Source of the DNA: Spirochaetota bacterium
GTDB lineage: Bacteria; Spirochaetota; Leptospiria; Turneriellales; Turneriellaceae
Direction: 5' to 3'
Length of the DNA stretch: 40,681 nt
NCBI GenBank assembly: GCA_017302045.1
Contig: JAFLED010000005.1
Coordinates: forward strand, 1 to 40,681
The position numbers and the translations under genes are program-made. This document shows, one piece after another, positions 1 to 40,681 of this stretch (within the stretch, counting starts at the first letter, position 1; each line of letters starts with the position of its first letter). Under the pieces are notes generated by a model. The model saw only the letters and a list, made by a program, of their open reading frames with translations, was not told the DNA's origin and searched no databases.

Positions 1-42
1 CCCGGAGATTAAACTGCTCCGTCCAGCGCAATCGCCGGGCGG

Positions 43-219
43 TTAGGCGGCGCGTGCTTTTTTGATTGCTTCGACGGGGCGAGCGAGTACCTTCGCAATC
101 TCTTCGTCCGTCAACTCGAAACGATCGAGAATTTCGACTTGCACCTGGAGGCTGGCCGTAATCTGGTTGAGCACGCAAAGATATGCCAGCATCAACCGTA
201 CCGAACTGTCTGCTTTCAT
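43..219 (-). CDS. Small HTH-like protein, 58 aa
   Basis: This short reading frame starts with ATG at 219, behind an AAAGGA-like ribosome binding site, and ends with TAA at 43-45. The product has a helical first half (LMLAYLCVLNQI) and a C-terminal segment, TDEEIAKVLARPVEAIKKAR, that resembles the helix-turn-helix of sigma region 4 or a small regulator, where 'E-E-I-A-x-x-L' is followed by 'V-x-x-I-K-K-A-R'. It lies 119 nt after the TPR gene on the same strand, so it may be the last gene of the long minus-strand run or have its own promoter. I do not recognise a named family. The codon pattern and ribosome binding site argue for a real gene, but its regulatory role is inferred only from the helix pattern. 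Confidence 0.55.
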   Translation of the reverse strand: MKADSSVRLMLAYLCVLNQITASLQVQVEILDRFELTDEEIAKVLARPVEAIKKARAA

Positions 220-338
220 GGGGAGTCCTTTAGAAAAAATTCGCCGGCGAAGGCGTCGGGCAAGAGTCTTTGTTTCCGCGTCTTGTCAACAGATCGCGTT
301 AAATCGGCGCCCCTCGCCGGATTTCAAGCTCTGTTTGT

Positions 339-923
339 TTATTTCGCCCAGGCCAAACCTTCGTCGGCGTATTTACTTCCGGGAAACATCAGTTTCACTC
401 GTTCGAAATTCTGCCGCGCACGCTCCTTTTTTCCCTGTTTGAGTTGCGCCCAGCCGAGGCCCATCAGAACTGTGGCATCCGAGGGGTATTCGGCGGCCAG
501 CTCGGCATAATATTTTTCAGAACGCGGGAAATCCCCCGTGAGGTATGTGGCATAAGCGATCTTGATGCGCGCCGTATAGTTTCTAGGGTCGCTGCGCAGC
601 ACGGCCTGCGCTTCGATCTCTGCCTGTTTATACTGCCCGAGTGCGATCAGCGGTAAGAGCTTGCCGAGACGGGGCTCGAGCGAGTCGCTTTTGAGCAGCA
701 GCGCATTCTGGTAATGTTGCAACGAACGGGTGTAACTGCCCGCAAGATAAGCCACGTAACCGGCGCGCAGCGCAAAAAAATATTCTTTGGGATTCTCCGC
801 TGCGAGTTTTTCCATGCCCGCAAGCGCGTCGGCGTATTTGCCGTAGTATTCTTGTGTGTAGGTGTCTTGCAGCCCCGCGCCATAGAGCGAGGTTGCGCAG
901 AGCAGAATGCCGAAGTATTTCAA
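339..923 (-). CDS. Exported TPR-repeat protein
   Basis: The 194-aa product begins with a short signal peptide (MKYFGILLCATSLYGAG). The rest is tandem tetratricopeptide-like helical hairpins, seen as repeated 'A-L-x-x-x-x-P-x-x-x-x-x-x-x-L-G' patterns such as AVLRSDPRNYTARIKIAYA and YPSDATVLMGLGWAQLKQGK. TPRs are protein-protein scaffolds, so this is probably a periplasmic or outer-membrane-associated adaptor. Its ATG overlaps the end of the preceding gene by 4 nt (ATGA, 920-923), so it is probably translationally coupled to the TPR-barrel protein upstream, and the two products may work together. No catalytic motif is visible. Confidence 0.8.
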   Translation of the reverse strand: MKYFGILLCATSLYGAGLQDTYTQEYYGKYADALAGMEKLAAENPKEYFFALRAGYVAYLAGSYTRSLQHYQNALLLKSDSLEPRLGKLLPLIALGQYKQAEIEAQAVLRSDPRNYTARIKIAYATYLTGDFPRSEKYYAELAAEYPSDATVLMGLGWAQLKQGKKERARQNFERVKLMFPGSKYADEGLAWAK

Positions 924-2149
924 AATAAGCTCCCTGTAGCCGCGAATGTGAATGTGCCTGAGACTGGTGTGTCGCCGTTGATCGCCTTCCAGCGGCCATA
1001 CGTATAAGCCGCAGATATTTCAAGCCCCGCAAAGGGTTTGATGGCGAGGCGGCCAAAGGTAGAGAGTTCGAGCTCATCGAGTACATAGGTGAGTATCAGG
1101 CCGTTTTCCGCAAGCGGCGTAAAAAGGCTGCCATAGAGAGCACCAGCGCTGGCACAGAAAATCGAGAAACAATAACGCAACGACGCCGATGCCGCACCAT
1201 AAAAACTTGTCGTTTGGGTGTATTTAATGGCCTGCAGATTTGCGCCGAGCCCCAATGTCAATCCGCGGGCGAGCGGCATCTGGTATTGAGGGTTGAATTG
1301 CAGGCCCTTGTGACTGGGAAAAATCAGCGCATCTGCGCCAAAGCTGAAGTTTGAATAGATACTCGTTTTGTATGTTGCGCTGATCGTCACCGCATTGTCG
1401 AGCAGGCTGTAATTCGAAGACAGGTAGTGCCCCGTAAGGTTGAGGTGAGAAAGGTCAGAAAATAAAAAACCGGCCATGGCTTTGATCTCCCTGGTTTCAT
1501 AGCCGCTGGTCGATGTGGGATTTCCCAAATTGCTCTGCGCATAACCCGCGCCGAGGCTCATACCCGATTGGAAATTCCAGGTTGCGAAGGCGCCCGAGTC
1601 ATAACCCGAAGACTTGAGGCGCGAGCCCGCGAAGTTTGTGTTCTGGTAATACGACATCAGCATGCCTGCGGGCGCAGCCGTCACAGCCCGCGCACCGTGT
1701 TCGTCGATGAGGCCAGTGTAGATCTCGCGCGCACTCGACGAGTCGCCGTTTTCTTTGTACGCTGCGGCGAGGCGCATCTTGACCCAGAAGTTTTGGGGGT
1801 CGATAGAAAGCGCCGCGCGACCCCATTGAAGACTTTCTGAATATTTTTCGGCGCCGAGGTAGGCCCACTGTGCGCCGGCCTTCGCGTCGAGGTTTTGCGA
1901 TAACGAATCTGCCTTGAGATAATCTTCGCTCGCCGCGTCGTATTCGCCCAGCATCAGGTTACAATAACCACGGTTCATGAGGGCTATCGGGTAGTTGGGT
2001 TCGCTCGAGATTACCTGGTTCCAGATGCCGAGCGCAGAGAGATAGTTGCCGGATTGCATTTCGGAGAAGGCTTTTGTTTGGGTTTGAGCGAGAAGAGAAC
2101 TCAAGGTGGCTAAAAAAATGATAACTCCAACCCCTATCCCCCTCCCCAT
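920..2149 (-). CDS. TPR protein with C-terminal outer-membrane beta-barrel
   Basis: The product has about 409 aa. A signal peptide (MGRGIGVGVIIFLATLSSLLAQ) is followed by TPR-like helices over residues 25-160 and then a region rich in alternating aromatic and small residues. It ends '...FTFAATGSLF', with the terminal Phe typical of outer-membrane barrels. I chose the ATG at 2149 because it gives a proper signal peptide. An in-frame ATG at 2215 lies inside the upstream gene and adds 22 residues that are not signal-like. The n-region of the signal peptide is encoded by a GC-rich repeat (2123-2194). The function is unknown; a TPR module in front of a barrel suggests an envelope assembly or export role. 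It is coupled to the next TPR gene by an ATGA overlap. Confidence 0.75.
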   Translation of the reverse strand: MGRGIGVGVIIFLATLSSLLAQTQTKAFSEMQSGNYLSALGIWNQVISSEPNYPIALMNRGYCNLMLGEYDAASEDYLKADSLSQNLDAKAGAQWAYLGAEKYSESLQWGRAALSIDPQNFWVKMRLAAAYKENGDSSSAREIYTGLIDEHGARAVTAAPAGMLMSYYQNTNFAGSRLKSSGYDSGAFATWNFQSGMSLGAGYAQSNLGNPTSTSGYETREIKAMAGFLFSDLSHLNLTGHYLSSNYSLLDNAVTISATYKTSIYSNFSFGADALIFPSHKGLQFNPQYQMPLARGLTLGLGANLQAIKYTQTTSFYGAASASLRYCFSIFCASAGALYGSLFTPLAENGLILTYVLDELELSTFGRLAIKPFAGLEISAAYTYGRWKAINGDTPVSGTFTFAATGSLF

Positions 2150-2194
2150 GACATGGAGAGGGGAGAAAGATTTTGCAAATGCCAGGGTGGAGTT
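2123..2194. repeat. GC-rich hairpin repeat, copy 1 (MITE/REP-like)
   Basis: A 72-bp element is bounded by inverted AACTCC/GGAGTT ends. Its core is a C-rich arm, CCCCTCCCCATG, facing a G-rich arm, ATGGAGAGGGG. The core matches the first half of the repeat at 31660-31745 nearly base for base (CCCCTCCCC-Ay-…-TGGAGAGGGGAG). It ends exactly where the stop codon of the urea-transporter fusion begins and supplies the start and first codons of the TPR-barrel gene. No transposase is present. Confidence 0.6.
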
Positions 2195-4338
2195 CAAGCC
2201 GCTGACAGTACCCATTTGGCTCCATTGCGTTCTGCGGTAATTTTTCCAGGGAAGCCGCCATTGAGTTCGGCCGAGGTCGCGAGCACGACGCGCGTGCCGT
2301 TGGTGATCGTCGAAACCAGCGGCGCACCTGTATACGATTGCGGCACCGCGCTCCAGCGCAGGGCGACGCGGTCGGTGAAGGGCAGCAGAATATCTTTGAT
2401 GAGCCTCACCGGCAGAGAAACGAAGTATTTGTAAGAGATATTTTCTCCATACGCGAAGCGCGCCGCGGAGAAGGGCACGCGGTAATAGGCATTGAAGAGT
2501 AAAAAGAGTGCGCTCTGGCGGCTGCCGCTATAGTCGAGTGCCGCAAACCAGTCATTCGACGCCGAATACAGCAGGCGGTCGCCTTCGCGGTTTTCGATGA
2601 AGCGCGTACCGAGAAAGTCGATTTTGACTTCCCACTCTTCCATGAGCTGTTTTTTTTCGGGCGTCTCCAGCGCGACGCGCATGACCTGCCCCGGGGCGAG
2701 CGTGAAAAACGTCTTCAGGTTAAAATCGGGTGCGAGGTTGGCGACCACCTCGCCGGCTTTGGGTACGCCGTTGAAATGGATTTTCGAAACGCCGTTGTGC
2801 AAGATGTACTGCGTGAGCGCAACAGGTAGCGTGGCGCTGCCGATCTCGGGTGTTGCCTGAAAGTGCAAATGCAGGTGTGGTTCGGCCGAGCGGCCCGAAT
2901 TGCCGGCCTGTGCCAGCTTTGTGCCGGCGATGACATAGTCGCCTTCTTTGACCGTGACCGAGTTTTTTTTCAGATGGCAGACAAGGGAGAACAGCGCGGG
3001 GCCGTGCTGAATGAGTACCAGATTACCCCAATTCTCACGCAGGTTCATGGCTCCGAGTTCATTGTCGTCGAGATGCGATACCACGCGGCGCACGGTGCCG
3101 GCCGCGACCGCGAGCACGGGCAGGCCGAAGGTGTAATAATCTTCTACCGAGGCGGATTGATTTTTGCGCAGAGCACCCTCTTCAGAGAGAGCCATAAAGT
3201 CGAGACTGGCATACCACTCACCCTGGTGTGTGTATTCGCCGTGGTAGCCCTGCGAGACCTTCCATTTACCCCAGAACGGCAGACGAATGTCGAGTCCCAA
3301 ATCGCCGAAGCGGCCTTGCCGCGATTTAAAAAAATCGAGATTATATTCGGGAGAGCCAGGCAGAAAATCGACAGGCCGCAGGTTTTTGTTGTAGAGCAAT
3401 TTAATACAGTATAGAAAAAGCAATGTCGTGAGGGCAAATGGCAGCGTGAGCACCGGCATGTTGAAGCTCACGAAGAAAATCTTGATGAACGAGGCGACGG
3501 TCGCGGTCGCTAGTGTCGCGAGTATGGCCAGTGTAAATGCCGCAGGCCCTGGAACGAGAAAGATGCCACCGAGCGCCATGGCGGTGAGAATATAGTTGAA
3601 AGCGACGAGCCCCCCCGTCATGTCGTTGAGGTCGCCTTTCAGAATGAGGTGAAATGCCGCGCCGGCGGCGAAACCTGCGAGCGAAAGAAGAAATCCTAAC
3701 CGGCTCGAGATAATGAGCGCGAGCATGATTGTGAGCCCTGCCCACGGGCTCGATTGGAAAAAAATCGCACCCAGCGACTTGAGGTAATACAACGCATAGC
3801 GCGGGATTTCGGGAAAATAAACATCGTAGGGAAATGCCTCGGCCTTTTGCAGCGCGGCAGCGTCGTAGTTGTAGAACGCGAGATAGCTGATCGAGCTGAC
3901 GAGCACGAAGGGAATCGAGAGCGCCGGTATATTAAAGAAGTAACCGAAGATATGATCCAGCGCAATGTTGACAAAGATCAGAAGAACGACGGCAACGAAG
4001 AGAATAAAGAGAGCGGTCGCGCCAAAGGCATAGTAGTAGCTGAATGAAAGGCCGAGCAATAGGGCGTTGAAACCGATCAGGCCCTTACGGATTTTATCTT
4101 CGTGCACACCTACAATACGCGCCAGCAGGTTGGCGGTCATTATGGCGAAGATGCCAAAGAGCCCGGCTTTGAAGTTGAAGAAGGTTGCCCCGAGAGCGAT
4201 CAGACCGATGAGCTTTCGGTCGCTGAAGAGTATGTTCGAATAAGAGCGGAGAAGGGATTCAACCCTCACCCCCCAACCCCCTCTCCTGAAGGAGAGGGGG
4301 AGTCTGAATTCCGGGGTGGGGTCAGCAAAAGTATCCAC
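2194..4338 (-). CDS. Urea transporter family protein fused to an M23 metallopeptidase domain
   Basis: The product has 714 aa. Residues about 30-330 are a polytopic membrane domain of the urea transporter (UT/SLC14) type, with the signature-like GLIGFNALLLGL, a second half containing GGLVAFNYILTAMALGG, and PVLTLPFALTTLLFLY. Residues about 355-520 are a LytM/M23 domain: YTHQGEWYASLDF supplies the first His/Asp pair and PHLHLHF the second His pair, with the glycine-rich NSGRSAEPH before it. About 190 further residues of beta-rich sequence follow. A channel fused to a peptidoglycan endopeptidase-like domain is unusual. The start is GTG at 4338, 2 nt after the decarboxylase stop; a second GTG at 4269 is an alternative, because residues 7-25 are encoded by a repeat element. 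Substrate and protease activity are inferred from family resemblance. Confidence 0.8.
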   Translation of the reverse strand: MDTFADPTPEFRLPLSFRRGGWGVRVESLLRSYSNILFSDRKLIGLIALGATFFNFKAGLFGIFAIMTANLLARIVGVHEDKIRKGLIGFNALLLGLSFSYYYAFGATALFILFVAVVLLIFVNIALDHIFGYFFNIPALSIPFVLVSSISYLAFYNYDAAALQKAEAFPYDVYFPEIPRYALYYLKSLGAIFFQSSPWAGLTIMLALIISSRLGFLLSLAGFAAGAAFHLILKGDLNDMTGGLVAFNYILTAMALGGIFLVPGPAAFTLAILATLATATVASFIKIFFVSFNMPVLTLPFALTTLLFLYCIKLLYNKNLRPVDFLPGSPEYNLDFFKSRQGRFGDLGLDIRLPFWGKWKVSQGYHGEYTHQGEWYASLDFMALSEEGALRKNQSASVEDYYTFGLPVLAVAAGTVRRVVSHLDDNELGAMNLRENWGNLVLIQHGPALFSLVCHLKKNSVTVKEGDYVIAGTKLAQAGNSGRSAEPHLHLHFQATPEIGSATLPVALTQYILHNGVSKIHFNGVPKAGEVVANLAPDFNLKTFFTLAPGQVMRVALETPEKKQLMEEWEVKIDFLGTRFIENREGDRLLYSASNDWFAALDYSGSRQSALFLLFNAYYRVPFSAARFAYGENISYKYFVSLPVRLIKDILLPFTDRVALRWSAVPQSYTGAPLVSTITNGTRVVLATSAELNGGFPGKITAERNGAKWVLSAA
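4262..4325. repeat. GC-rich hairpin repeat, copy 2
   Basis: The core is a perfect 10-bp stem, CCCCCTCTCC (4277-4286) / GGAGAGGGGG (4291-4300), with a TGAA loop. It is flanked by CCCTCACCCC on one side and GGGGTGGGG on the other. It belongs to the same family as the copies at 2123-2194 and 31660-31745. It lies inside the annotated 5' end of the urea-transporter fusion, where its translation reads as a low-complexity P/R/G stretch. Confidence 0.6.
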
Positions 4339-4340
4339 GA

Positions 4341-5765
4341 TTAGCTTTCCATCGCGACCATATCTTCCATCGTCTCGCGGCGCTTGATGAGTTTGACTTC
4401 ACCCTTGGGCGAGACGAGTACCACCGCAGGTTTCATTTCGATGAACTGCATCGACTGCGTCACGTTATAAGCCCCAACCGGATGAATAACCACCTGTTCG
4501 CCGCGGTGCAGATTTGGTAGCAGACACTTCTCGCGCACGACGTCGATGTTCATGCACAGTGGCCCGTAGAGAATCACATCTTCCCAGGCACCCGAGTAAT
4601 GCTGTGTCGGCGAAACTTTCAGGTCATACCAGGTGGATGTATAAAGAAGGTTCACCCCTGCATCGAGAATGAGCGCGCGCTGCCCGCTCGCGAGCATTTT
4701 CGAACCCGCGACCGATGAGATCAGAAATCCGGCCTCGTCGACCAGAGCCCGCCCTGTTTCCAAAAAGAGTTGCGGCGGCTCTTCGCCGGGAAAATTTTCA
4801 TAGAGTGTATCGCAGATGGCTTCGGCATACGCATCGAAGCTGGGAATCCAAGAGCAGTCTGCTTTGTAGTGGGCTTTGAGTTTATTTTTCGAGGCGAAAC
4901 CGCCGCCGAGATCGATGTAGCGCACGGGCTGCGAAAGTTCTTCGCGCAGCTGTTTGTAGAACTTGCTGACCTTGTCGGCTGCCTTCTTATAAGGGCCCGT
5001 TTCATACATGAAAGTGCCGATGTGTGAATGGACTCCGATAATTTTGAGTTTGCCATCCGAGGTTGCAATCCGCGCGGCCTCGAGCGCATGACCGCTTTCG
5101 AGATTGAACCCGAAGCGGCTCCACTGCGGCACCATGCCGGTATCGAGATTGAGTCGCAGAGCAATTTCAACCGGCCGCCCCAGCTCGTCGGATATTTTCT
5201 TTAGATCGCGTATTTCGTCGAGATGGTCGGCATGAATTCTCGCGCCTTCGCTCACGGCCCGCTTTAAAATTTCATAGGTCTTGTAAGGGCCGTTGAAGAT
5301 AATTTTATCGCCGGGAATGCCGTTATGGCGGGCCTTCAGATATTCGAACCCCGAAACAACCTCGGCCCAACTGCCTTCGCTATGAAAGACATTGCAGATC
5401 GCGTCGAGGTAGTTCGTCTTATATGACCACGCGGCCTGAAACGAGGGGTAGCGCGATGAAAATGCCTGGTTGAGCTCGCGCACTTTGCGGCGTAAGGTGT
5501 TCTCAGAGTAAACGAAGAGCGGCGAACCGAACTTTGAGACGAGTTCTGCGATCGAAACGCCGTCGATGCTCAACACGGGTTCAGGTACGCTGTAACCGCC
5601 GAATTTATTGGCGGCACCCATGTATTGTTTGCGTATCACCGGGCGCGCATATGGTTTGCGTGCACCAGCACCTGCTGTGCCGCGCAAACCATGGACATCC
5701 GTGCCATCTGTATTGCGCGCGGATGGGCCTCCGGCGGGGCTGTTTTGTTCGTTGTTATTTTTCAT
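4341..5765 (-). CDS. PLP-dependent decarboxylase of the diaminopimelate/ornithine decarboxylase type (fold III), with N-terminal extension
   Basis: The 474-aa product carries the family landmarks in order: the PLP lysine in SYKTN (Lys116), HSHIGT, the glycine loop DLGGGF, ETGRALV (the usual EPGR with Pro replaced by Thr), GPLCMN with the active-site Cys, and VGAYNVTQ. The family decarboxylates D- or L-amino acids such as meso-DAP, ornithine, or carrier-bound glutamate. About 65 residues precede the catalytic core. They are Gly/Ala/Asn-rich and contain KPYARPVIRKQYMG, a Y-x-x-P-x-I pattern. The position 3 nt after an ATP-grasp gene, which itself overlaps a PqqD-like gene, points to a dedicated modification pathway rather than housekeeping lysine synthesis. 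The substrate is unknown. Confidence 0.85.
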   Translation of the reverse strand: MKNNNEQNSPAGGPSARNTDGTDVHGLRGTAGAGARKPYARPVIRKQYMGAANKFGGYSVPEPVLSIDGVSIAELVSKFGSPLFVYSENTLRRKVRELNQAFSSRYPSFQAAWSYKTNYLDAICNVFHSEGSWAEVVSGFEYLKARHNGIPGDKIIFNGPYKTYEILKRAVSEGARIHADHLDEIRDLKKISDELGRPVEIALRLNLDTGMVPQWSRFGFNLESGHALEAARIATSDGKLKIIGVHSHIGTFMYETGPYKKAADKVSKFYKQLREELSQPVRYIDLGGGFASKNKLKAHYKADCSWIPSFDAYAEAICDTLYENFPGEEPPQLFLETGRALVDEAGFLISSVAGSKMLASGQRALILDAGVNLLYTSTWYDLKVSPTQHYSGAWEDVILYGPLCMNIDVVREKCLLPNLHRGEQVVIHPVGAYNVTQSMQFIEMKPAVVLVSPKGEVKLIKRRETMEDMVAMES

Positions 5766-5768
5766 TTT

Positions 5769-6875
5769 TTATCCTTGTGCGAAGACACTCGCCCGCTGCG
5801 CGGGCATTGTTTTTAGAGGGAGACGGGTTTGAGTTGCGTGTGCGACCATGCCGCTTGTCGAAAGCGATTCCAGCTGCGCCATCGGTATGATCTCATCGCG
5901 CGCGTGGCGGATGAAAACCTTACCGACGTCGTAATCGGTACGCGGTTCGACAGGCGCACCGAGCGCGAGTTGCACATGCATCGCTGGCAGATTGATGCCC
6001 GCCGCAGTCGCGAGGTAAACCCAGGCGGGAAACCGTGGATTCATTTCGATGAGAAATACCTCTTCGGTTTTGTTTTCGACGATGAACTCGAGTTCAAAGC
6101 CGCCATCCCAGTTGAGATATTGTATCAGCCGGCGTGTCATCTCGAGAATCTTTTCGTTGCGTATCGTGACACCCGACCAGGCCTTGCCTTTATCGGTGAG
6201 AAAAAGTTTTTTCATCGCCACGGCGCCATAGAGCTTGCCGCGCTTCGCGAGGCCTGCGACATTCATCTCTTCGCCCTGGATCATGTTCTGCGCGATCACG
6301 GGCACTCCCCACTGTGAGGCGAGCTTATAAAACCAGCCGACGGCTTCTTCGGGCGAATACGCGGCATACGCTTCATAGAACTGCCCTTTGACCAAAAGGG
6401 GAAATCCCAGTTGATCGAAGGCATCGCGCAGCGCCGACACGTCGGAAATCCGCACGGTCTTGGGTGTTTTCACGATATCTTCGGGGATTTTTTCTGCGAG
6501 CGTGGGCTTCTCGCGCATCGCCAGACTTTCTTTCAGGGGCAGTAAGAGTTTAATGCCGAGATAACGCAGCTCGCCTTCGATAGCGATATAGTTCTCGAGT
6601 TCTGAGTCTAACGTCGGTACAATCACATCGATTTTTTCGGTCTTGTGGATTTCGGCGATGCGCGTTAAGAGCGCGCGCGGGCCTGTGTTGGGGTAGGGAG
6701 TGAGATAACAGGCCGAGACGAGATCAGACATATAGTTACCGGCGTCGAGCACGCCGTACGTGATACCGATATGGCGCTGGCGAAAACCTGACTCTTTCAG
6801 CGAACGTAGCACCGCGAGACCCGGTGCCGGGCTGTCGGCGGCATTGAGGCCCGTGACGCAGATCGTCGGACTCAT
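5769..6875 (-). CDS. ATP-grasp carboxylate-amine ligase
   Basis: The 368-aa product has an N-terminal Rossmann-like pre-ATP-grasp domain (ICVTGLNAADSPAPGLAVLRSL). The ATP-grasp fold follows: a nucleotide-binding Lys in FPLLVKGQFYEAYAA, the hinge segment VPVIAQNMIQGEEMNVAG, and the Mg-binding motif LIEMNPRFPAW (E-x-N-P-R). Such enzymes activate a carboxylate as an acyl-phosphate and join it to an amine or thiol. Its ATG overlaps the PqqD-like gene by 4 nt, and its stop lies 3 nt before the decarboxylase, so all three are probably made together. A plausible scheme is that the ligase attaches an amino acid to a peptide or carrier and the decarboxylase then acts on it, as BtrJ and BtrK do in butirosin synthesis. 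This is inference from gene content. Confidence 0.85.
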   Translation of the reverse strand: MSPTICVTGLNAADSPAPGLAVLRSLKESGFRQRHIGITYGVLDAGNYMSDLVSACYLTPYPNTGPRALLTRIAEIHKTEKIDVIVPTLDSELENYIAIEGELRYLGIKLLLPLKESLAMREKPTLAEKIPEDIVKTPKTVRISDVSALRDAFDQLGFPLLVKGQFYEAYAAYSPEEAVGWFYKLASQWGVPVIAQNMIQGEEMNVAGLAKRGKLYGAVAMKKLFLTDKGKAWSGVTIRNEKILEMTRRLIQYLNWDGGFELEFIVENKTEEVFLIEMNPRFPAWVYLATAAGINLPAMHVQLALGAPVEPRTDYDVGKVFIRHARDEIIPMAQLESLSTSGMVAHATQTRLPLKTMPAQRASVFAQG

Positions 6876-7129
6876 GCCGCACCGCCTGTAATGAGGCCCA
6901 CTTCTTTGAGCTGTAGCAGTGCATCGCTGACGTCTTCGAGCGCCTGCGCCGGCGACACTTCGAAATCTGTGGTGAGCGCCTCGGCGATCTGCCGTTGCTG
7001 CAGACCGTGCTTCAGCGCTTTGAGAATAAAGATCGCCGATTCATTGAGGGTGAATGTATTACCCGTCGCCGGATCGAACAAAAACCCGGTTTCCGAGAGC
7101 GCTAGATTCTTGAGTTTATTGAGTTCCAT
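6872..7129 (-). CDS. PqqD-like (RRE-type) small protein
   Basis: The 85-aa product fits the PqqD/RiPP recognition element pattern. A beta-hairpin opening (ETGFLFDPATGNTFTLNESA) is followed by a winged-helix body: FILKALKHGLQQRQIAEAL, then AQALEDVSDALLQLKEVGLI. PqqD proteins are peptide chaperones that hold a precursor leader for modifying enzymes. I start it at ATG 7129, preceded by AAAGG; an upstream TTG at 7174 would add 15 unlikely residues. It is the first gene of the minus-strand run and overlaps the ATP-grasp start. No obvious separate precursor peptide gene was found beside it. An acyl-carrier role is unlikely because there is no D-S-L/L-x-S phosphopantetheine motif. Confidence 0.7.
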   Translation of the reverse strand: MELNKLKNLALSETGFLFDPATGNTFTLNESAIFILKALKHGLQQRQIAEALTTDFEVSPAQALEDVSDALLQLKEVGLITGGAA

Positions 7130-7230
7130 ATTGGCCTTTGTAGTGTAGAGCCCCGACCACCCAAAGCCGGACAAATTTTTGTTGCCTTGCCAAATCGCTT
7201 TTGGGCCATTAAAGAAGATTTCGCGCGCCT

Positions 7231-8151
7231 ATGCAGGAAATACCGCTACACCAGATCGATAATTTCCTGATGCTTCTCAAATGGGCGCATCAAAAGGGAT
7301 TCGAAACCGCCGAGCCGCATATCATGGAGCCATTGCGGTTATATTACGGGCATAAAGACCATGAGGTGCATGAAAACCTGCACAAGAATCTCGAGCTGCA
7401 GAAGAAGGTGAAAGAGTGGCGCATCGTCGCCAACATCTACCGGCACATTTTTCATGTCCTGTGTTTCGAGCCAGACCATCATCCCTTATTCAAGATGCTG
7501 GGCGCGTTTCTCATCGATTTGCAGGCTGAACCGGCACTGCGCAAAACGACATTCGCTTTCGAATTTTTTAAGGCATTCGAATTTCCGTTGAAAAACCTGC
7601 AGTCGCTGGTGTCTAAAGAGGTCATGACGGGTATTCAAGAAGTCTTCGAGAGCCACGACGATGTACATGTTGTGGTTTCGCATAACCTGACGACGAACCA
7701 GCGCGAAGCCCTAAACGCCGAAGCGCGCGAGCTCTATAACAAGATAGAACTTGCTTATGCGCGCGGCGACGAGGCGAATCTCAGCTATCTGCTGGCGCAG
7801 TTCACCGGTCGTTTCTGCAATTTCCCGGAAGTGAAGTTTCGTAACGAAGTCGATGCCATCATCGTCAAGATCGCCGAAAATAACGGCGCCTTCAAGCAAG
7901 ATATGCGCTCGCGTCTTGCCGTCCGCCTTTTCCAGTCGATCGCGCGTTCGGCCGAAAAAATGGATATCAAGACTGCAGTGCGCGGTATTACGACTTATAT
8001 TATTACTTTCCAGGACGATCTCTCGCTGCCTTACCGCGAAGAGCTCGACCATATCGAAGAGAAGATGTATCACTTTATTCAGCAGCACAACCTCTGGCAT
8101 CGCGTGAAATTGCAGACCAGCAACTCGCGGCCGCAGGTGGTCAGGTCATAG
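7231..8151 (+). CDS. Helical protein of unknown function beside a STAS protein
   Basis: This 306-aa soluble protein has no signal peptide or membrane segment. It is almost entirely predicted helix, rich in Glu, Lys, His and Phe, for example HEVHENLHKNLELQKKVKEWR and DQDMRSRLAVRLFQSIARSAEKMD-like stretches. I do not recognise a family. It starts divergently from the PqqD-like gene across about 100 bp and lies 7 nt before the STAS gene, so the two are very likely co-transcribed. A regulatory partner of the STAS protein is a reasonable guess from position only. It shows neither the HATPase kinase motifs expected of an RsbW-type anti-sigma factor nor any other enzymatic signature. Confidence 0.7.
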   Translation: MQEIPLHQIDNFLMLLKWAHQKGFETAEPHIMEPLRLYYGHKDHEVHENLHKNLELQKKVKEWRIVANIYRHIFHVLCFEPDHHPLFKMLGAFLIDLQAEPALRKTTFAFEFFKAFEFPLKNLQSLVSKEVMTGIQEVFESHDDVHVVVSHNLTTNQREALNAEARELYNKIELAYARGDEANLSYLLAQFTGRFCNFPEVKFRNEVDAIIVKIAENNGAFKQDMRSRLAVRLFQSIARSAEKMDIKTAVRGITTYIITFQDDLSLPYREELDHIEEKMYHFIQQHNLWHRVKLQTSNSRPQVVRS

Positions 8152-8158
8152 GGGAATC

Positions 8159-8494
8159 ATGAGCATTCGGGTATCAAAACGCAACACAGAAAAAGACGCG
8201 ATTTTTCAGTTGGAGGGCAGGCTCGACACGGCCGGCAGTGCAATTCTCAAGCTCGAACTGGATATGGCAACGCAGAACCCAACCGGTAACATTATCATCG
8301 ATATGAGTAAGGTCAGCTTCATCAGTTCTGCGGGTATCGGCATTACTGTCAAAGCGCAGTCGATTCTGAAACAGAAAGGTTTCGAAGTGCGTGTCGCCGC
8401 AGCAACTGAAGAGGTCAAAAAGGTTTATGATCTGCTCGGTTTCTCTCATGTGGTGAAGCTTTTCCCAACGCTCAACGACGCGCTGAAAGCCTGA
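8159..8494 (+). CDS. STAS-domain anti-sigma factor antagonist
   Basis: The 111-aa product is a single STAS domain: FQLEGRLDTAGSAILKLEL, then NIIIDMSKVSFISSAGIGI, which contains the Ser-Ser-Ala-Gly site where the anti-sigma kinase phosphorylates family members, then a C-terminal amphipathic helix (EEVKKVYDLLGFSHVVKLF). Antagonists of this type bind an anti-sigma factor when unphosphorylated and release the sigma factor; SpoIIE-type phosphatases reactivate them. Two such phosphatases lie in this window (9658-11172 and 22893-24587), but no kinase or sigma-B-type factor is adjacent. It probably shares a transcript with the unknown helical protein just upstream. Confidence 0.92.
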   Translation: MSIRVSKRNTEKDAIFQLEGRLDTAGSAILKLELDMATQNPTGNIIIDMSKVSFISSAGIGITVKAQSILKQKGFEVRVAAATEEVKKVYDLLGFSHVVKLFPTLNDALKA

Positions 8495-8643
8495 GTTATA
8501 AGCTCGCGAAGCTGCGTTAAATCCGCGAACGCGGCGCGGCAATTTTTCTCTGCACCGATACAGGCCGAATGGCCGAAAATGGAAGTAGCCCCCAATGCAC
8601 CTCGGCCTACGGTTTCGAGGATACCTGGGGTATATTCTGAATT

Positions 8644-9615
8644 ATGCGACGCATACGGTCATTTGCAAAAACAACATCGTATCTCCTGACTTTTATGATT
8701 TTTTGTGGGGGCATCGCGCAGGGCGCCGACACAACCGCCAAACCTGCGGATTCCGCACTGGCTAAAGTCGAGAATTTCGGTCCTAACCCCGGCAACCTTT
8801 CGATGTACGAATACGTACCCGAGTATGTCGCCGAAAACAAGCTGGCGCTGGTTGTGGCGCTGCACGGATGCAACGGTTCGGCGAAACAATTTTCGAAAGC
8901 GGGCTTCAACGAACTCGCGGAAAAGTACGGCTTCATCGTACTTTATCCCGAACAAAAAACGGAAAATAACAATATCCGCTGTTTTAATCACTCGCGCCCG
9001 AATATGGCATCGGCGCGCGAGCGCGAGTCTGCGTCGATCTTACAGATGATCAGTTATATGATTGCAGAACATGGCATCAGTAAGAAGTACGTTTTTATTA
9101 CGGGGTTCTCTTCAGGCGGCCAGTTTGCGAATATTCTCGCGGCGACATACCCCGAAACTTTCAGGGCCGCGGCTATCATCGGCGCGGGAGGTTATGTCTG
9201 TAAGCCGGGCCACGCAGGTATACGCGAGTTTGCCGAATGCGACGACGAAGAAGACGAAATGGACGAGGCGCTGCTGCACATTCCTGGAAAGCCGCTGCGC
9301 TGGCCCAAGATCAGCATCTGGCACGGCAAAAAAGATAAAAATGTGCCTTATAGCGCCATGGAGCTGGCGGTCGAGCAATGGAAGTTTGCGCATAAGATTC
9401 GCCGTAAACGCCATACGAAAAAGAAGCTACCCGGTGACATACTCTACCAGGCTTACAAAACTTCGCGCGGGCATGTCATGATCGAAAGTTATTCGATGAA
9501 CTCGCGCGCACATACGGTGCCCGTGAGTGAAAACTGCGGTATTCCCGGCGGGGATTTTAGCCTTGAAAAAATATGTTTTGCGCGCAAGGCGATTCAGTTT
9601 TTTGGCATTCATTGA
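8644..9615 (+). CDS. Secreted PHB-depolymerase-like esterase (alpha/beta hydrolase)
   Basis: The 323-aa product starts with a signal peptide (RRIRSFAKTTSYLLTFMIFCGGIAQGAD). It then shows the poly-hydroxybutyrate depolymerase/feruloyl esterase pattern: an oxyanion-hole strand LVVALHGCNGSAKQF, the nucleophile elbow GFSSGGQFAN (G-x-S-x-G), a candidate Asp in IWHGKKDKNVP and a candidate His in SRAHTVPV near the C-terminus. It would hydrolyse esters outside the cytoplasm; the substrate (polyester, acylated sugar or lipid) cannot be read from sequence. The insert ECDDEEDEMDE between the Ser and Asp is strikingly acidic. It stands alone between the STAS and phosphatase genes; TATATT 11 nt before the ATG could be a -10 element, which would leave a very short leader. 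Confidence 0.85.
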   Translation: MRRIRSFAKTTSYLLTFMIFCGGIAQGADTTAKPADSALAKVENFGPNPGNLSMYEYVPEYVAENKLALVVALHGCNGSAKQFSKAGFNELAEKYGFIVLYPEQKTENNNIRCFNHSRPNMASARERESASILQMISYMIAEHGISKKYVFITGFSSGGQFANILAATYPETFRAAAIIGAGGYVCKPGHAGIREFAECDDEEDEMDEALLHIPGKPLRWPKISIWHGKKDKNVPYSAMELAVEQWKFAHKIRRKRHTKKKLPGDILYQAYKTSRGHVMIESYSMNSRAHTVPVSENCGIPGGDFSLEKICFARKAIQFFGIH

Positions 9616-9657
9616 GCGTCTCCGGGACGTATAGCCCGCGAGCCGGGCACTAAGCCT

Positions 9658-11172
9658 GTGGATATACCCCGTAAAAAAATATCCATCATCACCAAGATAT
9701 TTTCTGTTTTTTTGGCGATTACGGCTCTCGATCTTTCGGCAATTTATATTTTTACAGCAACCGGGCAGATCGACCAGATCGGCCGTAACGGGCTGCTCAT
9801 TGCCGAAAATGCCGCGTTGAAACTCCTGCAGCTTTTGCGCGAAGTAAAATCGATCGACCCGATGGCCGATGCGGGTTTCAGAAAGAAATTCGCAATCGCA
9901 GCCGACTCGGGCAGCGCTTCGTTTAAAGACTGCGCGACGATCGGGCCCGACGGCAAGCCTGTGGGCGATACCGGCGGACGTATTTCGCCGCGCGCGCTCA
10001 AGGCATTGCGTCTTTATGAAGCCGAAAGTCGTCTGTTCTTCAGCGATCTCGCGCTCGGTGATTTTTCTGCGGATGTTTTTGTACCTTTTCGGCCCGGCGC
10101 ACAAAGCGGGCTCTATGTTTTTGCCTGCAGCGTGCCGCTCGAGTCGATACGCGAATCTTTCGACAGACTCTTGCGTGTGAGTCTCATCATTCTCGCGGTA
10201 ACGCTGGTCATGCAGGCGGGCCTCGCCTGGTTTATCTACTTTCTTTTCATACGCCGCCTGCGCGCGCTCGAAAAAGCCACCGTCAAGATCGGCCAGGGCG
10301 ATTTCAGCGAGGTGTTCAAGACCGGCAAGCGCAGCGACGAAATCGATCACCTCGCCGAAACATTCAACGAGATGCGTCTCGCGCTGGCAGAAAAGACCCG
10401 CGTGCTCGAGAATACACTGTTCGATCTTGAGAAGGCAAACTTTAATCTCGAAGGCGATCTGATTCTTGGTGAAGAAATTCAGCAAAGTATTCTACCGGAA
10501 AAAAATGCGGGAAAAAATCTCTCGTGGCAGGTGACATACCGCCCGCTGAGCAAAGTTTCCGGCGATCTCTACGACATTTACGATCTCGCGGGCGGGGCGA
10601 CGGGTATTCTGCAGTTCGACGCGTCGGGCCACGGCGTACCGGCTGCGCTGTTGACCATGATGGCGAAGACCGCTTTCGTCGAAGCGATTCAAAAAACCGT
10701 GTGGCCCAACCAGGTCATTGCTTTCGTCAACGACGAGCTCTCGCAGCATCTGCAAAAAACCGGCAACTTTCTCACGGCGTTCTATGCCGTTGTCAGGCCG
10801 AACGGTAAGATGACCTATTGCAATGCCGCGCACACGCGTATCGTGATTCTGCGCGCGGGGGGCAAGATTGAACTTCTCGACCCGACCTCGCTCAGCATCG
10901 GCTTTGCACCGCCGGGTATCGGTTCGTTTCACGCCGCCGAGGCCGATCTACACCCCGGCGACCGGGTGATTGTACATACCGACGGTCTCAGCGAAACCGT
11001 CACGAAGTCGGGAAAACCCTTCGAGACAGACGGGCTTTTGGCTCTGCTCGAGGCGAACCGCCGGCTCGATCTCAAGGCGATGCATGCCGCGGTCGTCGAC
11101 GGCTGGAACGCGCAGGTCGAACGCAGCGCGATCGAAGATGATGTGACTATTGTTTCTTTCGAATTCCGATGA
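9658..11172 (+). CDS. Membrane SpoIIE/RsbU-type PP2C phosphatase with HAMP domain
   Basis: The 504-aa product has a first membrane segment (ITKIFSVFLAITALDLSAIYIF), an extracytoplasmic sensor region of about 140 residues, and a second membrane segment (SLIILAVTLVMQAGLAWFIYFLF). A HAMP linker follows (RRLRALEKATVKIGQGDFSEVF), then a short coiled coil and a PP2C/SpoIIE domain. Metal-binding signatures are visible: KVSGDLYDIYDL, FDASGHGVPAALLTMM, VHTDGLSE and EDDVTIV. Such proteins dephosphorylate STAS antagonists in response to an external signal. The start is GTG at 9658. Its stop overlaps the start of the TPR gene (ATGA, 11169-11172), so the two are coupled. The STAS protein at 8159 is a natural candidate substrate, inferred from proximity. 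Confidence 0.92.
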   Translation: MDIPRKKISIITKIFSVFLAITALDLSAIYIFTATGQIDQIGRNGLLIAENAALKLLQLLREVKSIDPMADAGFRKKFAIAADSGSASFKDCATIGPDGKPVGDTGGRISPRALKALRLYEAESRLFFSDLALGDFSADVFVPFRPGAQSGLYVFACSVPLESIRESFDRLLRVSLIILAVTLVMQAGLAWFIYFLFIRRLRALEKATVKIGQGDFSEVFKTGKRSDEIDHLAETFNEMRLALAEKTRVLENTLFDLEKANFNLEGDLILGEEIQQSILPEKNAGKNLSWQVTYRPLSKVSGDLYDIYDLAGGATGILQFDASGHGVPAALLTMMAKTAFVEAIQKTVWPNQVIAFVNDELSQHLQKTGNFLTAFYAVVRPNGKMTYCNAAHTRIVILRAGGKIELLDPTSLSIGFAPPGIGSFHAAEADLHPGDRVIVHTDGLSETVTKSGKPFETDGLLALLEANRRLDLKAMHAAVVDGWNAQVERSAIEDDVTIVSFEFR

Positions 11173-12476
11173 GTAAAATGCCGACGGCATACCATACCGT
11201 AGCGCTGCCCTTTGCCGTGCTGTCGCTGCTGTTGGCGCTCGGGTTTCTGCGCTTCACCGCCGGCATTGAAACCGACGGATTGCGGCACCGCCTAAATAGT
11301 CTGACCTTACGCGCCGAATCGGTCGATGCTTCCGATATTCTCATTCGCCTCGAAGAAGAACTCAAAAACAATACTCAAAGACCCGAGAAAAAACAGATAC
11401 CCGAAGAAGAGCTGCGTCTATTGACCGCTTTTCCCGAACGCGCCTCGGGCGATGCGGGCTGGCTTTCGGCCGAATCGCTGCCGGTGAAATTTTTCCGCTC
11501 GCTGATTACGCTGATGCAGCGCGCCGCGGGAGTGCGCCCCGTGCAGCACATCTATCTCGACGACGAACTCGATCTCGTGACGCTCGCGTATAATCTCGAA
11601 CGCCGCCGCTATTATGCCGAAGCACTCGTCACGTTTCAAAAGGCTCTGAAACCGCATGTCTCGCCGGCCACACGCGATTTTATACGCCTGCATTCGGGGT
11701 TTGATTTCTTTTTTCTCGCCGAATACGAATCGGCGCGCAACGCCTGGAAAGATGTTGCGGCCGCACCGGCGAGCGAAGCGAACCGGGTGTTGGCAGAAAA
11801 ACTCATCGCCTGGTTTGACCGCTTTATGGCGCGGCGTGACAAAACACAGCTCTTGCCCGACAAAAAAGCGCGCGCTCTCGGGTTTTACCGCATCATGGCA
11901 TACAAAGACGCGCTCGAGTCATTGACACAGGTTGCTGAGAACGAACGCGACCAGAATTATTATTACCTGCGCGGCCGCGCGCACGAGGCGCCGGGTGAGT
12001 ACCAGGCGGCGGTTGAAGATTACCGTAAGAGTATAGCGAAAAACCGGCAAAGCGATGTTGCGGCGCTGGCGCATCGACGGTTATATCTCATGGGTGCGCT
12101 CTACCGCCGCAACGACCGCCTTGCCGAAGCGGCTAAAACCGGTGGCACAGCATTGGGGGATGCCCCCTTTTTCGCTGCAGTGGCGCCGTATGTGGGAAAT
12201 CCCACCCCGGTTAAAGGCGCGAAGTCTGAAAAAGATTATGTGCCCGAGGAGGCATACCAGGATCTCATACGTGCCGCAGGAGAGAAAATTACCGAAAAGC
12301 CCGAGCCTGTGAAAAAGAAGTACCTTAGGGTGCGGATAAAAACCGTGAACGGTTCGGTCATCACGGGGCGACAGCTGGGCGCCACAGCAGAACTGGTCAT
12401 TGTCGAAAACGAGAATGGACGATTCCGAATCCCAACCGACGACATCGAATCGAAAGAAATTGTGTCCGGTAATTGA
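11169..12476 (+). CDS. Membrane-anchored TPR protein with C-terminal NG-x(3)-G domain
   Basis: The 435-aa product has an N-terminal membrane anchor (TVALPFAVLSLLLALGFLRF). TPR-like helices span about residues 130-330, for example EALVTFQKALKPHVSP and YLRGRAHEAPGEYQAAVEDY. The C-terminal 48 residues form a beta-rich module, VRIKTVNGSVITGRQLG…GRFRIPTDDIESKEI. The same module ends the FecR protein at 13078 and the one at 37908 and opens the barrel protein at 13991. The gene overlaps the SpoIIE phosphatase by 4 nt, so it may scaffold or sense for that protein. No enzymatic motif is seen. Confidence 0.75.
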   Translation: MSKMPTAYHTVALPFAVLSLLLALGFLRFTAGIETDGLRHRLNSLTLRAESVDASDILIRLEEELKNNTQRPEKKQIPEEELRLLTAFPERASGDAGWLSAESLPVKFFRSLITLMQRAAGVRPVQHIYLDDELDLVTLAYNLERRRYYAEALVTFQKALKPHVSPATRDFIRLHSGFDFFFLAEYESARNAWKDVAAAPASEANRVLAEKLIAWFDRFMARRDKTQLLPDKKARALGFYRIMAYKDALESLTQVAENERDQNYYYLRGRAHEAPGEYQAAVEDYRKSIAKNRQSDVAALAHRRLYLMGALYRRNDRLAEAAKTGGTALGDAPFFAAVAPYVGNPTPVKGAKSEKDYVPEEAYQDLIRAAGEKITEKPEPVKKKYLRVRIKTVNGSVITGRQLGATAELVIVENENGRFRIPTDDIESKEIVSGN

Positions 12477-12528
12477 CGCACCGCACTCTGCCTATAAATG
12501 ACTTGTTAGAGCCTTTGGCTTGCCGATC

Positions 12529-13077
12529 ATGGTAAAAATGTCCGGCGACAGAGAGCTGAACGAGTCTCTACGCAAAATTTACGAGGCGGAGGGCCCTAAA
12601 TTGTACGGATATCTCGTCAAAAAAGCCGGCGCGACGCTCGCCGAAGACATCATGCAAGAGGCCTTCACCCGGCTCTTTACTCGCATGCGCAAGATGGCCG
12701 ATATCGCCAATGCGCGCGCCTACCTGTTCCAGATCGCGCGCCACCTGCTCTACCATGAAACTGCGGCTTCGGCGAAATTCACCTCCGATGCAATGCTCGA
12801 AAATAAGCCCGCCCCGCAGGGTAAGGCCGATTCAGACCGGCTGGCCGAGAACGATCTTCTGTCGACTTTGGGTGAGGCGGTAAAAATTCTCAACCCGAAA
12901 GAAGCCGAGATTTTCGAAATGCGCTGGAATCTCGATCTGACGCAGGTTGAAATTGCTGCGGCGCTCGGCAAAAGCGAGCGGCAGATACGCCGCGATCTCG
13001 AAAAGATTGTGTCTAAGCTGCGCGCTTTCTTCAAAGAAAAAGGCTGGGGAGACGCTGCGACGGCGCTCGAGGGTTAA
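12529..13077 (+). CDS. ECF-type RNA polymerase sigma factor
   Basis: The product has about 182 aa. Region 2 is visible as YGYLVKKAGATLAEDIMQEAFTRLF followed by NARAYLFQIARHLLY. Region 4 follows as LNPKEAEIFEMRWNLDLTQVEIAAALGKSERQIRRDLEKI, a typical helix-turn-helix for the -35 element. I chose the ATG at 12529; a TTG at 12520 and an ATG at 12538 are in frame, and none has a strong ribosome binding site. The FecR-type gene starts directly after its stop (TAA-ATG). Sigma plus FecR is the usual layout for a membrane-signalled ECF system. No adjacent TonB receptor is present; the third gene is a barrel with a different architecture. Confidence 0.9.
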   Translation: MVKMSGDRELNESLRKIYEAEGPKLYGYLVKKAGATLAEDIMQEAFTRLFTRMRKMADIANARAYLFQIARHLLYHETAASAKFTSDAMLENKPAPQGKADSDRLAENDLLSTLGEAVKILNPKEAEIFEMRWNLDLTQVEIAAALGKSERQIRRDLEKIVSKLRAFFKEKGWGDAATALEG

Positions 13078-13989
13078 ATGAAGAAAGAAGAACTGAAAGA
13101 AGAATTCTTTAATTATCTCACCGAGACCCCCTCGAAAGGCCGCGACAAAATTGCGCGCCTCGCCGCAGATGAAATTCAGGCGGCATCGCTTGCGCCGCCC
13201 GACGCGCTCTGGCTCAAGATTCAAAAAAAAATCTCTGAACAGCGTGCCGTCGAGCCTTCGGGTTTCGGTGCGAAGCTGAAATCCCTGTTCTCGCCGCCGC
13301 TGATGCCGGCGCTGGCACTCGGTGCGATCGGTATTCTGGTCGGGGCATTCATTCTTCTGAACCAGGGTAGTACGCCGAAAGAAGTGCCGCTCGTTGAAAT
13401 CACGAAGGCGATTCCCAAACAAAAGGGGGATGTATTGCTCGCGCAGGGTATACGCATCGAGAATCTCGGCGGCGGCTCTGTTTCTCGCGTGGCCGGCAAC
13501 ACAGATAAAATCGTCTTATCCAGCGGTTCGTGGCAGATGGTGCTCGATCACAAGGCGCTTGAAAAACCCGTGCAGTTTATTTTTCCCGGTGGAGCGGTCG
13601 AACCCCTGGGTACGGCTTTCACCGTAAGCATCGGCGCCGACGGCACCGCCGTTAATCTGACAGAGGGCAGAATTCGCCTTTATGAACGCGACGCTACCGA
13701 TACCCAAAAATGGAAAACCCGTGAGGCCGCCGCGCCGTTTCAGGGCATGCTGAAACCATCGCCCGTTGAAACCGAAATAAAAACCGAAACCGAAGTTGTC
13801 GAAAAAAAGAAAGAGAAACCGTCGAAGTACGCTAACTATGTCGGTAAAAATATCACGGTCGAACTCAAGAATGGTGACCGCCTTTCGGGCAGGTTGCGCG
13901 CCGCAAAAGACGGTGTGCTTTCGCTGGCGGGTGCGTCGGGCAATTTGCGCGTACGCGAACGCGACGTTGTCGCTATCAGCAGAAACTAA
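13078..13989 (+). CDS. FecR-type membrane regulator (putative anti-sigma) with C-terminal NG-x(3)-G domain
   Basis: The 303-aa product has a short cytoplasmic N-terminus with an anti-sigma-like helical segment (KEEFFNYLTETPSKGRDKIARL) and one membrane span (LMPALALGAIGILVGAFILL). The periplasmic FecR domain contains VLSSGSWQMVLDHKA, GGAVEPLGTAFTVSIGADGTAVNLTEGRIRLY, the usual 'G-T-x-F-x-V' and 'V-x-L-x-E-G-x-x' strands. A charged Lys/Glu linker follows, then a C-terminal beta module (VELKNGDRLSGRLRA…GNLRVRERDVVAIS). It starts immediately after the sigma-factor stop, so it is very likely the cognate regulator. The beta module is shared with the next gene and with two others in the window. Confidence 0.85.
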   Translation: MKKEELKEEFFNYLTETPSKGRDKIARLAADEIQAASLAPPDALWLKIQKKISEQRAVEPSGFGAKLKSLFSPPLMPALALGAIGILVGAFILLNQGSTPKEVPLVEITKAIPKQKGDVLLAQGIRIENLGGGSVSRVAGNTDKIVLSSGSWQMVLDHKALEKPVQFIFPGGAVEPLGTAFTVSIGADGTAVNLTEGRIRLYERDATDTQKWKTREAAAPFQGMLKPSPVETEIKTETEVVEKKKEKPSKYANYVGKNITVELKNGDRLSGRLRAAKDGVLSLAGASGNLRVRERDVVAISRN

Positions 13990-13990
13990 A

Positions 13991-15052
13991 ATGCGTGCAG
14001 TTCTCATTGCTCTCGTGTTCATGCTCTCCGCACCCGTTTTCGCAACCGTCATCGTCCAGAAAAACGGCGACGTTATCAGCGGGCGTATTCTCGAAGAGAA
14101 GGCGGATAAATATGTCTTTCAAAGCCCTTACGGTAAATTGCAGATAGCTAAAGCCAATGTCGCAAAACTGATTCTCGATGAAAAAACCCTCGAGCTGAAG
14201 AATGTTACGGTGGGGGATAAAACCGTGAAGGCGCGGCTTGTCGATCAGAACAACAATACATCCGTCTATCTGACCGAAGATGGCCGTACGATTCGCAAAG
14301 ATGAAAAGAAAGAAGACGCTGAAAAAAAGCCGGTCGAACCGGAAAAACCGGCCCAGCCCGCGGGTAAGGCCGCGCGCGACTGGCTTTTGGTTTCGCTGTC
14401 GGGCTCTTATGGCCTTGGTAGTTTTCAGCAGGTCAGTTCTGATGCTTCTACCGGTGGCATGCCCCCGTTCAGCCAGGCTTTGCGCACGGGTAGCCTCGGC
14501 GTTCAGGTGAACGCACACTATGTTCTTTTCTCCTATCTCGGTGTCGGTGTCGCCGGCGCGTTTCAATCGTGGTCCAACAAGGCTTCACTGCCCGGTGGCA
14601 ACGGCGGCCCGCCGATTGGTTATGATACCTCGACCAGCAACATGTCTTTCTTTGGCGGCGGTGCGATTGCGTTCTCTTTTCTGGGCAATTTAGGCAGCCG
14701 TGGCGCTGCGCATGATTTGCGGCTCGAAGTACAGGGGGGAATTTCCATGAACCGCGCGAACATGGATCTGACTTTCACCAGCGGCGTTTCAGGTACTGCA
14801 GCCGCCAGCGGACGCAATAACACGGCGGCGTTGCAGGCACAGCTTGCTTATTATTACAGTTTTACGGAGTCGTTCCGTTTGCGCCTCGGTTTCGGTTACT
14901 ACCGCGCGTTCTATAGCCAGATCTATGATCCCGGGTTACAGACGAATGCCGCGTTAGGCAGTTTCAAAACTGATTTCGAGAAAAACCTGGGCAGTACGGC
15001 CAGCAATCCGCAGGTGCTCTCAGTGCTGATTGGCGCCGAAATCGGTTTCTGA
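13991..15052 (+). CDS. Outer-membrane beta-barrel protein with N-terminal NG-x(3)-G domain
   Basis: The 353-aa product starts at ATG 13991, one base after the FecR stop. A signal peptide (MRAVLIALVFMLSAPVFA) is followed directly by a beta module (VIVQKNGDVISGRILEEK…GKLQIAKANVAKLIL), a second, weaker copy-like stretch (VKARLVDQNNNTSVYLTEDGRTI), a Lys/Glu/Pro linker, and a barrel of about 220 residues ending '…VLIGAEIGF' with terminal Phe. The barrel shows alternating hydrophobic strands and Gly-rich turns. It is the third gene of the sigma/FecR operon and may be either the sensed envelope component or the effector. The exact function is unknown. Confidence 0.8.
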   Translation: MRAVLIALVFMLSAPVFATVIVQKNGDVISGRILEEKADKYVFQSPYGKLQIAKANVAKLILDEKTLELKNVTVGDKTVKARLVDQNNNTSVYLTEDGRTIRKDEKKEDAEKKPVEPEKPAQPAGKAARDWLLVSLSGSYGLGSFQQVSSDASTGGMPPFSQALRTGSLGVQVNAHYVLFSYLGVGVAGAFQSWSNKASLPGGNGGPPIGYDTSTSNMSFFGGGAIAFSFLGNLGSRGAAHDLRLEVQGGISMNRANMDLTFTSGVSGTAAASGRNNTAALQAQLAYYYSFTESFRLRLGFGYYRAFYSQIYDPGLQTNAALGSFKTDFEKNLGSTASNPQVLSVLIGAEIGF

Positions 15053-15099
15053 GCCGCGCTGCACTGTCAGTTTTTTTTCAACAGAAACCGCCAGCAGGC

Positions 15100-15942
15100 T
15101 TACTTCGGGTACGCGAAGGGCAGGCTCACCGGTTGTCCCATGATGTTAAATTCGACCGCCGAGGTGAAGCGGTAATCGGTCGAATTCAGATCGCGCAATT
15201 TGGGTACGAGATCGACGATGTCGCGGCCGCGCAGGTTTACCGGAATACTGATCTGCGCATCGGAGTTTTTCGTTAGGGTCTGGTTTTGTTTCGTGCCGCT
15301 CACAACATTCGTGCCCGCGGCGGTAAATCCGTATTCTATCTTCGGAATCTTGATGTCGAAGGGGTTCGAGTTCTTGACATTGAACTTGAGATTGAATGTC
15401 GCACTGGGATTCAGCGGGTTCGAGAAGTTCATGCTGCCGAAATCGAGTGAACCGAATGCAACGTGGGGCAGCTTGGGTACCGGAACGACTTTGCTGCCTT
15501 CGATGGGCACTTCGATGTTGCCGATCATCTGGTTGACATAGATACCGACGGCGCCCTTGAGCGCAATTTCAACCGAATCTTTTTTCGCGAATTCAAAGAT
15601 GGCCTCGACCGTCTCGACATAACGCACGCGCTGTACGATAGAAAAGTCTGTCGATTCGTTCGGCTTAATCACTACGTTTTTATCGTTCTGCGCGTCGATC
15701 ATGCGTTTGCCGTCGACGGAGATCTGGAAGGCGAGTCTGGAGAAAGTAATACCGAAACTCACTTTGTTTTTGATGGTGTAGATATATTCGATATCGGCGC
15801 CTTCAAAATCGAAGCCCTTGAGCTGAATGTCTTTCAGCGTGATGGTGGGAGCGTATTCGCTGAGTGCGTTTTGCAGCAGCGAGCAGGAAAGTACGGGAAT
15901 CAGGGTGACGAGCAGGACGAGGGGTCTGAAAAAACGACGCAT
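15100..15942 (-). CDS. LEA14-like (WHy domain) lipoprotein
   Basis: The 280-aa product has a lipoprotein signal peptide with lipobox VLSCS (Cys20). Two beta-sandwich repeats of the late-embryogenesis-abundant LEA14/WHy type follow. The first includes ITLKDIQLKGFDFEGADIEYIYTIKN and VSFGITFSRLAFQISVDGKR; the second includes FGSMNFSNPLNPSATFNLKFNVKNSNPFDIKIPKIEYGFTAAG. The 'N-P-N/F-x-x-x-I-x-x-x-x-Y' pattern of the family is clear. In bacteria these are envelope proteins of uncertain role, often linked to stress. The gene converges on the barrel gene at 15052, with a T-rich stretch between them but no clear terminator stem. Confidence 0.8.
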   Translation of the reverse strand: MRRFFRPLVLLVTLIPVLSCSLLQNALSEYAPTITLKDIQLKGFDFEGADIEYIYTIKNKVSFGITFSRLAFQISVDGKRMIDAQNDKNVVIKPNESTDFSIVQRVRYVETVEAIFEFAKKDSVEIALKGAVGIYVNQMIGNIEVPIEGSKVVPVPKLPHVAFGSLDFGSMNFSNPLNPSATFNLKFNVKNSNPFDIKIPKIEYGFTAAGTNVVSGTKQNQTLTKNSDAQISIPVNLRGRDIVDLVPKLRDLNSTDYRFTSAVEFNIMGQPVSLPFAYPK

Positions 15943-15976
15943 GGCGCGTTGAAAGGCAACAGAGGGGCTGCGTCAA

Positions 15977-16564
15977 TCAAAACATCGGTGGTACGAAGAC
16001 TTTCAGCTTCAGGCGCTCCAGCGTCAGCGCTTCTTTGCCGGTTTTGGGGTCGACTACCGTCTGGTCTTCGTTAATTTTGCGCGTATACGCCTGAATGCCG
16101 CGGACGGCTTCTTGTGCTATGTCGTTTACGGTTGTGAAAATACGCGCATCGGCCGCGGCCTTACGGGAGTATTCGGCGAGCAATTTACGGTGGCGCAGGG
16201 AAAAAATCTTGCCGGCAATGGTTAATTGCTCCGACTTTTTCCCTTTTGTGCCCGACGCCGTTTCGCGCGCATAACTTCCCAGAATGAGGATATCCGCCTT
16301 GCCGCCGGCAGTATCGAGAATGTCGTCTTCTTTCGTATGGGGTAGCGGATGCATTTGCACTTCGCGGAAATCAAACTTACCCCGCATCGCATTACGAGTC
16401 GCATCGCCCAAAGATTCGGAAAGATAGTCGAAGTCTGCGCTGGCGGTTTGGTTGGCTTAGTTAAGCACTGCGATACGCGCGTAGTTTTCTGTTGAGTTAT
16501 GGTTTTGCCTTGCCGCGCAGCTTGTGGCGAGTATGGCGATGCAGATTCGGTGGCTCAAACGCAT
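15977..16564 (-). pseudogene. CsgG/FlgO-like lipoprotein gene interrupted by an in-frame TAA
   Basis: An ATG at 16564 follows AGGGAGA and opens a lipoprotein signal peptide (ICIAILATSC, Cys16). The frame continues through NYARIAVLN, then meets TAA at 16459-16457 (codon 36), and resumes in the same frame with ANQTASADFDYLSESLGDATRNAM and a full-length C-terminal domain to 15977. The text on both sides of the stop fits the usual 'I-A-V-L-x-F-x-N-x-T-x-x-x-x-x-D-Y-L-S-E-x-L' opening of CsgG/FlgO/TolB-N-like domains, so a single substitution has created the stop. The rest is intact, which suggests a recent mutation, a sequencing error or read-through. The same domain opens the intact protein at 25247-26317. 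Confidence 0.75.
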
Positions 16565-16574
16565 GCTTTTCTCC

Positions 16575-17537
16575 CTAGAATACCTTGTAGATATACGCAA
16601 GCGTTAGTGTGTTGATAAGATCGACGGCGCCGTCGGAAAAAAAGCCGTCAGAGCTGGTGAGTTCGGTGCCGTACTGGTCGACCGTCGTGCGGCTGCCCGA
16701 AAGCGCACCCATGCGAAATACCTGAAACTTATAAGATAAAAGCAGAATATGAGTTCCGGTTACAGAATAGCCCAGAGAAAATGCCCCCGAACTACCGAGA
16801 CCGAGAAGCTGATTTTTTTCATGCAGCGAGAACCGGTTATCTGCAGAGTAATAGACATAGTCGGCTGTGCCGCGCAGAATCAAAAAACCGGCCTGCAGAT
16901 TAAGATACCAATTCTGCAAAAAATTCAGCGTATACCCGATACCGAGCGCACCACCTGCCGATTGCGCGCTGTAGTTTGTCGTTGCTCCGGGCGATTGTCC
17001 GCTCGCCGTTGTGGTTGTGGCATTTACCGGTGGGCCGATCTGCGTGGTTGTCGTATCGTTGTTCCCCTGCGCCGGGCGTTCCCCATTCACTGCGTAATAC
17101 TGGTAACGTAAGGCGGCAAAAAGTAACCAATTGGATGACCCGAGTCTGCGGGTTACAGAAAGATCGTGATCGGTGCGAGTGAGATTTGCCGCGAATGTGA
17201 ACGAGGGCGAAAAATGCGGATCGAGCGTTCTACAGGTCAAGGCGGTTGGAGTACCGCACTTCTTCAGTTCAATTTTCTGCGTGGTCGGATTTTCAAGCCA
17301 CGTCGCGCGCGCGATGTTGCCGCTATAACCGAAGATCCATTTCTCATTGTGAACCAGAGAAACATTCATGCCAACAACGGGCACCGCATAAAGAATCGCT
17401 GGCGTTTTCGCCACGGAATCGAGTGAATCAAAGCGATACAAAATTTCCCGGTTGCTGTAGAGCCCCGGCAAGAAGAGCGATGCGCCTGCGTTGACGCCGA
17501 GATACAGATTGTTCTCCGCAATCGCAGGCGAGAGCAC
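16575..17537 (-). CDS. Outer-membrane beta-barrel protein (start uncertain)
   Basis: The 320-aa frame from GTG 17537 is barrel-like. It has repeated short amphipathic strands with aromatic ends (WLLFAALRYQYYAV, NWYLNLQAGFLIL, HILLLSYKFQVF) and ends '…LTLAYIYKVF' with terminal Phe. A low-complexity Thr/Asn/Gly loop (residues about 160-195) is probably surface-exposed. The GTG gives only a truncated signal peptide. Upstream in frame, codons 17588-17538 encode KPRKLKFIVLWCGCLAVLSPAIA-like sequence, a full signal peptide, but before the TGA at 17606-17604 the only possible starts are CTG 17588 or ATT 17591. The true start is therefore probably non-canonical or mutated. The gene lies 10 nt upstream of the broken lipoprotein gene. 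Confidence 0.75.
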   Translation of the reverse strand: MLSPAIAENNLYLGVNAGASLFLPGLYSNREILYRFDSLDSVAKTPAILYAVPVVGMNVSLVHNEKWIFGYSGNIARATWLENPTTQKIELKKCGTPTALTCRTLDPHFSPSFTFAANLTRTDHDLSVTRRLGSSNWLLFAALRYQYYAVNGERPAQGNNDTTTTQIGPPVNATTTTASGQSPGATTNYSAQSAGGALGIGYTLNFLQNWYLNLQAGFLILRGTADYVYYSADNRFSLHEKNQLLGLGSSGAFSLGYSVTGTHILLLSYKFQVFRMGALSGSRTTVDQYGTELTSSDGFFSDGAVDLINTLTLAYIYKVF

Positions 17538-17688
17538 CGCGAGACATCCGCACCATAAAACGATGAATTTCAGTTTTCTCGGTTTCAGAATGCCCCACGC
17601 GTTTCAGTGGACAACGGTTCCGCATTGTATTCAGCGTAAATGCGGATTCACGCTTTACAAGATACTGACATTTTCGAGCTTAAATGTC

Positions 17689-19404
17689 ATGAGTAAAAAG
17701 AACCTGCTTCTCAATCCCAAAAAAGAAACCTTCGCCCACCTCGACGAAAAATCGCGCCGGCTGATGACAAAGACCATCGAATATTTCGAGAAGAAAGGTT
17801 TGAAAAGCCTCAAGCACGACGATCACGAGCGCGTCTGGTACGCAGATTTTCTAAACGTGATTAAAGAAGAGAAGATCTTTGCGACGCTGATGACGCCTGC
17901 GGGTTATGGCCCGAAAGATTCGCGGTGGGATACCTACCGTAACTGCGACTTCAGCGAGGTCACAGCCTTTTATGGTCTCGCGTATTGGTACACCTGGCAG
18001 GTGACGATGCTGGGCCTCGGCCCCATCTGGATGAGCAAGAACGAAAAGGTCAAAAATAAAACGGCGGATTTACTCCAGCAAGGCGGCATCTTCGCGTTCG
18101 GTTTGTCCGAGCGCGCTCACGGTGCTGATCTCATTTCGAGCGAAGTGACGCTGACACCGAAGGGCGACGGCACGTATACCGCAACCGGGCGCAAATATTA
18201 TATCGGTAACGGCAACAAGGCTGCGCTCGTATCGACTTTTGGCAAAATTGCCGGTACCGGCGACTATGTGTTTTTTGTCGTCGAGTCATCCCACCCGAAA
18301 TACAATCTCGTTCAAAACGTCGTCAACAGCCAGAACTATGTTTCGGAGTACGAGCTCGATAACTACCCCGTTACCGAAGATGACATTCTCGCCGTCGGCC
18401 GCGAAGCGTGGGACATGTCGCTCGCGACAGTCGCGCTGTGTAAATATAATCTTGGCTGGGCGTCGGTGGGGATTTGTACGCATGCTTTCTACGAAGCGAT
18501 CAACCATGCCTCAAACCGTGTGCTGTTCAAACATAAGGTGACGGAGTTCAGCCATATACAACAGTTCTTTGTCGATGCGTACACTCGCCTCATCGCGATG
18601 AAGCTCTTTGCGCGCCGCGCCTCTGATTACATGCGTGCCGCGTCTGAGGAAGATAAACGTTACCTCCTTTATAACCCGATGGTGAAGATGAAGGTCACGA
18701 TGCAGGGTGAAGAAGTTATCAACCTCTTATGGGATGTCATCGCCGCGCGCGGTTTCGAGAAAGATCTCTACTTCGAAATGGCTGCGCGCGACATACGCGG
18801 ATTGCCCAAACTCGAGGGCACAGCGCAGGTGAATATGGTGCTTATTCTCAAGTTCATCGAGAATTTTCTCTTTAACCCGTCTAACCTGCCCGAACTGCCG
18901 AAAAACGACTCGCTCGGTAACGACGCGTTCATGTTTACGCAGGGCGCGACGTCGAAGGCCCAGAACAAGATTCTCTTTCACGACTATAACAAGGCATACG
19001 AGCAGTTCAAGCAACTCGAAAATGTGAAGATATTCCTCACGCAGATCGACGCGTACAAATATCTGGTGAAAAACTGCGAGCCGGAAAAAAACCAGACGCG
19101 CGACCTCGATTTCATGCTGATCTACGGCGAGCTTTTTACACTCGTCGCTTATGGCCAGCTGATTCTCGAGGCCGCGAAGATCGAAAATCTCGACATCGAC
19201 CTTGTCGATCAGATCTTCGATTTTATGGTGCGCGATTTCTCCAAATACGCGGTACAGCTCTATTCGAAGACCAGCAGCACGCCCGCGCAGATGGAAGCTT
19301 GCCTGAAGATGGTAAAGAAACCCCTCGCGAACCCCGAGCGCTATGAACGCGTGACGAAAGAGTATGTTTATTCGCTTGCGGGCGAGTATGCGATGAACCC
19401 GTAA
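17689..19404 (+). CDS. Acyl-CoA dehydrogenase
   Basis: The 571-aa product matches the acyl-CoA dehydrogenase fold. The N-terminal helical domain is followed by the FAD/substrate loop FAFGLSERAHGADLISSEV (usually 'A-x-T-E-P-x-x-G-S-D'), the beta-domain strand GRKYYIGNGNKAALVSTFGK, and the C-terminal helical domain with QGEEVINLLWDVIAARGFEKD and LPKLEGTAQVNMVLI, where the Glu of 'E-G-T' is in the place of the catalytic base in MCAD-type enzymes. About 120 extra C-terminal residues exceed the usual 380-400 aa core, as in very-long-chain or ACAD9-like forms. It would oxidise acyl-CoA to enoyl-CoA. I start it at ATG 17689; the frame is open further upstream but those residues are not protein-like. 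It is monocistronic here. Confidence 0.9.
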   Translation: MSKKNLLLNPKKETFAHLDEKSRRLMTKTIEYFEKKGLKSLKHDDHERVWYADFLNVIKEEKIFATLMTPAGYGPKDSRWDTYRNCDFSEVTAFYGLAYWYTWQVTMLGLGPIWMSKNEKVKNKTADLLQQGGIFAFGLSERAHGADLISSEVTLTPKGDGTYTATGRKYYIGNGNKAALVSTFGKIAGTGDYVFFVVESSHPKYNLVQNVVNSQNYVSEYELDNYPVTEDDILAVGREAWDMSLATVALCKYNLGWASVGICTHAFYEAINHASNRVLFKHKVTEFSHIQQFFVDAYTRLIAMKLFARRASDYMRAASEEDKRYLLYNPMVKMKVTMQGEEVINLLWDVIAARGFEKDLYFEMAARDIRGLPKLEGTAQVNMVLILKFIENFLFNPSNLPELPKNDSLGNDAFMFTQGATSKAQNKILFHDYNKAYEQFKQLENVKIFLTQIDAYKYLVKNCEPEKNQTRDLDFMLIYGELFTLVAYGQLILEAAKIENLDIDLVDQIFDFMVRDFSKYAVQLYSKTSSTPAQMEACLKMVKKPLANPERYERVTKEYVYSLAGEYAMNP

Positions 19405-19406
19405 GT

Positions 19407-21770
19407 TTACCGGTCGAAGATGTCGACGATTGTTTCACCCCGGTAATCAGCGGGCAGAGGAATGTCGGCGCCGTAAATGTGCTCTCCCTTTGTTGCGTCG
19501 CCGCGCATTAAATTCAGGTTTCCTTCGCCGATGACGCGCAGGCCGTCTGCGGCTTTGACGCGGCAGCGCAGTTTGCGGTCGGGTTTGTTCGCGACAAAGC
19601 GCACGGGATAAGGGCGCGTGTTCATCCACACGGGAACATTCGCCGAATGACCGTTGTCGACGCTCAGCTCGAAGTGCAGGGTAGAGACGCGCGGCGTCGT
19701 TGCCCCGTCTTCGTATTCTTTGATCGTGACGGTCTTTTTTCCGTTGCCGGCGACGCTTACCGGTATCGCGCGCACGAGGCGCTGTTTGGGCGCTAAGTTG
19801 AACTCCTGCGTCTTACCGGCAGGCAGCTGCAACTCGGCATCGGGGCTTTCGACTTCGAGACGAATTTTTTTAGGCTGCGCCGTCGGATTTTCTCTTTCGA
19901 TGTAAACATAACCGAAACCGCTTTTGGCATCCTGCACATCGACAAAAGTTTTTTCTTTGCGCTGAAAAACACCGAAACGCGTCGCGACGCGGCGGGTGCC
20001 GCCGTTTTCAACCGGACGCGGTTGCCACCAGAGCAACGCCGCCGAATCGCCGAGAATTGTTTTTTCCGCGCTGACGGGGTAATCCCACTCGCTACGGTAA
20101 GCCGAACCCCATTGTACGAAAGCGAGCTGATCGGGTGCGACAAGCCCCGGGCCATTCAGCGTATTGCGCAGGTAGACATAACCGTCGCCGCCCGCGTCTA
20201 CGGTTTCCCAGATGGTCGAATAGACGGGAGTAAACTTGAATTCTTTGGTGTGCAGCGTCAGTTCGCCGGCGGCAGCGGGTGTGATGAACGGCACGCCGTC
20301 GGTTTTGCCGGCCCACGTATCGATGAGATAGCGCATGCCGATTTTTTTGGTTTCGCCGGAGTTATTTTTAACTTCGATACCCAGATCGTAATTTTCCTTT
20401 TCTGCTGCCTGCATCGTCACAACGACGCTGACATTTTCCGGGGGAATATCCGCCTCGATGCGCAGTGTTTTGTGGTCGTCGCTTTCACCGCGTTTTTGCT
20501 GCGGCAATTTGTCGAAGCGATAAAGATTACCGTTCACGTTGAGGGTGAGATACGACGACCAAATACCGTCGGAGTATTTACCGTTGGGGTGGCCGAAGAC
20601 CATGTCATAGGGCTCGCCATTGCGAGTGCCACCCATGGTGAATTGGCCGTTCATGCCAATCGTGGCTTCGGTTTCTTTACCGCGTAACGTACGCCATGGC
20701 GCCGAGGGCGTTGCCCCCTGCGCGAGACGTTCGTAATCCGCAGAAAAATAGACCGGAACCTTGCGTAAGGTATATTCGGCGGGGGTGACTGTGAAACTCA
20801 GCGCCGGCTGCGCACCCAGCGGCAACAGCGCACGAAATGTTTCTGCGAAGCGCGGCTCTGCGCTGAAGCGAATGCCGTTTTCTTCGCGTTTCGTTGAAAG
20901 TTCTGAGACGGGAATTTCCGCACGCGTTTCGGCGAAGATCGGCTTCACCGTTGAAATCTCAGCGCTGCCGAAGCGTACTTTATCGGCTGCCGCAATACGC
21001 ACCGCGAAGTGCGCGCCGAGATTCGTGGCGCCGCAGGCCGCTCTCGCAATCGCGGGTATCGGATAGCCTGTGCTGATATAAGCTTCGCCGGGCGGCTCCG
21101 TGATACTTAAACTGCAATGCGCGCTGCCCCGCAGGCGCGCCGCAATGGCCTGGTAGCGCGTTTTGAGTTTGTTGTCGCTGCTCAGCTCCGGCTGAATTTC
21201 GAATGCGCTTCGTACCAGTTCTGCGGCAGTCGTATCGTCTAGATCGGATTTCCCGGGATTTTCAATCGCTGTCAGTACGGTGTTCAGGTCTTTCCCGGGT
21301 TGCAGCGCTTTGTCGTTCAGGCGCGCGAGATAGTTGGCGTAATACCCCGGTCTGTCGACACCGGGGATTTTCCCCAGCTCCGCCGCGGCCTCGCGGAACC
21401 TACGCCTCTGTTCAAGGTCGCGGGCAGCCTTGACTTTGGCGAGAAACTCGCCGAGCGCCGCATCTTGTGAAACCAGCCAGACGCGGTCGTCTTGCCCCTT
21501 GAGTGCGGGCATTCCCCTGAGGTGTTCTTCGGAGGCGGCAGAGCAGGTAATCCAATTGGTCGTTTCGCCCGACTCCTCGTGGCAGGTCGGGTCGTCTGTT
21601 TTCAGTTCGGCGATGAGCGACGCATAGTCGTTGCGTTTATCGGTTTTTTCTCCGTAAACGGCGACCGCATCCGCACCGAACGCTCTCTCGCGGCTCTCAC
21701 GAATTTGCTTTGTCAGGCCGCCGCAAGAAACCGAAAGCAGCGCCAACAAATATGGAGTACGGATTTTCAT
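19407..21770 (-). CDS. Large lipoprotein of unknown function
   Basis: The 787-aa product has a lipoprotein signal (YLLALLSVSCGG, lipobox SVSC). The N-terminal third is helical and repeat-poor. The middle and C-terminal parts are beta-rich, for example TLRIEADIPPENVSVVVTMQAA, NYDLGIEVKNNSGETKKIGMRYLIDTWAG and KTQEFNLAPKQRLVRAIPVSV, suggesting several immunoglobulin- or galactose-mutarotase-like sandwich domains. No catalytic motif is recognised. Its ATG overlaps the OmpL47-like gene by 4 nt (ATGA), so the two are translationally coupled and probably form one envelope complex. Confidence 0.8.
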   Translation of the reverse strand: MKIRTPYLLALLSVSCGGLTKQIRESRERAFGADAVAVYGEKTDKRNDYASLIAELKTDDPTCHEESGETTNWITCSAASEEHLRGMPALKGQDDRVWLVSQDAALGEFLAKVKAARDLEQRRRFREAAAELGKIPGVDRPGYYANYLARLNDKALQPGKDLNTVLTAIENPGKSDLDDTTAAELVRSAFEIQPELSSDNKLKTRYQAIAARLRGSAHCSLSITEPPGEAYISTGYPIPAIARAACGATNLGAHFAVRIAAADKVRFGSAEISTVKPIFAETRAEIPVSELSTKREENGIRFSAEPRFAETFRALLPLGAQPALSFTVTPAEYTLRKVPVYFSADYERLAQGATPSAPWRTLRGKETEATIGMNGQFTMGGTRNGEPYDMVFGHPNGKYSDGIWSSYLTLNVNGNLYRFDKLPQQKRGESDDHKTLRIEADIPPENVSVVVTMQAAEKENYDLGIEVKNNSGETKKIGMRYLIDTWAGKTDGVPFITPAAAGELTLHTKEFKFTPVYSTIWETVDAGGDGYVYLRNTLNGPGLVAPDQLAFVQWGSAYRSEWDYPVSAEKTILGDSAALLWWQPRPVENGGTRRVATRFGVFQRKEKTFVDVQDAKSGFGYVYIERENPTAQPKKIRLEVESPDAELQLPAGKTQEFNLAPKQRLVRAIPVSVAGNGKKTVTIKEYEDGATTPRVSTLHFELSVDNGHSANVPVWMNTRPYPVRFVANKPDRKLRCRVKAADGLRVIGEGNLNLMRGDATKGEHIYGADIPLPADYRGETIVDIFDR

Positions 21771-22837
21771 TTTTGACCATCCTTGGGGGTCAGAATGGAT
21801 TTCGGCGGAGGCGCAGGCGACTTGCAGCGGAAGATCTCGGGAGATTTGGTAGTATTGCCCGCAATATCGACCGCGCGCACCTCGAGATAAAATTCCCCGG
21901 ACTGCGAAACTTCAATCTTGTCATGATGCAAGACCAACCACCCGGCCGAGGGCGAGCGGCGAATTTCGATTCTGTTGATTTCGCTCGAAGCATCGCTGGC
22001 CGCGACTAAGACCTCCGTTTCAGGCCGGCAGACAACTTCATTCCCTTCTTTATACAAAGGTTTGTTCGTCCGTAGCTGTACGGTGGGTTCGTCGCCGTCG
22101 ATTGTCAGTTGCACCGAACGAATTTCAGAGCGGTTATCGATAATGTCGTCGGCCATGACACGAACGGTAAAGCGACCGGCCTGGTTGAATTCGAGTGCCT
22201 GGTTTTCGCTCTTGCGCCAACCAGAGCCCGAATCGATATAGACACCCTGCACGCCGCAGGTTTCGTCTTTTGCGGTGATGAGCATCTTGAAACCCGGGCG
22301 TGCGAATATCTGATTTTTCAGCAACAGGAATTCACCCTGCGGTGCGATGGTGACAAGCGGCGCTGTTTTATCGACAAACAGACGGATGCCCTGCTGTTTT
22401 TCGCGGTTGCCTACCCGGTCTACACTTTCCCACTTGAGCCAGTGCCGGCCTTCTTCGCGGACGCGTACCGGCCCCCGGTAATCGTTCCAATCACCGTCGT
22501 TGAGACGGTAGCGAATCTGTACTAGACCGCTATGGTCGTCGTCGCCTTCAAATACGAGACTCGCGAGGCCATTCGAGCAGTAGACGCCGTCGGCGCGTGT
22601 GACGAGCCGCGCTCCCGGATTATCTTCGGTCAGGCGCGAAGAAAGTTCGGCGCTTCTGCGTGCGGCGATTTTTGCCGAGCGCAGCTTTTGATTCTCCGCT
22701 TCGGGAACCTCGTTGCCTGTGGCTTCGGGTTTACCGATAAAAACTTTATCGGAGGTGAGTGGCGTTTCTGAAAAAACCGCGGGCTGAGCCGAGATCAAGA
22801 GTATGGCAGCGACTGCGGTAAGGCGAAATTTATTCAT
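21767..22837 (-). CDS. Exported OmpL47-like beta-domain protein
   Basis: The 356-aa product starts with a signal peptide (FRLTAVAAILLISAQPAVFS). It contains at least two copies of the OmpL47/chitobiase-like beta domain: SGLVQIRYRLNDGDWNDYRGPVRV with GRHWLKWESVDRVGNRE, and later GVQGVYIDSGSGWRKSENQALEF and SGEFYLEVRAVDIAGNTTKSPEI. The 'S-x-D-x-x-G-N' turn closing each repeat is the family hallmark. OmpL47 was first described as a Leptospira outer-membrane, host-protein-binding protein; here the role is unknown. It is the first gene of a two-gene unit with the large lipoprotein. Confidence 0.8.
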   Translation of the reverse strand: MNKFRLTAVAAILLISAQPAVFSETPLTSDKVFIGKPEATGNEVPEAENQKLRSAKIAARRSAELSSRLTEDNPGARLVTRADGVYCSNGLASLVFEGDDDHSGLVQIRYRLNDGDWNDYRGPVRVREEGRHWLKWESVDRVGNREKQQGIRLFVDKTAPLVTIAPQGEFLLLKNQIFARPGFKMLITAKDETCGVQGVYIDSGSGWRKSENQALEFNQAGRFTVRVMADDIIDNRSEIRSVQLTIDGDEPTVQLRTNKPLYKEGNEVVCRPETEVLVAASDASSEINRIEIRRSPSAGWLVLHHDKIEVSQSGEFYLEVRAVDIAGNTTKSPEIFRCKSPAPPPKSILTPKDGQK

Positions 22838-22892
22838 AAGGGGATATCCACCGGCGTATAGGCAGATTGTCCCCTGCCGTAAATTCTGTTTT

Positions 22893-24587
22893 TTACGTCT
22901 GCGCGCGCATCTTCGCGAGATAATAGCCGCTGTAACCGGCCTTATCTTTTGCCGCCGCGAGCTCGAAGTAGCGCCGCGCCTCTTCAGTCTTGCCCGCGCT
23001 GAAATAGTTGCGGCCGATTTCTTCGAGCAGCAGCGGGTGCTCGCCGTGTTTGGCGATCTCGTTGTGCAGTTGTTTCACTGCGGCGTCGAGACCGCGTTGT
23101 TTTTTGAGCACGCGAATCAGCGAAATCGCGGCGCGAATCGGCAGTGTGACATTTTTCGCGAGTATCTCTTCGATGCGCTGAATATTCCCTTCGGCGAGCG
23201 CGGCGCGGCTGAGTTCGATATTCTCAACCAGGTCGCCCGAGGCGGCGCGCGAGACCGCGCGCGGTTCTGCCAGAATATCGACGGTGACAAGGGTGCGGTC
23301 GTCGTTGGCGTTTTCGGTTCCGAAAAAATGGTCGGTTGCCGCAAAAACCGCAGCTGTGAATTGTTTCGCCCCGACGGCGCTGTCTTTGAGCAGCTCTTGT
23401 AAGCGGCTTTCGCCCCAGAATTCGCCGTTCTTGTGGCGCGCCTCGGTAATACCGTCGGTGTAGATCAGTAAACGGTCGCCTTTTTTGAGCGCCGTGCGGC
23501 GCACGGGAAAAGTCAGCGCGGGTAACTTGCCCAGAATCGTGCCTTCGCTTTCGAGCGATTGCAGTGTGCCTTCGGACAAAAGAAACATTTCGGGGTGAGC
23601 CGCGCCGCAATATTCGAGTTCGAAAGAATCGGGGTTGATCTTACAGAGAATACCGGTCAGGTAGAAATCCGTCTGGCCGATGATGCGGCACATATCGTCG
23701 TTGATTTTACCGAGTACGCGCCCGGTGTCGCGTTCTCCCTTCGCCGCGTTCTCTAAACTCACCTTAAGCATCGCCGTAATCAGCGCCGAGCCCGCGCCAT
23801 GACCCGAAACGTCGGCGACGAATACGCCGATCTCGCCCGAATCGAACCGGAAAATTTCAAAATAATCGCCGCCCACCTCGAGCATGGGTTTCATCTTGCC
23901 CGCAACAGACAGGCGATCGTCGCTGTATTCGTGGTTCGCCTGAATCGCCTTCTGTACAGTGGCGGCGATCGCCATGTCAGACGACATCTCGTGGTTACGT
24001 TCGGCGAGCACACGGCCCTGATCGAAATAACTTGCCTCGGATTTTTGCAGGCGCAGCACGACAAAACCGAGAATGCCGACGACGGTAAAAAGGGCCGTAC
24101 TGACGACGACCATGTGCAAAATCGCCATGATGTTGTTGTATGCGGGTATATTCAGTTCGGGCGGTAGTTTGCCCAGCAGGTAGAGGATTCCCAACACGCA
24201 GTAGCCGGTAGAGGAAAACGCCGCGGTGAAGAAGCCGTATTTGAGATCAGTGACAAGCACCGTAAAGGCCGCGACGACGATCAGCACCATCGTGAAGGGA
24301 CTCGAAAAAAGCCCGGTCGCCGAGAGTGCATAAAGCAGCACGAGGCTGTCGCTCGAGATCATGAAGTAGATCATGACGCGGTCGCCCTTCAGGTTCCAAA
24401 ATGAAATCAGCGCAATGGTATTCATCACCGCGAGCGCTGCGCCGGCGATCGTGATGTAGCCAGCGAACGGTATCTTGAACCAGTTGATGAGTGCGGCCGA
24501 AAGTGCGATCCAGAAATAGCGTGTATATACCGCCGCCAGCAGCTGTTTGCGGTAACGCTGGGTTTTTTCTGTGGCGAGGTGATTCAT
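22893..24587 (-). CDS. Multi-pass membrane SpoIIE/RsbU-type PP2C phosphatase
   Basis: The 564-aa product has about six membrane segments in residues 20-180 (IALSAALINWF, YITIAGAALAVMNTIALIS, FTMVLIVVAAFTVLV, MVVVSTALFTVVGILGFVVL and others). A short coiled coil follows, then a SpoIIE PP2C domain: LEVGGDYFEIFRF, FVADVSGHGAGSALITAML, LLIYTDGITEARH and DDRTLVTV. The last about 110 residues are helical and TPR-like (HPLLLEEIGRNYFSAGKTEEARRYFELA). It would dephosphorylate a STAS antagonist in response to a membrane signal. Unlike the phosphatase at 9658 it has no extracytoplasmic loop of any size and no HAMP, so it probably senses within the membrane or lipid phase. Confidence 0.92.
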   Translation of the reverse strand: MNHLATEKTQRYRKQLLAAVYTRYFWIALSAALINWFKIPFAGYITIAGAALAVMNTIALISFWNLKGDRVMIYFMISSDSLVLLYALSATGLFSSPFTMVLIVVAAFTVLVTDLKYGFFTAAFSSTGYCVLGILYLLGKLPPELNIPAYNNIMAILHMVVVSTALFTVVGILGFVVLRLQKSEASYFDQGRVLAERNHEMSSDMAIAATVQKAIQANHEYSDDRLSVAGKMKPMLEVGGDYFEIFRFDSGEIGVFVADVSGHGAGSALITAMLKVSLENAAKGERDTGRVLGKINDDMCRIIGQTDFYLTGILCKINPDSFELEYCGAAHPEMFLLSEGTLQSLESEGTILGKLPALTFPVRRTALKKGDRLLIYTDGITEARHKNGEFWGESRLQELLKDSAVGAKQFTAAVFAATDHFFGTENANDDRTLVTVDILAEPRAVSRAASGDLVENIELSRAALAEGNIQRIEEILAKNVTLPIRAAISLIRVLKKQRGLDAAVKQLHNEIAKHGEHPLLLEEIGRNYFSAGKTEEARRYFELAAAKDKAGYSGYYLAKMRAQT

Positions 24588-24683
24588 ACGGGCGGCACTA
24601 TAAAAAAATACCCGCCCGCGCCGTCAGGAAAATTTTTCTGGTTTTTTCAGAAAACCTTAGCGGGCTTCTGAGAAAAAAAACCG

Positions 24684-25157
24684 CTAATAGCTGCCGACAT
24701 TCACAACCTTGGCTGCCCCACCAGAGGGCGCAATGATCGTGAGGGGGGCTGGCAGGCCTTTCGCCGGGTCATTTTTCGCGATCCAGACGGTATAACGCGC
24801 TCCTGCGATTTTTTTCGAACCATAGCCTTCGCCATTCGAAACCGTCTTATTGACGCGCGTAATCTGTATCGGATAGGCATAATGCTTAAAATTATTAAAG
24901 TCTTTCTTCAGGCCGAATTGTTTCGTATTGTTCGCAACCGAGCCATTTTCATTGACCAAGGTGCCGCCCGCAATTGCAGCGAAAGCCGTGGCAGCGTCTT
25001 CAACCGAAGCGCTGTCTTTAAGTATCTTCGTATACGTTTCGACGACGGCTTTCACGTCGGCAGGCAGATCGCCGACCGGAATGTCATCCGCCTTGTTCCA
25101 GGCTGTGAGCGCGAAGGTGCTTAACAGAATAGCAGAGATGAATGTAGTTTTTCTCAT
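24684..25157 (-). CDS. Small exported protein of unknown function
   Basis: The 157-aa product has a signal peptide (RKTTFISAILLSTFALTAW). The mature part has a helical segment (LPADVKAVVETYTKILKDSASVEDAATAFAAIAG) followed by beta-rich sequence (YAYPIQITRVNKTVSNGEGYG, ARYTVWIAKND). The signal peptide ends ALTA-W-N-K, which would be a good lipobox if the Trp (TGG) were Cys (TGC/TGT). The protein may therefore have lost lipidation, or be cleaved by ordinary signal peptidase. I do not recognise a family. It is divergent from 25247 and apparently monocistronic. Confidence 0.7.
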   Translation of the reverse strand: MRKTTFISAILLSTFALTAWNKADDIPVGDLPADVKAVVETYTKILKDSASVEDAATAFAAIAGGTLVNENGSVANNTKQFGLKKDFNNFKHYAYPIQITRVNKTVSNGEGYGSKKIAGARYTVWIAKNDPAKGLPAPLTIIAPSGGAAKVVNVGSY

Positions 25158-25246
25158 GTCTTAGAGTACCCGGGCGATGGCCCCGGTCAAGCGCAATGTA
25201 ACACGATCCGATTGACAGAGCCGGGCCGCCGTGGGTAGCGTGCCCG

Positions 25247-26317
25247 ATGCGCTTGTTCGCAGCGGTTGCGGTTTTTGTGCTTTCTCTCGGCCCCGCGATG
25301 GCTTTGCAAAAAGTCATGATTTTACCCATCGTCAATATCGATAAAGACGCCAATTTCGCGTATCTCGAGGGGTCGATCACCGACAGTCTTAAAGAGCGTC
25401 TGCGCGAAAAACTGGCCTTCGACGAACTGCCCGAAGAAAAGTGGAATCTCATCGCCGAACAGAATTTTATACTGCGTGACGATTTTCACACGCGCACTGC
25501 GGCGATGAATCTTGGTATACTGACAAACCAGGATATCGTCATCAGCGGCGGGTTTAAACCTGTGAATGCAAAGCTGGGTGGCGGCAGAATCAAAACCAGC
25601 ATTCACGCGACCGCGTATCTGCTCGACATCAAAAAGAAAAAGATCATTGCGACGGTCAGCGTCGATTTACCGGCTGACAGCGAACTTTTTACCAGCATCA
25701 ACCAGGTAGCCGATCGTATGGAAGCCGAGGCCCGCAAGGTGATTCCCAGCAAAGAAGACGCGGCGCGTTCCGGATTACAATCGGCGGGCGAACCTTTTTT
25801 CAGCGATTGGAGTATCGGCCTGAATGCCGGCGCGGGACTCTATGTCTCGGGGTATGCGAAATATTTTACCCCGCAACTGCCCGCGCTCGGCGCAACGATG
25901 CGGGCGCGCATGCCGCGTTTTGCGCGCAACCTGGTCGTAGCCGGCGGTTTTAATTTCCTAAATCATAAGCTCAAAGAAGGCGGCGACTCGGCGTTGCAGT
26001 CATTGGGGGCATCGTCTCTCACGACGAACTATATGTTTTCGATGGCGCTGGGGTATCAGCTGGGACTGGGCACGAAATTTTACCTCGAACCACAACTCGG
26101 CGGTGGTTACGTTCTGCAGAGCACTGCCGTGACGGGTAACGGTATCAACTCGACTTTATCGAATGGTTTTCCTTTGGCGCGTGCCGGAGCTACCGCGTAT
26201 TACCGGTTGAATCCGATTGTCGATGTTTCTTTGGGCGCCGAGTCGCTGATGTACATCGAGCAGGGTACAATGACATTCGTGCCACTGGTATTAGCGGGTT
26301 TGCATTACAAGTTTTGA
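25247..26317 (+). CDS. Exported protein with CsgG/FlgO-like domain and C-terminal beta-barrel
   Basis: The 356-aa product has a signal peptide (RLFAAVAVFVLSLGPAMA). A domain opens with KVMILPIVNIDKDANFAYLEG and SITDSLKERLREKLAF, then DIVISGGFKPVNAKLGGG and IKTSIHATAYLLDIKKKKIIATVSV. This is the layout of CsgG/FlgO/TolB-N-like periplasmic domains. The last about 170 residues are barrel-like and end '…LVLAGLHYKF' with terminal Phe. It shares the first domain with the broken lipoprotein gene at 15977-16564. Fusing that domain to a barrel in one chain suggests an outer-membrane anchored oligomer or transporter; this is inference. TTGACA at 25212-25217 could be a -35 element, but no good -10 follows. 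Confidence 0.7.
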   Translation: MRLFAAVAVFVLSLGPAMALQKVMILPIVNIDKDANFAYLEGSITDSLKERLREKLAFDELPEEKWNLIAEQNFILRDDFHTRTAAMNLGILTNQDIVISGGFKPVNAKLGGGRIKTSIHATAYLLDIKKKKIIATVSVDLPADSELFTSINQVADRMEAEARKVIPSKEDAARSGLQSAGEPFFSDWSIGLNAGAGLYVSGYAKYFTPQLPALGATMRARMPRFARNLVVAGGFNFLNHKLKEGGDSALQSLGASSLTTNYMFSMALGYQLGLGTKFYLEPQLGGGYVLQSTAVTGNGINSTLSNGFPLARAGATAYYRLNPIVDVSLGAESLMYIEQGTMTFVPLVLAGLHYKF

Positions 26318-26325
26318 ACCGCAGG

Positions 26326-26994
26326 TTATCTTTTTCTGGCGATATTCAGCAGCGTCTCGTTCCAGCGGTTTAACGATGCGGCCCTTGCACCCAGGTAATG
26401 CAGCAGCTTTTTTCCCGTAACGACATGATCGGGCAGATTCGAATAGACAAAGAAGTGGCGCATCTTGAGCAGCTCTGCCTGCGGATGTTTTGCGTCGAAG
26501 CCGCGCGGCACCTTTTTGGCTTTATCTTCTTCACCCAGGACCGGGAAATCTTTACGGAATGCTTTGTCGGCGAGCATCGTCACGATGCGGCTCTGGGGCG
26601 CGGCGACATCTTTGCGCAGGTTTTCTAAAACGGTCTTTTCGGGCATATAATAACCGCCCGCAAACATCGACTGACCACCGGGTTCGAAGTGCAGATAATA
26701 CCCGGGTATGGTATCGCTTTTGCGCCCGCCTGCGCAAATATAGGCACCGAGGTGGCTTTTATAGGGAGATTTATCTTTGCTGAAACGAACGTCGCGGTAA
26801 ATGCGGAAGACACAGCTTTTTGGGTCAATCGTCGTAAAAGCGTCGTCGTATTCGCTGAGGGCGAAGATAAGGCCGCCGACCAGATCGAGAAAGTTTTTCT
26901 GGGCCGTATCGGCCTCTGCCTTATGCTTCTGGAACCACTCGCGGTTGTTATTGCGCTTTAAAGCTTTGAGGAACTTCAGGTCGCTCTCGGTCAC
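26326..26994 (-). CDS. DUF2461 family protein
   Basis: The 222-aa product matches the DUF2461/TIGR02453 family. The opening FLKALKRNNNREWFQKHK, the central signature VFRIYRDVRFSKDKSPYKSHLGAYI, the GYYLHFEPGGQSMFAGGYYMP segment and the C-terminal MRHFFVYSNLP are all typical. The family is widespread in bacteria and fungi, soluble and of unknown biochemical role. Length is normal. The start is GTG at 26994; its codons match the conserved N-terminus so it is probably right. It converges on the barrel gene at 26317, 8 nt away. Confidence 0.9.
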   Translation of the reverse strand: MTESDLKFLKALKRNNNREWFQKHKAEADTAQKNFLDLVGGLIFALSEYDDAFTTIDPKSCVFRIYRDVRFSKDKSPYKSHLGAYICAGGRKSDTIPGYYLHFEPGGQSMFAGGYYMPEKTVLENLRKDVAAPQSRIVTMLADKAFRKDFPVLGEEDKAKKVPRGFDAKHPQAELLKMRHFFVYSNLPDHVVTGKKLLHYLGARAASLNRWNETLLNIARKR

Positions 26995-27033
26995 GGCATA
27001 CGAGTTGTATTCGCCATCACGCCTGCAATAAAT

Positions 27034-27771
27034 TTACCTGCTATGCGGTGCCGCGCGTAATACAGGCGCCGGCGCCGGCAGTGCCTCGGCCTCAGTCTTT
27101 TCGGTTTCGCCGTCGTCGATTTCCCAATACTGCGCCGTGAGGCGGTAATAACGGTATGACGACGAATCTTCAATCACACGGCAGCGCGCGTCGCGCTCGG
27201 TATGCCGCTGCCTGACGGTGATGCGCCCACTGTCCTGGTTATCGCGGGACCAGAGCATTGTTTCGCCCGCCTGACCATTGCAGCGTTTTTGCCAAGTTTG
27301 GCTGAAGAAAATCTCGCTGCCATGCTGGTCGCGCGTCGGCTGAATTTCGCCCCTGTCTGTCACGGTGAGTACCTGATCTTCGCTATGTCTTTGATCCGGA
27401 TCTTCACTTTCATGGCGCACGAAGACATATTTTGTCATACCGATATCGAGTATTTCAGCGATTTCGCCGTCGTATTGAATCAGAAATTCGCATCCTGTTG
27501 TGCCGCCAAAGAACGAAGTAAACACCGCCGGTTTTAACTCCGGTTCTTCGGCGTCTGCCGGTGCCGCAAACTGTAGTGCGCTGATCGCCGGCGTGATGCG
27601 GATAATTTTGTGCTCTATGGAAACCGGCTTCTCTTCGCTGCCGAAGTTTTCGGCGAAATATTTTTGTGCCGTGTCTTTCATATTGTGGCAGCCGCCCGGG
27701 GCCTGTGCGAAAACCCGGGCGCCGGTGGGGGTGAAAGCAATAAGTGTCGCAAGAAAAAGCAGGGTGCGCAT
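27034..27771 (-). CDS. Exported protein of unknown function
   Basis: The 245-aa product has a signal peptide (RTLLFLATLIAFTPTGARVFAQ). The mature part is hydrophilic, with few helices, several Cys residues (GGCHNM, TGCEFL, KRCNGQ, ARCRVI) that could form disulphides, and a C-terminal Glu/Ala/Pro-rich tail. I recognise no family. It may share a transcript with the DUF2461 gene 39 nt downstream on the same strand, although the functions show no link. It is divergent from the sterol-desaturase-like gene across about 80 bp that contains a 12-bp palindrome. Confidence 0.65.
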   Translation of the reverse strand: MRTLLFLATLIAFTPTGARVFAQAPGGCHNMKDTAQKYFAENFGSEEKPVSIEHKIIRITPAISALQFAAPADAEEPELKPAVFTSFFGGTTGCEFLIQYDGEIAEILDIGMTKYVFVRHESEDPDQRHSEDQVLTVTDRGEIQPTRDQHGSEIFFSQTWQKRCNGQAGETMLWSRDNQDSGRITVRQRHTERDARCRVIEDSSSYRYYRLTAQYWEIDDGETEKTEAEALPAPAPVLRAAPHSR

Positions 27772-27831
27772 ATTTATTGGACGCCCGTTCCGGCACCGGG
27801 TTCGAAAAAGATTTACCGGTGCTCAGCCAGT

Positions 27832-27843
27832 GGGATTAATCCC
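27832..27843. promoter_or_regulatory. 12-bp palindrome GGGATTAATCCC between divergent genes
   Basis: A perfect palindrome ends 8 nt before the ATG of the sterol-desaturase-like gene and lies 60 nt from the divergent exported-protein gene. Its symmetry and position fit a dimeric repressor or activator site. No regulator is encoded next to it and no promoter hexamers are clear. Confidence 0.3.
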
Positions 27844-27851
27844 GTGATCGT

Positions 27852-28562
27852 ATGTTACTCGAGTGGCTGTGGCAACAGAGTTTCGTTTCGGCCAGCGCCG
27901 TTTTCTTCGCGCTGAATATCCTGATTTTTGCAGGTGCGCTGGCGGCGGGTAAGTTTATCGACCATTTTTTTAATCCGGGAAAAGAAAATGCCGGGCGGTT
28001 TACGGCGACCGAATTACTGCTCAGTTGCTCAACCGTCTGTATCAATAGTGCGATTACTTCCGGTGGCTGGCTGTTATGGAAAGCGGGGGTAATCCGCCTC
28101 AATACCCAGGCTGCGTGGTGGCAAATACTGCGCGATACGGCTGTGCTGGTGCTCGCGATGGATCTGGCGCTCTATATTCTGCACCGCATCGCGCATATAC
28201 CGTTATTCTATAAGATTGCACACTATAAGCACCATGAATATAAAGAGGTCACGGTGCTGACGCTTTTTGTCATGAGCCCGCTCGAAGCGCTGGGTTTCGG
28301 AACGCTGTGGGTGTTTACGCTGTGTTTTTTTTCGTTCAGCATCGAAGCGGTGGCGCTTTTTCTGAATATGAATCTATACTTCGGCATCACGGCACATGCG
28401 GGTACTGCGATCTACCCCGAACGCCTGCGGCGGTTTGTGTCGGCGCTGGGGTTTACGTATCCCGATTTTCACAGGCTGCACCATGAAAACGAGAGGGTCA
28501 ATATGGGTTTTTATACCCGCATCTGGGATGTGCTGCTGAAAACCAGCCGCGAGGCGCAATAA
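27852..28562 (+). CDS. Sterol desaturase / fatty acid hydroxylase superfamily membrane protein
   Basis: The 236-aa product has four or more membrane segments and the superfamily's histidine boxes: LYILHRIAHIP (H-x3-H), HYKHHEYKE (H-x2-H-H) and FHRLHHE (H-x2-H-H), which bind a di-iron centre. Such enzymes use O2 to hydroxylate or desaturate lipids, including fatty acids, sterols, carotenoids and ether lipids. The bacterial substrate cannot be told from sequence. Length is normal for the compact bacterial members. It is followed by an intergenic stretch and the hemerythrin gene, another O2/di-iron protein. Confidence 0.9.
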   Translation: MLLEWLWQQSFVSASAVFFALNILIFAGALAAGKFIDHFFNPGKENAGRFTATELLLSCSTVCINSAITSGGWLLWKAGVIRLNTQAAWWQILRDTAVLVLAMDLALYILHRIAHIPLFYKIAHYKHHEYKEVTVLTLFVMSPLEALGFGTLWVFTLCFFSFSIEAVALFLNMNLYFGITAHAGTAIYPERLRRFVSALGFTYPDFHRLHHENERVNMGFYTRIWDVLLKTSREAQ

Positions 28563-28625
28563 ATATAAAAAGAGCTATTAATCCATTTTTGATTGACTAT
28601 TTGGCTCGGATAAATATCCTACCGC

Positions 28626-29747
28626 ATGACATCTTTACTTATCGAAACAGAGAGATTAAAAATTGTCATCGACCCAGAAACCCTGATCCGGTTTCGCAAG
28701 TTCTGGCGTGAGAACGACTTCACGCTCGGCATCGAGCTTCTCGACGCGCAGCATATGTGGCTCATTGCCCTGCTGTTTCACCTCGAGAGCCTCATTGCCG
28801 TTCCGGGTGAAAAAGATAAAAAGCAAATCGACGCCGTTTTCAGCGAAGCGATGCGGTATGCCGAAACACATTTTCAAGCAGAGGAGCTGGTGCTGCACGA
28901 ATACCGGTTTCCGCAAGAAGAAAACCATGCGGCGCAACACCATGCATTCAAAGACAGCATTCGCAATATACTCCATGCGCCCGGCAGCAACGACGCCGAT
29001 CATGCGTCGAAACTGGGCCGCTTTTTGCATAACTGGCTGGTGCAGCATATTAAAAAAGAAGACATGGCTTACCGCGATTTTTTCCGTGGCAACGGTATCG
29101 ACGCGAACAGCTATTTTCAGCGTCTCATCGCCGGCGGTTCCGAATTCGAGCTGTCAGAAACGCAGATGAATCTCTATGCCGAAGTCAGCCAGAATAACGA
29201 GGTGATTCCGGGAATTACCAATGAAGTTCTGCTCGAAGTGAAACGCATGTGGAAGAGTTTTTCCATTCGCCTCTATGTGCCGCTGATCGACATGCAGCAT
29301 CTCTGGCTGATTAAGATGGTCGTCGAGCTCGAAGAAGCGCTCAAAGCAAACTACGACCAACGTCTCAACCTGCTTATAGATCTTTTGCCCGATGTGAAGA
29401 GTTATGTCGAAGAACATTTTGCCGCCGAAGAAGCCATGATGGATGCGTTGGGATACCCCGCGGCGCAGGGGCACAAAAAACTGCATGAAGTTTTTACCCG
29501 TACTGTCACGTCGCATGACGCGGAGTACGCGACGCGGACACGCCATGGCGCGGCGGTGCTGGTACATGACCTTAAAGACTGGCTTTTAACGCATATCGTT
29601 ATCGAAGACGCTAAATTCGCGAAACTCTGCCGTGAGAAAAGCGCCGAGGCAATGAAGGTTTCGAAACAAATCATTGCGGAAAAAAAAGCGAAGTTTAAAA
29701 AAGTGCAGATCTTGTTATACCAGTATATTACCGGTAAACAAACGTAG
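28626..29747 (+). CDS. Tandem bacteriohemerythrin (two hemerythrin domains)
   Basis: The 373-aa product contains two hemerythrin domains. Domain 1 (residues about 30-155) shows LDAQHMWL, the H-F-x-x-E-E motif in HFQAEELVL, NHAAQHHAF and WLVQHIKKEDMAY. Domain 2 (about 215-345) shows IDMQHLWL, HFAAEEAMM, GHKKLHEVF and WLLTHIVIEDAKF. These supply the His/Glu/Asp ligands of a di-iron, O2-binding site in each half. The linker and the C-terminus (IIAEKKAKFKKVQILLYQYI) are helical. Family members store, carry or sense O2; without an output domain, storage or delivery is most likely. No signal peptide is present, so it is cytoplasmic. Confidence 0.92.
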   Translation: MTSLLIETERLKIVIDPETLIRFRKFWRENDFTLGIELLDAQHMWLIALLFHLESLIAVPGEKDKKQIDAVFSEAMRYAETHFQAEELVLHEYRFPQEENHAAQHHAFKDSIRNILHAPGSNDADHASKLGRFLHNWLVQHIKKEDMAYRDFFRGNGIDANSYFQRLIAGGSEFELSETQMNLYAEVSQNNEVIPGITNEVLLEVKRMWKSFSIRLYVPLIDMQHLWLIKMVVELEEALKANYDQRLNLLIDLLPDVKSYVEEHFAAEEAMMDALGYPAAQGHKKLHEVFTRTVTSHDAEYATRTRHGAAVLVHDLKDWLLTHIVIEDAKFAKLCREKSAEAMKVSKQIIAEKKAKFKKVQILLYQYITGKQT

Positions 29748-29840
29748 CGGCAGAGATCACAAGGCTGCGCCGGGCAGTTTTTTAATGTCCCGGCGCGGCG
29801 TGGGCTAACGCATCAATCCACTTGACGTTAAGAATGTGGA

Positions 29841-30554
29841 GTGTTTACGCATCCCATGTACAGGCGTTTCGAGCACTGGTCGGCCGCACATATTCTCATT
29901 GTTGCACTTACGGGCATAGTGGCAGCCTGCCTGATTTTTCTCGCCCGGCGCCATGAGGGCAGAGCGTTCACGTTTAAGATTGGTCACGCGCTTGGCGCCA
30001 TTCTGCTGCTGAATTATTTTGTCTATGTCGGCTACCGCATTCACGCCGGGCTCTGGATGATCCGTTACGACCTGCCGATGGAGCTTTGCAACTGGGCCGC
30101 GCTCGCGACGATGTTCGCCTTCTTCACCCATAACCGCACTCTCGCCGAAATCGCCTATTTCTGGGTGATGGCGGGTTCTATCAACGGGGTGATTTCGCCC
30201 GATCTGCCCTTTTCCTTTCCGCATATTTATTTCTTTATTTTTCATATTGCCCATTCGGGTCTCGTGATCGGTTCGTTGTATCTCGTCTTTGGACTCAAAT
30301 GGTATCCCCGGCCAGGGGCAATCCGCCGCGTGTTTATCGTCTCGCAGATTTACCTCGCGACCGCGTTTGTTATTAACTATGCGCTGGGCGGTAACTATGG
30401 TTATACCATGGCAAAGCCGCAAGCCGCGTCTTTATTCGATTACCTGGGGCCCTGGCCGTATTATCTGTTCAGTCTCGAAGTAATGGCCTTAATTCTCTAT
30501 ACCTTGCTTTATGTCCCATTTTACTTCTACAATCGCCGAAAAAAAGCGTTTTAG
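29841..30554 (+). CDS. TIGR02206 (YwaF/TP0381-like) integral membrane protein
   Basis: The 237-aa product has about seven membrane segments with the family's conserved spots: YDLPMELCNWAALATMFAFF, the buried NGVISPDLPFSFPHIYFFIFHIAHSGLV, and TAFVINYALGGNYGYTMAKP. The family includes a Treponema protein and YwaF of Bacillus; its function is not established. The frame opens with GTG at 29841; ATG 29856 (MYRRFEHWS) is an alternative start, and GGAG lies upstream of both. It is followed by an A/T-rich intergenic stretch before flaB. Confidence 0.88.
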   Translation: MFTHPMYRRFEHWSAAHILIVALTGIVAACLIFLARRHEGRAFTFKIGHALGAILLLNYFVYVGYRIHAGLWMIRYDLPMELCNWAALATMFAFFTHNRTLAEIAYFWVMAGSINGVISPDLPFSFPHIYFFIFHIAHSGLVIGSLYLVFGLKWYPRPGAIRRVFIVSQIYLATAFVINYALGGNYGYTMAKPQAASLFDYLGPWPYYLFSLEVMALILYTLLYVPFYFYNRRKKAF

Positions 30555-30726
30555 AATTTTTTTTGCTCAAAGTATTTTTTATTTTCCCGACATTACCATT
30601 AGGGGTGAAAAGACGCATTTTTTCTTTATGGAGGTGAAATACAGATAAAAATGGCTGTTTTTGTCCAATAGCTTGATTTAACTTCATTTATTGTGATTTA
30701 TCCGGGTTCCACTTGGGTAAGACATT

Positions 30727-30808
30727 CTCCGTTCTTCAACCATAACCCCGCCAAGGAAGGCGGGTAGGGTAGTCCGCAAAGACGGCCCTGAGGACAACGG
30801 AGGGTTAA
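30727..30808 (+). promoter_or_regulatory. Structured flaB1 leader that pairs the ribosome binding site; CsrA-like loop
   Basis: CTCCGTT (30727-30733) is complementary to AACGGAG (30796-30802), which contains the Shine-Dalgarno, so translation may be masked. Inside are the hairpin CCCGCC-AAGGAA-GGCGGG (30747-30764), whose hexaloop carries the GGA that CsrA recognises, and AGGG…CCCT enclosing GTC-CGCAAA-GAC (30766-30789). Loop GGA plus a GGA at the Shine-Dalgarno is the usual CsrA arrangement on flagellin leaders. The structure is my hand pairing. Confidence 0.5.
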
Positions 30809-31654
30809 ATGATTATCAACCATAACTTGAGCGCGATCAATTCGCATCGCGTGCTGAAGTTTCAGAACGAAGAGCTCAGCAAGAACATGGAAAAGCTTTC
30901 GAGCGGCATGCGGATCAACCGCGGCGGCGGCGATGCTTCTGGTCTTGCGGTTTCGGAGAAAATGCGTACGCAGGTGGCGGGTCTTCGCCAGGCTGAGCGC
31001 AATACCGAAGACGGCATGAGCATGATTCAGACAACCGAAGGTTACCTGAACGAACTTTCTGAACTGCTGCAGCGCATACGCGTCTTGGGCGTTCAATCTT
31101 CAAACGGTATCTATACCGCTGAAGACCGCCAGATGATGCAGGTTGAGGTATCTCAGCTGATCGACGAAGTCGATCGTATCGCATCTCAGGCCGAGTTCAA
31201 CACCATGAAGCTGCTTCAGGGCGACTTTGCGCGCACTTCGGCAACCGCTTCGATGTGGTTCCACATGGGCGCGAACATGCACCAGCGCGAGCGTGTCTTC
31301 ATCGCCACGATGACGGCGCAATCGCTCAACCTGCGTACGCAGGCGGGCGGCATCGAGTCTATCTCGACCGCGGCGAAGGCGAACAGCATCATCGGTCTGA
31401 TGGACGAAGCTCTGCAGATGGTGAGCCGCCAACGGGCAAACCTCGGCGCGTACTTCAACCGTCTCGAGCATGCCGCGAAAGGCCTCATGAACGCCTACGA
31501 GAATATCCAGGCGTCTGAAAGCCGCATTCGCGACACCGATATGGCAGAAGAGATGACCAAGTTCACCAAGAACCAGGTTCTCATCCAGAGCGGTACGGCG
31601 ATGCTCGCGCAAGCGAATCAAAAACCGCAATCGGTGCTGCATCTTTTGAGATAA
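30809..31654 (+). CDS. flaB: Flagellin FlaB (filament core protein)
   Basis: The 281-aa product is a spirochaete FlaB flagellin. The N-terminal D0/D1 region reads [16 protein letters not shown]…[10 protein letters not shown] and the C-terminal D1/D0 region [20 protein letters not shown]…[11 protein letters not shown]. Only a short central segment is present, as in periplasmic flagella. It would form the filament core in the periplasm, exported by the flagellar type III system. The usual 'DDASGL' is GGGDASGL here, one acidic residue short. The ribosome binding site CGGAGG lies 6 nt before the ATG and is caught in a leader stem. A strong terminator follows at 31748-31771. The downstream paralogue at 32017 is clearly diverged. 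Confidence 0.97.
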
Positions 31655-31659
31655 GTACC

Positions 31660-31745
31660 CCACCCCCAACCCCTCCCCACTAACGTGGAGAGGGGAGTAA
31701 GAGCCTAACCGCCCTCTCCCTTTGGGAGAGGGTCGGGGTGAGGGC
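31660..31745. repeat. GC-rich hairpin repeat, copy 3 (double hairpin)
   Basis: Two stems lie in tandem. CCCCTCCCCAC / GTGGAGAGGGG (one mismatch) matches copy 1 at 2123-2194. CCCTCTCCC-TTT-GGGAGAGGG matches copy 2 at 4262-4325. Outer C-rich and G-rich ends (CCCCACCCC, GGGGTGAGGG) also pair. It sits between the flaB1 stop and its terminator. Confidence 0.6.
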
Positions 31746-31747
31746 AC

Positions 31748-31771
31748 AAAAGGCAGCACAGGCTGCCTTTT
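31748..31771 (+). terminator. Rho-independent terminator after flaB1
   Basis: A perfect 10-bp stem, AAAAGGCAGC / GCTGCCTTTT, has an ACAG loop and its own T-run. It separates the two flagellin genes into different transcripts. Its symmetry would let it work in both directions. Confidence 0.8.
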
Positions 31772-31799
31772 CGTGTTTGGCATACTAATATTTCAGGAC

Positions 31800-32016
31800 C
31801 TCCCATTCGGATGCCCACTGGAGTACATCAAGGTGTATTCCATATGGTGTCTGATTGGGAGAGACCTGTCATGCGAGTGACAGAGCTTTCTGTGCAAGGA
31901 TGTACGGAAAGCGATGTCTCAATCACGGACACTATCATGCAGAAAGCTGGGGTCTTAGGGGAGCGCAGCTCCCCTAAAATAATAGTTTATCTGCAAATAA
32001 AGACAAAGGAGTGTCT
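31800..32016 (+). promoter_or_regulatory. Long structured flaB2 leader RNA with CsrA-like sites
   Basis: Four or more hairpins precede flaB2: GGAGTACA/TGTATTCC (31820-31841), CTGTCA/TGACAG (31866-31883), GCTTTCTGT/ACGGAAAGC (31885-31912), and TTAGGGGAGC/GCTCCCCTAA (31955-31977). The third has a ten-base loop, and GTGCAAGGATGT (31892-31903) fits the CsrA consensus RUACARGGAUGU at 11 of 12 positions. The ribosome binding site itself is the loop of AGACA-AAGGAG-TGTCT (32001-32016), ending right before the ATG. This dual-site layout fits CsrA repression of flagellin translation. No promoter could be fixed; TAATAT near 31784 is only a candidate. Confidence 0.6.
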
Positions 32017-32865
32017 ATGATCATTCGCAACAACCTGAGTGCGATCAACGCACACCGGGTGCTCAAGTTCAACGAATGGAACTCAGACAAGACGATTTCG
32101 CGTCTGGCGTCGGGTGAGAGAATCACCAAAGCGTCAGACGATGCGTCGGGTCTCGCCGTTTCTGAGAAACTGAGAACCCAGGTGCAAGGATTGCGCCAGG
32201 CAGAAAGAAATACCGAAGACGGTATGAGCTTTGTGCAGACAGCCGACGGTTATTTAAACCAGCTCGGCGATCTGCTGCAGCGCGTACGCGTTTTGGCCGT
32301 TCAGTCGGCCAACGGTATTTACACGGCAGAAGACAGGCAGCTGATGCAGGTAGAGATTTCGCAGCTCGTCGACGAGGTAGACCGCGTCGCGTCGCAGGCG
32401 GAATTCAACCGCTTCAAGGTATTGCTGGGAGACTATGCAAGAACCTCGAAGACCGCATCCATGTGGTTCCACATGGGCGCGAATATGCACCAGCGCGAAC
32501 GCGTCTTCGTCGGCACGATGACGGCTTCGGCTCTCAAGTTAAAAGAGAACGGAGCTTCCGAATCGCTGTCGACGGCGGCACAGGCCAATGACCTCATTGG
32601 CGTAGTCGACGAGGCGTTGTCGAAATTGCTGAAACAGAGAGCCGACTTGGGGAGCTACTCGAATAGATTGGAGCTGTCTGCGAAGGGACTGATGAGCGCT
32701 TATGAAAACATACAGGCGTCAGAAAGTCGCATTCGCGATGCGGACATGGCCGAAGAAATGGTCAAGTTCACAACAGGGCAGATTCTGCAACAGAGTGGTA
32801 CGGCGATGCTCGCCCAGGCGAATCAACGTGCAGCAAGTGTGATGCGTCTTCTGGGACGTGAATAG
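32017..32865 (+). CDS. flaB: Flagellin FlaB paralogue
   Basis: The 282-aa product is a second FlaB flagellin with intact N- and C-terminal polymerisation regions ([56 protein letters not shown]) and a divergent tail ([11 protein letters not shown]). I start it at ATG 32017, because AAAGGAG is well placed; a GTG at 32011 is in frame but overlaps that site. It has six AGA codons and one AGG, against a single AGA in flaB1, so its codon use differs from its neighbour. Three hairpins follow, the last a strong terminator. It may form filament segments or be made under different conditions from flaB1. Confidence 0.96.
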
Positions 32866-32918
32866 GTCGACTCTCGGTAGAGTCGACTCAGGGTTTTCGG
32901 CAGTAGCCGAAATCCCTG
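32866..32918 (+). other. Two tandem hairpins after flaB2
   Basis: GTCGACTC-TCGGTA-GAGTCGAC (32866-32887) starts right after the TAG. CAGGGTTTTCGGC-AGTA-GCCGAAATCCCTG (32889-32918, one T·T mismatch) follows. Neither has a T-run, so they more likely protect the mRNA 3' end or slow polymerase before the true terminator. Confidence 0.55.
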
Positions 32919-32927
32919 GATGAAGCA

Positions 32928-32964
32928 CCCGCCTTTTCCTAACGGAAGGGGCGGGTTTTTTTTT
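32928..32964 (+). terminator. Strong rho-independent terminator after flaB2
   Basis: A 12-bp stem, CCCGCCTTTTCC / GGAAGGGGCGGG (two G·T pairs), with a TAAC loop, is followed by nine T residues. It ends the flaB2 transcript before the convergent gene at 32987. Confidence 0.9.
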
Positions 32965-32986
32965 GACCCACCCCGGTCGGTCGGGG

Positions 32987-35434
32987 TCACTTCGTTTCAA
33001 TCGCAGTCATAATGCCATGCGGTGTGAATTCGAAGTTCAGTCTGAATTCCTCCGTTGAAAAAAAATCGGCGAATAAATCTTCAATCGCCTTCATGTCGGT
33101 GCGGCTGGCGGCCTGTGTGCCGAACATGCTGTGCGTAGGATTTCCCTCTTTTATAGAATATTTTCCCCCCGCGGGACAAACGGGTTTGAAACCGTAACGC
33201 TTTTGCATCGCTTCGGTAGCGTCTTCACCTGGAAAAACCAGTGCCGCCAGTTTCACGGTGCCGAGGTGTGCGAGACAACCCTGCTGCACCTTTTCGGCAT
33301 TACTCTGTACGATTGCAGCCTTTTCGCGTACAATCTGCGCCGGTCGGTAAACAGCCACCAGGCTGCCGCGCTGCACCTGGGTTTCTTTTTTCGCGTCGAT
33401 AAACTTCTCCGCGTATTCGCGCGTCGAGGTAATCTGTACGGTATTACCGTCGACCCAGGTGTGAAAGCGAAAGGTGAGCGTGCGGAAAAAACTGATAACA
33501 AAAACAGTGATTTTTTTGCCTGCATAGGTATATTCATATGTGCTGTAGTCACGGTGGCGCCGCGCCTCTTGGGAGAGTTTGCTCTGTGCCACGGCGATCA
33601 GCCGTTCGGCGTCCGTTGTTGTCGGCGCTTCAACAGCAAGCCGCAGCGGATGAAAAAGAGACCAGGCCAGCACCCCGAAAAAAACATCGGGTCGGGAACG
33701 GCCGCGCGTCAGCTCGCGCATGATGAGCCCGGGCTCGAAATCAATGGTCGGAAAATTATCGAGGCCATGCAATTGAATATTGCCCGTGATGTTTAGTATT
33801 GGTTTTCCCGGTTCGGGTTCGATCAGGCCGAAACGGTAGATCAAATCGGGATTCAGCCGCGCCGCTAGAGAGAGCGTTTCTCCCGCCATCGACTTGATGT
33901 TGTGTGTCGTCGTCGCCGCACCCAAGAGCGCTTTCACCTGGTTATAGATTGTGTTTTCGATGAGCGGTAGAATGCAGATCTCGATTTTGATGCCGCTGTC
34001 TTTCTTTTTAAAGCGAATGCCGATCGGGTCGAAATATTCGCGCCAGAAGTTCGAATAGCTTTCGACGAAGCGGGTATACCCTTCCGCCTCAGCCTGGTTT
34101 ACTTTCGCGACGGTAAGTTCGAGATTTGGTCGTAAAAAACCGATGGTACCAAACTCAGGGTGCTCCGCGCGAAAACCGTTGACGCGGATTCCCGCAAAGG
34201 CGCGGCGCATTTCGGCGGCGTTCTTCTCATCGATCGCCGTATTCTGAACCAGTTCGTCGAAATTTGCCGGGGTTTTGCCGTAAGCATGCTGGTGCAGCAG
34301 AATCAGTTTTTCAACCTGCGCCAACTGAAACGCGGTTTGCATGCGGCGCGCCTCGGCGATGCGCACCTGCGGCGAGACTAGCCGGCGGATAAACATGTCG
34401 GAAAAATAGATGAAGCCGTCTTCGGTTTCTTTGTTCGCGGTGTAGACGCTGCGCATGTATTTGAATTCGTCGAGCGAGGCGAGCGCGGCTTCTTTTTTCT
34501 GGGCGATGCGCAGAAGGCGCGCCATCGCCACCGGAGAATTCGAAATTATCGCTGTCTGGCCTTCGAGATAATAATAAGACCGCAGGCGCATATCCGGTGA
34601 GAAAATCATAAATTCGCGTGCGCCCGGCGTGTGTTGCACGAAACGTTGCCGATACGATTGAATCGTGGTTTTAAAGAGGTTCTCCGCTTTTAACCGAAAG
34701 AGCAATGATACATCGGTACCCATGCCGAAAAAGAAATCGGAACTGACTACCGCCATCTCTTCGATGACGCTGTCGTAAAACATGCGCGCTTCTTTATGTT
34801 CTTCGATGGCAAGTTGGGCCAGAATGCGCTTTTTGAGAGCCGAATCGACCGGCGCTTCGCTGAACCGGTTGTAGAATGCGCCGCCGGTTTGGTTCAGGTA
34901 GTCGCCAAAATCGAGCGCGCGAGTGAGCGAAGAGAAATGTGCATAGAACCAGTCTGGCGGTACGTTTGCGGCGAGCTCGGAACAAGGATGTTCGAGGCCC
35001 GCCGTGCGCGTGGAGGCGCATCTTTCGGCGGGCGGCGCTTCGGATTTTCTGCCCTTCAGCATGTCGGCAAAAGGATGCGATTTAACCTGAGGCCCCTTGA
35101 GCGTCGAGATATCCACGAGGCGGCTTGCGGGCCCGTTGCCCTCTGGCGCACCTGCTCGAAGCGAAGAAATCTGCAGCGATTCGCGAATGGCAAGCGTACC
35201 TGAAAAAAGATCGAAAGGGGAGAGAGGGTCGCGCTCGCGCCAACGCCTTTCGTCGTGGGGTTTACCCCGGTTGAGATAACCGAACATCGCCTCGGCGTAT
35301 CCGAGACGATCGCCTCCCGCATTCTCGATCGCGATCAGCTCGGCCTTAAGCCGGGCGGCCACTTTAGGGTCGAGATACGCCGACGCAGGGCCGGCGAGAA
35401 AGTAAACGATAAAGACCGGTAGCAGTAACTTCAT
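32987..35434 (-). CDS. Large exported protein, DUF3352-like
   Basis: The product has about 815 aa from ATG 35434, where a signal peptide begins (KLLLPVFIVYFLAGPASAY); the frame's earlier start at 35473 adds 13 non-signal residues. The middle part has the flavour of DUF3352-type envelope proteins: the segment YYYLEGQTAIISNSPVAMARLLRIAQ, then AALASLDEFKYMRSVY, and later GFIYFSDMFIRRLVSPQVRIAEARRM. In such proteins a strand noting 'is/has value' is followed by a 'sLad…eF' motif. The function of the family is unknown. No lipobox or terminal Phe is seen, so it is probably periplasmic. It is divergent from the diguanylate cyclase gene by about 50 bp. Confidence 0.6.
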   Translation of the reverse strand: MKLLLPVFIVYFLAGPASAYLDPKVAARLKAELIAIENAGGDRLGYAEAMFGYLNRGKPHDERRWRERDPLSPFDLFSGTLAIRESLQISSLRAGAPEGNGPASRLVDISTLKGPQVKSHPFADMLKGRKSEAPPAERCASTRTAGLEHPCSELAANVPPDWFYAHFSSLTRALDFGDYLNQTGGAFYNRFSEAPVDSALKKRILAQLAIEEHKEARMFYDSVIEEMAVVSSDFFFGMGTDVSLLFRLKAENLFKTTIQSYRQRFVQHTPGAREFMIFSPDMRLRSYYYLEGQTAIISNSPVAMARLLRIAQKKEAALASLDEFKYMRSVYTANKETEDGFIYFSDMFIRRLVSPQVRIAEARRMQTAFQLAQVEKLILLHQHAYGKTPANFDELVQNTAIDEKNAAEMRRAFAGIRVNGFRAEHPEFGTIGFLRPNLELTVAKVNQAEAEGYTRFVESYSNFWREYFDPIGIRFKKKDSGIKIEICILPLIENTIYNQVKALLGAATTTHNIKSMAGETLSLAARLNPDLIYRFGLIEPEPGKPILNITGNIQLHGLDNFPTIDFEPGLIMRELTRGRSRPDVFFGVLAWSLFHPLRLAVEAPTTTDAERLIAVAQSKLSQEARRHRDYSTYEYTYAGKKITVFVISFFRTLTFRFHTWVDGNTVQITSTREYAEKFIDAKKETQVQRGSLVAVYRPAQIVREKAAIVQSNAEKVQQGCLAHLGTVKLAALVFPGEDATEAMQKRYGFKPVCPAGGKYSIKEGNPTHSMFGTQAASRTDMKAIEDLFADFFSTEEFRLNFEFTPHGIMTAIETK

Positions 35435-35484
35435 TACGGCTAACGCAGGGTAACGAGGGTGCCCGCAAACCATTTTTGTCCGAA

Positions 35485-36726
35485 ATGCCGCCGGAAAATT
35501 TCTTTGCGTCTCATTCTAACGCACATTTCACGTTCCTTACCAAAGTGCGAAAAACTCAATACCATCTTTTGATTCCCTTCACTCTCTGCGGTTTGTTGCT
35601 TGCGGGTGCAATCTTTTGGCAGGTGGTTCATGGGCAGCGCCTGGGTGCACTCGAAGACCGCCGCCAGCATCTCGGTCGCGAGATTCGTGTCGCACGTTCT
35701 GTGGTTACGGGTATTCTCGACGCAGAGACCGGCCAGCGCGGCTTTTTGCTGACAGCGGGCAGGGAGCAATACCTCGAACCCTACAACCGGGCGCGCGAAA
35801 AACTCAAGGCCGATTTTAAGGAACTGCATCAGTTGCTGGCAAAGGAAACAATATACGCCGATGCGACACGCCGCATCGAAAAGAACGTCGAGATTAAATT
35901 AAAGGAGCTCGACGAGACCATTTCGGCCTGGCGCCGTGGCGACAGGGCTGGCGCACTGCAGACCGTGATGACTGATCGCGGCAGGGCATATATGGATACC
36001 GTGCGTGCTCAGCTGGCTGCGCTGATCGATACCATGAGCGAAGAGCGGTCGCAGATTTGGGTTGAGGCTGCGCAGCGCATCCATCAGGTACGCAACGGTT
36101 TGATCTGGATGAGCATTTTCATCGGCGCAATTCTCGTCTTTACCTACTTTCTGGTCGCGCGCGCCGAAAGCCAGCGCGCCGCGTTTGCCGCGCATCTCGA
36201 ATACGCGGCGCATCACGATCAGCTAACGGGGCTGCCTAACCGGCACTACCTGAAATCCCACTTTGGCGAACTTTTGCAGCAGGCGGAAACAAAACGCGAA
36301 CGCCTGGCGCTTTTTTATATCGATCTCGATCATTTCAAGGCTGTAAACGATAAGTACGGTCACGATGTGGGCGATAAGGTGCTCAAAGATGCCGCGGTTG
36401 TCATGCGCAGCCTGCTCGGCGAAACGGCAAAGCTCGTGCGCCTTGGCGGCGACGAATTTGCTCTCATCTATACACGGGCACCCGTCGATGCGACGCTGGC
36501 GGGCCTGGCGCGCGATATGATCCAGAATCTGCGCTCGGTGACGCTGGCCGACGGCTCGCCATCGGGCATTTCGGCGAGTATTGGTGTGGCTGTCTTTCCT
36601 GAGAATTCGCAAAACGAATCAGATCTCTTTCACGTGGCCGATGCGGCAATGTATCGAGCGAAGCACGCCGGGCGCGCTTGTTTCACCTTTGCAAACGACA
36701 GCATTCCGTTGCCGTCGCGTTTGTAA
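35485..36726 (+). CDS. Diguanylate cyclase with CHASE3 sensor (GGDEF)
   Basis: The product has about 413 aa. A membrane segment (YHLLIPFTLCGLLLAGAIFW) is followed by a periplasmic CHASE3 domain with its ETGQRGFLLTAGREQYLEPY signature, a second membrane segment (GLIWMSIFIGAILVFTYFLVA), and a GGDEF domain: HDQLTGLPNRHYL, YIDLDHFKAVNDKYGHDVGD, and the active-site RLGGDEFALIY. It makes c-di-GMP from two GTP. The RxxD product-inhibition site is absent (GETA at that position), so feedback may be missing. I start it at ATG 35485; TTG 35476 is in frame. rnpB begins within a few bases of its stop. Confidence 0.93.
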   Translation: MPPENFFASHSNAHFTFLTKVRKTQYHLLIPFTLCGLLLAGAIFWQVVHGQRLGALEDRRQHLGREIRVARSVVTGILDAETGQRGFLLTAGREQYLEPYNRAREKLKADFKELHQLLAKETIYADATRRIEKNVEIKLKELDETISAWRRGDRAGALQTVMTDRGRAYMDTVRAQLAALIDTMSEERSQIWVEAAQRIHQVRNGLIWMSIFIGAILVFTYFLVARAESQRAAFAAHLEYAAHHDQLTGLPNRHYLKSHFGELLQQAETKRERLALFYIDLDHFKAVNDKYGHDVGDKVLKDAAVVMRSLLGETAKLVRLGGDEFALIYTRAPVDATLAGLARDMIQNLRSVTLADGSPSGISASIGVAVFPENSQNESDLFHVADAAMYRAKHAGRACFTFANDSIPLPSRL

Positions 36727-36727
36727 G

Positions 36728-37152
36728 TGATTGTCGCCTTGTCGGCGTGTGGCGGCTTCAGTCAGGCAGGAGCAACCGCGCGGCCTTGAGCAATCGGGGA
36801 GCGAGGAAAGTCCGGACACCACGGGACACGGGGCCAGAGGAATCTGGGTGTGGCAATTTCTCACGAAATTGCTGCAACGAACAGTGCCACAGAAAATATA
36901 CCTCCTTAGAAATAAGGGAAGGGTGAAATGGTGCGGTAAGAGCGCACCGCGCGGCCGAGAGGTTTGCGGCAGGGTAAACTCCCCCGGGTGCAATTTCAAG
37001 ATTTCGGCCTTCTCTTTAGGGGTAACCTGGTGGTCTCAGCCGGGAAGAGCCGATTGGTAGAAAGCGAAGGGCTGCGGGGTATAACCCGCAGACAAGAGAA
37101 ATGGTTGCGAGGCGATTCGGCAACGGGTCGTTTTACAGAATCCGGCTTATGA
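36728..37152 (+). ncRNA. rnpB: RNase P RNA (bacterial type A)
   Basis: The universally conserved segments are present in order: GAGGAAAGTCCGGACACCA (P4 5' strand) near 36801-36819, AGGGTGAAATGGTGCGGTAAGAGCGCACCGCG, the GGTAAACTCC stretch, and ACAGAATCCGGCTTAT near the 3' end. P2 can be paired as TCGCCTTG (36734-36741) with CGAGGCGA (37108-37115). It is the catalytic RNA that trims tRNA 5' leaders. The exact 5' end is uncertain: a P1 partner for the 3' tail GAATGTCG could be CGACAGCATTC inside the upstream cyclase gene, so the RNA may overlap that CDS. Confidence 0.95.
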
Positions 37153-37161
37153 ATGTCGCAG

Positions 37162-37214
37162 GGCGGATGCACACTGCGGAGAATATTTTTCCGCAGCGGG
37201 GCATCCGCCTTTTT
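37162..37214 (+). terminator. Rho-independent terminator after rnpB
   Basis: The outer stem GGCGGATGC (37162-37170) / GCATCCGCC (37201-37209) encloses CTGCGGA / TCCGCAG (37174-37196) and is followed by TTTTT. It ends rnpB and insulates it from the sigma-factor operon. Confidence 0.9.
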
Positions 37215-37224
37215 CTGAGTTTGT

Positions 37225-37308
37225 CGAATCGGAATATGTCTGTCTCCCGGATTATGAAGATAAAATAGCCGTTTCTCCTTTACATCCGCCGCGTGGAGCT
37301 CCGATTCG
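37225..37308. promoter_or_regulatory. Upstream region of the second ECF operon with a 9-bp inverted repeat
   Basis: CGAATCGGA (37225-37233) and TCCGATTCG (37300-37308) are exact inverted repeats 66 bp apart, ending 12 nt before the sigma-factor ATG. The A/T-rich GATAAAATAG between them could hold the -10 region. The arms could form a loop-closing operator pair or a leader stem covering the start. This is hand-read and not verified. Confidence 0.3.
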
Positions 37309-37320
37309 GCCACCCACGCC

Positions 37321-37911
37321 ATGGAATTTCTCCCCTTTCTCAAAGGCCTGCGTAATCTCGACGGCGAAACCCTGCGCCGTTTCATGGAGAAATATTCTCC
37401 TTTGGTGATGGCTTTTATCCGCAAAAGGGTAAATCCCAACGATGTCGAAGACGCCACGCAGGAGTTTTTTTACCATATTCTTAAAGTAAATCTCTTCGCG
37501 AAGTTCGGCGGCGAGACCGAAGAGGCATTCAAGGCATACCTCGTGAAAAGCGCGATTAACTTCTCTTATGACTGGCGCATGAAAGAGTATAAGCTGAACC
37601 AGCCGCTGCAGGTGTTCGACGGCGAAAACCCGCTGCACTGGCGCGTACTTGTCGACGGCGATTCGGTACACGAGACGCTCGTGAAAAAAGAAACTTCGGC
37701 GCGGCTGAACGATGCGATACAACAGTTGGATGACCAATACCGGCGCGTCATCGAGTTAAAGCTGCTCGATTACTCGAATGCCGATATCGCCGAAATTCTC
37801 GACGAACCACTGGGTTCGGTAAACTCGTGGTATACGCGGGGCATCCGCATGCTGGCCGACAGCCTGAAAGATTTGCATACAGCCGGGGCGCGGGGCGGTG
37901 TATTAACATGA
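37321..37911 (+). CDS. ECF-type RNA polymerase sigma factor
   Basis: The 196-aa product has region 2 (LRRFMEKYSPLVMAFIRKRVNPNDVEDATQEFFYHIL, with the typical D-x-E-D-A-x-Q-E) and region 4 (LDDQYRRVIELKLLDYSNADIAEILDEPLGSVNSWYTRGIRML, ending in the recognition helix). The linker is somewhat long for the family. Its stop overlaps the start of a FecR-type gene by 4 nt (ATGA, 37908-37911), which makes that protein its probable regulator. It is only distantly like the ECF factor at 12529, and there is no iron-uptake receptor beside it. Confidence 0.9.
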   Translation: MEFLPFLKGLRNLDGETLRRFMEKYSPLVMAFIRKRVNPNDVEDATQEFFYHILKVNLFAKFGGETEEAFKAYLVKSAINFSYDWRMKEYKLNQPLQVFDGENPLHWRVLVDGDSVHETLVKKETSARLNDAIQQLDDQYRRVIELKLLDYSNADIAEILDEPLGSVNSWYTRGIRMLADSLKDLHTAGARGGVLT

Positions 37912-39029
37912 GTGCGAGCCGCGACAATAATGAGGATAAAATGCTGCTGCGGTTGATTGCCATCGAAGAGGCGAAAATACGCGCGGCCGCCGATGCGCCT
38001 CGCCTTGCCGCTGATAAAATTGAAGCTGTGAAAAACCGGCTGTTTGCCGAGAAAGACGCGATTCTCGCTGAGTTCGACCGCGAGAGTGCGCTGCAACTAC
38101 AGAAAAAATCAGGGCGTGGCAAAGTCTGGGCCGCAGTCGGTGTCGCCGCCATGCTTGTGCTCGGTGCCGGCGTCGTGACACTTTGGCGCGGCGGGCAGGG
38201 TGTCGAGGCACAAATTGTCACGATGCAGGGCAGCGCCAAACGCGGTAATGAAGCGCTCACTGTGGGCATGAAACTGCAACCGGGAGAGACGATTGCGACC
38301 AATGCGAAATCATCCGCTGTCACCCACTGGGGTGGAGTCGTCTGGACAATGCAGGGCCAGAACGCTAAAATGGTGGTTGGTAAAGTTGGCAAGATCGACG
38401 GGCGCCCGGCGATTGAACTCGAGAATCAGGCGGGGCTCGTATTTGTTGTGGCAGAGAAAGGCAAGGCGGAGATCTCGCTGCGCACGCCGACGGTTGTCAT
38501 GGCGGTACGCGGTACAAGTTTCAGTGTTTCGGTAACGACAGAGGGTACTGTGTTAAAAGTGCTCGAGGGCACGGTCGAAGCGGCAGCGGCAGAAAAGCCT
38601 GGCGCGCCGGTACGCGTTGAGGCGAAGCAGAAGCTCGCGGTCATGCGCGGTAAGAGCGAGCTGCGCGCTACCGCGCTCGACGACGGTGAAGTGGCGCAGC
38701 TCATGCGCCTCAGCAAAATTGTTGCTTTGAGCCGCGAGCGAGCCGCTGAAAAAGATGCGGGCCGGACTGCGGCGCTCGCTAAAGAAATCGAAACGCTGAC
38801 GAACGAAATGTATGCCGCCGCTGAAACTCAGACCGCGAACGGCGCTCCGCAGATGACGCTGGCGGATATCCGCAAAAAATACGGCAAGGTTTCGAAAGTG
38901 AACCTGAAAACCGGCGCATCGTATGTCGGTTATTTCGTGCTCAAGGGTGCGCAGATGGAAATCGTAACACCGCGCGGCGTTATACGCGTACCCACGGCGC
39001 AGCTCAAAGATGTACAAGATTTGAATTGA
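37908..39029 (+). CDS. FecR-type membrane regulator with C-terminal NG-x(3)-G-like domain
   Basis: The 373-aa product has a cytoplasmic helical region (residues 1-70), one membrane span (KVWAAVGVAAMLVLGAGVVTLW), and a periplasmic FecR domain: VTMQGSAKRGNEALTVGMKLQPGETIATN, then EISLRTPTVVMAVRGTSFSVSV with 'V-R-G-T-x-F', then VLKVLEGTVE. A Lys-rich helical stretch and a C-terminal module follow (VNLKTGASYVGYFVLKGAQ…GVIRVPTAQLKDVQDL) that parallels those at 11169, 13078 and 13991. Start ATG 37908 overlaps the sigma gene; longer in-frame starts lie inside that gene. It is probably the cognate anti-sigma or signal transducer. Confidence 0.85.
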   Translation: MSASRDNNEDKMLLRLIAIEEAKIRAAADAPRLAADKIEAVKNRLFAEKDAILAEFDRESALQLQKKSGRGKVWAAVGVAAMLVLGAGVVTLWRGGQGVEAQIVTMQGSAKRGNEALTVGMKLQPGETIATNAKSSAVTHWGGVVWTMQGQNAKMVVGKVGKIDGRPAIELENQAGLVFVVAEKGKAEISLRTPTVVMAVRGTSFSVSVTTEGTVLKVLEGTVEAAAAEKPGAPVRVEAKQKLAVMRGKSELRATALDDGEVAQLMRLSKIVALSRERAAEKDAGRTAALAKEIETLTNEMYAAAETQTANGAPQMTLADIRKKYGKVSKVNLKTGASYVGYFVLKGAQMEIVTPRGVIRVPTAQLKDVQDLN

Positions 39030-39059
39030 CCCGTCGTCGGGGGCGCTTCAGGTTCAGCC

Positions 39060-39140
39060 ATGACCTCTTCGCTTATCTGGGTGCTGGTCGGCGTCTATGT
39101 CGGCTTTTTTATCTTTCTGCAAAAGGTGATGAAAGACTAA
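39060..39140 (+). CDS. 26-aa single-span membrane peptide
   Basis: ATG 39060 opens 26 codons encoding MTSSLIW, a hydrophobic helix (VLVGVYVGFFIFLQ) and a positive tail (KVMKD), ending with TAA 1 nt before the next ATG at 39142. The composition is a textbook transmembrane helix with a charged C-terminus, and the tight spacing suggests translational coupling to the membrane protein downstream. Upstream it follows the FecR gene by 30 nt. Such peptides often stabilise a larger membrane partner. It is too short to be sure; no strong ribosome binding site is seen. Confidence 0.5.
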   Translation: MTSSLIWVLVGVYVGFFIFLQKVMKD

Positions 39141-39141
39141 T

Positions 39142-39729
39142 ATGGTGCTCGGACACTACGCATCTGCCTTTCTCGTGCGCCCGCATGTGCCGACGGCGCC
39201 GTTCTGGCTTTTGCTCTTAACCTCGAACCTGTCGGAGTTTCTGTGGCTTGTGCTCGCACTCGTGGGTGTAGAGCCCACGAAACCGGAGTCGATTCTCGAT
39301 GCGACGTTTAACAATCTCGACGTGCACATGACCTACAGCCACAATGTCGTGCCGAATCTGATTTTGGGAGCAGTCGTATTGATACTGGTACAACTCATCT
39401 GGAAGAACGCAAAGCTCGCGCTTGCCTGTGCGTTTCTCACCTGCCTGCATGTGTGGTCTGATTTTATCGTCGGATTTCAACACGAGCTCATGGGGCCCAC
39501 GTCGATGAAAGTGGGGCTCAACTCTTACGGCAGATTTCCCTATCTGGCGATCATGATCGAATGGGCATTCGCGCTCGTCTGTCTCACGTACTTTGTTTTT
39601 ACCGAAAAGGCGAAAGGTCGCCCGGTAGCCAAGAAGCGTATGGTCGTTCTGTACTCCGCCTTTACGATTGGTATTCTTGCCTGGTTGCCGAATGCCTATA
39701 CGCCGTTGCGCAAGCTTTTGGGTTTATAG
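39142..39729 (+). CDS. YdjM-like (metal-dependent hydrolase type) membrane protein
   Basis: The 195-aa product has about five membrane segments. Its histidine pattern (GHYASAFL near the N-terminus, DVHMTYSHNVVPNLI, then CLHVWSDFIVGFQHEL) recalls the YdjM/LexA-binding inner-membrane hydrolase family, in which H/D motifs sit at the membrane face. The match is by pattern only and the enzyme activity of the family is itself little studied. It directly follows the 26-aa membrane peptide and probably belongs to the same transcript as the sigma/FecR pair. It converges on the toxin gene 9 nt away. Confidence 0.65.
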   Translation: MVLGHYASAFLVRPHVPTAPFWLLLLTSNLSEFLWLVLALVGVEPTKPESILDATFNNLDVHMTYSHNVVPNLILGAVVLILVQLIWKNAKLALACAFLTCLHVWSDFIVGFQHELMGPTSMKVGLNSYGRFPYLAIMIEWAFALVCLTYFVFTEKAKGRPVAKKRMVVLYSAFTIGILAWLPNAYTPLRKLLGL

Positions 39730-39738
39730 CGTTAGGGC

Positions 39739-40164
39739 TCAATTCTCCAACCAGGGGTTGAGCAACTGTTTTGCCGGTAAGGGCATGTCACTCGTGTTAC
39801 GAGTTACGAGAATACAGTCATTGCTTTTGGCCGTGGCAGAAATCAGACCATCGATGGGGGAGCATATTTTGCCGCGACGCTCGCTTTCAGCCGAGAGGAT
39901 TCCCCATGCGGCGGCGATTTCAGTATCTACGTCAAAAATGCGGCCTTCAAAACGCCTGGTGAGATCTGATTGCAACCAGCGAATGAGTGACGATTTTTTT
40001 GTCGAGTCTGCGAGGCGTTCGATGCCTTTGGTAATTTCTCCGAATGTGAGAACGCTGACGAATAGGTTGTTCTCATCTTGCCGCTTGAGCCACTTGGTAA
40101 CGGCGGCGGAGGGAGATTTTTTCACAAGCTCAGAGAGAACACACGTATCGAGCAGATATTGCAT
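39739..40164 (-). CDS. vapC: VapC/FitB-type PIN-domain toxin (ribonuclease)
   Basis: The 141-aa product is a PIN domain. The acidic metal-binding residues are in place: Asp6 in YLLDTCVLSEL, Glu43 in TFGEITKGIERL, and Asp104 in SPIDGLISATA, followed by the conserved CILVTRN and a C-terminal NPW, as in FitB. PIN toxins cleave tRNA or other RNA when freed from their antitoxin. Its ATG lies 3 nt after the antitoxin stop, the usual order. All catalytic residues are intact, so it is probably functional. Confidence 0.92.
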   Translation of the reverse strand: MQYLLDTCVLSELVKKSPSAAVTKWLKRQDENNLFVSVLTFGEITKGIERLADSTKKSSLIRWLQSDLTRRFEGRIFDVDTEIAAAWGILSAESERRGKICSPIDGLISATAKSNDCILVTRNTSDMPLPAKQLLNPWLEN

Positions 40165-40167
40165 GAA

Positions 40168-40416
40168 TCAGATCTCGATATCCCGGTTTTCATCTTGTTT
40201 GCGGGAAAAATCTAAGTCTATACCGCGTAGCGGGGATTTGCTGAAAAATGCGACGAGGTTTAACGCGGGTTTTTTCAGCCTTCGGTAATCGTCGGCCGAT
40301 AGCAATACCGCCGTTTCTACACCATTTTGCGTAATGATTTGCGGACCTTTGTTCTGCGCAGTGCGGACAACCTCGCTTAGGCGGTTTTTAGCGACTTGTA
40401 TCTGCCATTTTCTCAT
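40168..40416 (-). CDS. Phd/YefM-type antitoxin
   Basis: The 82-aa product has the Phd/YefM DNA-binding fold (WQIQVAKNRLSEVVRTAQNKGPQIITQNGVETAVLLSADDYRRL) and a flexible C-terminal tail (LDFSRKQDENRDIEI) that would wrap the toxin. It pairs with the PIN toxin immediately downstream. Phd antitoxins usually repress their own operon by binding repeats near the promoter, and a tandem 9-bp repeat lies just upstream of this gene. Confidence 0.92.
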   Translation of the reverse strand: MRKWQIQVAKNRLSEVVRTAQNKGPQIITQNGVETAVLLSADDYRRLKKPALNLVAFFSKSPLRGIDLDFSRKQDENRDIEI

Positions 40417-40420
40417 AAGT

Positions 40421-40438
40421 CTAGACAGGCTAGACAGG
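40421..40438. promoter_or_regulatory. Tandem 9-bp repeat, candidate operator of the toxin-antitoxin operon
   Basis: CTAGACAGG is repeated head to tail (40421-40429 and 40430-40438), 5 nt upstream of the antitoxin start. CTAG at each repeat and the spacing of about one helical turn fit binding by a Phd-type dimer pair. The promoter hexamers are not clear. Confidence 0.4.
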
Positions 40439-40459
40439 AAGACTTCGTCAAGCTAAATT

Positions 40460-40565
40460 GCGTGACGGGAGTTACGGGAAGTCAAGATTACGTAATCTGC
40501 GCGAGATAACAGTATGTAATCTGTGCATTTTCAGCTAACCGCGCTCTTACCTCCCATTTTCAGAA
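40460..40565. repeat. Short direct repeats and palindrome upstream of the toxin-antitoxin pair
   Basis: GATTACGTAATC (40486-40497) is a perfect palindrome. TAyGTAATCTGyGC occurs at 40489-40502 and 40513-40526, exactly 24 bp apart. CATTTTCAG occurs twice, near 40527 and 40555. No gene lies between 40417 and 40570. The role is unknown; regulator binding sites are the simplest guess. Confidence 0.4.
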
Positions 40566-40570
40566 TTCCC

Positions 40571-40681
40571 CTAATTGTCGCGGTTGCGCCACCAGTTCAT
40601 AAAGCCGCTGTAACGGTCGTCTTTTTCAAAGCCGCAGTGGGCGCATTTGTAGTGGTAGACTTCATCCCAGTGAATATCGGC
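40571..40681 (-). CDS. C-terminal end of a zinc-ribbon protein (partial)
   Basis: The last 36 codons and stop of a gene that enters from beyond the window. The visible part contains YKCAHCGFEKDD, a C-x2-C half of a zinc ribbon, and ends FMNWWRNRDN. The partner cysteines, the rest of the protein and its function lie outside the window. Confidence 0.6.
   Translation of the reverse strand, partial: ADIHWDEVYHYKCAHCGFEKDDRYSGFMNWWRNRDN

Follow-up and report, generated by a model that had tools for sequence, protein, structure and literature searches.

A conserved six-gene operon in Spirochaetota with a probable lasso-type RRE and a leader-like tail on its decarboxylase

Gene content and distribution of the operon

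The window, which is the whole stretch of DNA that was analysed, spans 40,681 nucleotides from a member of the Turneriellaceae (Spirochaetota). An earlier note, made from the sequence alone, had described a three-gene unit encoding a PqqD-like protein, an ATP-grasp enzyme and a PLP-dependent decarboxylase. The existence of the three genes, their coordinates and their close spacing were borne out: the first two genes overlap by 4 nt and the second and third are separated by 3 nt. The three family assignments were likewise supported by Pfam (Table 1). The unit itself is genuine but incomplete, in that the operon runs on through a urea-transporter (UT)/M23 peptidase fusion and two genes for TPR proteins, each start overlapping or adjoining the preceding gene within a few bases. 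The trio forms the first half of a conserved operon of six genes, with the order RRE, ATP-grasp ligase, decarboxylase, UT/M23 fusion, TPR/β-barrel protein and small TPR protein. A description of the RRE/ATP-grasp/decarboxylase gene combination was not found among open-licence papers.

Table 1. Features of the operon and of its decarboxylase gene
Feature	Position	Strand	Basis or remark
PqqD-like discrete RRE, 85 aa	6872..7129	-	Pfam PqqD 2.7e-14
ATP-grasp ligase, 368 aa	5769..6875	-	Pfam ATPgrasp_Ter 1.3e-11
Fold-III PLP decarboxylase, 474 aa, FigC-like	4341..5765	-	Pfam Orn_Arg_deC_N 8.8e-33; C-terminal domain 2.5e-10
Leader-like tail, decarboxylase residues 37-56, KPYARPVIRKQYMGAANKFG	5598..5657	-	[YW]xxPxI + GxANKFG
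Specificity motif C404-M-N-I-D408 of the decarboxylase	4542..4556	-	Sequence comparison
Urea-transporter/M23 peptidase fusion	2194..4338	-	Pfam UT 3e-59, Peptidase_M23 1.5e-14; GTG start
TPR protein, signal peptide, probable C-terminal β-barrel	920..2215	-	Pfam TPR families; barrel predicted from sequence
Small TPR protein with signal peptide, final operon gene	339..923	-	Pfam TPR

Other loci were reached through relatives of the ATP-grasp enzyme, and six proteins of the window were then compared with them by tblastn. The co-occurrence of the three families in one order, which the earlier note had proposed as a check, recurs in nine further loci, eight of them cellular (L012, L013, L014, L015, L016, L017, L022 and L023) and one a viral contig (L110). 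The first of these, L012, is a MAG labelled Proteobacteria. The outcome that would have refuted the note's proposal, adjacency in this genome alone, did not occur: besides eight genomes of the phylum, the order is present in a MAG and in a phage. The UT fusion comes next after the trio wherever the contig extends that far, and homologues of both TPR genes are found at the same place in L014, L015, L016 and L022.

Across 393 surveyed genomes of the phylum, with cut-offs of 1e-60 for the decarboxylase and 1e-20 for the ATP-grasp enzyme, matches to the decarboxylase and to the urea-transporter part fell in an identical set of eight genomes. The ATP-grasp enzyme was found in those eight and in one more (G203), where a distant homologue stands alone. 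The ATP-grasp homologues at L018 and L024 also stand alone, and the EMNPR motif is lost in L024. Presence of the unit is patchy, with two of the seven genomes in the window's own genus carrying it. Pairwise identities were compared among the three proteins, and the matrices correlate with r = 0.92-0.97. Since the order recurs in nine further loci and the matrices correlate, the arrangement of the trio is not due to chance. At least one contig of the viral collection, obtained in four scans, carries the trio, and no second copy was found among the matches listed for the plasmid and phage collections. A defence system was considered as well and rejected, since a PADLOC search with four of the proteins returned no match.

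The second half of the operon may be considered in terms of the fusion protein and the two TPR proteins. The fusion contains a urea transporter (residues 27-310), which is covered by Pfam over its full length, an M23 peptidase (residues 405-494) and a further C-terminal region. The metal-binding His/Asp and HxH motifs of the peptidase are kept in complete homologues. From hydropathy and charged loops, a basic segment probably follows the last membrane helix and thus, by this rough estimate, the M23 domain may be cytoplasmic. The signal peptides of the TPR proteins were assigned by inspection. Together, the sequence features of these proteins are consistent with a role in transport or processing.

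The RRE and the tail of the decarboxylase

A profile of nine PqqD-like proteins found its best PDB match in TfuB1 (6jx3, 2.4e-13), with TbiB1 (2.3e-8) and PbaB1 (5.3e-4) also matched. Against PqqD itself, the same profile gave values of 0.014-0.071, behind the lasso RREs, whose structures have been solved in complex with their leaders. The protein is therefore a PqqD domain in the range of ~80-100 aa whose sequence is nearer to lasso RREs than to PqqD. The NCBIfam model lasso_PqqD was top-ranked at 46.2 bits, below its 70-bit cut-off, and the model for the PqqD protein of the HPr-rel-A system (TIGR04353) was passed with 45.7 against a cut-off of 35. No HprK-related kinase of that system is present among the window genes at 920-8151.

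Discrete RREs of lasso peptides recognise the motif [Y/W]xxPx[L/V/I/A/F/Y], and the pocket contacts described for LppB and PbaB1 were used for mapping (PMC13381572). By alignment, the invariant D66 of the RRE is equivalent to LppB D70, which bonds the leader Tyr, and N29, present in eight of nine sequences, is equivalent to LppB N33, which fixes the Pro kink. F26, L28, position 70, L74 and L79 correspond to the hydrophobic pockets. The RRE thus shares with TfuB1, TbiB1, PbaB1 and LppB a PqqD-type domain, the Tyr-binding Asp, the Pro-kink Asn and a motif-bearing partner. Unlike lasso systems, however, the unit has no core peptide, and a family scan of the operon and flanking genes found neither an Asn synthetase-like lasso cyclase nor a leader peptidase of a lasso or RiPP cluster; a recurrent precursor gene was not found either, as described below.

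The motif-bearing partner is the decarboxylase. In all nine cellular decarboxylases, a short and mostly basic stretch is followed by [YW]xxPxI, then by GxANK[FL]G, then by a linker of variable sequence, some 10-12 residues long, and the folded enzyme. In several loci, the motif lies at the extreme N-terminus (MEKKLYTRPII..., MKKDYIRPTI...), and in one locus Tyr is replaced by Trp, a variant also known from lasso leaders. Residues A, N, K and G of ANK[FL]G are invariant across the nine loci. In sequence, the tail conforms to [Y/W]xxPx[L/V/I], the motif by which discrete RREs of lasso peptides bind leaders, with two differences: the Gly that follows lies at +11, compared with +9 in the form YxxPxLxxxG, and the motif is located on an enzyme rather than on a leader peptide. 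Residues 1-57 are disordered in the AF2 single-chain model of the decarboxylase. The tail is evidently under purifying selection: when the two closest genomes are compared, 8 of the changes in its 21 codons are synonymous and 1 is nonsynonymous, against 3 and 7, respectively, in the 12-codon linker after it. Azospirillum matches that reach into the tail region were discarded since they are ordinary DAP decarboxylases that overlap by chance.

A separate precursor peptide with the lasso motif was sought in all loci and by a pattern search in the eight genomes. Within the first 60 residues, the motif occurs in 2 of 125 other ORFs in the loci; none is recurrent, and the decarboxylase alone recurs with the motif. 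None of the ANKFG sites elsewhere in the eight genomes is preceded by YxxP. As a result, a precursor of this form was rejected for the loci and genomes searched, although one of another form, or one encoded far from the operon, may exist. The RRE is also the sole PqqD match in seven of the eight genomes. The simplest reading is that the likely ligand of the RRE is the N-terminal tail of the decarboxylase itself.

These searches also bear on the reading of the locus as a true RiPP pathway, where the RRE would bind a separate precursor and the tail would mimic a leader merely to join the complex. RREs of this type are indeed known from RiPP pathways, and ATP-grasp enzymes are present in RiPP clusters (PMC12710340). 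However, the decarboxylase remains the only recurrent source of the motif, and if a precursor shared this motif, it and the tail would contend for a single pocket. A RiPP pathway is thus considered unlikely.

The earlier note had put the PqqD-like protein in the place of a carrier, the part that BtrI plays for BtrJ and BtrK in butirosin synthesis. A small protein translated alongside a ligase and a fold-III decarboxylase would suit this role, yet the protein has the fold family, the pocket and the relatives of a leader-binding lasso RRE, its leader-binding residues are kept, and a candidate ligand is at hand in the tail. The decarboxylase is also FigC-like and not BtrK-like, as described below. 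No carrier protein family was identified by Pfam among the operon genes. The carrier assignment is therefore not supported, and its probability is taken to be very low.

The decarboxylase, the ligase and a natural fusion

Side-chain-blocked substrates are decarboxylated by FigC, SbnH, AcsE, MccE and BtrK. The decarboxylase of the operon has K116 as its PLP lysine and C404 as its catalytic cysteine, the latter beginning the motif CMNID. The corresponding motif is CE[SN]xD in all LysA proteins compared, CMQHD in FigC and CTPED in BtrK. Among solved decarboxylases, the closest by sequence is the N-citrylornithine decarboxylase FigC, matched at 4.6e-52, while BtrK was matched at 2.6e-24 and 4.6e-24. 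A Foldseek search with the AF2 model also gave an N-citrylornithine decarboxylase (7kh2) as the best match, at 4.8e-35.

In FigC, a Met takes the place of the acidic residue with which a free side-chain amine makes contact, and the residues that serve basic side chains or the carboxylate of DAP are exchanged for T327, T330 and Y331 (PMC7857480). These four positions align with M405, T376, W379 and Y380, such that the decarboxylase resembles FigC and FslC in having Met after the catalytic Cys, and T376 and Y380 match T327 and Y331. In contrast to FigC, the citrate-contacting residues H357, R387 and N389 are I407, Q437 and M439. There is also no NIS synthetase nearby, and the score of 218.7 falls well short of the FslC cut-off of 500. 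Since the citrate-binding residues are replaced, citrylornithine is not the expected substrate; the active site points instead to a side-chain-blocked amino acid as the expected one.

The best NCBIfam name for the decarboxylase is lysA (TIGR01048), with a score of 234.9 that lies under the cut-off of 297.9. This name is what recommends an ordinary diamino-acid decarboxylase, either a second LysA or a polyamine enzyme, with the adjoining RRE having no role in it. From residue comparisons, the decarboxylase is not LysA: YTSTWYD replaces the RPxxY of LysA with loss of the Arg for the DAP carboxylate, the residue for the side-chain amine is replaced as well, and every carrier of the trio has a separate and better LysA match. 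That the decarboxylase strictly accompanies the ligase and the urea-transporter fusion is a further point against this reading, which was rejected on the active-site residues and the separate LysA genes and is regarded as very improbable. A dedicated and co-inherited ligase-decarboxylase unit outside DAP and ornithine metabolism is supported, and to this extent the earlier note is upheld; residues for recognising DAP or ornithine in free form are missing from the decarboxylase (PMC7857480).

The comparison with BtrJ and BtrK fared less well. What stands is the general logic of BtrJ, BtrK and BtrI, in which a fold-III enzyme would decarboxylate an amino acid that ATP-grasp ligation has blocked. 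What does not stand is orthology, which was rejected since the BtrK match is far weaker than that to FigC and the motif is CMNID rather than CTPED; an acyl carrier protein is also missing. The analogy, on these sequence grounds, is weak.

The ATP-grasp enzyme has the metal-binding E-x-N-x-R motif (E277-x-N279-P-R281) and presents VKGxxYEAY in place of the usual glycine-rich loop. Its AF2 model (pLDDT = 81.5) was best matched by Foldseek to 2pn1, a PRK12767-type protein, and the amino-acid ligases BacD/YwfE and RizA were also matched. While the fold and the catalytic E-x-N-x-R are shared with these proteins, the loop is unusual and the identity is 14-17%. A substrate-specific relative was not present among the ATP-grasp matches, and the nearest relatives do not fix the substrate.

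A plasmid of Streptomyces zaomyceticus encodes a protein of 758 aa in which an ATP-grasp part is fused to a fold-III decarboxylase. The ATP-grasp part is 30.8% identical and has KGxxYEA and NPRFPAW, and the motif of the decarboxylase part is CMEND. No PqqD domain was found in the fusion or its six scanned neighbours. The fusion supports a consecutive action of ligase and decarboxylase, and it suggests that a covalent connection can replace docking.

The phage copy and a proposed model for enzyme docking

The viral contig (65.7 kb) carries the trio alone at 3444-5922, where the gene order is unchanged and neighbouring genes overlap or abut. It encodes a DNA polymerase, helicase, major head protein, endolysin and tail-fibre protein, and is thus from a tailed phage; about 2.4 kb lie between the trio and the polymerase gene. 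The phage decarboxylase has 48% identity over the core and CMNID is kept. Its tail is lost, with AYNRQTV lacking the Pro and ANKFG absent, and the RRE gene is still present. The phage copy is the chief evidence against any model that centres on the tail.

With that reservation, a pathway of two biosynthetic enzymes assembled by the RRE is judged slightly more probable than the contrary. The ATP-grasp enzyme would couple an acid with an amine (or thiol) at the expense of ATP, by which the side chain of an amino acid would be blocked. The PLP enzyme would then strip the α-carboxylate from the side-chain-blocked conjugate. The lasso-type RRE would grip the leader-like tail and dock the decarboxylase, while the GxANKFG block would touch the ligase, with the result that the two enzymes are held together or the ligase is switched on. 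A ribosomal precursor peptide would not be needed. The UT/M23 fusion and the secreted TPR pair may carry the product across the envelope or process it on the way.

The placement of the GxANKFG block fits such a contact, as it sits where the residues of LPP leaders without RRE contact lie, and these residues are presumed to reach the modifying enzyme (PMC13381572). A laboratory parallel to the tail is also available in a RiPP enzyme whose N-terminus was appended with a leader, an arrangement reported to support full modification (PMC10634744).

Since GxANKFG is conserved past the residues that contact an RRE, docking may not be its sole job. The tail may instead be both dock and covalent carrier, comparable to BtrI or LysW but built into the enzyme. 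Presented by the RRE, it would be loaded with an amino acid by the ATP-grasp enzyme on Lys54 or elsewhere within GxANKFG, with decarboxylation to follow in cis. The invariant A, N, K and G beyond the usual contact zone, the variable linker between the block and the folded enzyme, and FigC-like pockets that admit bulky side-chain conjugates all agree with such a carrier. However, the phage decarboxylase has neither the Lys nor the block, and the Streptomyces fusion, if functional, does without tail or RRE. A carrier tail has a small chance of being correct, similar to that of a RiPP pathway. A broader proposal, in which leader recognition serves enzymes rather than peptides, the tail is a carrier that the ATP-grasp enzyme charges at Lys54 and that undergoes decarboxylation in cis, and the trio is also put to use by a phage, is more speculative still.

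The docking of the decarboxylase by its tail thus continues to be the preferred reading, and it suggests that a recognition protein of peptide antibiotics is used here for holding two enzymes together. To our knowledge, leader recognition is known only from ribosomal-peptide pathways. If the docking model is true, the operon with its urea-transporter/M23 fusion would count as an undescribed biosynthetic operon, and RREs would not be bound to ribosomal precursors but could serve as adaptors between enzymes by way of leader-like tails. PqqD-like genes without a precursor would then be read differently in genome mining. As a peptide of 20 residues, the tail offers a directly testable case.

Variants of the trio genes

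The RRE/ATP-grasp/decarboxylase trio is also found on a tailed phage, where the transporter genes are absent and the decarboxylase lacks the N-terminal tail. In the closest relative, L013, a low-complexity stretch of ~40 aa is inserted in frame around residue 237 of the decarboxylase. An ATP-grasp of the same kind is naturally fused to a fold-III decarboxylase on a plasmid of Streptomyces zaomyceticus; this protein is annotated as hypothetical and has methyltransferase and desaturase genes nearby. The distant, solitary ATP-grasp homologue of L024 has lost the EMNPR metal-binding motif and is possibly inactive. It lies near an AraC-type regulator, and a similar regulator is present near the operon of L023.

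Coordinates of the features discussed
Locus	Positions	Feature
Window	2194-4338	M23 peptidase fused to urea transporter
Window	7231-11172	genes divergent to operon
L110 (viral contig IMGVR_UViG_3300047160_011268)	3444-5922	phage trio
L061 (plasmid NZ_CP108525.1)	7992-10268	ATP-grasp/decarboxylase fusion
L024	9340-10449	lone ATP-grasp
L013 (closest relative)	2124-3641	decarboxylase
L014	134-4305	genes downstream of operon
L022	1-3742	genes downstream of operon

The urea-transporter/M23 fusion

From a rough topology estimate, the M23 domain of the fusion may face the cytoplasm. No family matched the C-terminal ~200 residues.

Genes flanking the operon

The divergent neighbors in the window comprise a 306-aa protein of no assigned family, a small protein resembling STAS-type antagonists of anti-sigma factors, and one resembling HAMP/SpoIIE-type phosphatases; the first two are retained in the sister genome L013. 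Downstream of the operon, L014 and L022 encode an NMT1/THI5-like binding protein, along with a protein of sensor kinase/receiver/cyclase type. A cNMP-binding protein is encoded upstream of the operon in these two loci and downstream in L015. This second group of genes, in L014, L022 and L015, may take part in regulating the operon.
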